Shown in pieces: positions 1 through 64,000 of a DNA stretch of 64,000 nucleotides. Below the pieces are notes generated by a model. The model ran no database searches and was not told the origin of the DNA. It saw only the letters and a program-made list of their open reading frames with translations. Position 1 is the stretch's first letter; each line of letters opens with the position of its first letter. Both the position numbers and the translations under genes were made by a program. The stretch comes from Lacimicrobium alkaliphilum (GTDB lineage: Bacteria; Pseudomonadota; Gammaproteobacteria; Enterobacterales; Alteromonadaceae): the NCBI RefSeq assembly GCF_001466725.1, contig NZ_CP013650.1:682001-746000 (forward strand). The letters run 5' to 3'.

Positions 1-12
1 TGATAATGAGTT

Positions 13-456
13 TCACACTATGGCCTCGTACAGTTCCTGATTGGTTTTAGCGTGGCGTAAGCGTTTTACCACGTCCTTGTCATTGAGTTTGGCGGCGATG
101 GTGGCCAGGGTCTGCAAGTGGCCCTGGGCTTGTTCTTCAGGCACTAAAATGGCGAAGAAAATATCCACCGGCTGGTTGTCGATGGCGTCATAGGCCACGG
201 GCCCGTCACTGGTGATCAGCACGGCCATGACTTTGTCCAGCCCGGCCAGGCGGCCATGGGGAATGGCAATGCCATTGCCAATGCCTGTGCTGCCCATTTT
301 TTCGCGGCATAGCAGGCTGGTAAGAATAGGGTCGAGGTCAATGTCGGGCAGATGTTGATCGGCCACATCGCTGATGGTCTCGAAGATGCGTTTCTTGCTG
401 GTGCCCTGAACTGCACAGATGGTGCAGTCAGGGGTCAGGATGTCTTTAATTTCCAT
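13..456 (-). CDS. ptsN: PTS nitrogen-regulatory protein EIIA-Ntr
   Basis: 147-aa PTS EIIA type-2 domain protein. It is the terminal phosphoacceptor of the nitrogen PTS (PtsP-NPr-PtsN) and in related bacteria regulates potassium transport and nitrogen/carbon balance in the cytosol. The active-site histidine lies in the motif GNGIAIPHGR near residue 67. Length and ends match the family. It is the last visible gene of the minus-strand rpoN cluster, 12 bp downstream of hpf; in relatives rapZ and npr follow, beyond the window edge. Confidence 0.96.
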   Translation of the reverse strand: MEIKDILTPDCTICAVQGTSKKRIFETISDVADQHLPDIDLDPILTSLLCREKMGSTGIGNGIAIPHGRLAGLDKVMAVLITSDGPVAYDAIDNQPVDIFFAILVPEEQAQGHLQTLATIAAKLNDKDVVKRLRHAKTNQELYEAIV

Positions 457-468
457 GCGGAGTCAGTT

Positions 469-756
469 TTAGTGTCGCTTGATCTTTTCTTTGTGTTTGA
501 TCACCTGTCGGTCAAGCTTGTCGATCAGGCCATCAATAGCGGCGTACATATCAGTGTGTTCGGAAGTGGCAAAGACTTCCGCGCCATGCAGGTGCAGTGT
601 CGCTTCGGCTTTCTGATTGAGCTTTTCGACGTTCAGTATCACATGCACATTATTGATATGATCGAAATGTCGCTCCAACTTTGTAAACTTTGAGTCAACG
701 TAATCTCGAAGAGAGTCGGTAATTTCAACGTGGTGTCCAGTAAGGTTGATTTGCAT
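469..756 (-). CDS. hpf: Short ribosome hibernation-promoting factor
   Basis: 95-aa HPF/RaiA family protein that binds the 30S decoding region and promotes 100S dimer formation in stationary phase. It starts with the family-typical MQINLTGHHVEIT and has the basic tail KHKEKIKRH. The length is that of short HPF; the C-terminal dimerisation domain of long HPF is absent. It lies between rpoN and ptsN, as in E. coli (yhbH), probably in the same transcript. Confidence 0.95.
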   Translation of the reverse strand: MQINLTGHHVEITDSLRDYVDSKFTKLERHFDHINNVHVILNVEKLNQKAEATLHLHGAEVFATSEHTDMYAAIDGLIDKLDRQVIKHKEKIKRH

Positions 757-778
757 AATGCCTCTTCCTCTTGTTCGC

Positions 779-2254
779 CTATAACAGGCTTTTGCGTTGG
801 TTGGACGGGGGAATCGACAGGGATTCCCGGTATTTTGCTATTGTTCGCCGGGCAACTTTAATACCTTGCTCGGCCAACAACTGTGCAATTTTGCTGTCGC
901 TCAGGGGTTTGGCGGGTTTTTCTGCCGCCACCAGTTTTTTGATCAGAGCACGAATGGCGGTGGAGGAACATTCGCCGCCGCTTTCTGTGGCCACATGGCT
1001 GGAAAAGAAATACTTGAGCTCAAAAATGCCTCTTGGTGTGTGCATATATTTCTGCGTGGTCACTCTGGAGATGGTGGACTCGTGCATATCCACCATTTCA
1101 GCAACATCGTTGAGCACCATAGGCTTCATGGCCTCGGGGCCGTATTCGAAAAAGCCCTGTTGCTGCTGCACAATACAGTTTGCCACTTTCAGCAGGGTGT
1201 CATTGCGGCTTTCCAGGCTTTTAATAAACCACTTGGCTTCCTGCATATGGGAGCGGATAAACTGGCTGTCGCTGGCGTTCCTGGTATTCTTGCTCATCGC
1301 CGCGTATTGCTGATTGATACTCAGTTTAGGCAAGCTGTCGGGATTCAGTTCTACGGTCCAGCGGCCATTTTTCTTGGCTACCGATACATCGGGGATCACA
1401 TATTCCGGTTCACTGGTAGCGATGGCACTGCCTGGCCTGGGGTTCAGGGTTTGTAATAAACGTAAGGCTTCACGCAGTTCATCCTCTTTAAGCCGGGCTT
1501 TGCGCATCAGGGTGCGGTAATCTTTGCTGGCCAGCAGATCACTGTATTCGAGGATCAGTGATTTTGCCTGCTCCAGCCATGGCGTTTCAGGGGGGAACTG
1601 ACGTAATTGTACCAGCAGGCATTCCTGTACGCTGCGACTGCCGACGCCAACAGGGTCGAACATCTGAATGCGTTTAAGTACACAATCTACTTCATCCAGT
1701 TCTACTTCTTCATTGTCCAGGCTTTGCAGGATGTCTTCAGTGGTGACGGTCAGATAACCGACATCGTCAATAGAGTCGATAATGGCCATGGCAATGGCCT
1801 GGTCGGTGTCACTGAAATGGGTCAGACGCATTTGCCAGAGCAAATGATCCTGAATGCTGTCCGAGGTTTCCCCCTGATAGATATTGTCATCGGCGGCACT
1901 GACCGCAGAAGAACCGGGTGCCGATGAGGCGCTGTAATATTCATCCCAGGTAGTATCCATCGGCAGATCTTCGGGCAACTCCTGCTTTTCCAGGGCTTCG
2001 CCGGTTTCGATGCTGTCACTGTCTTTGCTGTTACTGGCTTCGTTGGACTCACCATTCAGGCTGTCGGCATCGCGGCGCTCTTCCGTATTCTGATCGGCAG
2101 ATTCTTCTGTCTCCAGCAGCGGATTAGACTCCAGCGCCTCCTGGATCTCCTGTTGTAAATCCAGCGTGGACAGTTGCAACAGGCGAATCGCCTGCTGCAA
2201 CTGAGGCGTCATGGTAAGTTGTTGGCTGAATTTTAACTGTAATGCAGGCTTCAT
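779..2254 (-). CDS. rpoN: RNA polymerase sigma-54 factor
   Basis: 491-aa sigma-54. The N-terminal Gln-rich region I (residues 1-50, [19 protein letters not shown]) contacts activator ATPases. An acidic Ser/Asp/Glu-rich region II linker covers about residues 50-120. The core-binding and HTH parts follow, and the C-terminal RpoN box reads [16 protein letters not shown] near residue 465. It directs enhancer-dependent transcription from -24/-12 promoters. It sits between lptB and hpf, the classic gammaproteobacterial order. The long acidic region II is at the upper end of the usual size range. Confidence 0.98.
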
Positions 2255-2341
2255 TTACTTCTTATTCTGGTTCCGAGGGCCTTGGTTACGGGTATTCCGG
2301 CTTCTGTTCTCATACAAATATCCGCACGGCATTTTCTCTAA

Positions 2342-3067
2342 CTATAGCTTGAATTGGTCACCCAGGTATACATCTCTGACCTGCTTGTTATTCAGTACTT
2401 CATCTGCGGTTCCCTGGGCGATTAACTCCCCATGACTAACAATGTAGGCTTTCTCACAAACATCAAGGGTTTCACGTACATTGTGGTCGGTAATCAACAC
2501 ACCGATGCCTCTGTCCCGAAGATGGCGGATTATATTCTTGATGTCACTGACTGATATGGGATCGACACCGGCAAAAGGTTCATCAAGCAGAATAAAGCGG
2601 GGGTTGGCAGACAGTGCCCTGGCAATCTCTACCCGCCTGCGCTCACCGCCAGACAAACTCATCCCTGAGCTGGTGCGAATATGATTGATATTGAACTCAT
2701 CCAGAAGTGCATCGGCTTCCTCTTCCCGTTGCTGCTGATTGATATCCTTACGGGTTTCAAGAATCGCCATCAGATTCTGATAAACCGTCAGCTTACGGAA
2801 AATTGAAGCTTCCTGGGGCAGATAGCCGATACCGGCCCTGGCGCGAACATGCATGGGCTCGAGAGTCAGTTCCTGGTCATCAATAAAAATCTGACCTTTG
2901 TCCATGGGTACCAGACCCACAATCATATAAAAAGAGGTGGTTTTACCGGCACCATTAGGGCCTAACAGACCCACAATCTGGCCACTGGCCACTTCCAGGC
3001 TGACATCCTGCACCACCTGGCGACTTTTATAGGACTTGGCGAGGTGCTGTGCTTTTAATACTGACAT
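2342..3067 (-). CDS. lptB: LPS export ABC transporter ATP-binding protein
   Basis: 241-aa ABC ATPase that powers LptB2FGC extraction of LPS from the inner membrane. Walker A is GPNGAGKTT (about residue 37), the signature is [15 protein letters not shown], Walker B is [13 protein letters not shown], and the H-loop is TDHNVRET. The ATG (3065-3067) overlaps the lptA stop by one base (TGATG), so the two are translationally coupled. Confidence 0.98.
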
Positions 3068-3600
3068 CAGTCCTGCTGCTCCTGGCCGGGCTGTTGCTCT
3101 TCTTTGGTGTCACTTAAATCCTCGGGCTGAAAGATCGTCATTACCCGACCATCTTCCTCGTCAGTGCCCTGCGCCATCAACTGTTCTTTTTCCATATTGA
3201 ACTGAATGGATGAACCGCGCACGCTGTGGCTGTTCTGATGCAGTTCTGCATTGCCACTCAATGTCAGGGTACGGCCCTCAACCTGATATTCAATATATTC
3301 GGCAGCGGCGCGGATGCGGCTGCCATCTTCCATGGTTTGCTCATAGCTGGCAGGTGTACCCCGGGCAATAAAGGTCTCTTTGCCTTTGCCTTTGCCGGCA
3401 TCGACTTCCACTTCGTCTGCGTTGATCACCAGGCTACCCTGGGTAATGTTGACGTTTTCACGGAAAAAAGAGATCTTTTTAATGCCGTCAGCCGACTGAT
3501 ACTCAGATTTTACTTTAATCGGCTGATCGAAATCTTCATTCACTGCGGCGACATTGAAACTCAATAGCGCCAGGATCAGAAACTTAAATCGTTTTGCCAT
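3067..3600 (-). CDS. lptA: LPS transport periplasmic protein
   Basis: 177-aa OstA-like periplasmic bridge protein carrying LPS from LptC to LptD. The start was set at the ATG at 3598-3600 because [15 protein letters not shown] begins a normal signal peptide; the open frame extends 10 codons further upstream inside lptC. The beta-jellyroll repeats contain the typical [17 protein letters not shown] and [17 protein letters not shown]. The tail is Gln/Glu-rich and low-complexity. It overlaps lptC by 17 bases and lptB by one, so lptC-lptA-lptB form one coupled unit. Confidence 0.95.
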
Positions 3601-4147
3601 AAATTGTCTGCACATGGTCCAGTAATTCAAATTGTTTTGTGGTCAGATCGGCAGAGAAGCCATTGCCGCTGATAGTGTAATTGTCACCTGAGATGGTTAC
3701 GCTCTGATCTGACATCATGGTCTTAGCGGTCAAATCAATTTCAATAAAACTGGTGGTGACGGTACGAATAAAACCATCTTTGTCCTGACTGGTAATCTGT
3801 ACATTCGTTTCCAGTTGAATTCGGTTGTCTTCATACAGCGTTCCCTGCTCTGCTGTTACTTCCCAGGGAGCTTCATCCTGAGCGACATAAATTTTGTACT
3901 GAGGCTGTTGAAACAGAGTAAAACCAAGCAAATCGTAATGTTCCATGCTGTTGGCATGGATACTGTGGGCGAGCAGGCCTTGCTCATTGTACAGATTGGT
4001 CTGCATATTGGACGCCAGATAGTTAGGCTGCAGGAAGGCTTCATCCTGCTGTTCAGCTTCCTGTGGCTCAGACTCCAGCCACCATAGGTTATTCGTGGCG
4101 AGGATCAGTAAGAACAGCAAGCCAATGCTGATATAGATGCGCTTCAT
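3584..4147 (-). CDS. lptC: LPS export protein LptC
   Basis: 187-aa bitopic inner-membrane protein: a short cytoplasmic stretch, one TM helix (about residues 5-22, IYISIGLLFLLILATNN), then a periplasmic jellyroll that passes LPS from LptBFG to LptA. Its start overlaps the kdsC stop by four bases (ATGA). Length and position between kdsC and lptA match the family. Confidence 0.93.
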   Translation of the reverse strand: MKRIYISIGLLFLLILATNNLWWLESEPQEAEQQDEAFLQPNYLASNMQTNLYNEQGLLAHSIHANSMEHYDLLGFTLFQQPQYKIYVAQDEAPWEVTAEQGTLYEDNRIQLETNVQITSQDKDGFIRTVTTSFIEIDLTAKTMMSDQSVTISGDNYTISGNGFSADLTTKQFELLDHVQTIYGKTI

Positions 4148-4698
4148 GTGCTGCTACCGTGGATGTCTTCCAGTTTATGTTGCGCTTGCAGGAGCATATC
4201 ACAGACCTCTCTGACCGCACCGAAACCACCGGATCTTTGTGTGACATAATTGGCTTGTTTCTTAATATAAGGATGTCCGTGGGGAACACTAATCTTCAGT
4301 GCCGCCAGTTCAAACATGCCGAGGTCGGGCATATCGTCACCCATCGCGGCGATATGTTCTTTTCTGTGGGGGGTTTGCTCAAGTATTTCACTCATGGCCT
4401 GCATTTTGTTTTCTGCACCCTGGATAATATGCCGGATACCCAGTGCTGACATTCTGCTTTGCACTATCTGTGAATGCCTGCCAGTGATTACTGCCACATC
4501 GATACCTTGTTTCAGAATGGCCTTAATGCCGTAACCATCGAGTGTGTGAAAGGCTTTGATTTCTTCGCCCTGATTAGTCATGTAGATGCGGCCGTCGGAA
4601 AATATGCCATCAACGTCACAAACCAGCAGCCCTATCCGTGAGAATTGCGTGAATAAAGCGGTGGGCATAGTACCGTATAATGTTTTTGTATGGCTCAT
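4144..4698 (-). CDS. kdsC: KDO-8-phosphate phosphatase
   Basis: 184-aa HAD-superfamily phosphatase of the C0 type that dephosphorylates 3-deoxy-manno-octulosonate 8-phosphate in Kdo/lipid A biosynthesis. Motif I is LLVCDVDGIFSDG, motif II is AVITGR, and the Mg-binding motif IV is AAMGDDMPDL. In E. coli the preceding gene is kdsD (arabinose-5-phosphate isomerase); here kdsC is directly preceded by the antiporter gene, so kdsD is absent from its expected place. Confidence 0.96.
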   Translation of the reverse strand: MSHTKTLYGTMPTALFTQFSRIGLLVCDVDGIFSDGRIYMTNQGEEIKAFHTLDGYGIKAILKQGIDVAVITGRHSQIVQSRMSALGIRHIIQGAENKMQAMSEILEQTPHRKEHIAAMGDDMPDLGMFELAALKISVPHGHPYIKKQANYVTQRSGGFGAVREVCDMLLQAQHKLEDIHGSST

Positions 4699-4714
4699 CT
4701 GTTATCTGATTCTT

Positions 4715-5671
4715 TTATAATAAACTGACCTGAAACGCGATATATGCCGCCAGCAGCAATCCACCCTGCCAGTTTTCAATTCGTCTTTTACCCCTGATGG
4801 CAAAGCTGAAAAAGATCAGCAAGCCTGTCAGTAATAACATCACTGGCACGTCCCGGTGTATCACCTGGGGATCAATTTTGCCCGGTGAGAGCAGGGCAGG
4901 CATCGCCAGCACCGCCAGTATATTAAAAATATTGGACCCAAGTATATTGCCAAGGGCCAAATCCTGCTCTTTTTTAAGCACGCTTGCGATACAAGCTGCC
5001 AATTCCGGTAAACTGGTGCCAATAGCGATGATGGTCAGGCCAATCACAAGATCGCTGATCCCATAGAAATGGGCAATGGCCAAAGCCGAATCTACCATAT
5101 AGTGGGCGCTCACCGGCAACAGTATCATACCGATCAACAGCCACAGCAGATAGTTAATTGGTTTGTGACGTGTATTGACCTCTGCAGTAAGTTCCTGAAC
5201 CAGCGGATCACTGCTTCCTGCGGTTAAAGACAACCCTATCAGCGCGCCAATAGTGGCGACGAATACGGCCAGAAGCAGGCCACCTTCTGTGCGGGAAAGA
5301 AAACTGTCGGCCAGTAAAAAAGCAGCAATCACAGACACAGCCAGTACCACAGGCATTTCGCGTTTCAGCGTTACAGAAGCCACCTGCAGGGGTCTGAGCA
5401 TGGCAGTCATACCCAGCACCAGCCCGATATTGGCAATATTGGAGCCGATAGCATTACCTATGGCCAGGTTATTCTTGCCTGATAAAGACGCACTGATGGC
5501 CACAAGAATCTCCGGCGCTGAAGAGCCCATGGCCATGATGGTCATGCCGATCAGCATCGGCCGGATGCCAAAACAGGCCGCCAGCCCAGCAGCCCCGGTG
5601 ACAAAACGGTCTGCGCTCCAACTCAGTACCAGCAAACCGACAATGAAGATAACACTATGTGTGATTGGCAT
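4715..5671 (-). CDS. yrbG: Calcium/sodium antiporter, YrbG family
   Basis: 318-aa K+-dependent Na+/Ca2+ exchanger-like membrane protein with about ten TM helices and the two inverted alpha-repeats of the CaCA family: MAMGSSAPEILVAI plus GNAIGSNIANIGLVLG in the first half, and IAIGTSLPELAACI plus GNILGSNIFNILAVLA in the second. It is the first gene of the minus-strand lpt/rpoN cluster, 16 bp upstream of kdsC, and diverges from mlaFEDCB. Confidence 0.95.
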   Translation of the reverse strand: MPITHSVIFIVGLLVLSWSADRFVTGAAGLAACFGIRPMLIGMTIMAMGSSAPEILVAISASLSGKNNLAIGNAIGSNIANIGLVLGMTAMLRPLQVASVTLKREMPVVLAVSVIAAFLLADSFLSRTEGGLLLAVFVATIGALIGLSLTAGSSDPLVQELTAEVNTRHKPINYLLWLLIGMILLPVSAHYMVDSALAIAHFYGISDLVIGLTIIAIGTSLPELAACIASVLKKEQDLALGNILGSNIFNILAVLAMPALLSPGKIDPQVIHRDVPVMLLLTGLLIFFSFAIRGKRRIENWQGGLLLAAYIAFQVSLL

Positions 5672-5919
5672 AGATAAATGGGTCAGCCATTGGATGCCTG
5701 TGATTGTCGCAAATACCCGTGGCTTTGCCTATGCCAGAGCCAAGTGGCAATAAAATCAGTGATAAGGTAAAGCAAATTGAAAAAGTAAACGCTATCGTTT
5801 ACAATTCATCAGGTTCGCTATTGAACGATTCCCGGGTTTGTCACTCTTTACTAAGCCTATCCGTTAATCATGTTGGACTGTCTCATTATTTAGAACACAA
5901 CTTATTACTTTTTAACTTT

Positions 5920-5947
5920 TTCACTGCCCCTTGAAAAACAGTACAAT
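5920..5947 (+). promoter_or_regulatory. Possible sigma-70 promoter of the mla operon
   Basis: In the 330-bp divergent region between yrbG and mlaF (5672-6001), a TACAAT hexamer (5942-5947) lies 54 bp before the mlaF ATG. A TTCACT-like -35 (5920-5925) is 16 bp upstream. The -10 is good and the -35 weak. The rest of the region is AT-rich with no convincing ORF or RNA. Confidence 0.35.
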
Positions 5948-6001
5948 ACGCCACACAACAGGCTGCCTGAGCGAACAACAGCCAGAAAACCGGATTAGAG
6001 A

Positions 6002-6799
6002 ATGGAAGACCTGATAAAGATCGAAAATTTGAGCTTTTCTCGGGGGGATAAACAGATTTATGACAATATTTCTGTCACCATCCCAAAGGGAAAGACCACA
6101 GCCATTATGGGACCCAGCGGCATAGGAAAGACCACCTTACTGAAGCTGATTGGCGGGCAACTGCGTCCGGATAGTGGCGATATTCGTTTTAAGGATGAGT
6201 CGATTCCGGGTATGACACGCAGCCGGTTGTTTCAGGTTCGCCGCCAGATGAGCATGTTGTTTCAAAGCGGTGCATTGTTCACTGATATGACCGTATTCGA
6301 TAATGTGGCCTTCGCGTTACGGGAGCATTCTGATCTGTCCGAACGTCTTATCCATATCCTGGTATTAATGAAGCTTCAGGCTGTTGGATTGCGTGGTGCT
6401 GCGCAAATGATGCCAAGTGAACTATCAGGGGGCATGGCCAGGCGGGCTGCACTGGCAAGAGCCATTGCACTGGATCCGGAACTGATTATGTATGACGAGC
6501 CATTTGCCGGTCAGGATCCGATCTCAATGGGGGTGCTGGTGAAACTCATTAAGGCCCTCAACGATGCGCTTAGTCTCACCAGTGTTGTGGTCACTCACGA
6601 TGTCAAAGAAGTCATGTCCATAGCGGACTATGTATACATTCTGGCTGATAAAAAAATCATTGGTCAGGGTACCCCTCAAGAGATAAGGCAGCATGAATCA
6701 GAGCTGGTGCAGCAGTTTCTCGGAGGTAAAGCCGATGGGCCGGTGCCTTTTCATTACCCGGCCAACAGCCTTGAACAAGATTTACTGGAGGCAAATTAA
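6002..6799 (+). CDS. mlaF: Phospholipid ABC transporter ATP-binding protein MlaF
   Basis: 265-aa ABC ATPase of the MlaFEDB complex, which moves phospholipids between the inner membrane and periplasmic MlaC to maintain outer-membrane lipid asymmetry. Walker A is GPSGIGKTT (about residue 38), the signature is [16 protein letters not shown], Walker B is [14 protein letters not shown], and the H-loop is VVTHDVKEV. It is the first gene of mlaFEDCB-ibaG-murA. The stop and the mlaE start share one base (TAATG). Confidence 0.98.
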
Positions 6800-7575
6800 T
6801 GGAATGGTTTGCACAACTGGGTAATAAAACACTTGGTCGTCTTGCCGGATTGGGTCGGGCGACTTATTTGTTGTTCAGCGCCGTGGTGGCCAAACCCCAG
6901 CCGCTGAAAATGTTCCCTCTTACTATCAAGCAACTGTATGTTGTGGGTGTGCAGTCTTTATTGATCATTCTGGTGTCCGGGGCCTTTATCGGCATGGTAC
7001 TGGCATTGCAGGCTTACACGGTATTGGTGGATTACGGTGCTGAAGAAAGTCTCGGGCCGATGGTGGCGCTGTCATTGCTGCGTGAACTGGGCCCTGTGGT
7101 GACGGCACTGTTATTTGCCGGCCGTGCGGGTTCGGCATTGACGGCAGAAATCGGGCTGATGAAAGCCACAGAGCAGCTAAGCAGTCTTGAAATGATGGCA
7201 GTGGATCCGATGCGAAGGGTGATTGCACCGCGGCTTTGGGCTGGCCTGATATCCATGCCATTGCTGGCGCTGATATTCAGCGCAGTGGGGATTCTCGGTG
7301 GCCAGGTGGTCGGGGTCGACTGGTTGGGTGTGGATGCGGGCAGTTACTGGTCGGTAATGCAGTCGGCGGTAGACTTCAATCAGGATGTTCTCAATGGTGT
7401 GATCAAAAGCATCGTGTTTGCCTTTGTGGTGACCTGGATATCGGTTTTTAAAGGGTATGACTGTATTCCCACTTCAGAAGGAATCAGTCAGGCCACGACT
7501 CAAACTGTAGTCTACTCATCGTTGGCAGTATTGGGACTGGATTTTGTACTTACGGCATTAATGTTCGGCAGTTAG
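6799..7575 (+). CDS. mlaE: Phospholipid ABC transporter permease MlaE
   Basis: 258-aa MlaE/TrcA-type permease. It has an N-terminal interfacial helix and five hydrophobic segments, and carries the family's [20 protein letters not shown] region and [10 protein letters not shown] near the C-terminus. It forms the membrane core of MlaFEDB. The start is coupled to mlaF, and mlaD follows after about 16 bp. Confidence 0.98.
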
Positions 7576-7591
7576 TGACAGAGGAATGACA

Positions 7592-8053
7592 ATGAATTCA
7601 AGGAAAATTGAAATAATGGTGGGGTTGTTTGTGGCATTGGCTATCGCCGCCCTGCTGTTGTTGGCGCTTAAAGTGGCCAATGCCGGTATCACCGGCGATG
7701 GTGAAACCTACGAACTGAAAGCCAAGTTTGACAATATCGGTGGGCTCAAGGTTCGTTCCCCAATTAAGCTGGGCGGAGTAGTAATTGGCCGGGTAGGCCG
7801 GATTAGCCTGGATGACGATGATTACACTCCGGTCGTGACATTAGAAATCTCCGCAGAATACAAAGGTTTTCCCGAAACCACGTCAGTTTCTATCCTTACC
7901 TCCGGTCTGTTGGGGGAGCAGTATGTGGGATTACAGCCGGGCTTTACTATTGATGGTATAGAACCGCTGGAGCCGGGCGACTATATCGCAGATACCAAGT
8001 CGGCGCTGGTACTGGAAGACTTAATTGGACAGTTTCTGTTTAACCGGGATTAA
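7592..8053 (+). CDS. mlaD: Phospholipid-binding MCE protein MlaD
   Basis: 153-aa protein with one N-terminal TM helix (about residues 6-25) and a single MCE domain (about 38-115, starting YELKAKFDNIGGLKVRSPI) that forms the periplasmic hexameric ring of MlaFEDB. The second of two in-frame ATGs (7586, 7592) was chosen because AGAGGA touches the first but lies six bases from the second. Confidence 0.97.
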   Translation: MNSRKIEIMVGLFVALAIAALLLLALKVANAGITGDGETYELKAKFDNIGGLKVRSPIKLGGVVIGRVGRISLDDDDYTPVVTLEISAEYKGFPETTSVSILTSGLLGEQYVGLQPGFTIDGIEPLEPGDYIADTKSALVLEDLIGQFLFNRD

Positions 8054-8106
8054 ATCTGAGTTAGAGCGCAGGGTTGCAGGCATTTATCTTTAAACGGAGT
8101 GATATT

Positions 8107-8760
8107 ATGAGCGTAAAATGGTTAATAAAAGGGGTGATGGTATTGGCCATCAGTCTGACTTTCAGTGTGCAGGCTCAGGAGCCTGAAGACCCGTATCAGT
8201 TGCTGTCTGAAGTGGCAACCAAGACCTTTGACCGGATCAAAGCGGAGCGCCCTGAGATTGAAAAGAATCCCGAGATCCTGCGCGATATCATGAAAGAAGA
8301 GCTGTTGCCTTATGTGGATTACAAGTTTGCCGCCCTGAAGGTGCTCGGCAGGCACTTTAAATCAGTACCACAGGATAAAATTCCTGAATATATTCAGGAG
8401 TTTCGTAATTATCTGGTTACCACTTATGCGCTGGCTATGGCCCAGTATGATGACCAGGTCGTTGAGTTTGAACCTGGCAAGGATTATAGCGACGACAAGA
8501 TGGTCACAGTGCGGGCGGTAGTCAGGGAGCAGGGCAAGCCGGATATCAATATTTCCTTTAAGGTGCGCAAGAACAGCCGTACTGAAGAATGGCGTGCTTT
8601 CGATATGGTTGCTGAGGGCATCAGTATGTTGTCCAGTAAGCAAAGTGAGTTCGAATCGATTATTCGTCAGGAAGGCATAGATGCGGTTATTGCGTTACTC
8701 AAGGAAAAAAACCAGCAGCCAATCCGTCTTGAAACTGACAAAAAAGAGGATGACGCGTGA
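8107..8760 (+). CDS. mlaC: Periplasmic phospholipid carrier MlaC
   Basis: 217-aa Tol-Tol-Ttg2 (MlaC) family protein that shuttles phospholipid across the periplasm. The start at ATG 8107 is preceded by GGAG and gives a signal peptide cleaved after SVQAQ. Family landmarks include LPYVDYKFAALKVLGRHF and the C-terminal WRAFDMVAEGISML. It overlaps mlaB by four bases (GTGA). Confidence 0.96.
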   Translation: MSVKWLIKGVMVLAISLTFSVQAQEPEDPYQLLSEVATKTFDRIKAERPEIEKNPEILRDIMKEELLPYVDYKFAALKVLGRHFKSVPQDKIPEYIQEFRNYLVTTYALAMAQYDDQVVEFEPGKDYSDDKMVTVRAVVREQGKPDINISFKVRKNSRTEEWRAFDMVAEGISMLSSKQSEFESIIRQEGIDAVIALLKEKNQQPIRLETDKKEDDA

Positions 8761-9053
8761 GTGCATTGCGTCTTGAAAGCACCGCCACGGGAGAGTTTTG
8801 TCTGTGTGGTGACTTTACCCGGGATAATCTGACTCAGGTTGAGGACAGCCAGGCGCAATTCTGGCAGCAGGACAGATTGAAACTGAACCTGGCCGAGGTT
8901 TCCCGGGCCGATATGGCAGGACTGGCCTGGTTGATCGATCTGGTCTCCCAGGCTCGTCATAAATCTGTTAGTCTGCAACTTGAGAATGTTCCTGAAACCC
9001 TGTTAAAGCTGGCAAAAATCAGCGACGTTCAGGAGCTTTTACCGTTACAATAA
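8757..9053 (+). CDS. mlaB: STAS-domain protein MlaB
   Basis: 98-aa STAS domain protein, the cytoplasmic regulatory subunit that stabilises MlaF in the MlaFEDB transporter. It has a GTG start overlapping the mlaC stop. The conserved STAS segment is LNLAEVSRADMAGLAWLIDL, with the helix-cap position SRADMAG near residue 50. Identification rests on operon position plus STAS pattern. Confidence 0.93.
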   Translation: MSALRLESTATGEFCLCGDFTRDNLTQVEDSQAQFWQQDRLKLNLAEVSRADMAGLAWLIDLVSQARHKSVSLQLENVPETLLKLAKISDVQELLPLQ

Positions 9054-9082
9054 GCGGCCCACCGCAAGCCATAAGTTGTTCT

Positions 9083-10602
<1,520 letters not shown>

Positions 10603-10635
10603 CCGCTAATGCCTCTTATATCAATCTGATTGGAA

Positions 10636-11730
10636 TTAGCCATTACTGGCCAGTTCGGTAATGGTTACTTCGGTTTTCAGAACCTCTTCATCCCGCTGTA
10701 ATTCGAAGGTGAGTTTGGAGCCTGGCTGCGTTTCGGCCACCAAATCCAGCGTTTTAAAGGCGCTCTCTATGGGTTTGCCGTCAATTTTCATGATCACATC
10801 TTGAGTCTTGATGCCGGCCTTTGCTGCGGGTCCATTAGGATCTACTCCGGTCACCAGGATGCCAGGCTGGTCAATATATTCGCTGCCACTGATGCCCAGA
10901 TAGCCCCTGATAACACGGCCATGGGCGATAATGTCGTCCATCACCCGTTTCGCCAGGGCATAGGGAACCGAAAAGAAAATGCCAGCCACATCCTTGATGC
11001 GTCGGTTATGATCCAGAGTCTTAAAGTTGGCGTTATTGATCCCCACCAGGGTACCGTTGCTGTCTACCAGCGCGCCGCCTGAATTGCCTTCATTGAGTAC
11101 CGCATCCATCTGGATAAAATCCGCATAGTTGGCGCTGCTCACATAGTTACTTAATCCAGCCCGACCGGTGGCACTGACGACGCCCTGAGTGATAGTCTGA
11201 CCGAGGTTGTACGGATTACCTATAGCCAGTACTACGTCACCCACCCGCGTATTTGGGGTTTCGGTCTGAGGTATGACCGGCAGGTTATCCTGGGTAACTT
11301 TAAGCACAGCCAGATCCGTATGTGGATCCTGACCGACCAGTTGTGCATCCATTACCCTGCCGTCCTGGAGGATAACGTTAATGTACTCAGCATCTTTGAT
11401 CACATGGTAGCAGGTAAGAATATGACCGCTGGCGGTCATAATTACCCCTGAACCAAGGCTGGTGCGTTCTACCGGTTGGCGGCGATATAGCAGCGGGCGG
11501 TTGTCATAGCCTGTGCTGTAAATATTCACTACGGCAGGAGCGGCATTCGCAATGGCGTCGCTGAAACTCATCGGCGCGGGTTGCGAGGCGTTACTGTCAA
11601 ATATTTTCAGTGACAATCCTGAACCGTTACGCAGTTCCGGTACCGTCAGCAGCAGCACCACGGCAATGATCAGTCCCAGCAGGATGGATTTAAATAAGAA
11701 TGCGCCCCAGTTTTTGTCAGTCACGGTCAA
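10636..11730 (-). CDS. degS: Site-1 envelope-stress protease DegS
   Basis: 364-aa HtrA-family serine protease with an N-terminal TM anchor (about residues 13-31), a trypsin-like domain with the catalytic His in LTCYHVIKDAEY and Ser in NEGNSGGALVD, and a single PDZ domain near 265-350. DegS cleaves the RseA anti-sigma factor to release sigma-E when its PDZ binds unfolded porin termini. The start appears to be TTG, with GAAAGAG eight bases upstream; GTG at 11724 is the alternative. One PDZ plus a TM anchor separates it from the adjacent degQ. Confidence 0.94.
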   Translation of the reverse strand: MTVTDKNWGAFLFKSILLGLIIAVVLLLTVPELRNGSGLSLKIFDSNASQPAPMSFSDAIANAAPAVVNIYSTGYDNRPLLYRRQPVERTSLGSGVIMTASGHILTCYHVIKDAEYINVILQDGRVMDAQLVGQDPHTDLAVLKVTQDNLPVIPQTETPNTRVGDVVLAIGNPYNLGQTITQGVVSATGRAGLSNYVSSANYADFIQMDAVLNEGNSGGALVDSNGTLVGINNANFKTLDHNRRIKDVAGIFFSVPYALAKRVMDDIIAHGRVIRGYLGISGSEYIDQPGILVTGVDPNGPAAKAGIKTQDVIMKIDGKPIESAFKTLDLVAETQPGSKLTFELQRDEEVLKTEVTITELASNG

Positions 11731-11801
11731 TACAGAACTCTTTCAGAAATTGGCCAGAGAATAGCATTGTCATAACGGTTTTGATAGGCAGATTGGAATA
11801 A

Positions 11802-11824
11802 GCGGGCCCTGTTGGCCCGCCTTT
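11802..11824 (-). terminator. Hairpin between degQ and degS
   Basis: Perfect 7-bp stem GCGGGCC (11802-11808) / GGCCCGC (11814-11820) with a CTGTT loop. It lies 14 bp past the degQ stop on the minus strand, where it is followed by TTATT. A weak rho-independent terminator of degQ is the simplest reading. The U-run is better on the plus strand, but no plus-strand gene precedes it. Confidence 0.5.
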
Positions 11825-11837
11825 TGAGAGGAAAGTT

Positions 11838-13211
11838 TTAGCGAATGACCAGGTAAAGGGAGCTGCTGCCCCGTTTTACGTTCAGGGCAATAACCCCTTC
11901 ATTGTCCTCAAGGTAACTGCGCAATTCGCTGACGCTGGTGATACGCTGACGGTTGACCCCAACAATCACATCGCCATCCTGAAGCCCCAGTCTGGCTGCA
12001 GGGGAGCGGGGCTGAATTTCTGAGACCTTAACACCGCTGATGCCATCTTTGGTTTCACCGTCAGACAAGGTTGAACCTTCAAGGAAGGGATGAACCTGGC
12101 TGGCTGTCACATTTTGTTGAGTGTAATCCCCCAGCACTACGGTGACGTCCCGCGATTTACCGTTGCGGATAAGGGTGAGCTCCACTTCTGTACCGGCACC
12201 AAGAGTACCTATTTTGGCCCGAAGTTCTGTGAAACTGCGGATCGATTTGCCATTAATGGCAGTAATGATATCCCCTGGCTCTATACCACCTTGTTGTGCC
12301 GCTGAGTCTTTATTCACTTCTCTGACAAAGGCACCCTGATTGATATTCAGATCCATGGCCTTGGCCAGATCTGAATCCAGATCCTGCCCAAGAATTCCCA
12401 GCAGGCCGCGGCGAACTTCGCCGAACTCAATCAACTGGCTGGTGAGGCTTTTCATCATGTTCACCGGAATGGCAAAGCCAATGCCGACATTGCCGCCGTT
12501 CGGACCGAAGATAGCCGTATTGATACCAATGAGTTCACCACGCAGATTGACCAGCGCGCCTCCTGAGTTACCCCGGTTAATGGCCGCATCGGTCTGAATA
12601 AAATCTTCATAACCGCCACCACCCATGATATTAAGATCGCTGCGCCCCAGTGCGCTGATGATCCCCGAGGTGACCGTCTGAGTCAGGCCAAAAGGATTAC
12701 CGATGGCCACCGCAAAGTCACCGACTCTGAGTTTATCGCTGTCAGCCAGTTTAACGGCTGTTAGGTTGTCAGCCTTCACCTGTAACAGGGCGATATCACT
12801 TTGTTCATCTGAGCCTATCTTTTTGGCTTCAAGTTCACGGCCATCGATAAGCATAATCACAATTTCATCGGCTTTATCAACGACATGATTGTTTGTAACC
12901 ACATAACCATTCTCTGCGTCGATGATGACGCCTGAGCCAAGCCCGCGGAACGGACGTTCCTGCACTTGTTCGTCGGGCATATTGGGACCAAAGAAAAAGC
13001 GGAACATCTCAGGTACGCGCTGACGGGAGACCTGGGTACCGGCGACAGATATGCTCACCACGGCAGGTTTAACCTCTTCCAGCATGGGTGCCAGAGAGGG
13101 AATTTCATCCTTGTCGGAATTAAAAAAAGGCAATGCCGCATGGGCAGTTGAAAAGGCTGCAAAGACAGCCATTGTGCTTGCAAAGATGACACTGATAAAG
13201 GTTTTGTTCAT
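11838..13211 (-). CDS. degQ: Periplasmic serine protease/chaperone DegQ (DegP-like)
   Basis: 457-aa HtrA protease with a signal peptide (cleavage near STAHA), a trypsin-like domain with the catalytic His in VVTNNHVVDKADEI and Ser in INRGNSGGALVN, and two PDZ domains (about 270-360 and 375-455). The start at ATG 13209-13211 has GGAG nine bases upstream; an upstream in-frame GTG/ATG would disrupt the signal peptide. It clears misfolded periplasmic proteins. A sigma-E-like promoter lies upstream. degP versus degQ cannot be decided from sequence alone; position beside degS favours degQ. Confidence 0.93.
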   Translation of the reverse strand: MNKTFISVIFASTMAVFAAFSTAHAALPFFNSDKDEIPSLAPMLEEVKPAVVSISVAGTQVSRQRVPEMFRFFFGPNMPDEQVQERPFRGLGSGVIIDAENGYVVTNNHVVDKADEIVIMLIDGRELEAKKIGSDEQSDIALLQVKADNLTAVKLADSDKLRVGDFAVAIGNPFGLTQTVTSGIISALGRSDLNIMGGGGYEDFIQTDAAINRGNSGGALVNLRGELIGINTAIFGPNGGNVGIGFAIPVNMMKSLTSQLIEFGEVRRGLLGILGQDLDSDLAKAMDLNINQGAFVREVNKDSAAQQGGIEPGDIITAINGKSIRSFTELRAKIGTLGAGTEVELTLIRNGKSRDVTVVLGDYTQQNVTASQVHPFLEGSTLSDGETKDGISGVKVSEIQPRSPAARLGLQDGDVIVGVNRQRITSVSELRSYLEDNEGVIALNVKRGSSSLYLVIR

Positions 13212-13251
13212 TGTTGCTATTACTCCAAAGCGAATCAAATAAACTGTCTAA

Positions 13252-13278
13252 CAGACTCAATTGAAGGAACTAAAGTTC
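13252..13278 (-). promoter_or_regulatory. Sigma-E-type promoter upstream of degQ
   Basis: Read on the minus strand, GAACTT (13273-13278) is followed after exactly 17 bases by TCTG (13252-13255). This fits the RpoE consensus GGAACTT-N15-19-TCnnA. It lies 41 bp before the degQ ATG. DegP/Q-type proteases are known sigma-E targets in enterics and vibrios, and degS, the protease that releases sigma-E, is next door. Confidence 0.5.
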
Positions 13279-13304
13279 AATGAAAACAGTGGTGAATTAT
13301 CCTG

Positions 13305-13763
13305 TTATTTATGCTCTTCGGCGGCTTTCCCTGTACTAACACTATCGCCGGACTTACCACTGAATAATCCGGAACTGGCACTGGGATAGTCTCTGGGCTG
13401 GTAGTCTGGCGCCTGATTCTGTTGTTTGCGCGGTTTACCCTGATTACGCAAATAAGCCGAAGCCTGATCACCAAAATAGCTGAGCTGAGCTGACTCTTTG
13501 TCTTCATCATCGGTCTGTGCGAGTAGCGCTTCATAGTGATCCAGCTGTTGTTTTAACTGTTCACTTTGCTGCTCCATGGCCTCGAGTACCTGACGGCATT
13601 CATTGACATGTATGTGGCCCTGTTCAGACAACATACTTTTGATTTCTTTCTCGAGGTGCAGGCCCGATGAGCTGCCCGATTGGCGCTGGGTAACAAAGCG
13701 GCCGACGAAAAAGCCGACGATGGTACCGCACAGCAATAGTAATATTCCGATAATCCAATCCAT
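13305..13763 (-). CDS. zapG: Z-ring-associated inner-membrane protein ZapG (YhcB, DUF1043)
   Basis: 152-aa protein: N-terminal TM helix (residues 3-21, ending GFFVGRFV), a predicted coiled coil (about 35-85, many Glu/Gln/Leu heptads), and a Ser/Pro/Gln-rich disordered tail. The start at ATG 13761-13763 has AGGAG five bases upstream. YhcB/ZapG links cell division and envelope growth in E. coli. Divergent from zapE, the usual arrangement, with degQ downstream. Confidence 0.9.
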   Translation of the reverse strand: MDWIIGILLLLCGTIVGFFVGRFVTQRQSGSSSGLHLEKEIKSMLSEQGHIHVNECRQVLEAMEQQSEQLKQQLDHYEALLAQTDDEDKESAQLSYFGDQASAYLRNQGKPRKQQNQAPDYQPRDYPSASSGLFSGKSGDSVSTGKAAEEHK

Positions 13764-13949
13764 AACCACTCCTGAAATCGCATTAATGCATTAATCTATC
13801 ATACCTGAACTCACGGAAACCTGGTGGCAACTTTGCTGGTTTCAGCCTTATTGCTGGCAAAAAAACACTTGTGAAGCACAGATGTAGTATGATTCCCCAT
13901 CCGGCAGTTGACGCATAGACGATCAATGCTGAATCCGGGATAATCCGTT

Positions 13950-13958
13950 TGGTATAAT
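13950..13958 (+). promoter_or_regulatory. Extended -10 promoter of zapE
   Basis: TGG followed by a perfect TATAAT (13953-13958), i.e. an extended -10 (TGnTATAAT), 43 bp before the zapE ATG. No good -35 is seen at 17 bp spacing, as is common for extended -10 promoters. Confidence 0.5.
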
Positions 13959-14000
13959 ACCCGCTGAGCAAACTATGCGGCCAATTTATTTTTATTCAAG

Positions 14001-15113
14001 ATGTGGACTATGCATGAGATGACGCCATGGCAAAAGTATCAGCAGGATTTGGCCAGCGACGACTTTGTGCACGACAAATCCCAGGAAAACGCAGTAGCGC
14101 ATTTGCAGACTCTGTATGATGAGTTGCTGCAAATGCAGCCAGACATGAGTCTGAAAAGTCGTCTGAAAGCGTTACTGAAAAAGCAGCCGCAAAAGACGGT
14201 AAAAGGATTGTATTTCTGGGGCGGCGTAGGGCGGGGTAAAACCTATCTGGTGGATACCTTCTACGAATGCCTGCCGTTTGAGCGCAAGATGCGTATTCAC
14301 TTTCACCGTTTTATGCACAGGGTGCATCAGGAACTGAAATCCTTAAGCGGTGAATCCGATCCGCTGAAAATTGTTGCCCGACGTCTGGCCAGAGAGGCGA
14401 GAATACTCTGTTTTGATGAGTTCTTTGTATCCGATATCACCGATGCCATGATCCTGGGAACACTGATGCAGGAGATGTTTGGCCAGGGAGTGGTGTTGGT
14501 GGCCACCTCCAATATTCCCCCGGATGAGCTGTATAAAAACGGGTTGCAACGGGCCCGTTTTTTACCGGCCATCGAGCTGATTAAACAACATACCCAAGTC
14601 GTCAATGTGGACAGTGGTACTGACTATCGTTTGCGCACGCTGGAGCAGGCCGAGATCTACCATTATCCGCTGGATGAGGACGCCAACAGGAATCTGTATC
14701 GCTATTTCGCTCAACTGGCACCGGAAGAAGGTTGTGAAAATCAGCCTATTGATATCGAAGGACGTCAGATTCAGAGCCTGCGTGAGGCCGATGGCGTGGT
14801 GATGTTTGATTTTAAGGCCTTGTGTGATGGTCCCAGAAGCCAGTCTGACTATATGGAAATTAGCCGTTGTTATCATTCTGTGCTGGTGGCAAATGTAGCG
14901 CAGATGGGTCAGCATAATGATGACATAGCCAGGCGTTTTATTGCCATGGTGGATGAATTCTACGAACGTAACGTCAAGCTGATTATCTCGGCGGACGTCG
15001 CAATGGATAAACTCTACAGCCAGGGGCGGCTGAACTTTGAGTTTAACCGTTGTTTAAGCCGTCTAAAGGAAATGCAGTCTCACGATTATCTTGCGCTGGA
15101 ACATTTGCCTTAG
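14001..15113 (+). CDS. zapE: Cell-division AFG1-like ATPase ZapE
   Basis: 370-aa AFG1/LACE1-family P-loop ATPase. Walker A is GGVGRGKT (about residue 76), Walker B is ILCFDEFFVSD, and sensor 1 is VATSNIPPDEL. ZapE is recruited to the FtsZ ring late in division and under low oxygen. There is no strong Shine-Dalgarno; ATGs at 14001, 14010 and 14019 are all possible, and 14001 gives the longest protein. Divergent from zapG. Confidence 0.95.
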   Translation: MWTMHEMTPWQKYQQDLASDDFVHDKSQENAVAHLQTLYDELLQMQPDMSLKSRLKALLKKQPQKTVKGLYFWGGVGRGKTYLVDTFYECLPFERKMRIHFHRFMHRVHQELKSLSGESDPLKIVARRLAREARILCFDEFFVSDITDAMILGTLMQEMFGQGVVLVATSNIPPDELYKNGLQRARFLPAIELIKQHTQVVNVDSGTDYRLRTLEQAEIYHYPLDEDANRNLYRYFAQLAPEEGCENQPIDIEGRQIQSLREADGVVMFDFKALCDGPRSQSDYMEISRCYHSVLVANVAQMGQHNDDIARRFIAMVDEFYERNVKLIISADVAMDKLYSQGRLNFEFNRCLSRLKEMQSHDYLALEHLP

Positions 15114-15256
15114 ATCTATCGCTATATCCGGTACGTATCAACAGGTTAACGCCACTCATTATACATCTGGTGGTTCGCCAGAATTAGTGGCAAAATCATT
15201 GAAATTCAATGCTTTTTTATCAGTGTCTTGCTGCAAAACGACTATAGGTAACATGG

Positions 15257-17842
15257 ATGAACAGTACTTTACCTCACAATCAGGGAACGCTCAGAAAGCC
15301 AGTCCGGATGGCGTTATGGCAGGTTCTGATCGGTTGTATTTTCGCAAGCCCCGGCTTTGCCAGTGAGCCTTTGACCCTGAATGTGGGCGTATATTCTAAC
15401 CCGCCCAAGATTTTTGCCGATGATCAGGGCCGCGTCAGTGGCATTCTCGGCGATCTGTTGTCGGAGGTGGCTGCACGTGAAGGTTGGCAACTGAAAGCGG
15501 TGCAATGCCAATGGGATCAATGTCTGCAATGGGTTGAGCAGGGTGAAATCGATATCTTGCCGGATGTGGCCTGGACCGAAGACAGAGCGGATAAGATGGC
15601 GTTTCATCAGGTTCCGGCCCTGATGAGCTGGTCGCAGCTGTATGGGAAGAAAGATCTGAAACTGGCCAGCCTGCTCGATTTGCAGGACAAGCGTCTGGCT
15701 GTATTGCAAGGGTCAGTTCAACAAAGCTATCTGGAGAACCTGGTCAGTAGTTTTGAGCTACGGGTGACCTGGGTGCCTCAGCAGAATATCGTACAGAGTT
15801 TTAAAGCGATCAGTGAGGGCAGGGCCGATGTGGTGGCGTCAAATCAGTATGTGGGTGAGCAACTGGCCAGCAAATTAAACCTGAGTACCTCTCCGGTGAT
15901 GTTTCTGCCGAATAAGTTGTTCTATGTTGCCCCTCCCAGGCAACATGCGTCTGTTCTGACAACGCTGGATCGTTATCTGCAAAACTGGAAGCAGGACCCT
16001 GATTCTCCTTATTTCTCTGTGCTGGAAAAGTGGAGCCTGCCGCAGACCAATATTGTTCCGGTATTTGTCTGGTGGCTGATGGCGGCGCTGATTCTCGGTT
16101 TGTTGCTGGCACTGTTGATCGGACAGTTACTCAGACGCAGGATTGCCCGTATCGGTGATCATCTGCGCGCCAGTGAGGCCAGACTGACAACAATTCTGGA
16201 TAGTGTGGACGCCTTTGTATTTATTAAGGACAAACAGCGACGCTATCAATATGTCAATCAGAAGATTTGTGACTTGTTTGGACTGAAAGAAGAGCAGATT
16301 ATCGGTCAGACTGATGAGCTGTTCTTTGATGCGCAAACCTGTGAGATGCTCAGAGATGTCGATAACCGTGTGCTCGAATCCGGAGAACGGGTAACCACTG
16401 AAGAGACCGATACACTGGCTGATGGCACCAGTGAAATGACCTGTGTCTCAGTTAAGCTGCCGCTCAGGGACGCAAAGGGTAAGATTTATGCCCTATGTGG
16501 TATCGCCACGGATATCAGTGAATACCGTCAGGCGCAGCAGGAACTGCATCAACTGGCCTATTTTGATCCTCTGACCGAATTACCCAATCGTCGCTTGCTG
16601 CTGGACAGGCTGCATCAGGCGCTGATGCACGCAAAAAATAGTGGTAGTGAAGGCGCCATATTGCTGATCGACCTGGATAACTTTAAGACACTGAATGACA
16701 CACAGGGCCATGCCGCCGGTGATCTGTTGTTAAAGCAGGTCGCTCAGCGACTCGGTGAGGGGCTGCATGGTAAAGAAACTCTAGGGCGTTTGAGTGCGGA
16801 CGAGTTTTTGCTGGTGCTTGAGGGACTGGGCAAGAATATGGACAGCGCAGTCAATTTTGCCACCTCTCAGGCAAGAGTGTTGCTGAACAAAGTGTCGCAG
16901 CCCTATGAACTGAATGGAGTGCCATTCAGCGGTTCAGCCAGTATCGGTGTGGTGATGTTCTCTGATGCTAATGGCAGTGTGGAAACCTTGCTAAAAGAAG
17001 CCGACCTGGCCTTATGTGATGCCAAGGACGCCGGGCGTAACACCATGCGCTTCTATAACCCGGTGATGCAGACCAAAGTCAACCACCAAAGTCAGATGGA
17101 GGCGGCACTGCGTAAAGCGCTGGAAGAAGGTAATCTGCAACTTCATCTGCAACCACAACTGGATGAAGGGCATCAGGTGTTTGCCATGGAGGCACTGCTG
17201 CGATGGCAGGACCCTGACATGGGCTGGATATCACCGGCGGACTTTATTCCGGTGGCCGAAGCCAGTGGCCAGATTGTTCCTTTAGGTGAATGGGTTATGC
17301 TGCAGGCGTGCAGATTGTTGGCTGGCTGGCAACAAAACAAGGCTATGGCCGATTTAACCCTGGCGGTGAATATCAGCGCCCGTCAGTTTTATCATCCGCA
17401 TTTTGTTGAGCATGTGGAGTATTGTATTACCCAAACCGGCATCGAGCCACGCTATCTGGAGCTGGAAATCACCGAAAGCCTGTTGATCGATGATCTGGAA
17501 AATACCATCAATAAGATGAACCTGCTCAGAGGCATGGGGATCAGCTTCTCGTTAGACGATTTCGGCACCGGTTACGCATCTTTGGGTTATCTCAAACGTT
17601 TACCTCTGAGCCAGCTTAAAATAGACCAGACTTTTGTCAGAGACTTACTTTCAGACCCCAACGATGAGGCCATTGTCAGTACTATAGTGGCGCTGGGGAA
17701 AAGCCTGGATTTGAAGGTTATCGCAGAAGGAGTGGAAACACCTGAACAGGCCCAGAGGCTAAAAGAGCTCGGTTGCCAGGCCTTCCAGGGCTACTATTTT
17801 GGTCGCCCCGCACCGGAGGCACACTGGTTAACCAGCCTGTGA
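15257..17842 (+). CDS. Periplasmic-sensor PAS-GGDEF-EAL signalling protein
   Basis: 861-aa membrane protein. In order: signal sequence (about 17-36), a solute-binding protein family-3 domain (about 38-260), a TM helix (about 272-292), a PAS domain (about 305-420), a GGDEF domain (about 430-590) and an EAL domain (about 605-855). The GGDEF signature is degenerate (LSADEF), so cyclase activity is doubtful. The EAL domain keeps MEALLRW, ITESLL and DDFGTGYASL, so it is probably an active c-di-GMP phosphodiesterase controlled by a periplasmic small molecule, by analogy an amino acid. No transporter gene adjoins it. Confidence 0.93.
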   Translation: MNSTLPHNQGTLRKPVRMALWQVLIGCIFASPGFASEPLTLNVGVYSNPPKIFADDQGRVSGILGDLLSEVAAREGWQLKAVQCQWDQCLQWVEQGEIDILPDVAWTEDRADKMAFHQVPALMSWSQLYGKKDLKLASLLDLQDKRLAVLQGSVQQSYLENLVSSFELRVTWVPQQNIVQSFKAISEGRADVVASNQYVGEQLASKLNLSTSPVMFLPNKLFYVAPPRQHASVLTTLDRYLQNWKQDPDSPYFSVLEKWSLPQTNIVPVFVWWLMAALILGLLLALLIGQLLRRRIARIGDHLRASEARLTTILDSVDAFVFIKDKQRRYQYVNQKICDLFGLKEEQIIGQTDELFFDAQTCEMLRDVDNRVLESGERVTTEETDTLADGTSEMTCVSVKLPLRDAKGKIYALCGIATDISEYRQAQQELHQLAYFDPLTELPNRRLLLDRLHQALMHAKNSGSEGAILLIDLDNFKTLNDTQGHAAGDLLLKQVAQRLGEGLHGKETLGRLSADEFLLVLEGLGKNMDSAVNFATSQARVLLNKVSQPYELNGVPFSGSASIGVVMFSDANGSVETLLKEADLALCDAKDAGRNTMRFYNPVMQTKVNHQSQMEAALRKALEEGNLQLHLQPQLDEGHQVFAMEALLRWQDPDMGWISPADFIPVAEASGQIVPLGEWVMLQACRLLAGWQQNKAMADLTLAVNISARQFYHPHFVEHVEYCITQTGIEPRYLELEITESLLIDDLENTINKMNLLRGMGISFSLDDFGTGYASLGYLKRLPLSQLKIDQTFVRDLLSDPNDEAIVSTIVALGKSLDLKVIAEGVETPEQAQRLKELGCQAFQGYYFGRPAPEAHWLTSL

Positions 17843-17939
17843 TAACTACGTGAAAAGAGATGTTCAAAACAGAGATACAAAGAGCGCAGTGGATTTAACG
17901 GTTTGTGTCATGCCCGAATGCCGTTATCGGGCATCCAGC

Positions 17940-18414
17940 GACCTTTGACAAAGAAATTTAACGCAGAAGGTTTAAAAAGATTTCTCACCACAGAGCCGCA
18001 GAGAACACGGAGAAGGGCAATACCATGAAGGGCCAAATTTATTGGGCTAATAGTGTCAATCTGTGTAGTTTCCTCATGCAAAGGTGCTGAGACTTTTATC
18101 TTTCCTCACCTTTAAGACCTCTGCGCCCCTGCGAGATCACTATCTTTTCTCTTATTCTCTCGCAGAGGCGCAAAGACACAGAGAAATGCGGAATGGGCGC
18201 TAAGGGCCAGCGGTGAATTACTGCATCAACAAGCTGTTGTTTCGTCCTTTTCGTGTGGTTTGTGGTAAAAAAGCCTTCAACCACGAAAAACACGAAAGGC
18301 ACGAAAAGGAAATTTAACCGCAGAGACGCAGAGGGGCTTAAGCCGATATTCCCTCTGTGTTCTCTGTGTTCTCTGTGCCTCTGTGGTTAATTTAAAAGTT
18401 ACAACCTACTGTAA
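17940..18414. repeat. Gene-free tract of imperfect direct and inverted repeats
   Basis: The 572 bp between the EAL gene and metE contain no credible ORF. Instead there are many degenerate copies of a CGCAGAG/ACACAGAG theme and its complement CTCTGTG. CCTTTTCGTG (18246-18255) pairs perfectly with CACGAAAAGG (18300-18309), and TTAACCGCAGAG (18314-18325) pairs with the complement in 18379-18390 with one mismatch. This resembles the dispersed intergenic repeats (REP/MITE-like) common in gammaproteobacteria. It could form nested hairpins that also terminate metE. Confidence 0.6.
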
Positions 18415-20673
18415 TTATTTCGCCAGTTCGGCCCGGAGTTGCTGCGCAGCGGTAACCATATTGGTCAGGGCGGCACGGGTTTCCTGCCAGCCTCTGGTTT
18501 TCAGGCCACAGTCCGGATTCACCCACAGTCGCTCGGCCGGTACCACTTCCAGCGCCTTTTTCAGCAAGTCGGTTATCCAGCCCGTGTCCGGCACATTGGG
18601 CGAATGAATATCATACACGCCCGGGCCGATATCATTGGGGTAGGCTTTGTGCTTAAAGGCATCCAGCAGCACCATATTGGAACGGGACGTTTCCACCGTC
18701 AGCACATCGGCATCCAGGGCAATGATGGCATCCAGAATATCGTTGAATTCTGAGTAGCACATATGACTGTGGATCTGGACATCGGCCGGCGCTCTGGCAC
18801 AGGCCAGACGGAAACAGGCAACCGCCCAGTCAAGATATTGCTGCCACTGACTGTGTTTAACCGGCATGCCCTCGCGAATGGCAGGTTCGTCTATCTGAAT
18901 AATTTTGATACCTGCGTTAATCAGATCTTCTGTTTCATCACTGACGGCAAGGGCAATCTGCCGGGCCACCTGCTCGCGGCTTAAGTCATCGCGCACAAAG
19001 CTCCAGCATAAGATCGTCACCGGACCGGTCAGCATGCCCTTTACTGGTTTGTCGGTGAGGGATTGCGCATAGCTCAGCCAGTCGGTGGTCATGGCCTGCT
19101 TGCGGGTGATATCCCCGTAAATGACCGGTGGTTTGACACAGCGGGAGCCATAACTCTGTACCCAGCCATAACGGGTGCTGGTGACGCCGTCGAGGAAATC
19201 GGCAAAATATTCGACCATATCATTGCGCTCCGGCTCTCCGTGCACCAGCACGTCCAGTCCGATTTCTTCCTGACGGGCAATGCAGTCCTCTATCTGTTGC
19301 TGCATAGCCTGAATATATTCCTCGCTACTGAGTTCCTTACGCTTGTAAGCGGCTCTGAGCCGACGAATTTCTGCGGTTTGCGGGAAAGAGCCGATAGTAG
19401 TGGTGGGCAGTTGCGGCAAGGCCAGTGACTGTTGTTTTTGTTTGCGCACTGCATAGGGCTCGGCGCGCTGTACCTGTGTAAGGCTGCCGATCCGCTCTCT
19501 GAGTGCGGTATTGACAGCCTGTGCTGAGACTAACCTGGCCTTAACCGGGGCCGAGTACTGTTCAATAGCAGCGGTGTCACCTGTCAGCAATGCCTGTTTC
19601 AGTAACGACAATTCCTGACATTTCTGACTGGCAAAGGCCAGCCAGCTTTTGATTTGCGGATCCAGCTTATCTTCCTGCTCCAGATCCACCGGACAATGTA
19701 ACAGTGAGCAACTCGGCGCCAGCCAGGTTCTGCCGTTTAGTTGTGCATAAAGCGGCTCCAGTTTCTGATACAAAGCGCTGAGATCGCTCTTCCAGATATT
19801 GCGCCCGTCAATCACGCCCAAAGAGACCACCCAGTGGCGTGGCAGCATATCGATGGTGAGCTGGATATCTGTTGGTTCGGCCACACAATCAATGTGAACA
19901 CCGTGCAGGGGCAGGGAGGCGATCAGATCGAGGTGGTGATCGATGCTGGCAAAATAGCTGGTCAGCAGTAATTTAAGGCTGCCCTGACGCAGCTCACCAT
20001 AGGCTTGTCGAAAGGCTTTCTGCCAGTCTGCATCCAGCTCCAGACCGAGTATGGGTTCATCAATTTGCAGCCAGCCAGCACGGGCACTATTGAGTTTATC
20101 GAAGATTTGCTGATAGCCAGCCAGAAGTTGCGGTAACAGTTGCAGTTTATCGCCTTCAAAGGCGCTTAAATACAGGTAGCTGAGCGGCCCCAGCAACACA
20201 GGTTTGGACTCATGGCCAAGGTTCTTTGCTTCTTCAATCTGCTCAAGCAAGGGCTGAATATCCACCCGGATATCTAACTGCTGGCTCAGTTCCGGCACGA
20301 TATAGTGGTAGTTGGTGTTAAACCATTTGGTCATATCTGACGCGGCACAGGCACAGCCGGTAGGTGCGCGGCCCCGGGCAATACGAAATTCCAGATCCAG
20401 CTTGTCACTACTATCACTATCCCTGGCAAAGCGCTGAGGGATGATGCCAAGGTAGAGACTGGTATTAAGTACATGATCATAATTGGCAAAATCCCCAACC
20501 GGCAGTAATTCAATGCCGGCTTGCTGTTGTATTGCCCAGTTTTGCCGGCGAATGTCGGCGCCGGTCTGCAAAAACTCTTGCTTACTGATCCTGCCTTGCC
20601 AGTACTGTTCCAGGGCAAATTTCAATTCTCTTCTGGTACCGATGCGGGGAAAGCCGAGCGTGTGTAGTTTCAT
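18415..20673 (-). CDS. metE: Cobalamin-independent methionine synthase
   Basis: 752-aa MetE (5-methyltetrahydropteroyltriglutamate-homocysteine methyltransferase), with tandem TIM barrels. The zinc-site region HSHMCYSEF and the C-terminal NPDCGLKTRGW are present. The start at ATG 20671-20673 (MKLHTLGFPRIG) has AGGA eight bases upstream; an in-frame ATG seven codons earlier has none. Divergent from metR, which activates it with homocysteine as co-effector in E. coli. Confidence 0.98.
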   Translation of the reverse strand: MKLHTLGFPRIGTRRELKFALEQYWQGRISKQEFLQTGADIRRQNWAIQQQAGIELLPVGDFANYDHVLNTSLYLGIIPQRFARDSDSSDKLDLEFRIARGRAPTGCACAASDMTKWFNTNYHYIVPELSQQLDIRVDIQPLLEQIEEAKNLGHESKPVLLGPLSYLYLSAFEGDKLQLLPQLLAGYQQIFDKLNSARAGWLQIDEPILGLELDADWQKAFRQAYGELRQGSLKLLLTSYFASIDHHLDLIASLPLHGVHIDCVAEPTDIQLTIDMLPRHWVVSLGVIDGRNIWKSDLSALYQKLEPLYAQLNGRTWLAPSCSLLHCPVDLEQEDKLDPQIKSWLAFASQKCQELSLLKQALLTGDTAAIEQYSAPVKARLVSAQAVNTALRERIGSLTQVQRAEPYAVRKQKQQSLALPQLPTTTIGSFPQTAEIRRLRAAYKRKELSSEEYIQAMQQQIEDCIARQEEIGLDVLVHGEPERNDMVEYFADFLDGVTSTRYGWVQSYGSRCVKPPVIYGDITRKQAMTTDWLSYAQSLTDKPVKGMLTGPVTILCWSFVRDDLSREQVARQIALAVSDETEDLINAGIKIIQIDEPAIREGMPVKHSQWQQYLDWAVACFRLACARAPADVQIHSHMCYSEFNDILDAIIALDADVLTVETSRSNMVLLDAFKHKAYPNDIGPGVYDIHSPNVPDTGWITDLLKKALEVVPAERLWVNPDCGLKTRGWQETRAALTNMVTAAQQLRAELAK

Positions 20674-20756
20674 TTGTTCGTTCCTTTTAGCCATCTAGAC
20701 GTGTATATTTACCGGCATCCCTGTTTGCTACAAGCGCAAGATTTTCACGTGCAACC

Positions 20757-20769
20757 TGAAGAATTTTCA
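20757..20769. promoter_or_regulatory. MetR binding site
   Basis: TGAA-GAATT-TTCA is a perfect match to the MetR consensus TGAA-N5-TTCA. It lies in the 98-bp metE-metR divergent region, ending two bases before the metR ATG, a position suited to autorepression of metR. Other half-sites (TTCA at about 20744) are present but do not form a second perfect box. Confidence 0.6.
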
Positions 20770-20771
20770 TC

Positions 20772-21701
20772 ATGCTCGAGCTGAAACATTTAAAGACGAT
20801 GCTGGCCCTGGAGCGGGGCGGTAACCTTGCCAGCGCGGCAGATCTGCTGTTTGTCAGTCAGTCGGCCTTGTCTCATCAGCTTAAGGAACTGGAATCACGC
20901 ATCGGAGAGCGGCTGTTTGAACGCAAGAGTGAGCCACTGCGTTTCACTGCCTCTGGACTTACGTTACTCAATCTGGCCCGTGAGGTGGTCCCCAGGGTTA
21001 ACAAGGTGGAAGCGGAAATAAAAAGCGGTGCTCAGGCCACCGAGGAACTGCGTATCGGCATTGAATGCCATGCCTGCTTTCAGTGGCTGTTACCGGCGAT
21101 CACTGAGTTTAACCGGCGCTATCCTGACGTCAGTGTCGATCTTCAGGGAGAAAACCTGTTTGACGGTATCACCGAGCTGGAACGCCAGTCTCTGGATCTG
21201 CTGTTCACCGATGACAGAGTCGCCGCAGAAGGTCTGGAGTATGAAGCCCTGGGAGACTTTGAACTGGTATTGGTAATGGGGCTGCAGGATGAGCTGGCAG
21301 AACAGTCTTTTATTCAGCCCGAAGATCTGAAAAACAGGCGCTTACTGACTTACCCCGTGCCGCTGTCGAAACTGGATCTGTTCCGTCAGTTTCTGCAGCC
21401 GGCAAAATGCCATCCACAGAGCGTCAAAACCGTGGCTAACAGTTCGGTGATGTTGCAGATGGTGGCGGCGGGCCTGGGGGTGGCTGCGGTGCCGGACTGG
21501 CTGGTAAAAGATTTCGATCGCCAGCAGCTGTTGTGCTCCCGCCCACTGGGGCAGCAGGGGCTGAGAAAAACCCTTTATGGGGCCTATCAGCCTGCCAACA
21601 GGCAGAAGATACAGGAATTTCTGCCTGTTGTTCGCAGTAATTTCCGGCAGTTGCTTACCTCTCAGCCAGTCTCTTCTGAAAAAACGCCCCAATCAATTTA
21701 G
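20772..21701 (+). CDS. metR: LysR-type methionine regulator MetR
   Basis: 309-aa LysR-family regulator. The N-terminal winged HTH spans about residues 1-60 (LASAADLLFVSQSALSHQLK), and the effector-binding domain about 90-295. Divergence from metE and the MetR box support the assignment. Its 3' end overlaps the convergent broken hydrolase gene by 47 bases. Confidence 0.95.
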   Translation: MLELKHLKTMLALERGGNLASAADLLFVSQSALSHQLKELESRIGERLFERKSEPLRFTASGLTLLNLAREVVPRVNKVEAEIKSGAQATEELRIGIECHACFQWLLPAITEFNRRYPDVSVDLQGENLFDGITELERQSLDLLFTDDRVAAEGLEYEALGDFELVLVMGLQDELAEQSFIQPEDLKNRRLLTYPVPLSKLDLFRQFLQPAKCHPQSVKTVANSSVMLQMVAAGLGVAAVPDWLVKDFDRQQLLCSRPLGQQGLRKTLYGAYQPANRQKIQEFLPVVRSNFRQLLTSQPVSSEKTPQSI

Positions 21702-22587
21702 TCCCATCAATTTCCATATTAGTCTGGCCAAGATATTCAGGGAAAGGGAACGGGCTGCCAGGCCAGGTATGACCACCTTCAGACAGAACGTAGGAGATCA
21801 GTGCGCTGTTGTCACGACAGAGACGGTAGCTGAACTGTGTGATGCTACCCATGAGCATTCTGGTGCTGGGTTTGGCGGAACAGTCATGCCGTTTTGCCCA
21901 GGCTTTCAACGCGTCTTCCACACCATACAGCCAGTATGGCGGGCTGGTGGTTTGAGCATCCACCTGATAAGGATTGATGCCATCATTCAGACTATGGAAG
22001 GAGAGTATGGAGGGTGAGCCATTGCCCCGGCATTGCTCTCCATCCAGCTCCGGTTGCCGGATACCAGCCACCAGAGCCACCGCCGTGATTTTGTCAGATG
22101 CCTTGCAGGCCAGCTCGGAAGCCATTCTTGCTCCTCCTGAAAAACCCGTTGCAAAAATGGGTAAATCGGCCAGATCGAATCTTGTTTGCAGGTGAGCAAT
22201 GATCTCCAGGCTTAACTGCACATCATCACCGTATTCGGACGACTAGGGCACATTCCAGGTAAAGCCGCCTCTGGGAAAAGGGCGGGCGGCCTTTGGCAGC
22301 ACTAATAAGGCCTGTAAATCTTCAGCAACCTTTTGCATATGAGTAATGCTAAGGTGCTGCTCTGGATGACTGCCGGAGCCATGAAAGTCAAACAGGATAG
22401 CTTCAGGTTTACTTAGCCCTGAAGGAATAAATAGCCGGTACTGACGAGTTGTACCTGATATTTTGATTTCCTGAACTTCGTTAACAGCGGTGTTTTCGCT
22501 GGTGTTTGCCTGCAGCCGGCCCCCCTGTGGCTCAGTTGCAATGACAGAGCTGCCAATAAAAAATAGCAATAGAATCAGATATTTCAT
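21655..22587 (-). pseudogene. LpqC/PHB-depolymerase-like secreted hydrolase split by an amber codon
   Basis: Signal peptide (MKYLILLLFFIGSSVIA) and N-terminal half lie at 22243-22587, and the C-terminal half with the nucleophile motif ATGFSGGARM at about 21987-22160. The halves are in the same frame and separated only by TAG at 22243-22245, directly after the family-typical GGFTWNVP. The reading continues SSEYGDDVQLSLEII without loss of homology. The simplest explanation is a recent nonsense mutation (or sequencing error) in an esterase of the polyhydroxybutyrate-depolymerase/LpqC family. It starts one base inside the end of the MddA-like gene, so they were one operon. Confidence 0.8.
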
Positions 22588-23348
22588 TAACCATTCTCCT
22601 TCTCAGATTGTTGATTTTTGGGCAGTAGAGCAGGCATAAAAGGAGGAACCTGGCTCTGATATTTAAGGTAGTCAGGGCCGATCTCCCGGACCAGATCCTT
22701 TTCTTCATAAGGGGTAGCCAGAAGGATGTAAATTAAAACGCCAATAGCAAAAACCAGGTGTCCTGCGGTCATAACGGGGGTACACCAGGCAATCAGAATC
22801 CAGCAACTGGATATAGGGTGCCTGACCAGAGCGTATAGAAACTTTGTTGAGAAGGGCGGTTCGACATCCGGCTTTTTAAGAAAATGGTTCCATGCCTGAG
22901 CCAGACCCAGCAGGTGGAAGTGCCCGATTGGAAAGGAACACATCACCATCAGACCCCAGAAAAACAGGTAAAGGCATAGGAACAGAGTGACGGCCAGTGG
23001 TTGGTCGACCGCCCAGATCACCGTGTCGATGGGTTGCCAGAATATTACCAGTATGGCGGTCATCAGCGCGGTGAAATACAGATAGGTCGCCCGCTGGGCG
23101 GGCACAGGCAGATAGGATTTCAGCCATAGCTTGAAGCGGGTGCGGGCAGTCAGCGAATGGTGTAAGCCAAACAAACCGATCAAACCGGCGTTGACTAGCA
23201 CAGATAGCCATAATGCGCCGGATTCACCGTCATCGATGCCCTTGGGCACACCGATATTGATGATAAAGCCCATCAGATATAACAGGCTCAGCATCCCGGC
23301 CAGATATCCGCCGAGTGCATAAATAAGAATAAATAATCGTTTTGGCAT
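22587..23348 (-). CDS. MddA-like membrane methyltransferase (NnrU/ICMT superfamily)
   Basis: 253-aa protein with five to six TM helices. It resembles methanethiol S-methyltransferase MddA: LFGLHHSLTARTRFK and ERSTY-like RATYLYFTAL in the first half, ALVRHPISSCW and TPYEEKDLVREIG.DYLKYQ in the second, the latter being the SAM-binding part shared with isoprenylcysteine methyltransferases. MddA converts methanethiol to dimethyl sulfide. The start at 23346-23348 has AGAGGA upstream; in-frame codons further upstream lack support. The substrate is unproven. Confidence 0.65.
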   Translation of the reverse strand: MPKRLFILIYALGGYLAGMLSLLYLMGFIINIGVPKGIDDGESGALWLSVLVNAGLIGLFGLHHSLTARTRFKLWLKSYLPVPAQRATYLYFTALMTAILVIFWQPIDTVIWAVDQPLAVTLFLCLYLFFWGLMVMCSFPIGHFHLLGLAQAWNHFLKKPDVEPPFSTKFLYALVRHPISSCWILIAWCTPVMTAGHLVFAIGVLIYILLATPYEEKDLVREIGPDYLKYQSQVPPFMPALLPKNQQSEKENG

Positions 23349-23571
23349 ATGTAATCCTCTGTTTCGTTCACATATACCTAACGACATCGAATCGCGAAGA
23401 GTGACAGTTTCAATTCAGGAGTTCGCACAGCCTTAGTGGTTGAGTTTGCTGTATTGAACCTGGCTGGTCTTTCCTGCCCATCAATTATTTTCACCTGTTG
23501 GTGGCACAATTCCTGTTGTTTTCTGCGTAAGCCTTAAGAAACCTTAATTCAGAACAACAGCAGGAAATATA

Positions 23572-24893
23572 ATGTTGAAATCCAAGTTTTTAATCCGTCT
23601 GGCAGCCACACTGGCTGCTGCTGGCATTGTTACGGCCTGTGCACCGGCTTCCGATGACGATGACTCTGAAGTTCGTGAAGAAAGTCAGGCCATGGTGCTG
23701 TTACGGGGCTTGCCGACACTGGATACTCATCACAGTGTGGCCATAGTCGAGCTGGATCCGGAAGCGGATAATTTCGGCGATATCCTCAGTGAATATGAGC
23801 TCCCTGATCTCGATGAACCACTGCATCACCTTTATTACAGCCCGATGGGACGTTTATACGCCACGGGACTGGACCCAAAGTGTAGCCTTGCTGAGATTGA
23901 TCTGGAACGCGATGCGTCAGGAGCGCCCGTCATTCAGGGGGTTGAGTGCCTCAATACTGATGGTCAGCAGGTAGGGGAAGACATCATGTGGCATCAGGTC
24001 AATGGTACCGAGTACATGTTTGTCACCTTTATGGGGGGGACCGGCATTGAACAGGCAGACTGTGGTTCTGTGGGCGTCTTCGATGCCCAAACCAACGCCG
24101 TGATCAAAGTGATTGAGGCGCGACAAAATCAGAGCACAGGCAATGAGCCTTTTATCATGTATCCCCATGGAATCTCTGCTTATGGTGATCGTATGGTGGT
24201 GACTTCGACAAGTCATCCCGAGCTTGGGAAGGGAGTGGGTAACAGCATTACCGTTATCGATCTGAACAGCTTTGAGCCGATAGAAAATATCGTGTTGGAA
24301 TCTGTTCAACCTGATGGTTCACCGTCGGCGCCTGTTGAAGTGCTTTTTGTGCGTCCCAGCATCGTGCCAGATGCGGAGCCTGCCTTATTAGTCAATACTT
24401 TGCAGGGCTCTGAAACCAGGCGTATAGCCTACGATGAAAAGACAAAGACTTTCGGTACTCCTGAGGTGTTGTATGACGGCGCCAGCAATGGCACAGGTGT
24501 ACCACTGGAATTTTACGGTAACGAAACTGAGTTGTTTATCAGTCATGGCCTGCCAGGGTTGTAAAACGCTATGATCTGGCCAGTTTGCCTGATCTTGTCC
24601 CAAGTGGCGACGATATTGAGGCCGAGGCTGGCGCCCACCATATGATTTTTTACAGTTCCCGCTCAGGGCGTAATCTGATTGCGGTACAGAATAATCTGCT
24701 GAATCTGGGGGATGCTGCCGCCAATGATCCAACCGATATAGACTTTATCGCCAGTCTTAATGCTCACACTGTCACGGTCACAGATCTCGATAATAACGAG
24801 CGACTGGCCAGGGTCAGCTTCAAAGACAGGTATGGTAAGGGCGTGGAAAATATCGAAGCCTTGTTTGGCTCAGGCTTTGTCCACCACCACTGA
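23572..24893 (+). pseudogene. Beta-propeller lipoprotein (SBP56-like), interrupted by a frameshift
   Basis: A lipoprotein signal (lipobox IVTAC, Cys about 23) is followed by repeating beta-propeller blades. The frame closes at 24562-24564 after ISHGLPGL, but the protein plainly continues in another frame from about 24558 (VVKRYDLASLPD) to 24893. One base is missing near 24555-24560. Segments such as LDPEADNFGDIL, LHHLYYSPMGRLYATG and YPHGISAYGDRMVV recall selenium-binding/methanethiol-oxidase proteins, a tentative resemblance. It sits upstream of the di-heme peroxidase and MbnP-like genes. Translation past the shift would restore about 440 aa. Confidence 0.65.
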
Positions 24894-24914
24894 TCAGTGA
24901 GCGTGAATTAGCTT

Positions 24915-26036
24915 ATGTGGCGCTACCTGATTCTGTTGATTGGATTGCTTGGCTGGTATCTGATTGAACGGGCCGGGATTTTTATCCCGGCGCCGACGCC
25001 GCTGCAAAACTTTAAGGCGCCCTTTGTCTTCGGCAAGTTCAGTGTACCAAAGGATAACCCACTGACCGAAGAGGGCGTGACGCTGGGTCGCAAACTGTTT
25101 TATGACCCATTGTTATCGGCCAATAACCAGGTTTCCTGTGCCGATTGTCATATGCAGGAGAAGGCGTTTAGTGATGGCAAGGCCCGCTCTGTGGGCGTAT
25201 CCGGCAAGCCCACTGAATTTAACAGTATGGCGCTGGTTAATCTGATGTGGGGCCCTGAGCGTTTTTTCTGGAATGGCCGCAGTACCAGCCTGGAAGAGCA
25301 GGTGCTGGGACCTGTACAGCATCCGGATGAGATGGGCCAGGACCTGGATGAGCTGCTATCAGAACTCAGGCAACACCCTGAGTATCCGCAGGCTTTTCGT
25401 CGAGCTTATGGAGAGACAAGTATTGAGGCAATGGCTAAGGCTATCGCCTCTTTTATGCGCACCCTGATTTCAGCCAATTCCCGTTACGATCAGTTTCTGC
25501 GTGGAGAAATCAGGCTCAGTGAGCAGGAAGAACTGGGCCGCAAATTATTTATGGCTCATCCCGATGTCAAAGCCAGTCTGCGTGGTGCCAACTGTATAGA
25601 TTGTCACAGCCAGTTTCTGACAGGAGGCTTCAGTGATGGTTTGGATGGTTTCTCCAACAATGGCCTGGATAAGGAATCCGAGCTTAAACCGGGCCTGCAG
25701 GCGGTGACCGGAGATCCTGCGCATCGGGGGTGGTTTAAAACACCGACGCTGCGCAATATCGCTGTGACGGCGCCCTATATGCATGATGGCCGTTTCGATA
25801 CCCTTGAACAGGTCATTGATCATTATAATCACGGCATCAGGTATAGCAGTACCCTGAGCCCGTTGATATCTGAGGCAGACAACCGTGATCTTAACCAACC
25901 TCAGTCTCCGGGCCTGGGGCTCGGCGAAAAAGAAAAACAGGCATTGCTGGCCTTTCTGCATACCCTCACAGATCAGGACTTTCTGACCAACGCGGCCTTT
26001 TCCGATCCAGACAAGGACATTTCCAATGAACAATAA
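24915..26036 (+). CDS. Di-heme cytochrome c peroxidase/MauG-family protein
   Basis: 373-aa periplasmic protein tethered by an N-terminal hydrophobic helix (residues 1-20). It has two c-heme sites, CADCH (Cys75-His79) and CIDCH (Cys227-His231), and the C-terminal APYMHDGRFDTLEQVIDHY of the CCP/MauG family. Members reduce peroxide or oxidise protein Trp side chains. Its stop overlaps the MbnP-like gene by 11 bases, so the pair is probably functionally linked, as MbnH is with MbnP. Confidence 0.92.
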   Translation: MWRYLILLIGLLGWYLIERAGIFIPAPTPLQNFKAPFVFGKFSVPKDNPLTEEGVTLGRKLFYDPLLSANNQVSCADCHMQEKAFSDGKARSVGVSGKPTEFNSMALVNLMWGPERFFWNGRSTSLEEQVLGPVQHPDEMGQDLDELLSELRQHPEYPQAFRRAYGETSIEAMAKAIASFMRTLISANSRYDQFLRGEIRLSEQEELGRKLFMAHPDVKASLRGANCIDCHSQFLTGGFSDGLDGFSNNGLDKESELKPGLQAVTGDPAHRGWFKTPTLRNIAVTAPYMHDGRFDTLEQVIDHYNHGIRYSSTLSPLISEADNRDLNQPQSPGLGLGEKEKQALLAFLHTLTDQDFLTNAAFSDPDKDISNEQ

Positions 26037-26742
26037 ACTCATTATTCTGATATTACTTTTTGTGGCAGTTGCTCTAGGCGTATTGGCACTCAAACCGGCA
26101 CAAACCGAACGACTGACTCTGCGGTTCAAACCTTTAGTGGGCACACAGCCCCTGGTGATCGAAAGTGCTGATTATGCTAACCCCTTAGGAGAAGGGCGCT
26201 TCAGTGTGCGCAATCTGCGCTTCTTTATCAGTAATATTGAACTGGTGGCTGACGACTATCGTCATCAGGTAGCGGACAGTTATCATTTGCTTAAATTCAG
26301 TCAGACCGCTAATCAGGACAGTGTGATCCTGACAGACATACCAGCTTATCAATACCACAGCCTGATCCTGAATATAGGAGTGGATGAGCAGGCTAATCAT
26401 TCTATCCAGTTGCGGGGGGATCTCGACCCCAATAGCCAGATGGCCTGGAGCTGGGACGCGGGCTACAAATTTCTGGTACTCGAAGGAGGGCTGGTAAATG
26501 ATCAGCAGTTTACGCCGTTGGTCTATCATGTCGGCTTCAGTGAGAACCTCCGCAGTCTGCAGTTTGCGCTTAATTCCCGGCATTTACAGGAGGGAGTGAT
26601 GACGCTGAGTCTGGACATTGAGAAACTCTTCGATGGTGTGCATAAGTTGGATCCTGCCCACTTACCGGGCATTAAGTTTGACCCTGATGATGCACGCCTG
26701 ATGGCCGACAATTATGCCGCCATGTTCAGACTGGTTGAATGA
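26026..26742 (+). CDS. MbnP-like copper-binding-family protein
   Basis: 238-aa exported protein with an N-terminal hydrophobic signal/anchor (residues 4-21) and a beta-rich domain. FKPLVGTQPL, GRFSVRNLRFFISNIELV and the Trp-rich MAWSWDAGYKFLVLEG (Trp141 and Trp143) are hallmarks of the MbnP family. In methanotrophs, a MbnP Trp is converted to kynurenine by the di-heme enzyme MbnH, giving a copper site. Here the di-heme gene overlaps directly upstream. Copper binding is inferred, not shown. Confidence 0.75.
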   Translation: MNNKLIILILLFVAVALGVLALKPAQTERLTLRFKPLVGTQPLVIESADYANPLGEGRFSVRNLRFFISNIELVADDYRHQVADSYHLLKFSQTANQDSVILTDIPAYQYHSLILNIGVDEQANHSIQLRGDLDPNSQMAWSWDAGYKFLVLEGGLVNDQQFTPLVYHVGFSENLRSLQFALNSRHLQEGVMTLSLDIEKLFDGVHKLDPAHLPGIKFDPDDARLMADNYAAMFRLVE

Positions 26743-26833
26743 GTGCCATATAAGTAAATTAAGCTGAATTCTGTCACTTTTAGCTGTTGTATTCCGTTAT
26801 CCAGTAAGCCACAGGATAACGAGGGTAAATAAA

Positions 26834-27928
26834 ATGACAGATATGAATGTAGCCATTGATCAGACCGAGGACTTTGATCAGACAAAAGCAGAAAACTTTG
26901 CCGAGCGCCTTGGTGAAATGCTCAACACCGGCGCAACGGTAGTGATGATTTCTCTGGGCCATAAGCTGAAAATATTTGACCATCTGGCCGATATGCCGCC
27001 ATCGGGCAGTGAACAGATTGCTGAGAAAACAGGACTTAGCGAACGATATATTCGTGAGTGGCTGGCAGTGATGGTGGTGTCGGGCATTGTGGCCTATAAC
27101 CCGGAAGACAAGACCTATTACCTTTGTGCGGAGTATGCCGCCTGTCTGACCACCGATGCCGAACTGGGTAATATGGCAGTATTCGCCCAGCACACCTCGC
27201 TGTTAGGGCAGATGGAAGAGTCTATGATCCGCTGTTTTAAAACTGGCGAGGGTACCAGTTATGGAGACTACCCCTGTTTTCATCAGATTATGGCCGAAGA
27301 CAGCGGGCAAACTGTGGTGGCAGGGCTGTTTGAACATATTCTGCCGCTGGTGCCGGGTATTCAGGCCAGGTTGGAACAGGGTATTGATGTACTGGATGCA
27401 GGCTGTGGCCGGGGGGCGGCATTGCTGGCAATGGCAGAACATTATCCCAACAGTCGTTTTGTTGGCTATGATCTTTGTGCCGATGCCATAGACTTTGCCA
27501 ATGCACAGGTAAAAGAACGAAAACTGACCAACATCCGCTTTGAGCAAAGGGATCTGACCGGCTACATGGAGGCAGAGCGCTGGGATTTTATTACCAGTTT
27601 TGACGCGGTGCATGATCAAAAGGATCCTCAGGATCTGATTGACGGACTAAAGATGTCACTGAAATCCGGTGGCACCTACCTTATGCAGGATATTGGCGGT
27701 TCCGCAAAGCTTGAAAATAACCTGGATTTTCCTTTTTCAGCACTGCTTTATGCCGTTTCCTGTGCTCATTGTACGCCAGTGTCAATAGGCCAGGGCGGAA
27801 AGGGTCTGGGTACGATGTGGGGCTGGGAAACGGCTGAAACCATGCTTCTTCGTGCGGGTTTCAGAAGCGTAGAACACCATCGCCTTGAGCACGATCCTAT
27901 GAATGTATGGTTTGTTTCTCAGGTGTAA
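26834..27928 (+). CDS. Winged-helix class I SAM methyltransferase
   Basis: 364-aa protein of the Rv2258c-like family. An N-terminal winged-helix dimerisation domain (about 20-110, SERYIREWLAVMVVSG) is followed by a Rossmann methyltransferase domain (about 180-350) with motif I VLDAGCGRGAALL and the post-I acidic residue in FVGYDL. Substrate unknown. It is followed after 128 bp by a PLP decarboxylase. A clear paralogue is encoded at 51705-52772 in the kinase cluster. Confidence 0.85.
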   Translation: MTDMNVAIDQTEDFDQTKAENFAERLGEMLNTGATVVMISLGHKLKIFDHLADMPPSGSEQIAEKTGLSERYIREWLAVMVVSGIVAYNPEDKTYYLCAEYAACLTTDAELGNMAVFAQHTSLLGQMEESMIRCFKTGEGTSYGDYPCFHQIMAEDSGQTVVAGLFEHILPLVPGIQARLEQGIDVLDAGCGRGAALLAMAEHYPNSRFVGYDLCADAIDFANAQVKERKLTNIRFEQRDLTGYMEAERWDFITSFDAVHDQKDPQDLIDGLKMSLKSGGTYLMQDIGGSAKLENNLDFPFSALLYAVSCAHCTPVSIGQGGKGLGTMWGWETAETMLLRAGFRSVEHHRLEHDPMNVWFVSQV

Positions 27929-28056
27929 TAGCAGCAGAGCTTATGCTTAGTTTGCACAAAGCTGTGTTGCTTCGGGCTCGGTGCCGGCAGGTTTTTAACA
28001 TACAGACTGAACCAGAGCCGATACTGTCGAAATAACATGTTGAAGAGAGAATAACC

Positions 28057-29406
28057 TTGACTGAACTGGACTTGTTAAAAAACGCCGACCACAAGGCGGG
28101 GGTTTATACCGATAACATCGGGCAGCGTCCGGCGTTTCCGTCCGAACAGGCCATCGCCTGTCTGTCCGCGTTTGAGCAGCCATTGAGCGAGCAACGGCGG
28201 CCGCCAACAGAGACGCTGGCGATGCTCGACAAGCTTGGTTCAGAGGCTACCGTCGCCTCCAATGGTGGTCGTTATTTCGGCTTTGTGTTGGGCGCCAGCC
28301 TGCCAGTGGCTGCCGCGGCTGAACGGTTAGCTCTGGCCTGGGATCAATGTGCCTCATCGGCCGTGACCTCACCGGTTGCTCACGCTATCGAACGGGCCGC
28401 TGCCCGGCTGGTATTGGAAGCATTGGACTTGCCAGCTGAAAGTGCAGTCAACTTTGGTACGTCGGCCAGTGCCTGTGGCCTGGTGTGTCTGCATGCAGCC
28501 CGAAGGGCGTTGCTGAAACGAAAAGGCTGGGATCTGGATCGGCAAGGACTGACGGGAGCGCCCCCGATCCGGGTAGTATTGACGGAACTGGCGCATATTA
28601 CAGTGATTAAGGCGTTGCGGGTGTTGGGTTTTGGTCTCAACCACCTGGAGTTTGCTAAGGTAGATCAGTACGGCCGGCTGGATCCACAAACCTTACCGGA
28701 TCTTGATGCAGATACCATCCTTTGCCTGCAGGCGGGAGAAGTCAATACCGGTGAATGTGATCCCTTTGCAGAGCTGATTCCCCGGGCTAAGGCGGCGGGC
28801 GCCTGGGTGCATGTTGATGGCGCTTTCGGCCTTTGGGCCAGGGCCAGCAGTCAAACCAGGCACCTGACTAATGGTATTGAACTGGCCGATAGCTGGACCA
28901 CCGACGGTCACAAGTGGCTGAATACGCCCTACGATGGAGCTATTGGTATTTGCAGAGACGCTGTTGCACTGGCCGAGGCCATGAACAGCAATGCGGTATA
29001 TTCAAGCTCGGGTATGGATAGCCAGGAAAATCTAGGTCTGGAATTCTCTCGGCGTGCGCGGGGTATTCCCATCTGGGCGGCTTTGCACAGCCTGGGGCGC
29101 CAGGGGCTGGCTGAACAGGGTGACAGATATGTACGCCTGGCCAAACGTCTGGCTCAGGGGCTTGAGGATAACGGTTTTACCCTGCTGAACCGGGTCGTAT
29201 TAAATCAGGTGCTGGTGCGCCTAGACAGCGATCAGGCAACGCAGGCCGTACGTGAACAGGCGATTTCCAGTGGCGAAATCTGGTTTGGTCAATCTGTTTG
29301 GCGAGGGCGGCCGGCACTGCGATTGAGTGTTTGTTCCTGGCGTACAACCGAACAAGACATTGATACAGCAGTTGCCATTCTGGCGGCTGCTAAAGCGGGA
29401 ATTTAG
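28057..29406 (+). CDS. PLP-dependent group II decarboxylase-like enzyme
   Basis: 449-aa fold-type I PLP enzyme of the aromatic amino acid/glutamate decarboxylase family. The Schiff-base lysine is in [13 protein letters not shown], and the aspartate that contacts the pyridine nitrogen is in [15 protein letters not shown] start with GAGAG upstream. Substrate not predictable. It is followed after one base by the CsaA-like gene, and probably transcribed with the methyltransferase upstream. Confidence 0.85.
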
Positions 29407-29407
29407 T

Positions 29408-29761
29408 GTGAAACAGAACAGTAAGAACACAATTGACTGGCAGGACTTTGAAAAGGTTGAGCTGCGGGTTGGGACCATTATTGATGTGCAGGATTTTCCC
29501 GAAGCCAGAAAGCCGGCATATAAACTGCGGGTGGATTTTGGTAAGGGGATCGGTGTGAAGAAATCCAGTGCCCAGATAACAGACTTGTATTCAAAAAAGG
29601 ATTTGCTGGGAAAACAGGTGGTTGCCGTGGTGAATTTCCCGGTAAAGCAAATCGGGCCTTTTATGTCTGAGTGCCTGGTTACCGGGTTCCACCGGGATGA
29701 TGGTGCAGTGGTGCTGGCCACCCCTGACATTAACCTGCAAAACGGTGCCCGCCTGGCGTAG
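29408..29761 (+). CDS. CsaA-type tRNA-binding domain protein
   Basis: 117-aa OB-fold protein of the EMAP-II/CsaA tRNA-binding family: [28 protein letters not shown] and [13 protein letters not shown]. Bacillus CsaA acts as an export-related chaperone; E. coli YgjH binds tRNA. GTG start one base after the decarboxylase stop; the frame is open upstream inside that gene but there is no better start. Confidence 0.88.
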
Positions 29762-29865
29762 TTATTGTCCTACTCTTTGTGCCGGGCAGTTGCCTGGCAC
29801 AGTGTTGTTAAAAATCACGTTTACTTACTTATGGTCTCTTGTTGTAAACACCATAAGGAGTAAAG

Positions 29866-32778
29866 ATGATCATTCAACGATACAAAAAACTAGTCTCGGG
29901 CGGATCTCTGCTTGTCTTTCTTATTGGCGGTGCGTTATCCGGCCAGATACTGGCCCAGGAAAGTGGCCAGCTGGAACCGCAAATCGAGGGGATCACCAGT
30001 GTTTATCCGGCGCCTTTCAGCGAGTTTGAGGGCACTGATATCGAGCCTGAGATTTCTTTCGCGGCCGCTACCTATTTTGGCTACACCGGCGGGGTGATTG
30101 AAATCTGGGATCTGACCCTGGATCAGCCGGTGTTCAGATTGGATCCCGAGCCCGGGGATGCCCAGGAAGGACTGAACTCTTTCAAAATCCAACTCCCCGA
30201 AGGCATTTTACAGCCTGGCCATAATTATGAGATACGTGCCGGTCACCTGTTTACCCGTATCAATGACGCCCCCTGGAATATAACCAGTATTCAGGCCGGT
30301 AGCTGGCAGTTCAGTATTGCCGATGGGGCGAGTTCTGAACCAGAAGAGCCTCAGCCGCCAGAGCCTGAGGAGCCGCCAACACAGACCCCGGGGGCTCCCG
30401 TGGATATTGATGGTATTGTGTCTTTAATGCCCGCTCCCGGCACGACGTCGGTCAGTACCGGGGTGTTACCGCTGATCGAACTGTCGGGTAACAGTAACTT
30501 TGGTTACACCGATGATCGGGAAATCCGGGTCATTAACCTCAGTACAGGCGAACTGGTGGCCAGCTTTAACCCAGAGCCCGGCGATGGTCAGGAAGGCGCC
30601 ACTCAATATGTCATCCAGTTTGAACTTGAACCGGACAGTGACTATGAAATTCAGGCTGATCACCTGTTTGCCAGGGTTAATGCTGAGCCATGGAACGTAG
30701 CGGAGATTCCCACTGGTTACTGGCGTTTTACCACGGCGGATTCGTTCAGTGACAATCCAACCCTGCCTGGTGATGACGAACCGCAAACGCCCCCTGATGA
30801 TGGTGGCGATGACGGCGATAGTGGCGGTGGCAACGGTGACCGGGACTGGCGTGATATCGACACCGACCTGACCTGGACAACCAATATCCCGCAAGCGCGG
30901 CCCCGTTTGCTGTTTGATCAGCAGAGTCTGCAGCAGGCCCAGAGCTGGTATGCCAGTAATGATTTTGAACCACGGGATACCACTAATCCTGTCTACAGTT
31001 CGTTCGACCCGGTGGGAAATGCCTTCAAATATCTGTTAACCGGTGATGAGCAATATGCACAGATTGCAATCCAGGGTGCCCTGAATGCTTCGCAAAGTAT
31101 CTACGATCAGATTGGTGGGCACTGCGATGAATGCCGCTGGCACGGCGACAGCGTGATACTGGTGTATGACTGGCTGTACAATGTGATGACTGAATCGCAG
31201 CGCAATCAGATCAAAACGCAGTTAGATGAGGCCTTTGCCTATTATCTGGACTTCTTCTGGGGAGCCGCTGAGCCACGCTTTGCAGAGAACAACTATTTCT
31301 GGGGTTATTTTCGTAATGCGGCCATGTGGGGCATAGCCAATTTCCATGAAGATGAGCAATCGGAGATGTTTCTGCGCCGCTCACTGGGCGAGCGCTGGGA
31401 TGAAATCGGGTTGCCCCATTTTAACCAGAAATCGCCATCCGGGATTGCCGCCGAGGGCGTCAATTACGGTCCGACTATGCTGTATTACAACATATCCCTG
31501 CAGGAGAGCCTGAAGAATCTGGGCCGCGATCTGAATCAGGAAACCAACTGGTATCGCAACGCCGCCTGGTGGTTGCAGTATGCCTCACTGCCCAAACAGA
31601 CCTGGGATAATCCCAATGCCGATGAACCGGGCTGGAGCTGGTTCCCCTATGGTGATGCCGGTGGATTTTGGAACGGTAACAACTTTCTCAATGGCGGTGT
31701 CAGCCGGTTTCTGACCTATGTGCTCAGTCGCTGGAATGACACTAATCTGGAGGGTTACAGCCGCGACCTGCTGACGCGTACAGGGCTGGACGGAATGGCA
31801 CCAGTGGTGCTCAGGGCGCTGGATGACGGTGGTGAGGCACAGAGCCCGGATGATTTACCGCTGGATTATTTTATCGACGGTGAACTGGCCTATGCCTATG
31901 TGCGCAGCGGCTGGGATGAAGATGCTACGGTACTCAACCTGCAACTGTTATCACCGCCTATGGTGGGCCATGAGCATCAGGATTCAGGCAACTGGCAACT
32001 GTGGAAAGACGGCGTCTGGGCCAGCCGAGAATCGCCGGCACGGGGGTATGGCTCCAACAATGGTCAGATCCCCGGTTTCGCCGGGCAGGGAACTGTGGAT
32101 GTTAACCATCCGCTGGCCCATAACACGCTGCTGGTAAATGGCAAAGGGCCTGCATTCGCCGGTGGTGGCCAGGTTACTGATGTGACCAGTGAGCCTGAAT
32201 ACTTCTTCGCCACCACAGATCTGAGCCAGGCCTATGATGAAAATCACGTCAGCAGTGTCAAACGTCACTTCCTGTTTATCCGTGAACCACAGGTGCTGCT
32301 GATTTCCGATCAGGTAGCCAGGCAAAATGAGGATGTACAGTTATCTTTTATTGCCCACTTCCAGCAGGACGTCAGTCAGCAGGGCAATGTACACAGCAGC
32401 ACTAACCGCCATGTACATATCCAGTTGCATACGCTCTTACCAGGTCAGTTCGGTAGTCGAGTGGTGGATGAACAGCGCAGCCATCTGGATAATGCCCGGC
32501 GCCTGATGATCGAGGGGCAAACCGACAGTATGCTGCACCTGCTACGGGCGGATACCGCTCAGGATTCTGAACTGCAGGCCAGCATGGTTGACGGGCAGAT
32601 TGAGATGCGCAGTAACGGTCAGATCTGGACAGTGCAACTGGACAGCGAAGGTCGCTTCAGCCAAATCAGGGTTGATGATGGTGAGGGCGATACACGTCAG
32701 TTGCTGATCCATCAGGGTATCGAACGGCTGGATATCAGCGACGACGGCCTCAACTGGAGCAATAGTTACCAGTATTGA
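29866..32778 (+). CDS. Secreted heparinase II/III-like polysaccharide lyase with duplicated N-terminal domains
   Basis: 970-aa exported protein. Signal peptide (1-32), then two homologous about 100-aa beta domains (about 40-150 and 180-285) sharing NFGYT/YFGYT, PEPGD.QEG and DHLFARVN/GHLFTRIN..PWN, separated by a Pro/Glu linker. An Asp/Gly-rich linker leads to an alpha/alpha-barrel lyase-like domain (about 335-640) and a C-terminal heparinase II/III-like beta domain (about 660-960) with VGHEHQDSGNWQLW and VNHPLAHNTLLVNGKG. It probably degrades an acidic polysaccharide such as alginate or ulvan-type material; the substrate is not certain. Confidence 0.85.
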   Translation: MIIQRYKKLVSGGSLLVFLIGGALSGQILAQESGQLEPQIEGITSVYPAPFSEFEGTDIEPEISFAAATYFGYTGGVIEIWDLTLDQPVFRLDPEPGDAQEGLNSFKIQLPEGILQPGHNYEIRAGHLFTRINDAPWNITSIQAGSWQFSIADGASSEPEEPQPPEPEEPPTQTPGAPVDIDGIVSLMPAPGTTSVSTGVLPLIELSGNSNFGYTDDREIRVINLSTGELVASFNPEPGDGQEGATQYVIQFELEPDSDYEIQADHLFARVNAEPWNVAEIPTGYWRFTTADSFSDNPTLPGDDEPQTPPDDGGDDGDSGGGNGDRDWRDIDTDLTWTTNIPQARPRLLFDQQSLQQAQSWYASNDFEPRDTTNPVYSSFDPVGNAFKYLLTGDEQYAQIAIQGALNASQSIYDQIGGHCDECRWHGDSVILVYDWLYNVMTESQRNQIKTQLDEAFAYYLDFFWGAAEPRFAENNYFWGYFRNAAMWGIANFHEDEQSEMFLRRSLGERWDEIGLPHFNQKSPSGIAAEGVNYGPTMLYYNISLQESLKNLGRDLNQETNWYRNAAWWLQYASLPKQTWDNPNADEPGWSWFPYGDAGGFWNGNNFLNGGVSRFLTYVLSRWNDTNLEGYSRDLLTRTGLDGMAPVVLRALDDGGEAQSPDDLPLDYFIDGELAYAYVRSGWDEDATVLNLQLLSPPMVGHEHQDSGNWQLWKDGVWASRESPARGYGSNNGQIPGFAGQGTVDVNHPLAHNTLLVNGKGPAFAGGGQVTDVTSEPEYFFATTDLSQAYDENHVSSVKRHFLFIREPQVLLISDQVARQNEDVQLSFIAHFQQDVSQQGNVHSSTNRHVHIQLHTLLPGQFGSRVVDEQRSHLDNARRLMIEGQTDSMLHLLRADTAQDSELQASMVDGQIEMRSNGQIWTVQLDSEGRFSQIRVDDGEGDTRQLLIHQGIERLDISDDGLNWSNSYQY

Positions 32779-32986
32779 GTTGAATATTAGTTTAAGGGTT
32801 GCATCGCATTCCTTATCTGAATCGCCACTGATTTTCTGGACATCTCTTGATTAGAGCAAGTGACACTAATAGTGAGAACCGGTCACTTGTATTAAGGACA
32901 AAAATTAAATACTTTTGTCCGCATGCTCGATGCTACGAGAATTATTGATAGATTTTAGAACACGTTTTAAATTTAGGAATTTACAG

Positions 32987-33499
32987 GTGCATATTTCTTT
33001 CGAAGTCCCAACAGTAGAGTCTTACAGGTTAATACTAAGAGCCCTAAAAGAGGAGGATTTAAACGCTTTGATGGATCTATGGGGAGATGAAGAAACCACA
33101 CGTTTCATCGGAGGTATTCAAACTCGGGCTTCCGCTTGGCAGTTGTTAGCGGGGCTGACTGGACATTGGCTTTGGAGAGGATATGGCCTATGGGGGATCA
33201 TTGATAAAAATTCAAAAAAAACGATAGGATGGACCGGGATCTGGAATCCCGAAGGTTGGCCTGAGAAAGAACTAATTTGGTCAATCAATAAGGCATTCTG
33301 GGGAAAAGGACTTGCTACTGAAGCCGCTTTGGCGGCTCGAAACTATGCAAAACAAAAAATGGGTATCTCACAGCCGATTAGTGTGATAGCCCCAACAAAT
33401 TATTCTTCTATTGCTGTGGCAAAGAAGTTGGGGGCTAAATATGAAAGAAATTGGGAGCTAAGAGGTAATGTCGTCGAAATTTGGCGACATCCAACTTAG
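32987..33499 (+). CDS. GNAT-family (RimJ/RimL-type) N-acetyltransferase
   Basis: 170-aa acetyltransferase_3 domain protein: ESYRLILRALKEEDLNAL at the N-terminus, and the acetyl-CoA loop NKAFWGKGLATEAALAARNY. GTG start at 32987 with AGGA eight bases upstream. Codon use is distinctly more AT-rich than the genes before 32.8 kb, suggesting horizontal acquisition of this and the next genes. Confidence 0.82.
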   Translation: MHISFEVPTVESYRLILRALKEEDLNALMDLWGDEETTRFIGGIQTRASAWQLLAGLTGHWLWRGYGLWGIIDKNSKKTIGWTGIWNPEGWPEKELIWSINKAFWGKGLATEAALAARNYAKQKMGISQPISVIAPTNYSSIAVAKKLGAKYERNWELRGNVVEIWRHPT

Positions 33500-33548
33500 A
33501 AGATAAAGATACAGGAATCCATCGTAACTATTTCAGAGTGAGAGCATA

Positions 33549-33959
33549 ATGATCAGCAGAAAATACATTATTTCAGTAGTGTTACTTTTTTTTGTGGCGT
33601 TAATATGGAATGGCCTATTCCATATGGTTATTATTGTGGAACAGAATAAAATGATTACTTTCCTTCTGCGTCCAGACCTTTCCGAAAATATTTTTTTATC
33701 TCTACTTATCACTCTGTTAATTGTAACTCTTTTCGTTGTTAGTTATAGCAAGTGGCGCAAGAATGGAACTTTATTTGAAAGTCTTGTCCATGGATTATTT
33801 TTTGCGATACTGGCGGGTGTTCTAGTAAACGCTAATCAGTATTTGATGTATCCGATCCCTGGGGTACTTGCGGGATTATGGTTTATTGGAGGATTAATTG
33901 AATTTGCGCTGTATTCCGCAACTGTCTGGTTGGTACAGCAGAATAGAGAGTTTGCATAA
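33549..33959 (+). CDS. Small integral membrane protein
   Basis: 136 aa with four predicted TM segments (about 5-25, 48-64, 82-98, 107-128). No motif ties it to a known transporter or enzyme. ATG at 33549 has a GAGAG-like sequence upstream. AT-rich, same style as the neighbours. The 207 bp after it (33960-34166) holds nothing recognised. Confidence 0.7.
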   Translation: MISRKYIISVVLLFFVALIWNGLFHMVIIVEQNKMITFLLRPDLSENIFLSLLITLLIVTLFVVSYSKWRKNGTLFESLVHGLFFAILAGVLVNANQYLMYPIPGVLAGLWFIGGLIEFALYSATVWLVQQNREFA

Positions 33960-34169
33960 TAAGCTCATTTCTTATACTGGTTTTACTTTCTGCCAGAGCC
34001 ATCTCAAGTTTATTAATGGGATATTTAAAAAGATTTCGTACATGGGCGGATTAACTGTTTATCGTTACGATAGTGCTTGTTTCAAGGTTTCAAGAGACAA
34101 TCACAGGATTAGGCTAAAAAATCACTGAGCTACCCGAGGAACTGGATTAAATTATAAGGAGTTCGCTTG

Positions 34170-34655
34170 ATGGGAATGTCATCTACTACCACTAAAGCCT
34201 GGCGAGAGTATCTCTCAATACATGAAGACAAAAAGCATTTAAAACAGAACCTCTACGATGTCATCACTATTGGTCATACTGATGAAAGTAAAAATGAAGG
34301 GGCGAAACTTATCCTAACAGGAGAAAAAACGACTACCAGCGCTCTTCTATGGGATGACTACTTCAATGAAAAAGGTTTACCTTTCATTGGAGCATTAAGC
34401 ATTCTTGAAAATGGTTTTGGACAAGCCGTTGGGATAATTGAAACGCTGGAAGTCAAGGTGCAATCGATTTCAGAAGTTAACCAACTTTTTGTCAGTGGCT
34501 ATGGTGAGTGGGGCCCCTCGCTATCAGACTGGAGAAAAAAAGCCTGGCTTTTCTATTCCAGTGAGTGCAGAAACCTAGGGAAGAAACCAGATCCTGATAT
34601 GCCACTGGTTTGCGAGACATTTAGATTGGTACATAAGTTTCATGTTAATAAATGA
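34170..34655 (+). CDS. ASCH-domain protein
   Basis: 161-aa ASCH fold protein: GAKLILTGEKTTTSALLWDD contains the family's substrate-pocket region; GFGQAVGIIETLEVKV and GEWGPSLSDWRKKAW follow. ASCH proteins are RNA-binding or nucleoside-processing (for example YqfB, an N4-acetylcytidine amidohydrolase). AGGAG eight bases before ATG 34170 supports this start over TTG 34167. AT-rich accessory gene. Confidence 0.8.
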   Translation: MGMSSTTTKAWREYLSIHEDKKHLKQNLYDVITIGHTDESKNEGAKLILTGEKTTTSALLWDDYFNEKGLPFIGALSILENGFGQAVGIIETLEVKVQSISEVNQLFVSGYGEWGPSLSDWRKKAWLFYSSECRNLGKKPDPDMPLVCETFRLVHKFHVNK

Positions 34656-34822
34656 TGATCTACCCCCGCTCTTGTGACCCGCGAAAAGTTTAAATATGAC
34701 GCAGCGGGCTTAGTCCTCGATGGCAAGCCACCTTAAAAACAGGACATACAAGTTGGCACATTTTCACGAAATTTGGCGTTACTAGATGGGCAAGCATCAC
34801 GACAACTCATTGGAGACCCCAA

Positions 34823-37321
34823 ATGTTCAGAAAATGTCTTCTGTTAGGCGCAGGCATAACAGCTCTATCACCACTATCGGCTCTTGCCGCATTAAGCCCT
34901 GTAACCGTACAGGCACCTTCAAAAGTATTAGCTGAAAGTAATTACACAGTGTACTGGAGTTCTGGAGGGCCGGGCGCATATTACTACATCACCGAAATCA
35001 ACGACCAGACTGGCGCCTTTACAAGGAAGAAACATACTTCCACTTCAAAGCTCTTTAAAAAAACCAGCGAAGGCTCCTGGAGATATAAAGTTGAATGGTG
35101 CTTACAGCCTGACGGTTATTCTGAGACCTGTTCTGGATTATCTAATACTAAAACGGTAGATGTCCAAGAACCTGTGGGAACAGCCCAACTCATTCCTTTT
35201 GAAGGTGAAAATCTCACGGGAAATATTGAGGTCAAATGGAACAGACCTACTGGCACGGTAAAGCGATATAAGCTGAAGAAGAGAAAACAAATTGGGAAAG
35301 GACTTAGCGAAGAGCAAACCTACACCATTAGTGGGTCAGCACTTTCTTATAGGGTAGGCCCCTTTGATACAGGGCGTTATCGATTTGACCTTGAAGCATG
35401 TAACGATTTTGACTGTAGAGCAGGTACTGACCGCAGCGTCTCAGTGATGCTACGTCCGCAGCATGTTAACGACTTTAATGCGGTATTGACGGGGGGGAAC
35501 GATCGTGAAGTTTTGCTAAGCTGGACAAAACCACAAGGAAAGGAGCGCATCGACACGTACCGTATTCGGGTAAAAAAGCCTGGTGAATCTGCTTATACCG
35601 TTTTTGATAGTGTGTCCTCTGACAAACTTACTTATACAGTATCAGGGCTGGGAGGTGGTCTGCATTTCTTCAGAGTGCAAGCTTGTAATAAGCAATGCAG
35701 TGAATTCGATCCAGATGGCTGGAAAGCCTATGAGCTAAATAAGCCTACTACTGCAGTAGTATTGGGTGATAGTTTCTCATCGGGTGAGGCGGGTCGCTGG
35801 AAAGGAAACTCTGATACTGGGTCAGGGGACTACGGTGGGACAAACATTTCGTTTGATGGCGTGGCTTACGAGTCAGAAAGCTACGATACAAATGCATGCC
35901 ATAGAGCGTTGGGGGCCCCTATCCATTCCTTAGCTGACGAATTTGAGTTCACAAAAAACTTGGCCTGTTCTGGTGCTAAAAACAATGCGGTGTGGCCAGA
36001 AAGTGAAGGTGGGTTGCGTTATAGGGGAGAGTCACCTCAGATAGACAAGCTGGAAGATTTGCTTGAAACCCATGACGTTAAACTTGTTGTGGTGGGCGTT
36101 GGGGGAAGCGATATGGGCTTCATCAGTTTGATTCAAGATTGTGCCCAGGAGTTGATTGAGGATCTCACCACCCGACTCTCCGAAGGTTGTGGCCATAGCG
36201 TAACAGGCAAGATTAAAGGCTTAAACCAGGTGAGAGCTAAAGTTAAGTTAACCGTAAGCCATATCAAAAATATGATGGAGCGGCACGGGAAGGTTAACAA
36301 TGTGGACTACGAAATTGTATTGATGGGTTATCCCAGCATAGTGGAAGATGATCCTGGCCCCGGTCTGGCCGATCGCCTTGAGATGCGCTGTCCGTTCCGG
36401 GCTGAAGATGTAGTAAAAATTGAAAGCCGCCTGATGCCAGCCCTAAATGGACTTTATGCTTCGGCTGCCGTTGAAGAGGATGTTAACTTTATCAATATCA
36501 AAAATGTCTTTGAGGGGCATAAGCTATGTAACGGCTCTGCCTATCGGGCAGGGGAAGTTTATCAACTCACCGCTAGTAATACGGAGTGGGTTAGATTTCT
36601 TGATACCAGTGTGGCCAGTGCTTTCGAGGTCTCCACAGCCTTGGTATTGTTGCGCTTGGCCTATGATGCCTTGGGTAGTCTTACTAATGGAGAATGGAAC
36701 TCCCCTGACTTTATGGGCCATCAAGGTCGTATCCAGGAATCAATGCATCCTAACTTTTACGGGCAAAAGGCCGTGGGGCAATGCTTGCAACAGTTTTGGC
36801 AATTGAGGCAGTCATCAGCCACCCCACAGTCATATAACTGTTATTCACCATTAGGGGTAGTGCATTCCTCCCCAGAAGACGTCATTCTGGAACAACGTCC
36901 CGAAAGAGTGTATACCCAGTCTGTTTCACAAGACATATTCTTACAGCCTGGGGAACAAATCGTGGTTCCTGTTAATATGAATTTTAATATTGACGGAGGC
37001 TGGAATAGCCTGAACACAGGGTCTTTCTACATATCCGGCGAAGGGCAAGACGCACACGCTCCTTTAATTAAGCTCGTCAATAATGAGACTGGCGAGGAGA
37101 TTGTCCTCAAGGCTACCATGGCCCCTGGTGAAGGTGGGGATCAACCCATAGATGACGAACCGTTTGAAGAAGAACCACTGCTTCCTTTCGGCGCAGCCCA
37201 TGGATCATTCTACTCCTTACAGGGTCTACCCTTCACCGGAGGTATTTACGATGTAGTGATCCGAAATTCTAGTGACTTATATCCTTTATTAATCAATGAT
37301 ATAAGATTGAGTCTTTACTAA
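34823..37321 (+). CDS. Large secreted SGNH/GDSL hydrolase with N-terminal Ig/Fn3-like domains
   Basis: 832-aa exported protein with a signal peptide (1-23, cleavage near ALAAL), about three beta domains (about 24-310) rich in paired cysteines, and an SGNH hydrolase domain (about 311-660). The nucleophile block is VVLGDSFSSGEA (Ser317), the oxyanion block VVVGVGGSDMGF, and the catalytic His in SMHPNFYGQ (His642). The C-terminal beta domain (about 690-832) resembles a pre-peptidase-like module. The SSGE nucleophile is like actinobacterial SGNH lipases/esterases. Substrate unknown. Codon use is AT-shifted. Confidence 0.85.
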   Translation: MFRKCLLLGAGITALSPLSALAALSPVTVQAPSKVLAESNYTVYWSSGGPGAYYYITEINDQTGAFTRKKHTSTSKLFKKTSEGSWRYKVEWCLQPDGYSETCSGLSNTKTVDVQEPVGTAQLIPFEGENLTGNIEVKWNRPTGTVKRYKLKKRKQIGKGLSEEQTYTISGSALSYRVGPFDTGRYRFDLEACNDFDCRAGTDRSVSVMLRPQHVNDFNAVLTGGNDREVLLSWTKPQGKERIDTYRIRVKKPGESAYTVFDSVSSDKLTYTVSGLGGGLHFFRVQACNKQCSEFDPDGWKAYELNKPTTAVVLGDSFSSGEAGRWKGNSDTGSGDYGGTNISFDGVAYESESYDTNACHRALGAPIHSLADEFEFTKNLACSGAKNNAVWPESEGGLRYRGESPQIDKLEDLLETHDVKLVVVGVGGSDMGFISLIQDCAQELIEDLTTRLSEGCGHSVTGKIKGLNQVRAKVKLTVSHIKNMMERHGKVNNVDYEIVLMGYPSIVEDDPGPGLADRLEMRCPFRAEDVVKIESRLMPALNGLYASAAVEEDVNFINIKNVFEGHKLCNGSAYRAGEVYQLTASNTEWVRFLDTSVASAFEVSTALVLLRLAYDALGSLTNGEWNSPDFMGHQGRIQESMHPNFYGQKAVGQCLQQFWQLRQSSATPQSYNCYSPLGVVHSSPEDVILEQRPERVYTQSVSQDIFLQPGEQIVVPVNMNFNIDGGWNSLNTGSFYISGEGQDAHAPLIKLVNNETGEEIVLKATMAPGEGGDQPIDDEPFEEEPLLPFGAAHGSFYSLQGLPFTGGIYDVVIRNSSDLYPLLINDIRLSLY

Positions 37322-37355
37322 GCTAGCTAATAAGTCGGCTTATGCCTTATGTGAG

Positions 37356-37382
37356 AAGGCCTGGTTCAAGAATCCAGGCCTT
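37356..37382 (+). terminator. Hairpin after the SGNH hydrolase gene
   Basis: Perfect 9-bp stem AAGGCCTGG (37356-37364) / CCAGGCCTT (37374-37382), 35 bp past the stop. A weak pyrimidine stretch follows, so a terminator is likely but not textbook. Confidence 0.5.
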
Positions 37383-37529
37383 GACCTTTACCAAGGGCTT
37401 TGCCAGAGCATTGTTTACAGTAGCCGTTATGCTCAGCTTTGCTGCCTGCAGTTATCCGTCAGGGTTGGTGTGGCAAAACACCAATGGACACTTTGACTGA
37501 TGGAAACGAATTTGGGCGGAAAAGAATTT

Positions 37530-37592
37530 AGCTCAAATCTAATCTGACGCTGGCACCGAAAAATCGGGTAACTGTCAGATCAGGTCTGAGCT
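37530..37592. repeat. Long imperfect inverted repeat in a 305-bp intergenic region
   Basis: Arms 37530-37548 and 37574-37592 match at 16 of 19 positions when one is reverse-complemented, with a 25-base spacer. It lies 34 bp upstream of the small membrane gene. It could be an mRNA hairpin, a regulator site or a relic of a small transposable element. Nothing else is seen in 37322-37626. Confidence 0.5.
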
Positions 37593-37626
37593 ATGGCAAT
37601 TAATAGTATAACGAGGACTTACATTT

Positions 37627-38019
37627 ATGAATCTCCGCCCTACACCTGAATTACCCCAGTTTTTACTGGGACTGGTTTTTCTGTTTCTGGGCGCCTGGTG
37701 TTTGGTAGCGCCACACAATGTTGAATACCTGTCGCTTAACCCTGAATATCATATGTTAAATGAAGTGTCAGCATTGCTTATAGGGTGCTTTGGAGCTCAG
37801 GCGGTATTGGTATCTATTTTAATTTTCTGGTCTGAGTTTAAAACCAAAACCTACATCGTATTCGGAGTAGTTGGCTCGGTCCCATTCTTTGTTTTTAATT
37901 ATTATTTTGTTTTCGTAAACCCATTGTTCTCAAGCTTAATGCTGCTCGACTTCTTTGGTAATGTGTCAATTCTGTTGATCTGCCTGTGGGGAGCAAAACG
38001 TCATAAGCAAGCTGGTTAG
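37627..38019 (+). CDS. Small four-helix membrane protein
   Basis: 130 aa, four hydrophobic segments (about 10-28, 50-70, 80-100, 105-123) and a basic tail (GAKRHKQAG). ATG preceded by AGGA about ten bases upstream. The stop lies a few bases before the decayed IS3 remnant. Family not recognised. Confidence 0.65.
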   Translation: MNLRPTPELPQFLLGLVFLFLGAWCLVAPHNVEYLSLNPEYHMLNEVSALLIGCFGAQAVLVSILIFWSEFKTKTYIVFGVVGSVPFFVFNYYFVFVNPLFSSLMLLDFFGNVSILLICLWGAKRHKQAG

Positions 38020-38024
38020 TATTT

Positions 38025-38460
38025 CCTGACGAGGTATACTGAAGTCCCTGGTCTGACAACTTTTCTTTTGGACGCCTGCGCCAGACAGCCATCAGTAGAG
38101 CATTGATGACCAGGTCAACTTTGGTCCTGTTTTTCTTATGGTCCAGCACACGATCATGCGCGAGAACAGATCGATACCAACCATGAGATACGACCAGCCC
38201 TCTTAAGTCCCGATGTCAGTGAAGTCGTTCATCCACTCATTATCAGGGTTCTCGACACTAAACGCTCTGTTTAAGGTGTTTGCTGCCATTGTTTAACCCA
38301 ATCGGACAGTGATTTATAACTGACACGCAATCGTCCTGCGACGGAGGAGAGTGAATGGCTTTGTCTAGTGACTTGCTCAACAGCCTGGATTTTAAAATCT
38401 TCTGGGTAGCGTATTCCGCTCATGTACACCTAATAATTTATGCAATTATAAAGCTATAAA
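38025..38460 (-). mobile_element. Decayed IS3-family element (orfA start and orfB fragments)
   Basis: On the minus strand from ATG 38421-38423 the translation MSGIRYPEDFKIQAVEQVT and then LSDWVKQWQQ is the HTH start of an IS3 orfA. After a deletion, fragments of the orfB integrase core follow: NEWMNDFTDIG, a stop, then EGWSYLMVGIDLFSRMIV (about 38155-38245), and in another frame INALLMAVWRRRP and LSDQGLQYTS (about 38030-38110). Stops, frame changes and the lack of the central orf show it is dead. Confidence 0.85.
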
Positions 38461-38499
38461 GTGTCCTGGGATCGGGGGCGCACCAACAACCGCTTTCTA

Positions 38500-38790
38500 G
38501 CCAAAACTGCTTAATTTTTCCTAACACAATCGCTGGTCTTCTTTTGCACGTGTGCTTAATGGTTACTTTAGCCACGCATAGAAACCACTGCGCTCGATGT
38601 TAAGGCTCCCGCACATGACTTTCACAGGATAGCGTAACCAAATAGATTGTTTAAGGGCCAGATATTCGCGTTGTAAGCTTTTATTTTCTCTAACTTTAAC
38701 AACCCTGGCGATTCTATTTTTACGCTTGCGTCACAATTCATACATCCATTGCGTTATCTGGTTTGTACGCGAATTCACATGCTTTCGCGA
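38500..38790 (-). mobile_element. Second decayed IS3-family orfB fragment
   Basis: Minus-strand translation gives KVMCGSLNIERSGFYAWLK (about 38560-38620), the start of an IS3-family orfB, followed after a stop by TRAKEDQR-like residues. It lies upstream of, and in the wrong order for, the orfA at 38423, so it is a separate element or a nested insertion. No complete ORF remains. Confidence 0.75.
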
Positions 38791-38821
38791 TATCTGAAAC
38801 TAGCTATTTGTGGGGCCATGT

Positions 38822-40003
38822 ATGTCTAAGAACAAACTTAATATCGACTATCGTATCCATGCTATTGACCAGGTCAGGGGCATTGCCATCTTACTGATGG
38901 CGCTGGATCATGTGCGCTTTTTCCTCACCGATCTGCGCTTCGACCCGATGGATATAGAGCAGACCAATGGGTGGCTGTTTTTTAGCCGCTTAATAACGCA
39001 CCTGTGTGCCCCCCTTTTTATTTTACTTGCCGGAATGAGCGCTGGTTTGATGCTAACGCGTCGTACACCCGGACAGGTAAGAGTGTATCTGTTGCAGCGC
39101 GGAGCCTGGCTCATATTGTTGGACTTCGTGTTCATTTCAACACTTTGGAATGGCAGCGCCACCTCTTTGCCAGTTTTCGGTCAGGGTATTCCCCTTTATT
39201 TTCAGGTTCTTGGAGCAATAGGAGTGTCTATGATGGCACTCGGAATACTACTGATAGTACCAAGACCTGCGCTGTGGGCGCTTGCCGTGGGAATTCTCTG
39301 CTTGCATAACCTACTCGATCCAATCTGGCCGGTCAGCAGTGGCGACGCGGACCCTCTGTGGTATGGTCTACATGGCTATGCATCTGTTCAGGCTGGAGCT
39401 TTCAGCATTGTATTCTACTACCCTGTACTCCCGTGGATAGGAGTAATGTTGCTTGGATACTTGTTATCACCGCTTTACAGTCGAGGTGACAATAACCGTA
39501 ACACAAAACTTTTGGTGGCAGGTTCATTGGGGTTGGGGTTATTTGTTTTGTTGCGCTGGTTTGGTTTGTATGGCGACCCTCATAGCAGGCCTCTGAGCGT
39601 GAACACTCCCGATTGGGTCATGCATATGCTGACTATTGAAAAGTATCCTCCCTCATTACACTATCTGTTACTGACACTATCAATTGGTTTTATATTGTTA
39701 GCCCTGATGAGCCACAATAATGGATTATTCAAGAATCTTTTGGTGACCTTCGGGCGGGCGTCGCTATTCTTTTATCTTTGTCATTGGGTGATATTGCGTC
39801 TTAGTGTTACCTTGTTGGCATGGTTCCAACTGGGCGACGTTGCGCCGAGTATGACTTACCCTGACTTCTTCCCGGATGGATTGGGGATTGGTCTGGCGCT
39901 TGTATATTTCTGTACGTTGATGCTTATTCTATTGATGTGGCCCGCCTGTCGCTGGTTTGAGCGAAAGCGGGCGGCAAGAGTTGTCTGGACCAAATGGTTC
40001 TGA
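38822..40003 (+). CDS. DUF1624/heparan-alpha-glucosaminide acetyltransferase-like membrane protein
   Basis: 393-aa protein with about ten TM helices. The N-terminal family motif is RIHAIDQVRGIAILLMALDH, with APLFILLAGMSAGLML following. Relatives (YeiB, HGSNAT) transfer acyl groups across membranes; the exact substrate is unknown. ATG 38822 preferred; a GTG at 38810 is in frame. The window 40004-40193 after it contains no convincing gene, though a signal-peptide-like frame is open there. Confidence 0.85.
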   Translation: MSKNKLNIDYRIHAIDQVRGIAILLMALDHVRFFLTDLRFDPMDIEQTNGWLFFSRLITHLCAPLFILLAGMSAGLMLTRRTPGQVRVYLLQRGAWLILLDFVFISTLWNGSATSLPVFGQGIPLYFQVLGAIGVSMMALGILLIVPRPALWALAVGILCLHNLLDPIWPVSSGDADPLWYGLHGYASVQAGAFSIVFYYPVLPWIGVMLLGYLLSPLYSRGDNNRNTKLLVAGSLGLGLFVLLRWFGLYGDPHSRPLSVNTPDWVMHMLTIEKYPPSLHYLLLTLSIGFILLALMSHNNGLFKNLLVTFGRASLFFYLCHWVILRLSVTLLAWFQLGDVAPSMTYPDFFPDGLGIGLALVYFCTLMLILLMWPACRWFERKRAARVVWTKWF

Positions 40004-40193
40004 GCAAACTACCAGACAACGCGACCAACATTGACGGGGCTGAAATTGGGGCCGCTTTTCTTTGCCATTTTGTTATCTGGTTTTGCTATGGCTGCAGAGG
40101 CGCCCTTATCAGCTGCCAAACTAACTGTGCCACTGTCGTCAGGGGAGACGGGATACTGCTATTATTTTTCCATAAAGAAACAGCAGAAGTCCC

Positions 40194-40224
40194 TTGACCC
40201 GTCTACCGGATACGGGTTGAAGAT
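40194..40224 (+). promoter_or_regulatory. MerR-type promoter/operator
   Basis: -35 TTGACC (40194-40199) and -10 GAAGAT (40219-40224) are separated by an overlong 19-bp spacer containing the perfect dyad ACCCGT (40197-40202) / ACGGGT (40212-40217). An over-spaced promoter with a dyad in the spacer is the hallmark of MerR-family control. It lies 27 bp before the merR start and so looks autoregulatory. Confidence 0.7.
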
Positions 40225-40250
40225 GGACTCCGGAGCAACCGGAGAAGCCC

Positions 40251-40759
40251 ATGTTGACGATCACCAGTGCCGGGTATCCCGTGCCACCTTGTTGTATTAC
40301 GAGAAGGAGGGTCTGCTGCAACCGGCCATGCGATCAGACAAGGGTTATCGCTATTATGGCCAGGACCAGCAGCAGCGCCTGCAACGTATCCCGCAGTTTC
40401 GTGGTTTTGGTTTGTCTACCCGGGATATACGGTTGATTCTTCACAAAAGGGATGAAAGTCGTTCAGAGCAGTTGCTGCTGCAGCAGTTATCGTTGTTGGA
40501 TCAGCAGATTGAACGGTTGCGGCAGCAGCAGCTTGCCATCATCCGCTTTTTGCAATTCTCCGGAACAAGTGAGGACAATATGATGACAAAACAACGCTGG
40601 AGCGAGATTATGCGGGCATCAGGGATGGACGATGAGGCCATGTGGAACTGGCATCGTCAGTTTGAGCAGATGGAACCAGGAGCCCATCGGGAGTTTCTGG
40701 AATCGCTGAATATCCCGCCGACGGAAATCGCTGATATCCGCAGCCGATGTCAGGTGTAG
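40251..40759 (+). pseudogene. MerR-family regulator with a frameshift in the DNA-binding domain
   Basis: From ATG 40251 the frame reads MLTIT, then shifts. From 40265 another frame reads QCRVSRATLLYYEKEGLL, the canonical MerR helix and wing, and continues to 40759 with GYRYYGQDQQQRLQRI, a dimerisation helix and a C-terminal tail resembling TipAS-like or MerR metal/drug sensors. A deletion of about 13 bases in the HTH explains this. The longer frame from 40031 would fuse a signal peptide to a truncated HTH and is probably fortuitous, because the promoter lies inside it. Translation from ATG 40224 would give an N-terminally damaged protein. Confidence 0.6.
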
Positions 40760-40895
40760 GTATGCGCGGCAGGAATGCCGCACATTGGCTTAATGCAGCG
40801 GGTCTTAGCAGGCCCGGCATTTATTGCAAACCTGCAGACAAGCCGTCGCGCTTTCAGGCGATACTTCAAGCTTACTTCCGGTAACGCCAGCATGC

Positions 40896-41834
40896 TCAGC
40901 TGATATCAGCTGAACTCTGTTGTAGCAAATAATTCAGAGCGCCCTCTATGGCGGCCAGTTGTGCCTGAATGCATTGCTCCGGTGTGGTGCGCGGGCTGTC
41001 CGGATACACTTCTGTGGTGCTGACCAAAGGCGCATCCGAGACACTGGCACAGAGCCCCATGGACGCATTGGGACAGCTGACTACACCAAACTGCTGAATC
41101 TTTTCATCAATCAGTTCACCATTTTCGTCCGCCTCAGCGATATGGGTTACTCTGGCAACACTGTCGATAATGGCTTTGTGAAATGCCGGGCTTGGGCGCT
41201 CAGTATCAGCAGCCAGATAAAAACCATCGGGAATACTCCAGTTTTCATTTTCCTTGCCATCCCGCGCAGCGGTGGCCGGGCCAAACTCGCTATTGTCTGA
41301 GTCGGTGGTTTCATGCAGGTCTATATGCAGGGCAAAGCGTTGTTTAAGGCTGGTAAGGTATTGGCGTACCTGTTGCGCCTCCAGGGCTTTGCCATCAGAA
41401 CCGAAGCTGCGGTTCGGATCCACGGCGGCCGGGGTCCAGCGGTTTATGGTTTCATAACCCCAGGGGGAGATACAGGGCAGCACCAGAATATTCAGTTGGC
41501 TGCTGTATGCTACGGCGCTGGTCTGCAGAAAACGAAGCGCCCCATGTACACCGCTGGTTTCATACCCATGCACCCCACCGGTAATCAGAACGGTAGGTTT
41601 ATCATACTGCCAGTTACGGCTTTTTACCGCATAAAGCGGATAGACCTTGCCGCAGATCGGGTCATAGTTGAGCTCGCCATACTGCTCTATATCAAAATAA
41701 GCGTCTAACCCTTCTATAATGGGCAGTACGTCGTTAAAGAAACTGCGTTTTATCTTCTGTTCACTCAGCCATTGGGCTTTTTCTGCTGTGGTCCATGGCT
41801 GGCCCACAGTGCCGATATGATAATTATTGTTCAT
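40896..41834 (-). CDS. M14-family zinc carboxypeptidase/succinylglutamate desuccinylase-like protein
   Basis: 312-aa M14-type metallopeptidase. First zinc-ligand block TGGVHGYETSG (His and Glu, near residue 90), Arg in VDPNRSFG, second zinc His in LHIDLHETTD, and a likely catalytic Glu in VSTTEVYPDSP. No signal peptide, so probably cytosolic. Substrate could be a peptide or acylated amino acid. Monocistronic by spacing; upstream is an isolated GNAT gene. Confidence 0.85.
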   Translation of the reverse strand: MNNNYHIGTVGQPWTTAEKAQWLSEQKIKRSFFNDVLPIIEGLDAYFDIEQYGELNYDPICGKVYPLYAVKSRNWQYDKPTVLITGGVHGYETSGVHGALRFLQTSAVAYSSQLNILVLPCISPWGYETINRWTPAAVDPNRSFGSDGKALEAQQVRQYLTSLKQRFALHIDLHETTDSDNSEFGPATAARDGKENENWSIPDGFYLAADTERPSPAFHKAIIDSVARVTHIAEADENGELIDEKIQQFGVVSCPNASMGLCASVSDAPLVSTTEVYPDSPRTTPEQCIQAQLAAIEGALNYLLQQSSADIS

Positions 41835-41923
41835 GTTGCTCCTGATTTTCGTTTTGAGTTATAGGGTATTGATTCACAGAGGCTTGCTGTATTTACAGCC
41901 TGTCTTTTTGCTTCCATCAGCGC

Positions 41924-42772
41924 CTAAGAGGGGCATAGATGCGGTACGGTGTGTGACGAGTCATTAGTATATGTCTGACGAATATAGGTTTTCCGGAATC
42001 CCAGATTGAGCAAGACTCCTGAACTTACGCTGTTTTGTGGTAAAGCGCTCTGTAAACAGCATTTTGTATAAACCTTAGTGCAGCCAACCTCTGCGGCATA
42101 TTGCACACAGCGTGATATCAGCGCGGTTTGCTGTCTTTCTTTCTGCTCAGGGATGGCTACAAGATCCAGCCAGGCGTTCGTTCCCTGAATAAACAGTGCG
42201 GCTACACCGCAAGGTAAATAGTTTTCATAGCTCATAAATACGTGCCAGTCCGGATGAATTGGCAATTGGCTGAATAAACTTACTGCCTGCGCATCCAGCC
42301 CCAGGCAATATGAGGCCATCACTCCGAAGTCCCAGGCCTGATTGTGGCTGATCTTTACGATCACAATCTTTTGAGCACTGATCTCTGCGTCCGAAATAAT
42401 TAGCTCAAGCATCTGAGAGGCGCCTCTGGCAACCAGTTTATGCATGCGCAGTTCTTGTTCGGACGGTGGTTCAGTAAACATATTCTGATGCAGCTGATAA
42501 CGTCTGACGCCCCGGGACTGATAGAGCAAGCGTACTTCCTGAAAAGACAGATGCGTATCGACATGATGCGCCGTCAGACAGCAGTTCAGGGCTTTTGCAT
42601 CGGGTAGCTTGCTGGCAATTGATATCATTGTGCCGCAATATTCGATCAGTTCCAGGCCTAAGTGATTTATGATTTCGGCAGAGGCAGCCTGATGAAGTGA
42701 AGCCAGCGCATTCGCCTCGAGCTGTTCACTGTATCGTTGATCAGCCGTTTTTTTTGTTTTTATAAGATCCAT
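41924..42772 (-). CDS. GNAT-family acetyltransferase, two-domain
   Basis: 282 aa. The C-terminal half (about 150-270) has a GNAT layout: PDWHVFMSYENYLPCGVAALF, AWLDLVAIPE and LLNLGFRKTYIRQTY. The N-terminal 140 residues are less defined. It resembles GNATs with a long N-terminal lobe found in alteromonads. Substrate unknown. Confidence 0.65.
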   Translation of the reverse strand: MDLIKTKKTADQRYSEQLEANALASLHQAASAEIINHLGLELIEYCGTMISIASKLPDAKALNCCLTAHHVDTHLSFQEVRLLYQSRGVRRYQLHQNMFTEPPSEQELRMHKLVARGASQMLELIISDAEISAQKIVIVKISHNQAWDFGVMASYCLGLDAQAVSLFSQLPIHPDWHVFMSYENYLPCGVAALFIQGTNAWLDLVAIPEQKERQQTALISRCVQYAAEVGCTKVYTKCCLQSALPQNSVSSGVLLNLGFRKTYIRQTYTNDSSHTVPHLCPS

Positions 42773-43015
42773 ATATATCCCCGGATAACCGGCATTATTG
42801 TTTCCCTATAGGAATACGCTGGAACAAGGCGAATTGTGCCAGTCAACTTATTGGAATTAATGATTTTTATTTTTAATGAGAAGCTGGGGTTTATTCTGAA
42901 AATGGTCTGAATTTTTAATCCTGACCGGTGTCACGACCAGAGAATCCAAAAAAATTTCCCGGATTGTCACATTCCGGCTTGGAAAACCCGTATTACTCAA
43001 TGCAAGCCGAAGTGA

Positions 43016-43100
43016 GTTGATGCTTTTCTCGTGTTGTGTATCAACAACTTTTGGTTCCTGTGTGATGTTTTGGCCGTGCCCTGGTGCACGGCCTTTTTTT
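43016..43100 (+). terminator. Strong rho-independent terminator without an upstream gene; possible sRNA 3' end
   Basis: Stem GGCCGTGC (43072-43079) / GCACGGCC (43086-43093) is followed by seven T residues, a textbook terminator on the plus strand. A second hairpin GTTGAT (43016-43021) / ATCAAC (43040-43045) lies just upstream. Both flanking genes are on the minus strand, so this would end a plus-strand transcript from the 355-bp region 42773-43127, possibly an sRNA. Confidence 0.6.
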
Positions 43101-43127
43101 GCATTAAATGAGATTGGCGATTCAAAA

Positions 43128-43487
43128 CTATTCTGAGGGGACAGGCAGCTTATGCATACGCAGAAAAGACAATTTGTCCCAGTATCCGCGCTGAAATACG
43201 ATTTTGTTATCCTGGATATGGAAAAAGCCACAGCCGCGCAGACCTAAGGGGTCTCTCCACTCAAGAATGGCCCATTCACCATCTTCAAACAGGTTTTCAA
43301 TAATGCAGGTCATCTCTGCCTGCGCGAATTCAGCTTTAAACATCCTGCAGATCGCATCTTTACCCGTTACTGGCTCCTGAGTTATCTGATGATTGACAGC
43401 ATTCTCGGCATACATCTCTGCCAGGGCTTCTGCATTGCCTTTATTAAACGCGTCGACCCATTTGCGGACAAGTGTTTTTGGTGTCAT
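43128..43487 (-). CDS. SnoaL-like/NTF2-fold protein
   Basis: 119-aa nuclear-transport-factor-2-like protein: TPKTLVRKWVDAFNKGNAEALAEMYAENAVNHQI is the typical opening helix and pocket, and WRDPLGLRGCGFFHIQDNKI the beta sheet. Members are small-molecule isomerases/hydrolases or binding proteins; no substrate can be assigned. Stands alone between the possible sRNA and a DUF5694 gene. Confidence 0.85.
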   Translation of the reverse strand: MTPKTLVRKWVDAFNKGNAEALAEMYAENAVNHQITQEPVTGKDAICRMFKAEFAQAEMTCIIENLFEDGEWAILEWRDPLGLRGCGFFHIQDNKIVFQRGYWDKLSFLRMHKLPVPSE

Positions 43488-43601
43488 AACTGGTATTCAC
43501 TCCAGGTTAGTGGATAGATAAGAGCAGGAGAAATAAGCTCAGGGTATGACAATACCCTCTACGCCATTGCTCTGTTCGAAGCTGAATGTTGATTTTTATT
43601 G

Positions 43602-44396
43602 TCATAATAGCGTGTTGATATCCAGGCTGTCTCTGCTCGGATCCAACGCTAATAGCTGCCTGAGTATGGCGGTATGGCCCTGGCCACCGAGCACGAAGAC
43701 TCTCTCTCCCGGTGCTGCATGGTGCTGAATCATGGCATACATACGAAAGTTCCTATGCCACCAGCTTGCACTGGCATCGGCGCCGACAAAACTCTTTCCT
43801 GCGCCCAGATGATTGGTGGCCAGATACATTGCCATATTGGCCCTGTCTAACTCCGGTCCATTGAAATACCTTAACTGCTGTTGCAACGACAGGGTTGCAT
43901 GGACATGATTAAGTTTCTCAGTGATTTCAGCAATCCGTGCTTCGAATTTTTGTTTTTCTTGCGGGGCATGCTCTCCCATATAGTTAAAAAGGTCTTCAGC
44001 CCGCCAGTTTACTGTGCGTTCATCGAAACTGTACACACGACTCAGCCCGGCCAGTCTGGCAACCCGGAATCCAATCTGGTAAATCTCATTGACGGGCAAC
44101 TCAAAGCTGCCAGCCCTATACTCCTGATATTGCCGGTTTATTTTGTCTTCGTCATCGCGGTTGTATTCCAGCAATACCTTTGTTGGCTTTGTGGCGGCGA
44201 TACGCTCTGCCAAAGCAACAAGATATTCCTGGTGAGCCGGAGTCATGACATCCACTGTTTCTGTTTTGACGGCATCCAGCCCGGGATTAGCGAAATGGAA
44301 GGAGCCCATCAACAGTACTTGTGCATTGGGCGATTCGGTTGCTGATGCAGCCCCCAGCCAAAACAGGGAGCTTAAGAGGAGAATGATGTGTTTCAT
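43602..44396 (-). CDS. Secreted DUF5694 (TraB/GumN-like) protein
   Basis: 264-aa exported protein with a signal peptide (MKHIILLLSSLFWLGAASA). The start at 44394-44396 was chosen because the longer frame only adds 13 non-signal residues. Core motifs LLMGSFHFANPG, KVLLEYNRDDEDK, GFRVARLAGLSRVYSFDE and VFVLGGQGHTAILRQL are those of DUF5694, a TIKI/TraB-like putative metalloprotease fold (GxxH...E...GxGH). Confidence 0.85.
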   Translation of the reverse strand: MKHIILLLSSLFWLGAASATESPNAQVLLMGSFHFANPGLDAVKTETVDVMTPAHQEYLVALAERIAATKPTKVLLEYNRDDEDKINRQYQEYRAGSFELPVNEIYQIGFRVARLAGLSRVYSFDERTVNWRAEDLFNYMGEHAPQEKQKFEARIAEITEKLNHVHATLSLQQQLRYFNGPELDRANMAMYLATNHLGAGKSFVGADASASWWHRNFRMYAMIQHHAAPGERVFVLGGQGHTAILRQLLALDPSRDSLDINTLL

Positions 44397-44456
44397 GTGG
44401 ATTCCTTGTTCAGGATGAATAGGTTTTGTTCCCAATGCAGAGTTTTGAAACAGCGG

Positions 44457-44498
44457 CCCGCGCCAAAGGCGCGGGCAGTAAACCCTCTGCAGAGGGTT
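44457..44498 (-). terminator. Double hairpin between two minus-strand genes
   Basis: Perfect 8-bp stem CCCGCGCC/GGCGCGGG with an AAA loop (44457-44475), then a perfect 18-bp palindrome AACCCTCT-GC-AGAGGGTT (44481-44498). It lies just past the stop of the secreted hydrolase (44510). A terminator for that gene is likely; no long U-run. Confidence 0.5.
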
Positions 44499-44509
44499 GC
44501 TGTAATGAC

Positions 44510-46090
44510 TTAATCAAGATCCGCCGGCAACTGGTAGTGCCCGCTCAGACCCATTTCAAGGTATAGCTGATTTACGGCTCTTTCGATGGCACTTCTCGCC
44601 TGGGCTGCCTGCGCCTGTTCTGATGAAGAAAAGGAATCCAGGTTTTTGTACACCGCTTTATAGTCGAAGCCATGTTTGGCGGGTGAAAATACCTGGCCGT
44701 CGATAAGACGGCTTTTTCCCACCAGCGGCGTATCTGTGCTGACCTGACTGGCCTGAGCGATACGATCATCACATTTACTGGTATACAGCTTGTCCTCATC
44801 GGCGAAACTGAACAGGCTAGGTAGCACGACCTGATAACCAATTGCATTGCGACCATCGGCGTCTACCACCCCGGGAGCCAGGTTGCTGTCCTGCTCCATA
44901 TAGCCATCCAGGCGGCAGCCCGGATACAGAACATGTACCAGCTTGGTATCCTGATAGAAATTTCCACCTAGCAGGCTGGTTAACTGGTTGCGAAACAGCG
45001 AGGGCTCGAAGGTGCCGCTATCGTTAGGCAGGGGGTGCTCGTCTGGCGATTGGGATGCACCAGGCAGAATTTGCTCACCGGCGGCAAAGAGTTCAAGCTC
45101 CAGACCCATATCCAGCTTTGCACGTACATCAGAGGCCGTTAACTGGGCCAACATCTGCTCAAACGCTTCGGCCAGTTGCGGATCTGCGGCGACAGCAGCC
45201 AGCGTCAGATTGGGTTCAGGTTCCGGCTGTGGTTCAGGCTCGACTATCACAGGGTCAAGGTTTCTGGCCCAGAAGTCTCGGATATGTTGTGGCCAGATAT
45301 GATGGTCAGCAGCCAGTGCAATCATTGCCGAACCGCCGTTGGAGCGACCTTCGATCACCAGGTTATCTAATGTCACATCCGGAAACTGTTGCCGGACTGC
45401 TTTGTACAAAAACATATTGTCAAAGCCACTGATATCCGGAGCGGCATGTAAGGGCCGATTGTCGCCGTCAATATCAGACAGCCCGTAGCCGTCGAAGTTA
45501 TAGGGTGGCAGAGTGTCGCGGCTGACGCTGTCTTCGTCGGTGAGATTCAGCCAGTACAGCACATTATCAAAGTGCTGTGGCTCGGTGGAAATATTATAAC
45601 GGCCCACCATAAAGACGTTTACCGGCGAGTCGAACTGGCGGAATGCGTCCTGCCAGTACCAGGCCGCAAACTTACTGCTGCCAACAATTTTCTTCAGCAT
45701 AAAGTGTTCCAGTTTACTGCCCACCGGAACATGGTGATCATTAAAATCAGCCAGATAGAGCCGCTCGCCATTGCTGTCAACTTCACATAACCCCTGATAG
45801 GGAGTACCGCTGAAGTCGCCATTATCACTGACATGATCCGGGCCACAGGGGCCGAACTCCCGGTCTATTTCATCGTACCATTCACCACCGGAACCATGAT
45901 TAATAAATACCGTAACAGGCGGGCCACTTCCTTGCGGGTTAAATACCCATCTGTAGGCCTGTTTGTAATTGCCGTCGCCGGTATACAGCGTGAAGCGCTG
46001 CATCGCATCGGGTTTAAAATCAGAATCCACACTCGCTTGAGTGAACAGTGACAGGCCAGCCAGAAAGAGGCCGTAAGTAAGTTTTTTCAT
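44510..46090 (-). CDS. Large secreted alpha/beta-hydrolase-like protein
   Basis: 526-aa exported protein. Signal peptide (1-19), an oxyanion-type motif FINHGSGGEW (about 65), a nucleophile elbow VIEGRSNGGSAM (Ser250), and a Pro/Glu-repeat linker (EPEPQPEPEP, about 288). The second half is helical and loop-rich with a conserved-looking YPGCRLDG. Esterase or peptidase function is inferred from the elbow only; no close family recognised. Confidence 0.65.
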   Translation of the reverse strand: MKKLTYGLFLAGLSLFTQASVDSDFKPDAMQRFTLYTGDGNYKQAYRWVFNPQGSGPPVTVFINHGSGGEWYDEIDREFGPCGPDHVSDNGDFSGTPYQGLCEVDSNGERLYLADFNDHHVPVGSKLEHFMLKKIVGSSKFAAWYWQDAFRQFDSPVNVFMVGRYNISTEPQHFDNVLYWLNLTDEDSVSRDTLPPYNFDGYGLSDIDGDNRPLHAAPDISGFDNMFLYKAVRQQFPDVTLDNLVIEGRSNGGSAMIALAADHHIWPQHIRDFWARNLDPVIVEPEPQPEPEPNLTLAAVAADPQLAEAFEQMLAQLTASDVRAKLDMGLELELFAAGEQILPGASQSPDEHPLPNDSGTFEPSLFRNQLTSLLGGNFYQDTKLVHVLYPGCRLDGYMEQDSNLAPGVVDADGRNAIGYQVVLPSLFSFADEDKLYTSKCDDRIAQASQVSTDTPLVGKSRLIDGQVFSPAKHGFDYKAVYKNLDSFSSSEQAQAAQARSAIERAVNQLYLEMGLSGHYQLPADLD

Positions 46091-46569
46091 CGTGTTACCG
46101 CTCCATTAATAGACTACCAGACGTGATTCGTCCGCATCTTCTAGTTAAACGGATTAACACCAAAATATGTGACTGTATGACTTATCACCTTTGATGCCTG
46201 TGAAAAAAAACTGTGGCGGTTTTTTATGTTTAAGTATTTGCGATGAGGCTCACTTGCGCATCAATACAATGGGTAAATAATCATATTTGTGAGATAGGAA
46301 TACCCCTGGCTTATTGTTAATTAGCGAACCAGCATTGTCACACACCAACGTCAGGGAAATACCGGGTAATCATTTCTCGGGCGAGCCTGCCTTTACCTTA
46401 TTGCTGATCTATTAAAATGGCCTTTCTTTGTCTAATCAATAGATGTTTTCACTAGGGCACTTTAAGCCTGTAAAAAGTTGGCACAACAACAGTGTTGATT
46501 GCGTTTATAAGAGCGACTCGGAGGTGAAAATGTTTTGCCGTCCTGAACCAATAAGATAAGGAATATAAA
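46091..46569. other. 479-bp intergenic region
   Basis: Divergent region between the secreted hydrolase and the homocysteine-methyltransferase-like gene. It is AT-rich with no credible ORF. A short A/T-flanked hairpin (about 46205-46227) may terminate transcription. AAGGA seven bases before ATG 46570 is the ribosome-binding site. No clear -35/-10 pair could be fixed by eye. Confidence 0.5.
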
Positions 46570-47505
46570 ATGCCAACGAATGATTTAGTCTTTGATCCTA
46601 ACCTGATGTACCTGACAGACGGTGGGCTCGAGACCACATTGATTTTTCATCAACAGTGGGAACTGCCCTGTTTTGCATCTTTTACTTTGATGGAAAGTGA
46701 CAAGGGATTAGTGCAACTCTGTGATTATTATCGTGAATACCTGGAGCTCTACCGTACCAGAGCTTGTGGTTTCGTTCTGGAAACGCCTACATGGCGTGCA
46801 AACAGGGATTGGGCCGAAAAGCTGGGTTATAATGACGCGCAAACCCGTAAGTTTAATGTCGATGCAATAAGTGTTTTTCGTGAGCTGGCACGGGAATATG
46901 AAAAACCAGGGTTTCCAATTCTGATCAGTGGCAACATCGGTCCAAGAGGGGATGGTTATATACCCGGGCAAATTATGTCTGCGCAAGAGTCGGAAGATTA
47001 TCATGCGGCCCAAATCGCTGCGTTCAGTTCCGCTAATGCTGACCTAGTCACCGCAGTGACTATTAATTATCCTCAGGAGGCTATAGGGATAATAAATGCT
47101 GCAGCCAAACAAAACATTCCCGTTGTAATCGCATTCACTGTAGAAACGGACGGGAGGTTACCTTGTGGTTTGTCCCTGCAAGAAGCAATCGAAGAAACTG
47201 ACAAAATGACCAAGGGTGCCTGTCTGCACTATATGGTCAATTGCGCCCACCCAAGTCACTATTTGCAACCCGTCATTCGCGGTGGAAAATGGTTGGAGCG
47301 TATCGGCGGAGTACGATCTAATGCTTCTGTACTAAGCCATGCCGAACTGGATGAAGCTGAGTCGCTGGATGAAGGTAACCCACAGGAGTTTGCTCATCTA
47401 CACAAGGTGTTTATTGACCGTCTGCCTAATCTTCGGGTGTTTGGTGGCTGTTGTGGTACAGACTGTAGACATGTTCAGGCATTAGCGGAAACCTTTGTGG
47501 ATTAG
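46570..47505 (+). CDS. Homocysteine S-methyltransferase family protein
   Basis: 311-aa TIM-barrel enzyme of the HMT family. LTDGGLETTLIF is N-terminal, and the zinc thiolates lie in MVNCAHP and the C-terminal FGGCCGTDCRH. Members methylate homocysteine using S-methylmethionine or a methylcorrinoid, or act on related thiols. It is 191 bp upstream of the hydrolase-kinase operon; membership of the same regulon is inferred. Confidence 0.88.
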   Translation: MPTNDLVFDPNLMYLTDGGLETTLIFHQQWELPCFASFTLMESDKGLVQLCDYYREYLELYRTRACGFVLETPTWRANRDWAEKLGYNDAQTRKFNVDAISVFRELAREYEKPGFPILISGNIGPRGDGYIPGQIMSAQESEDYHAAQIAAFSSANADLVTAVTINYPQEAIGIINAAAKQNIPVVIAFTVETDGRLPCGLSLQEAIEETDKMTKGACLHYMVNCAHPSHYLQPVIRGGKWLERIGGVRSNASVLSHAELDEAESLDEGNPQEFAHLHKVFIDRLPNLRVFGGCCGTDCRHVQALAETFVD

Positions 47506-47696
47506 CGAAATCCGGCAAGATGACGGCTTGAGTTTGATGTTTTAAAGAATATCGTGTCCTGTAAGTACGTTGATCAAATCTGTTCAAGCCAGGATCTGAG
47601 GTTGACAGGCAGCGGGAAGTATTGACGATGCAAGACGGGTTTACGGTTGTTGCTGGAGCGCATCCGTCACCATCTGTCGTCTTTGAGGAGGAATAA

Positions 47697-48569
47697 ATGG
47701 TACAGATCAATTCGGTCCATTTAATATGTGAAGACGGTGTAGAGTTGAGGGCTAACCTCTTTGTGCAAAATGAGGGATCCTGTAAAGGATCGATACTTAT
47801 TCTGCCCGGTGTTGGTATCAGTCAGTCACTCTATCGTCCTTTTGCGCACTATTTAGCAGAAGGCGGTTTTCAGGTTCTGACAATTGATTATCGTGGTATC
47901 GGTCAGTCTTTCCGCAAGGAACTCCCTCCACATAAGCTCAGTCTGAATGCCTGGGCGAAACAGGACGCAGTAACGGCTTTTCGTTATCTGCAGAAGCTGG
48001 ATGAAAACCCGGTGCTGATATTTGGTCATTCTTTTGGCGGGCAGGCTGTATGTCTCGCAGAGGAGCTGGATGATGCACAAGGGGTTGTGATGGTGGCTAG
48101 TCAGTCAGGTTATTGGCGCCACTGGCGGGGGATGGGACGGGTAAAGCTGTGGTTTTTCTGGCACTGCTATCTGCCGTTTTTCAGTCAGCTTGGCACCTAT
48201 ACGCTAAGTACTCCTTTATTTGATGGCCGGTTGCCGGCTGGTGTGGCCAGAGAGTGGGCCAGATGGGGGCGGGACCCCGAATATCTCAAAGGGCATCATG
48301 CTGAGGTGTCAGAGCGGTTGCTCAACAGAGATAGGAATATTGTCGCTTATGCATTCAGCGATGACGATTTTGCCCCCCCAGCGGCGGCCAGAGCGCTTTG
48401 GCAATGGTTTCCCGAGGATTGTTTGCAAGGTCATATTATGACTCCTGAAGAACTCGGTGTATCCCGGATTGGCCATTTTTCGGCTTTCAGATCATCATTT
48501 GAGAGCACCCTGTGGCGAAGCTGGTGTAGGGATTTTGATAATTTCCTGAGTAATGATTCTGATCTATGA
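47697..48569 (+). CDS. Alpha/beta hydrolase (COG4757-like)
   Basis: 290-aa cytosolic alpha/beta hydrolase. N-terminal LICEDGVELRANLF, oxyanion region LILPGVGIS, nucleophile elbow LIFGHSFGGQA (Ser112), acid region SDDDFAPP, and catalytic His in SRIGHFSAFRS. Good GAGGAGG ribosome-binding site. Its stop overlaps the next gene by four bases (ATGA), so this is the first gene of a three-gene operon ending in a kinase. Confidence 0.87.
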   Translation: MVQINSVHLICEDGVELRANLFVQNEGSCKGSILILPGVGISQSLYRPFAHYLAEGGFQVLTIDYRGIGQSFRKELPPHKLSLNAWAKQDAVTAFRYLQKLDENPVLIFGHSFGGQAVCLAEELDDAQGVVMVASQSGYWRHWRGMGRVKLWFFWHCYLPFFSQLGTYTLSTPLFDGRLPAGVAREWARWGRDPEYLKGHHAEVSERLLNRDRNIVAYAFSDDDFAPPAAARALWQWFPEDCLQGHIMTPEELGVSRIGHFSAFRSSFESTLWRSWCRDFDNFLSNDSDL

Positions 48570-49042
48570 AGCTGGTGTTTGGTAAGGGGGATAAAAAATG
48601 TGGCCTTCTTACCTGTATTCGCGATGATGGCAGTCAAACCAGCAGTGTGTTGCCAGAGCATGGAATATTGCCCCACGACCTGATCCATTATGTGGTAGAA
48701 AAACATTTCAAGATGGACGGAGCCTTTTATGCGCAGGTAAAAGCGGGCGCTAATATTAACTTCAGTCTTGAGCACAACCAGGCCTCACGATCTGTCGGTG
48801 ATACGTTGCAATCCTGGCAAACTGAGTCATTGGTTGAGGCGTTGCAGGCACTCATGTGGAGTGGAAACTACAGTTACACAGACTTCAGTTACCTGGTCGA
48901 ACAGGCGTGTCAGGCCAGGAAGATACCGCTTCCGACAGACATGAGCGAGTCACTGTTTGTTGCCATATGCGCTGAAATATATGTGTTGACTCAGCGTTGG
49001 CAGCGGTTGCCAGTCGGTGGCAATATCGAGTTGATATTCTGA
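48566..49042 (+). CDS. Uncharacterised protein with a PHDLIHY motif
   Basis: 158-aa cytosolic protein, translationally coupled to the hydrolase. It contains CIRDDGSQT and LPHDLIHYVVEKHF, a pattern I have seen in small uncharacterised families, with a helical C-terminal half. No catalytic role assigned. It lies 108 bp upstream of the Ser/Thr kinase. Confidence 0.75.
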   Translation: MKLVFGKGDKKCGLLTCIRDDGSQTSSVLPEHGILPHDLIHYVVEKHFKMDGAFYAQVKAGANINFSLEHNQASRSVGDTLQSWQTESLVEALQALMWSGNYSYTDFSYLVEQACQARKIPLPTDMSESLFVAICAEIYVLTQRWQRLPVGGNIELIF

Positions 49043-49150
49043 ACCGCGTTGATTGACGAAGTGATTTGGCAGTGAGCCTGCAGAGGCTTTGTATGGGGAA
49101 ATATCAACCACCTTTGTTCCGGATAGAAAAGCGATAGGGAGTACAAAACA

Positions 49151-51367
49151 GTGCAATCAGACGACCTCCTGTTGACCGGTGGTGGCAATATCAGTCCGAC
49201 TCCACAGCTTGGAGGGCTGGCGGCCGCACAGGCTATGCTTGGAAACAGAATTGCCGGTTTCAGCTTAGATAAGGTGCTGGCCGTTTCCCATCAGTCCTGG
49301 GTGTTTCTGGCCCTGAAAACTGAAGACAATGTTCGGCAACAGGTCGTGGTAAAGCTGTTACCACCTTCTACATTTAGTGCTTTGCAGCAGCAACTGTTCG
49401 AGCGGGAAAAGCAATTACTGGCCAGCTTGTCTCATCCTGGCATTGCGGCTTTTATCGATGCAGGCAGGGCTGATAGTGGCTGTTCCTATATCGTCATGGA
49501 GTATATCGAAGGCACCGATATTCGCCGATATTGTGACAGTAAGCGACTGTCGGTCTCTCAGCGGGTTCAGATGATTGTTAAGGTGCTGGACATACTGAAA
49601 TTTGCGCATTCCAGACTGATCATTCACCGTGACCTGAAACCGTCTAATATCCTGGTGACAGAAGACGGCTATATCAAGTTGCTGGATTTTGGTATCGGCA
49701 AACTCATTGATGACGTCAATGATGAACGCGCCGACAATACGCTGATTTTTACACCTCAGTACGCGGCCCCTGAACAATTGTGTAACCAGCGGGTGTCGGC
49801 AGCCACAGATATTTATCAACTGGGACATGTACTCTATAAGCTGCTAGCTGGCGCACCGGCCTTCGATGTGGGTGAGGGGAATATCGCCGAACTGTATCAG
49901 GCTATACTAAAAAGTGACCCGCCGCCGCCTTCACTGCGTTTCAGGCGATTGGCGTCCGGATTGGGCAAGCGGCGTATTGCGCGCCGTCGACAATCGTCAA
50001 TCGGCGACCTGAGTAAGACACTTGACGCGGACCTGGACAAAATCACTCTTAAGGCTATTGAGAAACAGCAAGAGCGCCGATACCTGACAACCGATGCCTT
50101 CAGCCAGGATTTGCATAACTGGCTGGAAGGAAGACCGATCTCTTTGTCACATCATCTGTGGACCTACCGTTTACGCAAGTATATTTGGCGTCATCGACAG
50201 GTAGTGGGTGTATCTGTGCTGTTCCTGTTGCTGCTGGCAGGTGGGTTGATCAATCATCTTTCCCGGTTACAGCAGGCCCAGCAACAGACAGCTCTTCAGG
50301 CCAGAAAAGCTGAAGATGTCGCAAGTTTTCTGACTGATATGCTGTTGATGATGGATGTGAGCCTGGATGATGCGGCCCTTCCCAGTATGGCCGACCTGGT
50401 AGACTATGCTGGTGAGCGCCTGAATGAAGCCAAAGATATGCAAGAGGATGTGCGGGCCAGGCTGGCAGTGATTGTTGCAAATGCCCAGGGGCGACTGCAG
50501 CAATATGAGCAAGCCAGGCAAACCCTGGAGACCCATACCGGGATCCTGGCCTGGCTCAACGATGATGACAGGATAGCGGATGCGCGCGTTGCGCTGGAAT
50601 ATGCAGAAGCGATATATGATGCCGGAAACTATCAGCAGACCCGGAAAATTCTTGACAAAATTAAGCTGGGTTCGTTGTCCTTGTCGTTTCCGCTTGATTA
50701 CCAGTTATATAAACTGGATGCGGAAGTAAGCCGTAAGGAAGGGGATTACGAGCAGGCGCTGGCCAGTGCCCGAAGGGCAAGACGGTTATTGGTCGAACAC
50801 CGCGGCGATGATCAGGCCGGAAGGGATATTAACAATCTGCTCGGTGGGATCCTGATAAACCTGCGTCTTTACGAACAGGCCACTGAAGCTTTCGAGCAGA
50901 GCCTGGCTCTGTCAAGAAAAATGGGCCAGCAAAGAGCCTTCGGAACTCTGGTTATCCAGAGCAATATGGCCATTTTGTATAACATCACCGGCAATACAGA
51001 GCGAGCCGAAGAGCTGGTCAGAGATAGTCTGGATAAGATGCGCGAATTTTTCCCCGAACGCTTTTCCAATATCGCCAGCCTGCTTAATACCTATGCGGTG
51101 GTGTTAAAGAACAAAGGTGATATTGACGCTGCCATTGGGCAGGTTAAACAAGCCATCGATATTTATCAGCGTCACTACGGCCCTGACTATGCAAAGCTGG
51201 TCTCCCCCTATTCCAATCTCAGTGAATGGTACCGACTTCAACAACAATGTGACCGGGCTCAGGTCGCTTATGAACAAGCAGCCCGTATCAACAATCTTGC
51301 TTTCCCGGATAAACCGCTGCCGGGTTTTGACTGCTACAGCGATGTGACCGATGAAACGATTTATTAA
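49151..51367 (+). CDS. Ser/Thr protein kinase with TM helix and TPR domain (PknT/EcfP-associated type)
   Basis: 738 aa. Kinase domain (about 35-310) with VAIK Lys68, catalytic HRDLKPSNIL (Asp161), DFG Asp179 and AAPEQL in the activation segment; the glycine loop is atypical. TM helix about 350-366. C-terminal TPR-like repeats (about 400-730; EQATEAFEQSLALSR, DIDAAIGQVKQAIDIYQ) may sense a protein or peptide outside the cytosol. GTG start, AGGGAG upstream. It is predicted to phosphorylate the ECF sigma factor encoded 2.7 kb downstream. Confidence 0.92.
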   Translation: MQSDDLLLTGGGNISPTPQLGGLAAAQAMLGNRIAGFSLDKVLAVSHQSWVFLALKTEDNVRQQVVVKLLPPSTFSALQQQLFEREKQLLASLSHPGIAAFIDAGRADSGCSYIVMEYIEGTDIRRYCDSKRLSVSQRVQMIVKVLDILKFAHSRLIIHRDLKPSNILVTEDGYIKLLDFGIGKLIDDVNDERADNTLIFTPQYAAPEQLCNQRVSAATDIYQLGHVLYKLLAGAPAFDVGEGNIAELYQAILKSDPPPPSLRFRRLASGLGKRRIARRRQSSIGDLSKTLDADLDKITLKAIEKQQERRYLTTDAFSQDLHNWLEGRPISLSHHLWTYRLRKYIWRHRQVVGVSVLFLLLLAGGLINHLSRLQQAQQQTALQARKAEDVASFLTDMLLMMDVSLDDAALPSMADLVDYAGERLNEAKDMQEDVRARLAVIVANAQGRLQQYEQARQTLETHTGILAWLNDDDRIADARVALEYAEAIYDAGNYQQTRKILDKIKLGSLSLSFPLDYQLYKLDAEVSRKEGDYEQALASARRARRLLVEHRGDDQAGRDINNLLGGILINLRLYEQATEAFEQSLALSRKMGQQRAFGTLVIQSNMAILYNITGNTERAEELVRDSLDKMREFFPERFSNIASLLNTYAVVLKNKGDIDAAIGQVKQAIDIYQRHYGPDYAKLVSPYSNLSEWYRLQQQCDRAQVAYEQAARINNLAFPDKPLPGFDCYSDVTDETIY

Positions 51368-51704
51368 CCTGTCTCACTGATATAAGACCGGACCGGTGCG
51401 GTCACAGTCTGTAACCCAATAGCCGCGCCCCCTCGTGGCACATCATTTCAGTTTTTCCCGTTTGATTAAAGGTGAGAAGGAATCGTGATTCCTGACACAT
51501 CGATTTCTGTGACTCTGTCAGGTCTTTTGTATTGACGGTCTGCGAATGTCAGAGCCGGTCAGCCCAGGTAAGACTCAGGAAGCAGTCTTGAGTACAGTCG
51601 GCACAGAGTCGGTATCTGGCGGAACTGCCAGGGTGCGGGTCACAGTGTTAAAAACATATTACTGGCTGATTGACTACATTCAGCCAGCGGAATTTAGGAA
51701 AACC
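51368..51704. other. 337-bp intergenic region
   Basis: Between the kinase and the second methyltransferase. It contains a small inverted repeat GACCG...CGGTC (about 51390-51405). A frame open from ATG 51546 would extend the methyltransferase by 53 residues but lacks a ribosome-binding site there. No gene is supported. Confidence 0.45.
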
Positions 51705-52772
51705 ATGAACGAAGAAATAGTTAATATCGACAAGGTGAATGAGTTTGTCGGCAAGGTGATGACGGATATCGGCGGCGCTTATGCGGTACTTTTGTCTTAT
51801 CTGGGAGATCAATCGGGTATTTACAAAACCCTGACCGAGTGCGGACCTGTTACCTGTGAAGAACTAGCCAGCAAGGCAAATGTCGATGCCCGTTACCTTT
51901 TGGAGTGGTTAAGTGCGCAGACTGCCGCCGGGTATATTGAGTATGATGAAACCAGCAATACCTTTTTTATGCTTCCGGAGAAAAGTATTGTGCTGGCTCA
52001 GGAAGGCCATCCGGCCTGTATGCAGGGGTTGTTCCAGCTAGTGGTCTCCCAACATGCTACCCATGAGAAGGCCTTGCACACATTTGTGTCAGGCGAGGGA
52101 CGGCCCTGGGGAGAGCATCACAGCTGTTGTTTCTGTGGGACTGATCGTTTCTTCCGCCCGGGCTATGAGGTAAACCTGATTACAGACTGGTTGCCCGCTC
52201 TGGATGGCATGATTGATAAGTTGCAAAACGGCGCCCGGGTGGCGGATGTGGGTTGTGGGCATGGCTCGTCCACTATACTGATGGCGGATGCCTTCAGAAA
52301 CAGCCATTTTATTGGCTATGATTTTCATTCTGAGTCTATTGCCTCAGCCTCCAAAAATGCAGACGAGAGGTTAAGCCATCCTAACTGGCAGTTTGTGGCC
52401 GCCGGGGCGGCGCAGATTGAAGAGGGGGATTTTGATCTGATCTGTCTGTTTGATGCTTTGCATGATATGGGTGACCCTGTTGGTATTGCCCGACATCTGC
52501 GCTCGAAGCTTAAAGCTGATGGCAGCCTGATGCTGGTAGAGCCTCTGGCAGGAGATAAATTAACTGACAATCTGCATCTGCTCGGTCAGGTGTGCTACTC
52601 GGCTTCTACACTGATCTGTACTCCCGCCTCTAAGGCGCAGGAAGTTGGTTTGGCGTTGGGCGCCCAGGCCGGGGAGAAAAAATTAACCGAAGTATTAAAA
52701 AGCGCAGGCTTTACCAGTGTAAAAAGGGTGGCGGAAACGGACATCAATATGGTGTTAGAAGCAAAGGTCTGA
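51705..52772 (+). CDS. Winged-helix class I SAM methyltransferase (paralogue)
   Basis: 355 aa. Same architecture as the 26834-27928 protein: winged helix (about 20-110, DARYLLEWLSAQTAAGYIEY), motif I VADVGCGHGSSTILMADAF, post-I FIGYDFHSESI, then LICLFDALHDMGDP. An internal Cys cluster HSCCFCGTDRF is notable. The start at ATG 51705 has AGGA six bases upstream; the longer frame from 51546 is less supported. Substrate unknown. Confidence 0.87.
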   Translation: MNEEIVNIDKVNEFVGKVMTDIGGAYAVLLSYLGDQSGIYKTLTECGPVTCEELASKANVDARYLLEWLSAQTAAGYIEYDETSNTFFMLPEKSIVLAQEGHPACMQGLFQLVVSQHATHEKALHTFVSGEGRPWGEHHSCCFCGTDRFFRPGYEVNLITDWLPALDGMIDKLQNGARVADVGCGHGSSTILMADAFRNSHFIGYDFHSESIASASKNADERLSHPNWQFVAAGAAQIEEGDFDLICLFDALHDMGDPVGIARHLRSKLKADGSLMLVEPLAGDKLTDNLHLLGQVCYSASTLICTPASKAQEVGLALGAQAGEKKLTEVLKSAGFTSVKRVAETDINMVLEAKV

Positions 52773-52923
52773 CAGACCTGAGATGAACCAGACAGCCCGT
52801 TACCGGACTGTCTGTCTTTGTGTTAAAGCCCTTGAGATTAAAAGCCAAAACAAACCGGGCAATCCCGTCACAAAATCAGAGCATTCTGCGTAAACCTCCA
52901 TATGACTTTTACCGGAGAGCACT

Positions 52924-53523
52924 ATGAGGATTCCCGAAATCAATATTCGTCCCGCTAAACGCACCGATGCGCTCGATCTTGCGCAGTTGATAGACATTGC
53001 CGGGGAAGGCATACCCTCGTATTTGTGGCAGCAGTCTTGTGAGAAAGGGCAGATGGCACTGGAATATGGCTGTATGCGTGCGCAACGGGAAAGTGGGGGA
53101 TTTTCCTACCGCAATGCCAGAGTCGCCACACTTAATAATGAAGTGGTGGGTATGATTCTGGATTACCCGATTTCTAATCCCACAGAACAGGATCTGAAAG
53201 AACTGCACACCTTGCCAGAGGTCGTAAGGCCATTTGTTGAACTGGAGTATCAGGCAGGTGAGAGTTATTACATCAATGCCCTGGCGGTGTATGCGCCGCG
53301 TCGACACCTCGGGATTGGTAAGCAGTTGTTAAAGACAGCACAGAAAATAGCGGTACAAAAAGGCTGTCATAAGCTTAGTGTGGAGGTGTTTTCTGAAAAC
53401 CAGGGAGCGGTAGCCTTGTACAAAAAAATGGGTTTCGAGGTAACCGCTTCGACACCGGTTTTACTGCATCCCTGTCCACCCTATTACGATCAGGATGTGT
53501 TGCTGATGACTAAGCCTTGTTGA
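52924..53523 (+). CDS. GNAT N-acetyltransferase
   Basis: 199-aa single-domain GNAT. IRPAKRTDALDLAQLIDIAG starts the fold; YINALAVYAPRRHLGIGKQL carries the Q/R-x-x-G-x-G/A acetyl-CoA loop, and VEVFSENQGAVALYKKMGF the C-terminal helix. GGAG upstream of the ATG. Possible regulon member; acceptor unknown. Confidence 0.88.
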   Translation: MRIPEINIRPAKRTDALDLAQLIDIAGEGIPSYLWQQSCEKGQMALEYGCMRAQRESGGFSYRNARVATLNNEVVGMILDYPISNPTEQDLKELHTLPEVVRPFVELEYQAGESYYINALAVYAPRRHLGIGKQLLKTAQKIAVQKGCHKLSVEVFSENQGAVALYKKMGFEVTASTPVLLHPCPPYYDQDVLLMTKPC

Positions 53524-53620
53524 GCGATGGTGACTGTTCTGAATCTGTATCCGGTAAATGTCACTTAATTATACTGTTCTGCGTTATATAAGTATTTGCA
53601 GTAACAAACCGGGAGGAAAA

Positions 53621-54085
53621 ATGACTGTCAAACATCAAATATCCAATCGAGCTTCTCTGAATGATCAACATTTTCAGGTGCTGATGGAGAGTGGACAATA
53701 TCCTTTGTCTGAGTTTGACCACGAGGCCCACCTGCGACTTGCCTATGTGTGTCTGATATCAAGGGATGTGGTGATGGCACTGGATTACTGCAGAGATGTG
53801 ATCAACAGGTTGCTGCGTCTGAATAAGGTGGATCCACATAAGTATCACGAAACTATAACCTGCGCCTGGTTAATGACGGTTCGTCAGCGAATGTCTGACA
53901 GCCCGTCTACTGACAGCTTTGCGTCTTTTATCCGCCAGCATCCTGAGTTAACAGATAACCGGCTAATCCGGCGCCATTATTCAGATTCCAGATTGTTTTC
54001 ACCCCTGGCGCGGGAGCATTTTTTGCTGCCAGACAAACAACCCTTTGGCTGGGTCAGTCCTTCTTCTCTCGGCTCAGCTGTGTAA
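53621..54085 (+). CDS. Uncharacterised FDHEAHLRLAY protein
   Basis: 154-aa soluble protein. Start at ATG 53621 with GGGAGG five bases upstream; the frame is open further but without a signal. It contains SEFDHEAHLRLAYVCL and KYHETITCAWL, a His-rich pattern (HxxHxR...YHxT) of a widespread uncharacterised family that I cannot name with certainty. Convergent with the sigma factor, 15 bp apart. Confidence 0.78.
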   Translation: MTVKHQISNRASLNDQHFQVLMESGQYPLSEFDHEAHLRLAYVCLISRDVVMALDYCRDVINRLLRLNKVDPHKYHETITCAWLMTVRQRMSDSPSTDSFASFIRQHPELTDNRLIRRHYSDSRLFSPLAREHFLLPDKQPFGWVSPSSLGSAV

Positions 54086-54100
54086 CCCAGTTATGTATTT

Positions 54101-54664
54101 TCAGTTAGTACTCAACTTAGACTGAATCAGCTCTTTGGCCTCATTCCACCGGCGTTGTACGGTACGTCGCGAAACATTCAGCGCCTCAGATACCTCTTCA
54201 TTGGTCAGGCCGACGTAGTATTTCAATTCGATGATTTTTACCAGTTGCGGGTTCGCTTCATCCAGTTCAGACAGAACCTCGTTGACCAGAATGACCTGTT
54301 TCTCCTGGCTGGTATCGGCGCAGAGCTCCTCGGTGTAGGTCACTTCCTGTGCATTACCACCTCGCTTGGCCGCACTCTGGCCTCTGGCTATATCCACCAT
54401 AATCTGGCGCATGGCCGTTGAGGCAACTGCAAAAAAGTGATCCCGGTTATGCCAGGTTTGTTCATTAGTGAACAACTTTAAAAATGATTCATGAACTAAT
54501 ACAGTGGGACTCAGGTCGTTACTGCTGGATTGTTTGAGCCTGACGCACGCCGCTTTGCGCAACTGATGATAAATTTTGCTCATCAACTGGTTTTGTTCGA
54601 GCTGAGATTTTTCCTGATACGCATTTAACGCCAGGGTCAGCTCTTCTTCAGCAATAGATTTCAT
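54101..54664 (-). CDS. ECF sigma factor of the kinase-activated (ECF43-like) type
   Basis: 187 aa with region 2 (about 25-95) and region 4 (about 125-182, GLTNEEVSEALNVSRRTVQRRW). In ordinary ECF factors region 2.2 carries an acidic D-A-E-D block before LVQETF. Here it is SPTV before LVHESF, with Thr54 in the Glu position. In V. parahaemolyticus EcfP, phosphorylation of a Thr at this place by PknT supplies the negative charge needed for RNA polymerase binding. The two nearby kinases and the divergent phosphatase support the same mechanism. Confidence 0.88.
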   Translation of the reverse strand: MKSIAEEELTLALNAYQEKSQLEQNQLMSKIYHQLRKAACVRLKQSSSNDLSPTVLVHESFLKLFTNEQTWHNRDHFFAVASTAMRQIMVDIARGQSAAKRGGNAQEVTYTEELCADTSQEKQVILVNEVLSELDEANPQLVKIIELKYYVGLTNEEVSEALNVSRRTVQRRWNEAKELIQSKLSTN

Positions 54665-54741
54665 CCAATTTGCTCCATATTCGTCACGCTTTGAGGCTAA
54701 ATTGCGTATAGGTTAATAAGATTAAAGTCGGGAGCTTCAAT

Positions 54742-55518
54742 TTGCTACCTCACCTTTTGGTAAATAAGGACAACTCTGACGGGCGTTTCATGGTGTTTGG
54801 TGATGTGCACGGCCAATACTCAAGCTTAATGCATCTTTTACAATATCTAAACTATCAGAACACTGAAGATCAATTATTGTTCGTCGGAGATCTGATTGAC
54901 CGCGGGGCTGACTCTCTGGCTTGCCTGGAATTACTGCATGAGCAGGGTGTTTACTCATGTTTAGGCAACCATGAACAGATGGCTCTGGACAGCATTAAAG
55001 ATAGCAGCGGTCTGATGCACGAGTTCTGGTCTGCCAATGGTGGCTGGTGGTTTGACGCTTTGTCAGAGGATAAGCAGCAGCGGGTAGAAGCGCTGATTAA
55101 AGATCATATGGCATATACCCTAGAGTTTCACTGGCAGAATAAGCGTATCGGTCTGGTTCATGCCGATTTTCCAGAAGATCTGAACTGGCATGATCTGCAC
55201 AAACCCGGCGTTGAGATAAAAAAAGTGCATCTGAATCAGATGCTATGGTCACGTACCCGAGTTCGGGGGCATGTCAAAGGCGCTGTTCAGGGGATCGATC
55301 TTGTTGTTGCCGGACACACTATGCTGGAACAGGCCGAACTGTCAGACAATATGTTTTTTCTCGACACAGGTGCTGCAGCGATGAACAGAAAAACGGAGTT
55401 ATCACAGCCCCGCCTATCTGTGCTGGTATTCGGGAAAGAGATTAATCTTTACAGTATTGATCACATCGGTGAAGTCAGGGAACACCCACATTCCATTAAT
55501 GCGTTCTGGTCAGAGTAG
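54742..55518 (+). CDS. PPP-family protein phosphatase (PrpA-like)
   Basis: 258-aa calcineurin-like metallophosphatase. The metal-binding motifs of the PPP family are all present: GDVHGQY, GDLIDRGAD, GNHEQMAL, and downstream His in VHADFPED and VVAGHTML. Lambda-phosphatase-type protein phosphatases dephosphorylate Ser/Thr. TTG start with GGGAG seven bases upstream. Divergent from the sigma gene by 77 bp. Likely reverses kinase action on the sigma factor; inferred. Confidence 0.88.
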   Translation: MLPHLLVNKDNSDGRFMVFGDVHGQYSSLMHLLQYLNYQNTEDQLLFVGDLIDRGADSLACLELLHEQGVYSCLGNHEQMALDSIKDSSGLMHEFWSANGGWWFDALSEDKQQRVEALIKDHMAYTLEFHWQNKRIGLVHADFPEDLNWHDLHKPGVEIKKVHLNQMLWSRTRVRGHVKGAVQGIDLVVAGHTMLEQAELSDNMFFLDTGAAAMNRKTELSQPRLSVLVFGKEINLYSIDHIGEVREHPHSINAFWSE

Positions 55519-55652
55519 ACACATCCCCGAGCTGTATTCCACACATTGGCACAGAGTTTAAACAGATTGCGTTGATATAAAGAGGCGCCTGTTATCTGTT
55601 TTTAAACCCAGACAGCGCCATTAATGAATTCAGCTCAAAAGGAAATAAGTCT

Positions 55653-56030
55653 ATGAAACTATCAGGTGTGATAACTACAGTTATTCTGACGACATTACTT
55701 GCAACAGGTTGCGCGACTGATATGAAGTCCAAGTATGCCAGTCTGGATAAATTGTCTGATACAGATCGCAACAACGCGTTAAAGGAGTGTTTCATGGAAG
55801 AAAATAAACCTGATCGGCAGGATTGCATTGCCAGATATGCAGACCCCGCCATTGGCTACAAGTGTGAACGTATTCAGGTCACGGGTACACGCTTTGGAAC
55901 AAGGGTTTGCTCTACTAAACGTCAGCGTGATGAAGTGGCCAGAAACAGCCAGGAAGCGTTCAGTCAGGCACAAATGCGTAATAAGTTCACTAAGGACCAG
56001 GTCGCTCCACCTCAGGGCGGTAAAAAGTAG
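55653..56030 (+). CDS. Small Cys-rich lipoprotein, copy 1
   Basis: 125-aa lipoprotein: signal with lipobox ATGC (Cys about 20). The mature part has four Cys in ECFMEENKPDRQDCIA, YKCERIQVTGTRFGTRVC, likely two disulfides, and a basic Gln/Lys tail. AAGGAAA ribosome-binding site. It is a close paralogue of 61075-61443, and the two flank the second kinase and the TonB receptor. Function unknown. Confidence 0.85.
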   Translation: MKLSGVITTVILTTLLATGCATDMKSKYASLDKLSDTDRNNALKECFMEENKPDRQDCIARYADPAIGYKCERIQVTGTRFGTRVCSTKRQRDEVARNSQEAFSQAQMRNKFTKDQVAPPQGGKK

Positions 56031-56158
56031 GTGGTGCCTTTTTACTACCCAAGGTTTACGCGCGTTACCAGTTAGATAGCCTTTTGAAAAGCCCGGACTT
56101 GTGTTTGGGCGTTCTGGTGAGTTCCTGCCGATAAGTCTAAGATAAACAGAAATCAACG

Positions 56159-58648
56159 ATGCAGCTGGTCATGAATAGTGATTTGGTAACAGGGGGCGGC
56201 GTGTCCCTGCTCGGGGAGCATGACGTTTCGGAGAGTGAACTCACTCAGGTCGGTGATATTTATGGTGCATATCGCGCAGAGGAACTGATATCCGAAACCA
56301 GGCTGTCGAGAGTGTTTCTGGCAAGCCGTATCGACGGACTCTATGAACAAACGGCTATTCTTAAGATTTTACATCCGCAGCTAACCTTATTTCACGCAGA
56401 AGCCTTTCGTAACGAATGGTCGATACTGGCCAGGCTCAGTCACCCTCATATTGCTCAAATCATTAATGCTGGCGTCAGTGCCGGTGGCGCTCCTTACATG
56501 GTGATGGAGTACGTGGATGGTCAGCCGTTGCACCACTATCTCAATCGCAAAAAGATGGGGGTCAAGGAGCGTTTGCTCTTGTTCCAACAGGTGCTCGATG
56601 CCGTGGCTTATGCCCATCGTAATCTGTGTGTGCATCAGGATTTGAAACCTTCCAATATTCTGGTAACCGCAGAGGGGCAGGTTAAGTTGCTGGATTTTGG
56701 TATCGCCAGTTTACTCAGCCGTGAAAGCGGTGATGCAACCTATCAGCCTTTTGTGGGATATACGCCCCGATATGCCAGCCCTGAACAGTTGCGTGGTGAG
56801 AAAAGCGGAGTATCGGTGGATATATGGCAACTTGGAATTTTGTTGCTTGAGGCCGTGCTGGCAATTGACAGCAAAAATATAGATTTGCAGAGGCTGCGTG
56901 ATGGCACAGTGGATTCGGTGCGCAGTCTGCTGCTCTGTGATTTAGGCATGAGTCAGTGGAGACGCTGTGCAATACGTACTAAAGAATCACCCCGGCGGAT
57001 TATTCGATATCTGAATTCAGAGCTCATCTGGATCATCGACAGATGTTTATGTAGCGAGCCAACGGCTCGCTATCTGTCAGTAGAGTCCCTGATTGCGGAT
57101 ATTGAGGCGTTTCTAAGCCAGCATCCTGTCAGAGCCTTTCCCTCTTCAGGCCTGGGCTATCGAACCAAAAAGTGGTTGGCACGGAATAAAAGTGCCATTT
57201 TAGCCGTTTTTATGGTCATGAGCGGTGTTGCGGCCACTACTCTGTGGTATATCAATGCGCTAAAAACGTACAACCAGCAATTGATCCTTGAGCGCAGCCG
57301 GGCCAACGAGCTTTCACGTTTTCTGATTGATTTAATCGAGACGATTGGCGTCGGTACAATCGCCAAACATCCGGAGGCAACGGAAGAATTACTGGCTAAA
57401 GCCGAAGCATTCCTGGCACATCAGGGCAATCGCAATCAAAGTACCCAGGCCGAGTTGTTGTCCATATTAGGGAATATTTATGTTTCTATTGGTCTTAAGG
57501 AAACGGGCATCCAGCAACTTGAGACAGCGTTGCGTCAACAACAGAATCTGAAACATGAGGACCCTTTGATGAAGGCCAAGATTCTGCGGAATCTGGCAAA
57601 TGGCTATAGTTTTGTGGGTGATTTTACCCGGGCGGATAAATATATTCTGGATTCCATCGCTGCTCTGCACCCTTTGCCGGGCGATGAAGCTGCATCGCAA
57701 CTGGTCAGTTCATATTTGGCTCATTCGTTGATCAAAATAGCCCAGGGCCAATATGAGAATGCAGTAGTCATGGTTGAAAAGGCAAAACAGATATTTGATA
57801 ACAAGGTTCAGCCAGATCAGGAACTGCAGCACCAGCTGTTCTACCAACTGGCTTTTGCTTACCATTACAATGCCCGCTTTTCTGAAGCTGAACCTTATTA
57901 TCGGCAGGTCTATGAGTTCTTTTTACAACATTATGGTGCAGGCAACCTGGAAACAGCTGAACTGGTTGTGGATTACGGGTACCTACTTGCGCAACAGGGT
58001 AAGTTTCACACAGCCCGTAATCTGGTCAATGAAATGTTGTTGCAGATCCAGCAAAACTTATACCCGGATACAACAGTGAAAGCTAAATTGTTGGGGCTGA
58101 GCGGGTATATCTACTACGAACTGAAAGACTTTGCCAATGCCTATAAAAGATTTAATCAGGCCTATATATTGAATCGCAAACTTTTAGGCAGTGAGCACCG
58201 CTTTACACTTGGAGATCTCTCCCGCTCTGCGGGCGCTAAGATAGGTTTGGGGCACCTGGATGAGGCCAGGATAATGCTGGCTGAAGTGGCTCAGGGCTAC
58301 GCCCGGACTTTGCCGCAAGAGCATCCCCGCTATGCCGGGCTCTATGTCAATCTGGGGCTGTTGGCTTTGGCTGAAGGAGATAGCCAGATGGCCATTTCGC
58401 GATTTACCCGGGCGCTCTCTTTACGGCGCAATGTTTATGAGGAGGGGCACCCTTTGATTTCCAATATTAAAAGACATTTGGGCAAGGCCCACTGGCTGGC
58501 GGGAGACTCACAGCAGGCATCGGTATACCTGCAAGAGAGTTACAGTGCTCTGGCAGTGGTACCAGGGGAACATCATCCATACGCCGAAGAGATCAGAGAG
58601 CTGTTGAAGAGGATCGAAGAAAAGGCCCAGAATATAAATAGGTTGTAA
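56159..58648 (+). CDS. Second Ser/Thr kinase with TM helix and TPR domain, non-RD
   Basis: 829 aa. Kinase domain (about 35-330) with Lys69, catalytic HQD instead of HRD (His159-Gln160-Asp161), NILV, DFG Asp179 and YASPEQL. TM helix about 344-364. Long TPR array (about 400-815; blocks such as AEPYYRQVYEFF, AYKRFNQAYILNRKLLG and MAISRFTRALSLRRNVY). The catalytic Asp and DFG Asp remain, so activity is possible, but the missing Arg removes activation-loop control. Start at ATG 56159; 56171 also possible. Paralogue of the 49151 kinase. Confidence 0.9.
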   Translation: MQLVMNSDLVTGGGVSLLGEHDVSESELTQVGDIYGAYRAEELISETRLSRVFLASRIDGLYEQTAILKILHPQLTLFHAEAFRNEWSILARLSHPHIAQIINAGVSAGGAPYMVMEYVDGQPLHHYLNRKKMGVKERLLLFQQVLDAVAYAHRNLCVHQDLKPSNILVTAEGQVKLLDFGIASLLSRESGDATYQPFVGYTPRYASPEQLRGEKSGVSVDIWQLGILLLEAVLAIDSKNIDLQRLRDGTVDSVRSLLLCDLGMSQWRRCAIRTKESPRRIIRYLNSELIWIIDRCLCSEPTARYLSVESLIADIEAFLSQHPVRAFPSSGLGYRTKKWLARNKSAILAVFMVMSGVAATTLWYINALKTYNQQLILERSRANELSRFLIDLIETIGVGTIAKHPEATEELLAKAEAFLAHQGNRNQSTQAELLSILGNIYVSIGLKETGIQQLETALRQQQNLKHEDPLMKAKILRNLANGYSFVGDFTRADKYILDSIAALHPLPGDEAASQLVSSYLAHSLIKIAQGQYENAVVMVEKAKQIFDNKVQPDQELQHQLFYQLAFAYHYNARFSEAEPYYRQVYEFFLQHYGAGNLETAELVVDYGYLLAQQGKFHTARNLVNEMLLQIQQNLYPDTTVKAKLLGLSGYIYYELKDFANAYKRFNQAYILNRKLLGSEHRFTLGDLSRSAGAKIGLGHLDEARIMLAEVAQGYARTLPQEHPRYAGLYVNLGLLALAEGDSQMAISRFTRALSLRRNVYEEGHPLISNIKRHLGKAHWLAGDSQQASVYLQESYSALAVVPGEHHPYAEEIRELLKRIEEKAQNINRL

Positions 58649-58672
58649 CGGATATTGTATATAGGCCAACAG

Positions 58673-58693
58673 CCCCCGCATTAATTGCGGGGG
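58673..58693. terminator. Bidirectional hairpin between convergent genes
   Basis: Perfect 8-bp stem CCCCCGCA (58673-58680) / TGCGGGGG (58686-58693), loop TTAAT. It lies in the 53 bp between the convergent kinase and TonB-receptor genes. No U-run on either strand. Confidence 0.5.
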
Positions 58694-58701
58694 TAGTCAG
58701 C

Positions 58702-60867
58702 TTACAGGCTCCAGCTAACGGAAGCCATCACATTGCGCGGTGCACCGTAATACCCCTGTGCCCAGTACAGGCTGTTAAGGTACGTTTCATCAGTCAGGTT
58801 GTTGATGTTGAGGTTCAGCGAAAGATTCTGATTAATCTCATAGCTGGCCATCAGGTTTACCAATGCGTAAGCATCCTGTCGGGTGATGATCTCCTCTCCC
58901 GCATTGACATAAAGCCCTGACACTATGCCCTGAGAGCGGTAGATATCGTCCTGCCACTGCACACTGGCACCGACACGCAGTTTTTCCAGCATCGGCAAAC
59001 GATACGTGGTTGCCAGCCTGAGGCTTTTCTCTGGTGTGTAAGCTTCGACCTGATCATCGCCGTCGATATCGAAACTGGTCAGGCCGATACTGGCTTGCAG
59101 GCCGGGCAGTACCTCACCAGCCAGCTCCACCTCAAAGCCCTGGCTGCTAATGCCCTCGGCACCCTTGTACACATCTTCCGGTACCCCGGTGTTGGGGTTT
59201 TCAATGGTAGTATCAAAGACGGCCAGGTTAACCTGTTCGATATCGAACCAGGCCAGAGTCAGTAATGCATTGCCATTAAACAGCTGGGATTTGATACCGA
59301 TTTCTCTGGCCTCACCGGTCAGCGGGCCCAGACGTTCGAAGTTACGATCTTTTTCCCTTTGTGCCACAAAGGTCTCGGTGTAACTGGCGTAGGCGGTGAG
59401 CTGTTCGTTAATATCATAGATCAGACCCAGGTAGGGAATACTCTGACTGTCATCACGGGTTTCATCCAGCCCGTAAGATTCGCCTTTTGTCTGCCAGTCA
59501 TTATGGCGCAGGCCGGTAATAAGATTGATATTTTCATTTAAGTTAAAGCGGGCCGCCAGATACCAGGCTTTTTGCGTATCGGTGACATCACTGCCGGTCA
59601 GGCCATCGGTAAACTCCGGTAGTGGGGTGTTACCGTCCCAGTTCTGCATGGCGGGTAGTAGAGGAAAGCCATTCCCTGTGTGAAAGTCATACAGTGATTT
59701 ATCCTGATAACTCAGCTCGGCCCAGCTGGCACCGAATACCACTTCATGATGGCGTCCAAAGGCGGTAAATTCGCCGCTGGTGTAAATATCCAACAGGTCC
59801 TGCTCATCGTCCAGATCATATTCACTGCCGTATCCCACCAGGCCAAGACCCGTTTGTGGATCCAACCCTGTGGCGGCATCACCCAGGTAGGTATAGAACA
59901 GCAGGCTGTCTTCATCGGTGCGGTTACGGCTATAACTGACGCGTAACGACCAGTTACTGCTGAAACTGTGAGTCAGGTCGGCAAAGCTGCGCTGTTCTTC
60001 AACCTGCCAGTTGGACCAACTGGCTGAAGTGCTGGTGGAAGCGTCAAAGTTGGTGGGGCTGCCATCACCATAATAGAGCGTCAGGGCACCCCAGAGGTTG
60101 CCTTTTGCATCGCTGGTATGACTGCTATGGCCCAAAGTCAGCAAGCTGTCATCGCCAAGCTGGAAATCGAGCACGCCATAGATGACGTCTTTTTCCAGCT
60201 CATACCTGTCCAGGTAGGATTCTTTATCCTGTCTGGCAATCACCAAACGGCCTCTGGTATTGTCGCCAATACGGCCTGATACATCTCCTTCCAGGCGCGC
60301 ATTGCTCCAGGAGCCATAGCTGCCGGTAACATTGGCCTGAAAATCCTCTGTGGGGCGTTTTCGCACCAGGTTGATAGTGGCTGATGGGTTCCCCGAACCT
60401 GCCATCAGGCCATTGGCGCCTCTGACGACCTCAATGCGTTCGTAGATGGCGGTATCCATATCACCGTGGGCATTGCCGTTGATCAGTGGCAATCCAAGGC
60501 CATCGATCTGAAAGTTGGTGATATCAAATCCCCTGGCTTTGAAGTAAGTACGGTCGGTTTCTACCTGCTCCACATTGACGCCGGTGACATTACCTAACAC
60601 GTCATTGACATTATCCAGCGCAAAGTCATTCATTTGCTCGCGGCTGAACACACTGATGGACTGGGGCGTTTGCTGAATACTCAGGTTAAGTTTACTGGCA
60701 ACCTTTGCATCTTGTGCAAGATAGCCTGTGTTGCGACTACTGGTAATTACCAGGGTTTCGATAGACCGGAGATCCGAATCAGGGACCTTATCAGGTTGTT
60801 GCTGAGCCATCGTTGGTGAGGAAGCCAGGACGGCCAGGGCTAAAGAGGAAAGAGAGAGATATTTCAT
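58702..60867 (-). CDS. TonB-dependent siderophore receptor
   Basis: 721-aa outer-membrane receptor. Signal peptide MKYLSLSSLALAVLASS (start at 60865-60867; upstream codons would spoil it), TonB-box-like stretch, plug domain (about 60-200: QQTPQSISVFSREQMNDF, GVNVEQVETDRTYFKARGF, IERIEVVRGANGLMAGSG), and a 22-strand barrel ending in the aromatic ASVSWSL. The plug start is that of ferrichrome/ferripyoverdine-type receptors (FhuE, FpvA). A Fur-box match lies upstream. Confidence 0.93.
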   Translation of the reverse strand: MKYLSLSSLALAVLASSPTMAQQQPDKVPDSDLRSIETLVITSSRNTGYLAQDAKVASKLNLSIQQTPQSISVFSREQMNDFALDNVNDVLGNVTGVNVEQVETDRTYFKARGFDITNFQIDGLGLPLINGNAHGDMDTAIYERIEVVRGANGLMAGSGNPSATINLVRKRPTEDFQANVTGSYGSWSNARLEGDVSGRIGDNTRGRLVIARQDKESYLDRYELEKDVIYGVLDFQLGDDSLLTLGHSSHTSDAKGNLWGALTLYYGDGSPTNFDASTSTSASWSNWQVEEQRSFADLTHSFSSNWSLRVSYSRNRTDEDSLLFYTYLGDAATGLDPQTGLGLVGYGSEYDLDDEQDLLDIYTSGEFTAFGRHHEVVFGASWAELSYQDKSLYDFHTGNGFPLLPAMQNWDGNTPLPEFTDGLTGSDVTDTQKAWYLAARFNLNENINLITGLRHNDWQTKGESYGLDETRDDSQSIPYLGLIYDINEQLTAYASYTETFVAQREKDRNFERLGPLTGEAREIGIKSQLFNGNALLTLAWFDIEQVNLAVFDTTIENPNTGVPEDVYKGAEGISSQGFEVELAGEVLPGLQASIGLTSFDIDGDDQVEAYTPEKSLRLATTYRLPMLEKLRVGASVQWQDDIYRSQGIVSGLYVNAGEEIITRQDAYALVNLMASYEINQNLSLNLNINNLTDETYLNSLYWAQGYYGAPRNVMASVSWSL

Positions 60868-60909
60868 CAGTACTACCGGATTAGAGCGGAAACATTTGCG
60901 CATGCTAAT

Positions 60910-60928
60910 GCAAATGATAGTGGTTATC
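60910..60928. promoter_or_regulatory. Fur box upstream of the siderophore receptor
   Basis: The 19 bases match the Fur consensus GATAATGATAATCATTATC at 14 positions, including ATGATA and TTATC. They lie 43-61 bp before the TonB receptor start, so iron repression is likely. Confidence 0.6.
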
Positions 60929-61074
60929 AGCAAGATCTGTGTAATGGGTAAATTTTATGGATTTCGTACAGGGGTAAAGGATAAAAATGAGCTGGTTGAT
61001 TTTTATACAGATGGAAGCTTAAATTACTATATCCCGGTGTTTTTTCGGGTCACAAAATGGTGGGAGCCAGGAAG

Positions 61075-61443
61075 ATGAAATTTATACAATTAGCGGGCAT
61101 TCTGAGTTTATTGCTGATAGGTGGTTGCGCCTCAGATATGTCTTCAAAATACGCAAGTCTGAACAATTTGTCTGACACGGAGCGAAACAATGCCCTTAAA
61201 GATTGTTTTAAGGAGGAGAATAAGCACGATCGCCAGGAGTGCATCGCTGAGTTTGCTGATCCTGCTATCGGTTATCAGTGTGAGCGCATACAGGTGACCG
61301 GGACACGATTTGGCGAGCGGGTATGCACAACAAAGCGTCAAAGAGACGAAGTAGCCAGAGCCAGTCAGGACGCATTCAGCCAGGTGCAGATGCGCAATAA
61401 GTTTACCAAGGGGCAGGAAGCTGCGCCTGCAGGCCGCAAGTAA
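61075..61443 (+). CDS. Small Cys-rich lipoprotein, copy 2
   Basis: 122-aa paralogue of 55653-56030. Lipobox IGGC (Cys about 19). Conserved DCFKEENKHDRQECIA, FADPAIGYQCERIQVTGTRF and VCTTKRQRDEVAR keep all four mature Cys. The start at ATG 61075 has AGGAAG just upstream; an earlier in-frame start lacks a signal peptide. The N-terminal and C-terminal ends have diverged most. Confidence 0.85.
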   Translation: MKFIQLAGILSLLLIGGCASDMSSKYASLNNLSDTERNNALKDCFKEENKHDRQECIAEFADPAIGYQCERIQVTGTRFGERVCTTKRQRDEVARASQDAFSQVQMRNKFTKGQEAAPAGRK

Positions 61444-61503
61444 TATACGAGTCGTTTGTTGATGTACATGAATACTTTTCCTGGCTGAATTTGTATTGCA
61501 GTC

Positions 61504-61914
61504 CTAACTGACCTCTGCTGGTGTCGCTGCGCTGGTAGTGTTCCGGTTTAACAACCATGTAAGCGGATTGTGTTCCGGTAATCTTCCTTGCAGCTCAAAA
61601 GACAGTGCATGCCCGGTATCGAGAAAATCTTCAGTCAGTTCTGCACGGGGGGCAAAGTCATCATTGACATAACTGTAGTAAGCGAAAAACTCTGTTCTCT
61701 CGCCCAGTGCTGTTAGCGGACGGCTGAGGCTGAGCACCACTTTAAACTTATCATTATCCAGGCGACCAATAAGCGCCAATGCATACTGATGTTCATCGGC
61801 ATCGGCATCGGCATCGGCATGGTGTATTTCAGCACGTAAAAAATTGACGTCGAGCATACGCTCGACGCCCGGTTCGAAGCCAGTTTGCTGACTGAATGCG
61901 CTCGAGTATTCCAT
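61504..61914 (-). CDS. Hypothetical protein with an Asp-Ala repeat
   Basis: 136 aa, no signal peptide. It contains HADADADADEHQ (about residues 32-43), made by a 6-bp DNA tandem repeat, then beta-rich sequence ALIGRLDNDKFKVVLSLSR and FFAYYSYVNDDF. It looks like a real coding frame but may be a fragment of a larger beta-barrel-like protein. Family not recognised. Confidence 0.5.
   Translation of the reverse strand: MEYSSAFSQQTGFEPGVERMLDVNFLRAEIHHADADADADEHQYALALIGRLDNDKFKVVLSLSRPLTALGERTEFFAYYSYVNDDFAPRAELTEDFLDTGHALSFELQGRLPEHNPLTWLLNRNTTSAATPAEVS
61794..61817. repeat. Hexanucleotide tandem repeat (CATCGG)4
   Basis: Four perfect CATCGG units in the hypothetical gene. Unit changes would add or remove Asp-Ala pairs without shifting the frame. 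Confidence 0.9.
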
Positions 61915-62186
61915 ACTGAAGGTCAGGCAGAGCGAGCGTCTATTTCATGTCGCAGAGGTCTAAAAATAGTGCGGTGTCCATCAATATTATTATTCTGATA
62001 TGACATGGGTTGATTACCTGCATCACAGGGTTCAAGTAAGCTCAGAGTTTGCCCCTGGACGTTGGATAGTCACAATCCGGAATAATCGTTATTGCAGTTT
62101 TAACGATGAATACCATCAGCTTTTATTTTACCTCAGTGGTATTTCCTGCTATCTAAGTAACTGAATCCACGAGCGAATCCACAGCT

Positions 62187-63479
62187 ATGCCAAGAGCCGC
62201 ACTCACTTCCATGGCGTCCCCCCTGATCAGCCTGCTGATCTACTCCATAGGCCATGGTCTGCTGACTACGCTGCTGACGCTGCGGCTGGCCGAAGAGCAG
62301 GTTTCGACTTTCTGGATTGGCGCCGTGTCCACTGCCTATTTTGCAGGTCTGATGGCGGGTACTTTTATTAACAGCCGGCTGATTTTAAGGGTCGGGCATA
62401 TTCGCGCCTATTCGGCCTACGCTTCTATTTTGTGCAGTGTAGCCTTGCTATACGGCATGTTTGTGGTGCCGGAGACCTGGCTGCTATTGAGACTACTGGG
62501 GGGATTTGCCACCGGCGGTCTGTTGGTAGTCATTGAGTCCTGGATCATGGTCAGCAGCCCGGTACGTATTCGTGGTCGTATGATGGCCCTGTATATGGTG
62601 CTGTTTTATGGCGCCATGGTGCTGGGGCAAATGCTGCTTAAACAGCTTGATATCAGCATGTTGCTGCCTTTTGCTGTGGCGGCGTTAGCCGCCTCATTAT
62701 CGGTAATTCCGCTGGCTCTGGCCCGTGTGGATATGCCTCATTTTGATAAACATGAAAAACTCTCAGTAGCAGAATTGTTCAGACTGACACCTACGGCGGT
62801 ATTCAGCTGCTTTATCTCTGGTCTGCTGCTCAGTGTGGCCTACGGGTTATTACCCTTATATTTCTCGTTGATTGGATTTGATCTCAGTCAGATCACCGAC
62901 ATGGTGGCCTGGTTGATCCTCGGTGGGATGTGCCTGCAATATCCGTTGGGGCGTCTGTCAGACAGGGTTGATAGGCGTATTGTGCTTATGGCCCTGTTTG
63001 CTGCAACCCTGATGATCAGCTTGCTGTTTGTATTGTCAGATCTTAGTGCGGAATCATGGCTGACGGCCCTGCTTGTGGCCAGTCTTGGCGGAATAATCTT
63101 CGCGATTTACCCCATCAGTCTCAGTCAGGCCTGTGACGAATTGCAGCCTGAACAGATGATTGCCGGTAATCAGGGATTGCTGCTGTGCTACAGCGTCGGT
63201 GCAATGGCAGGGCCGCTGCTGGCGCCGTTATTTATCAATGGCTTCGGCGCCCGGGGGCTGTTTATTTATTTCGTGCTGCTGGCAACTATTACCGTTGTTT
63301 TCCTGCTTTGGCGCCGAAGTGTGCGGGCGGCAGTGCCTCTGGACGAGCATGTGGCTTTCTCTGCTACTACACCCAATACCCCGGTTATGGCTGAACTGGA
63401 TCCCCGTGCCGAGGGATATGATCCGGGTGAAGAAGAACAGGTTGATACTCGGCTGTCGCCGAATGGCGACATTAAATAG
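62187..63479 (+). CDS. MFS transporter, YcaD/UMF-like
   Basis: 430-aa major facilitator with 12 TM helices. TAYFAGLMAGTFINSRLILRVGHIRAY is in the first loop area (positions about 50-76), with IESWIMVSSPVRIRGRMMALYMV and QYPLGRLSDRVDRRIV following. Resembles E. coli YcaD and cyanate-type MFS. Acidic tail (EEEQVD). Substrate unknown. The 196 bp after it holds no supported gene. Confidence 0.88.
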   Translation: MPRAALTSMASPLISLLIYSIGHGLLTTLLTLRLAEEQVSTFWIGAVSTAYFAGLMAGTFINSRLILRVGHIRAYSAYASILCSVALLYGMFVVPETWLLLRLLGGFATGGLLVVIESWIMVSSPVRIRGRMMALYMVLFYGAMVLGQMLLKQLDISMLLPFAVAALAASLSVIPLALARVDMPHFDKHEKLSVAELFRLTPTAVFSCFISGLLLSVAYGLLPLYFSLIGFDLSQITDMVAWLILGGMCLQYPLGRLSDRVDRRIVLMALFAATLMISLLFVLSDLSAESWLTALLVASLGGIIFAIYPISLSQACDELQPEQMIAGNQGLLLCYSVGAMAGPLLAPLFINGFGARGLFIYFVLLATITVVFLLWRRSVRAAVPLDEHVAFSATTPNTPVMAELDPRAEGYDPGEEEQVDTRLSPNGDIK

Positions 63480-63675
63480 TCCATATAAATCATTAGGTTA
63501 TAAGGATGACGTGTTTTTTTTCAGGAAGCATGTTGTCAATAACAGACAGTTCTGGTCGTCTGCGTTGGTATCCGTTCTGCAGATACTATTGCCAGGCCCC
63601 ACATACCTCAGGCTGGAACGGATATTGATAGACTGATGTGAGTCCCATCAATGTAAAGCAATGAGGTTACCCAAG

Positions 63676-64000
63676 ATGAAACTACAAAATCACTTACTGG
63701 CAATATCCGTAATACCCCTGCTCTTTGCCTGCGGAGGTTCAGACAGCGGAGAATCGCCATCTGGTAATGAGCCCCAGCCAACCAGCACAGGTTTTAGCCT
63801 TGCTGTCTCTGATGCGCCCATAGATTCGGCAGTGGCGGTAGTGGTGTATTTTGATCAGATAGAGCTGATTGGTAATGGAGAAACTGTCAGCTTTGATGTG
63901 ACAGATGAAAATGGCGATCCCCGGCAGATTGATCTGCTGAGTCTTCAGGGGGAAAATTTTGCCACACTGGTAGAAGATGAAGAGATTCCGTTGGGTGAAT
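63676..64000 (+). CDS. DUF4382 lipoprotein, truncated by the window end
   Basis: First 108 codons of a lipoprotein: signal with lipobox LFACG (Cys about 19), Ser/Gly/Pro linker, then FSLAVSDAPIDSAVAVVVYF, the start of a DUF4382 domain common in alteromonad and Bacteroidetes surface proteins. Runs off the right edge. Confidence 0.8.
   Translation, partial: MKLQNHLLAISVIPLLFACGGSDSGESPSGNEPQPTSTGFSLAVSDAPIDSAVAVVVYFDQIELIGNGETVSFDVTDENGDPRQIDLLSLQGENFATLVEDEEIPLGE

Follow-up and report, generated by a model that had tools for sequence, protein, structure and literature searches.

Can a sigma factor that is switched on by phosphorylation have its own off-enzyme encoded next door, and why would two kinase genes lie beside it? 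These questions are raised by a locus of Lacimicrobium alkaliphilum, whose genome is a single contig of 4.38 Mb; the window, the whole stretch of 64,000 nucleotides that was analyzed, covers genome positions 682001-746000. A preliminary description had reported four genes within 9.5 kb, namely two transmembrane (TM) Ser/Thr kinases with TPRs, an ECF sigma factor lacking the acidic motif of region 2.2, and a phosphatase, and all four are present at window positions 49151-58648. It had passed over the genes lying between them, the lack of a Gly-rich P-loop in both kinases, and the HQD motif of the second. The first kinase gene, K1 (49151-51367, plus strand, GTG start), encodes 738 amino acids. 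K1 and the sigma gene are separated by a wHTH-methyltransferase gene (51546-52772, plus) and a GNAT acetyltransferase gene (52924-53523, plus), both recognized by family matches, and by an open reading frame (ORF) of 175 aa, H175 (53558-54085, plus), that has no match in Pfam or NCBIfam. The sigma gene itself (54101-54664) is on the minus strand, and the PrpA/lambda-like PPP phosphatase gene (54742-55518, plus, TTG start) points away from it. LIP (55653-56030, plus), encoding a small putative lipoprotein, lies downstream of PPP and ahead of the second kinase gene, K2 (56159-58648, plus, 829 aa). With these other genes in between, K2 is 1.5 kb and K1 2.7 kb from sigma. Upstream of K1, a 158-aa ORF (48566-49042) has no match in Pfam, NCBIfam, or, among the loci examined, the corresponding locus of Bowmanella dokdonensis.

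The sigma factor scores 158 bits on TIGR02999, which passes the cutoff of 126.15, and 131.6 bits on PF07638. Its sigma2.2 motif is SPTV, which contains no acid and places Thr54 at the third position; the B. dokdonensis motif is identical. In the sections available to us of two reports on ECF43 sigma factors, the acidic DAED motif is missing from these proteins, which have a phosphorylated Thr instead, at the third position of STTA in EcfP and of QATE in EcfK (PMC8999054, PMC13147305). The window sigma has no acidic DxxD, has a Thr in place, and has a Ser/Thr kinase gene nearby, which supports the earlier proposal that it is a phospho-switch sigma of the EcfP/EcfK kind; the name ECF43 is applied by analogy, through the published motif descriptions. 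As far as those accounts go, it resembles EcfP/PknT of Vibrio parahaemolyticus in the missing acidic motif, the Thr at the phospho-position, and the neighboring TM kinase gene (PMC8999054), and EcfK/PknS of Xanthomonas citri in pairing an ECF sigma with a TM kinase that has C-terminal TPRs (PMC13147305). EcfK, unlike the window protein, has QATE rather than SPTV and is described as also needing T106 (PMC13147305). The linker of the window sigma reads QEVTYTEE in the part taken to correspond approximately to T104-S110 of EcfK. Among 102 other sigmas in an alignment, Thr occupies the Thr54-equivalent position in 93, and an acid occupies the fourth sigma2.2 position in 25. The genome holds two TIGR02999 sigmas and seven Pkinase matches over the cutoffs. 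The other TIGR02999 sigma (genome positions 4135892-4136434) belongs to an ordinary divergent sigma-kinase pair (4133168-4136434, L132) that is ECF43-like and without PPP; it has LQATALVNEA at sigma2.2 and a counterpart in a congener (G002, L135).

What kind of kinases are K1 and K2? Both match Pkinase (129 and 131.5 bits, respectively), both have C-terminal TPRs, and simple hydropathy puts the start of a hydrophobic segment near residue 350 in each, in keeping with the TM-TPR architecture first ascribed to them. Their Hanks-type kinase domain is clear from Pkinase and structural matches in everything apart from the P-loop: the catalytic Lys, the HxD Asp, the Asn, and DFG are present, and two alignments of 50 show no variation at the catalytic Lys, Glu, Asp, Lys, Asn, and DFG. 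K1 has HRD, DFG, and a VAIK-type Lys; K2 has HQD, not HRD, and is non-RD. The P-loop, VSHQSWVFLA in K1 and SETRLSRVFLA in K2, contains no glycine in either kinase or in their orthologues, versus three to five in the remaining 46 of the 50 aligned homologues. In a wider set of 149, the only rows with zero glycines are these four, one more from the B. dokdonensis genome (L288), and an incomplete one. K1 and K2 group with their orthologues in a single clade. Its support is 98/91 in a thorough tree (55 rows, bootstrap unsettled) and 93, not starred, in quick trees, and its neighbors are mainly sigma-paired kinases. For L065-L124, the ORPH label used in the kinase trees and in the RD tally below is unreliable; sigma genes are unannotated there, and several of these kinases are sigma-paired. 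K1 and K2 share an N-terminal TGGG stretch; their identity is 33% over the kinase domain and 21% from the TM segment onward, a difference that divergence of the sensors would produce. Judged by sequence, they are sister paralogues that lost their P-loop glycines.

Comparison of the window with B. dokdonensis gives a dN/dS of 0.08 for both K1 and K2, at a dS near 2 that is close to saturation. The AlphaFold models have mean pLDDT values of 87 and 88, and the best structural match of both is PknS (9EED). Both appear to have been maintained as kinases with a modified ATP loop, although the glycine-free P-loops mean that they may be weak or inactive. Could the RD residue tell which of them serves the sigma factor? 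It was tried as an indicator of cognate pairing and rejected, because sigma-paired kinases are mixed: outside the loci that also carry PPP, 56 are RD, 22 are non-RD, and 2 could not be parsed (n = 80). The nine kinases found with PPP and sigma elsewhere in the order (described below) are, like K2, non-RD, and K1 is RD. Synteny favors K1, which is the likelier cognate kinase on present sequence comparisons. Elsewhere in the genome, a kinase with a normal P-loop (genome positions 578404-580269, L133) is the nearest nonorthologous match of K1 in a sequence search; neither it nor the copy in a congener (G002:C49, L184) has a sigma ORF in the surrounding 13 to 14 kb.

The synteny in question is with B. 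dokdonensis (Alteromonadaceae), the source of the nearest named homologues. Protein identity is 78% for sigma, 77% for K2, 74% for K1, 70% for GNAT, 61% for LIP, 59% for PPP, and 54% over 119 aa for H175, and despite this 54 to 78% identity the gene order K1-GNAT-H175-sigma/PPP-LIP is kept. K2 is placed differently, 12.2 kb upstream of K1 and beside other genes, in a wider region that is syntenic but shuffled; in both species K1 and K2 are nevertheless <20 kb from the sigma gene. The wHTH-methyltransferase probably does not belong to the system, since its B. dokdonensis orthologue sits elsewhere, adjoining K2 rather than K1. It is related to a second one in the window (26834-27928). H175 and LIP have no match beyond the window and B. 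dokdonensis among the loci examined. A gene for a small putative lipoprotein paralogous to LIP (61057-61443) forms with it a pair that flanks K2 and a TonB-receptor-like gene (58702-60933), and the B. dokdonensis region likewise has two lipoprotein copies. Is the four-gene cluster a general feature of alteromonads? All four genes do recur together in B. dokdonensis, though with K2 at its distance of 12.2 kb, and among the genomes and loci searched they do so nowhere else. The congeners G001 and G002 have neither this PPP (best matches, 29.7 and 38.1 bits) nor this sigma. The four-gene unit is thus narrower than had been proposed. JGI data contain relatives of sigma (98%) and PPP (90%), each on a contig of 363,584, and further relatives fall to 46 to 49% for sigma and 38 to 43% for PPP.

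The phosphatase has intact metal-site motifs (GDVHG, GDLIDRG, and GNHE, plus two further His residues) in an alignment of 15. It had been called a divergent PrpA-like phosphatase. The divergent arrangement with sigma is as described and PrpA (NF008516) is matched with 141.3 bits, but this does not reach the cutoff of 326, and the PrpB-type score of 119.5 bits is also below its cutoff; PrpA/PrpB and the lambda-type PPPs are the closest models, and the nearest solved chain by sequence is the Ser/Thr phosphatase 1g5b (E, 1e-30). Unlike PrpA/PrpB and the lambda type, the window PPP adjoins a sigma factor and kinases. Is that position a coincidence? Matches to it of >80 bits occur in 15 other genomes in a set of 98 relatives. 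Among 394 genomes from the order, 72 have PPP (profile A1, E 1e-25), 47 have a PF07638 sigma (E 1e-12), and 8 have both. The two genes are separated by 17 to 162 bp in seven of these eight genomes with the window counted and in six of seven without it; in the remaining genome (G087) they are 48.5 kb apart. Under random placement, with genomes taken as independent, adjacency in six of seven would have a probability of about 1.7e-19, which is an order of magnitude only because the genomes are not fully independent. PPP-sigma adjacency exceeds chance. Beyond the order, a class survey of 369 genomes found PPP (E 1e-30) in 47 and sigma in 18 but both only in G533, on different contigs. The best 80 named loci of a genome-collection scan included 66 with a sigma ORF seen by profiles, and only in that of B. 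dokdonensis was a PPP within 5 kb of sigma. Most sigma-kinase pairs examined have no PPP.

PPP, sigma, and kinase genes do, however, come together elsewhere. Contexts assigned with small profiles gave nine such triads in the order besides the window and B. dokdonensis (L125-L127, L129, L130, L145-L147, and L188). They are spread over four families: f1 (G003, G017, G023, and G042), f6 (G231), f9 (G146), and f11 (G092, G202, and G225); the set of 98 relatives contributed G017 and G042, and G225 is absent from the order sigma list. The PPP-sigma-kinase module is rare, yet it recurs. A tenth triad possibly exists in G275 (L187), where a PPP near-identical to that of G092/G202 stands at a contig end. 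The triads resemble the window in keeping PPP, sigma, and kinase close together, with PPP adjoining sigma rather than the kinase in most of them. Unlike the window, each has one kinase in the stretch examined, and all three genes are on the same strand in seven of the nine; G017 has its kinase one gene away on the opposite strand, and in G042 sigma is on the opposite strand, 4.1 kb from PPP, with the kinase between. The sigmas checked by family (n = 4) all match PF07638 (55.6 to 92.9 bits), and one passes the TIGR02999 cutoff. Another difference from the window is a fourth-position acid in all nine triad sigmas. The phospho-Thr position holds Thr in seven; the other two have SPDD (G003, L126:9151-9762) and CPND (G042, L127:1752-2381), still with a kinase and phosphatase nearby.

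Did the module arise once? The clade tests concern groups that were named after inspection of the trees. A single triad clade that includes the window was rejected both for sigma, with near relatives of the window also included (p 8e-10), and for the kinase (p 6e-6). For PPP it was not rejected (p 0.125); in a quick tree the window PPP belongs to one clade (97), apart from another (97) that joins the PPPs of the nine other triads with eight nontriad PPPs. Repeated joining of PPP to separate sigma-kinase lineages, and an old gain followed by losses in some of them, are both compatible with these trees. L152, L153, and L154, sigma-kinase pairs that are close to the operon-type triads and have no PPP gene nearby, will be useful for weighing PPP loss against gain.

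The 77-bp gap between sigma and PPP holds a promoter-like element, CGTCACG-N16-CGTAT (54682-54709, plus), that reads towards PPP. Its boxes and their spacing are kept in B. dokdonensis, where the spacer has mostly diverged, and it resembles promoters of the ECF type, for instance the ECF41 consensus. A regulon read from this motif was tried and rejected, the genome having 3 matches versus 12 for the reversed control and so no excess. Relaxing the motif gives 3 matches in the window, where 0.46 is expected. One of these, GTCACA-N16-CGTA (52867-52892), lies 31 bp before the GNAT gene; B. dokdonensis, in which GNAT directly follows K1, has nothing corresponding to it. That the window sigma uses the element is a guess, because the genome count is not above the control.

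How might these parts work together? We favor a dedicated reversible phospho-switch in which K1 is the likelier cognate kinase and K2 a duplicated second input, and we put the probability of this reading, drawn from sequence and from the analogy with EcfP and EcfK, at roughly 0.55. The sigma factor would be inactive as made, since SPTV replaces the acidic motif at sigma2.2. A membrane kinase with its TPR sensor beyond the membrane would phosphorylate Thr54, and phospho-Thr54 would, by extension from EcfP/EcfK, supply the charge for RNA polymerase binding. The adjacent PPP would then remove the phosphate, as its linkage to sigma suggests. A dedicated phosphatase had been postulated before, and the recurrent PPP-sigma linkage in four families together with the B. 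dokdonensis synteny lends that idea support. K2, as a paralogue of K1, might feed another signal into this sigma or act as a competitor. PPP may be transcribed from the conserved 54682-54709 element and, if this were done by the window sigma, a negative-feedback loop would close, which is speculative. An elaborate version has two writers, the paralogous receptor kinases K1 and K2 with their derived ATP loop, each placing the mark on Thr54 under a periplasmic signal of its own; PPP would be the eraser, and the sigma factor would transcribe its own phosphatase from the conserved ECF-like promoter, so that the response limits itself. We think this quite improbable as a whole.

Some of the evidence pulls elsewhere. 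PPP need not act on sigma at all, and its target could be the kinases or another shared substrate, with a kinase alone controlling sigma as in EcfP/PknT. The two triad sigmas without the phospho-Thr that are still accompanied by PPP and a kinase speak for this; for that reason the PPP substrate is not fixed as sigma, and, given also the fourth-position acid in all nine, PPP may act elsewhere in the other triads. A parallel is found in X. citri, where PpkA and PppA, a second kinase and a phosphatase in the same type VI secretion system (T6SS) cluster as EcfK/PknS, are ascribed to T6SS assembly as a separate posttranslational pathway in the available text (PMC13147305, PMC6653060). That PPP lies beside sigma and not beside a kinase, both in the window and in most triads, points the other way. 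K2 is non-RD, as are the kinases of all nine other triads, and kinases of this type are usually independent of activation-loop phosphorylation, which weakens the case for the kinases as targets. Altogether we regard a target other than sigma as rather unlikely. The genes could also be chance neighbors, in favor of which stand the patchiness of the cluster and the absence of this phosphatase and this sigma from both congeners; set against PPP-sigma adjacency in six of seven other genomes and the block preserved in B. dokdonensis, the idea is highly improbable.

It is a serious possibility, if one short of even odds, that only one of the two kinases, K1 or K2, serves the sigma factor and that the other is a differently targeted paralogue held in place by local synteny. 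The separate location of K2 in B. dokdonensis fits this, as does the usual number of kinases: within 5 kb of sigma, the 47 order-level sigma loci have exactly one in 45, none in 2, and two in 0. Doubled kinases do occur, however, with at least two within 5 kb in 4 of the 66 sigma-bearing loci among the best 80 named ones (L209, L210, L214, and L265), K1 and K2 group as sisters in a region of the tree where sigma-paired kinases abound, and both stay within reach of sigma in both species. Alternatively, K1 or K2 might be a pseudokinase that antagonizes or scaffolds the active one. The loss of every P-loop glycine and the HQD of K2 would suit such a role, whereas the invariant catalytic residues and the intact predicted kinase folds argue against it, and we consider it unlikely. 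The reversible switch, with K1 as its likelier writer, remains our preferred reading.

How much of this is new? EcfP/PknT is described, in the portion of the report available, with one kinase and no phosphatase, whereas in the window PPP adjoins sigma and there are two kinases with glycine-free P-loops (PMC8999054). PknS has GxGGMG and H/YRD in the accessible account, unlike K1 and K2 with their P-loops devoid of glycine (PMC13147305). That a phosphatase switches EcfK off is offered there, in a 2026 paper, as a suggestion only (PMC13147305). In the available parts of PMC13147305, PMC8999054, PMC8103513, PMC6213207, and PMC6653060, no PPP phosphatase tied to an ECF43 sigma was found. A literature search joining sigma, kinase, and phosphatase, in a scope that leaves out the EcfP paper and the ECF classification, gave no match.

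Overall, phosphorylation-activated sigma factors are known with their kinases, and their switching off is the gap in the picture. The phosphatase genes that adjoin sigma in several families of one order are concrete candidates for the erasers, though the dephosphorylation of sigma by PPP is inferred from linkage. The window contributes, in addition, a pair of duplicated kinases with an unusual ATP-loop motif. A marine bacterium thus has, in one cluster, a probable phosphorylation-dependent sigma factor, a candidate off-enzyme, and two related candidate kinases.
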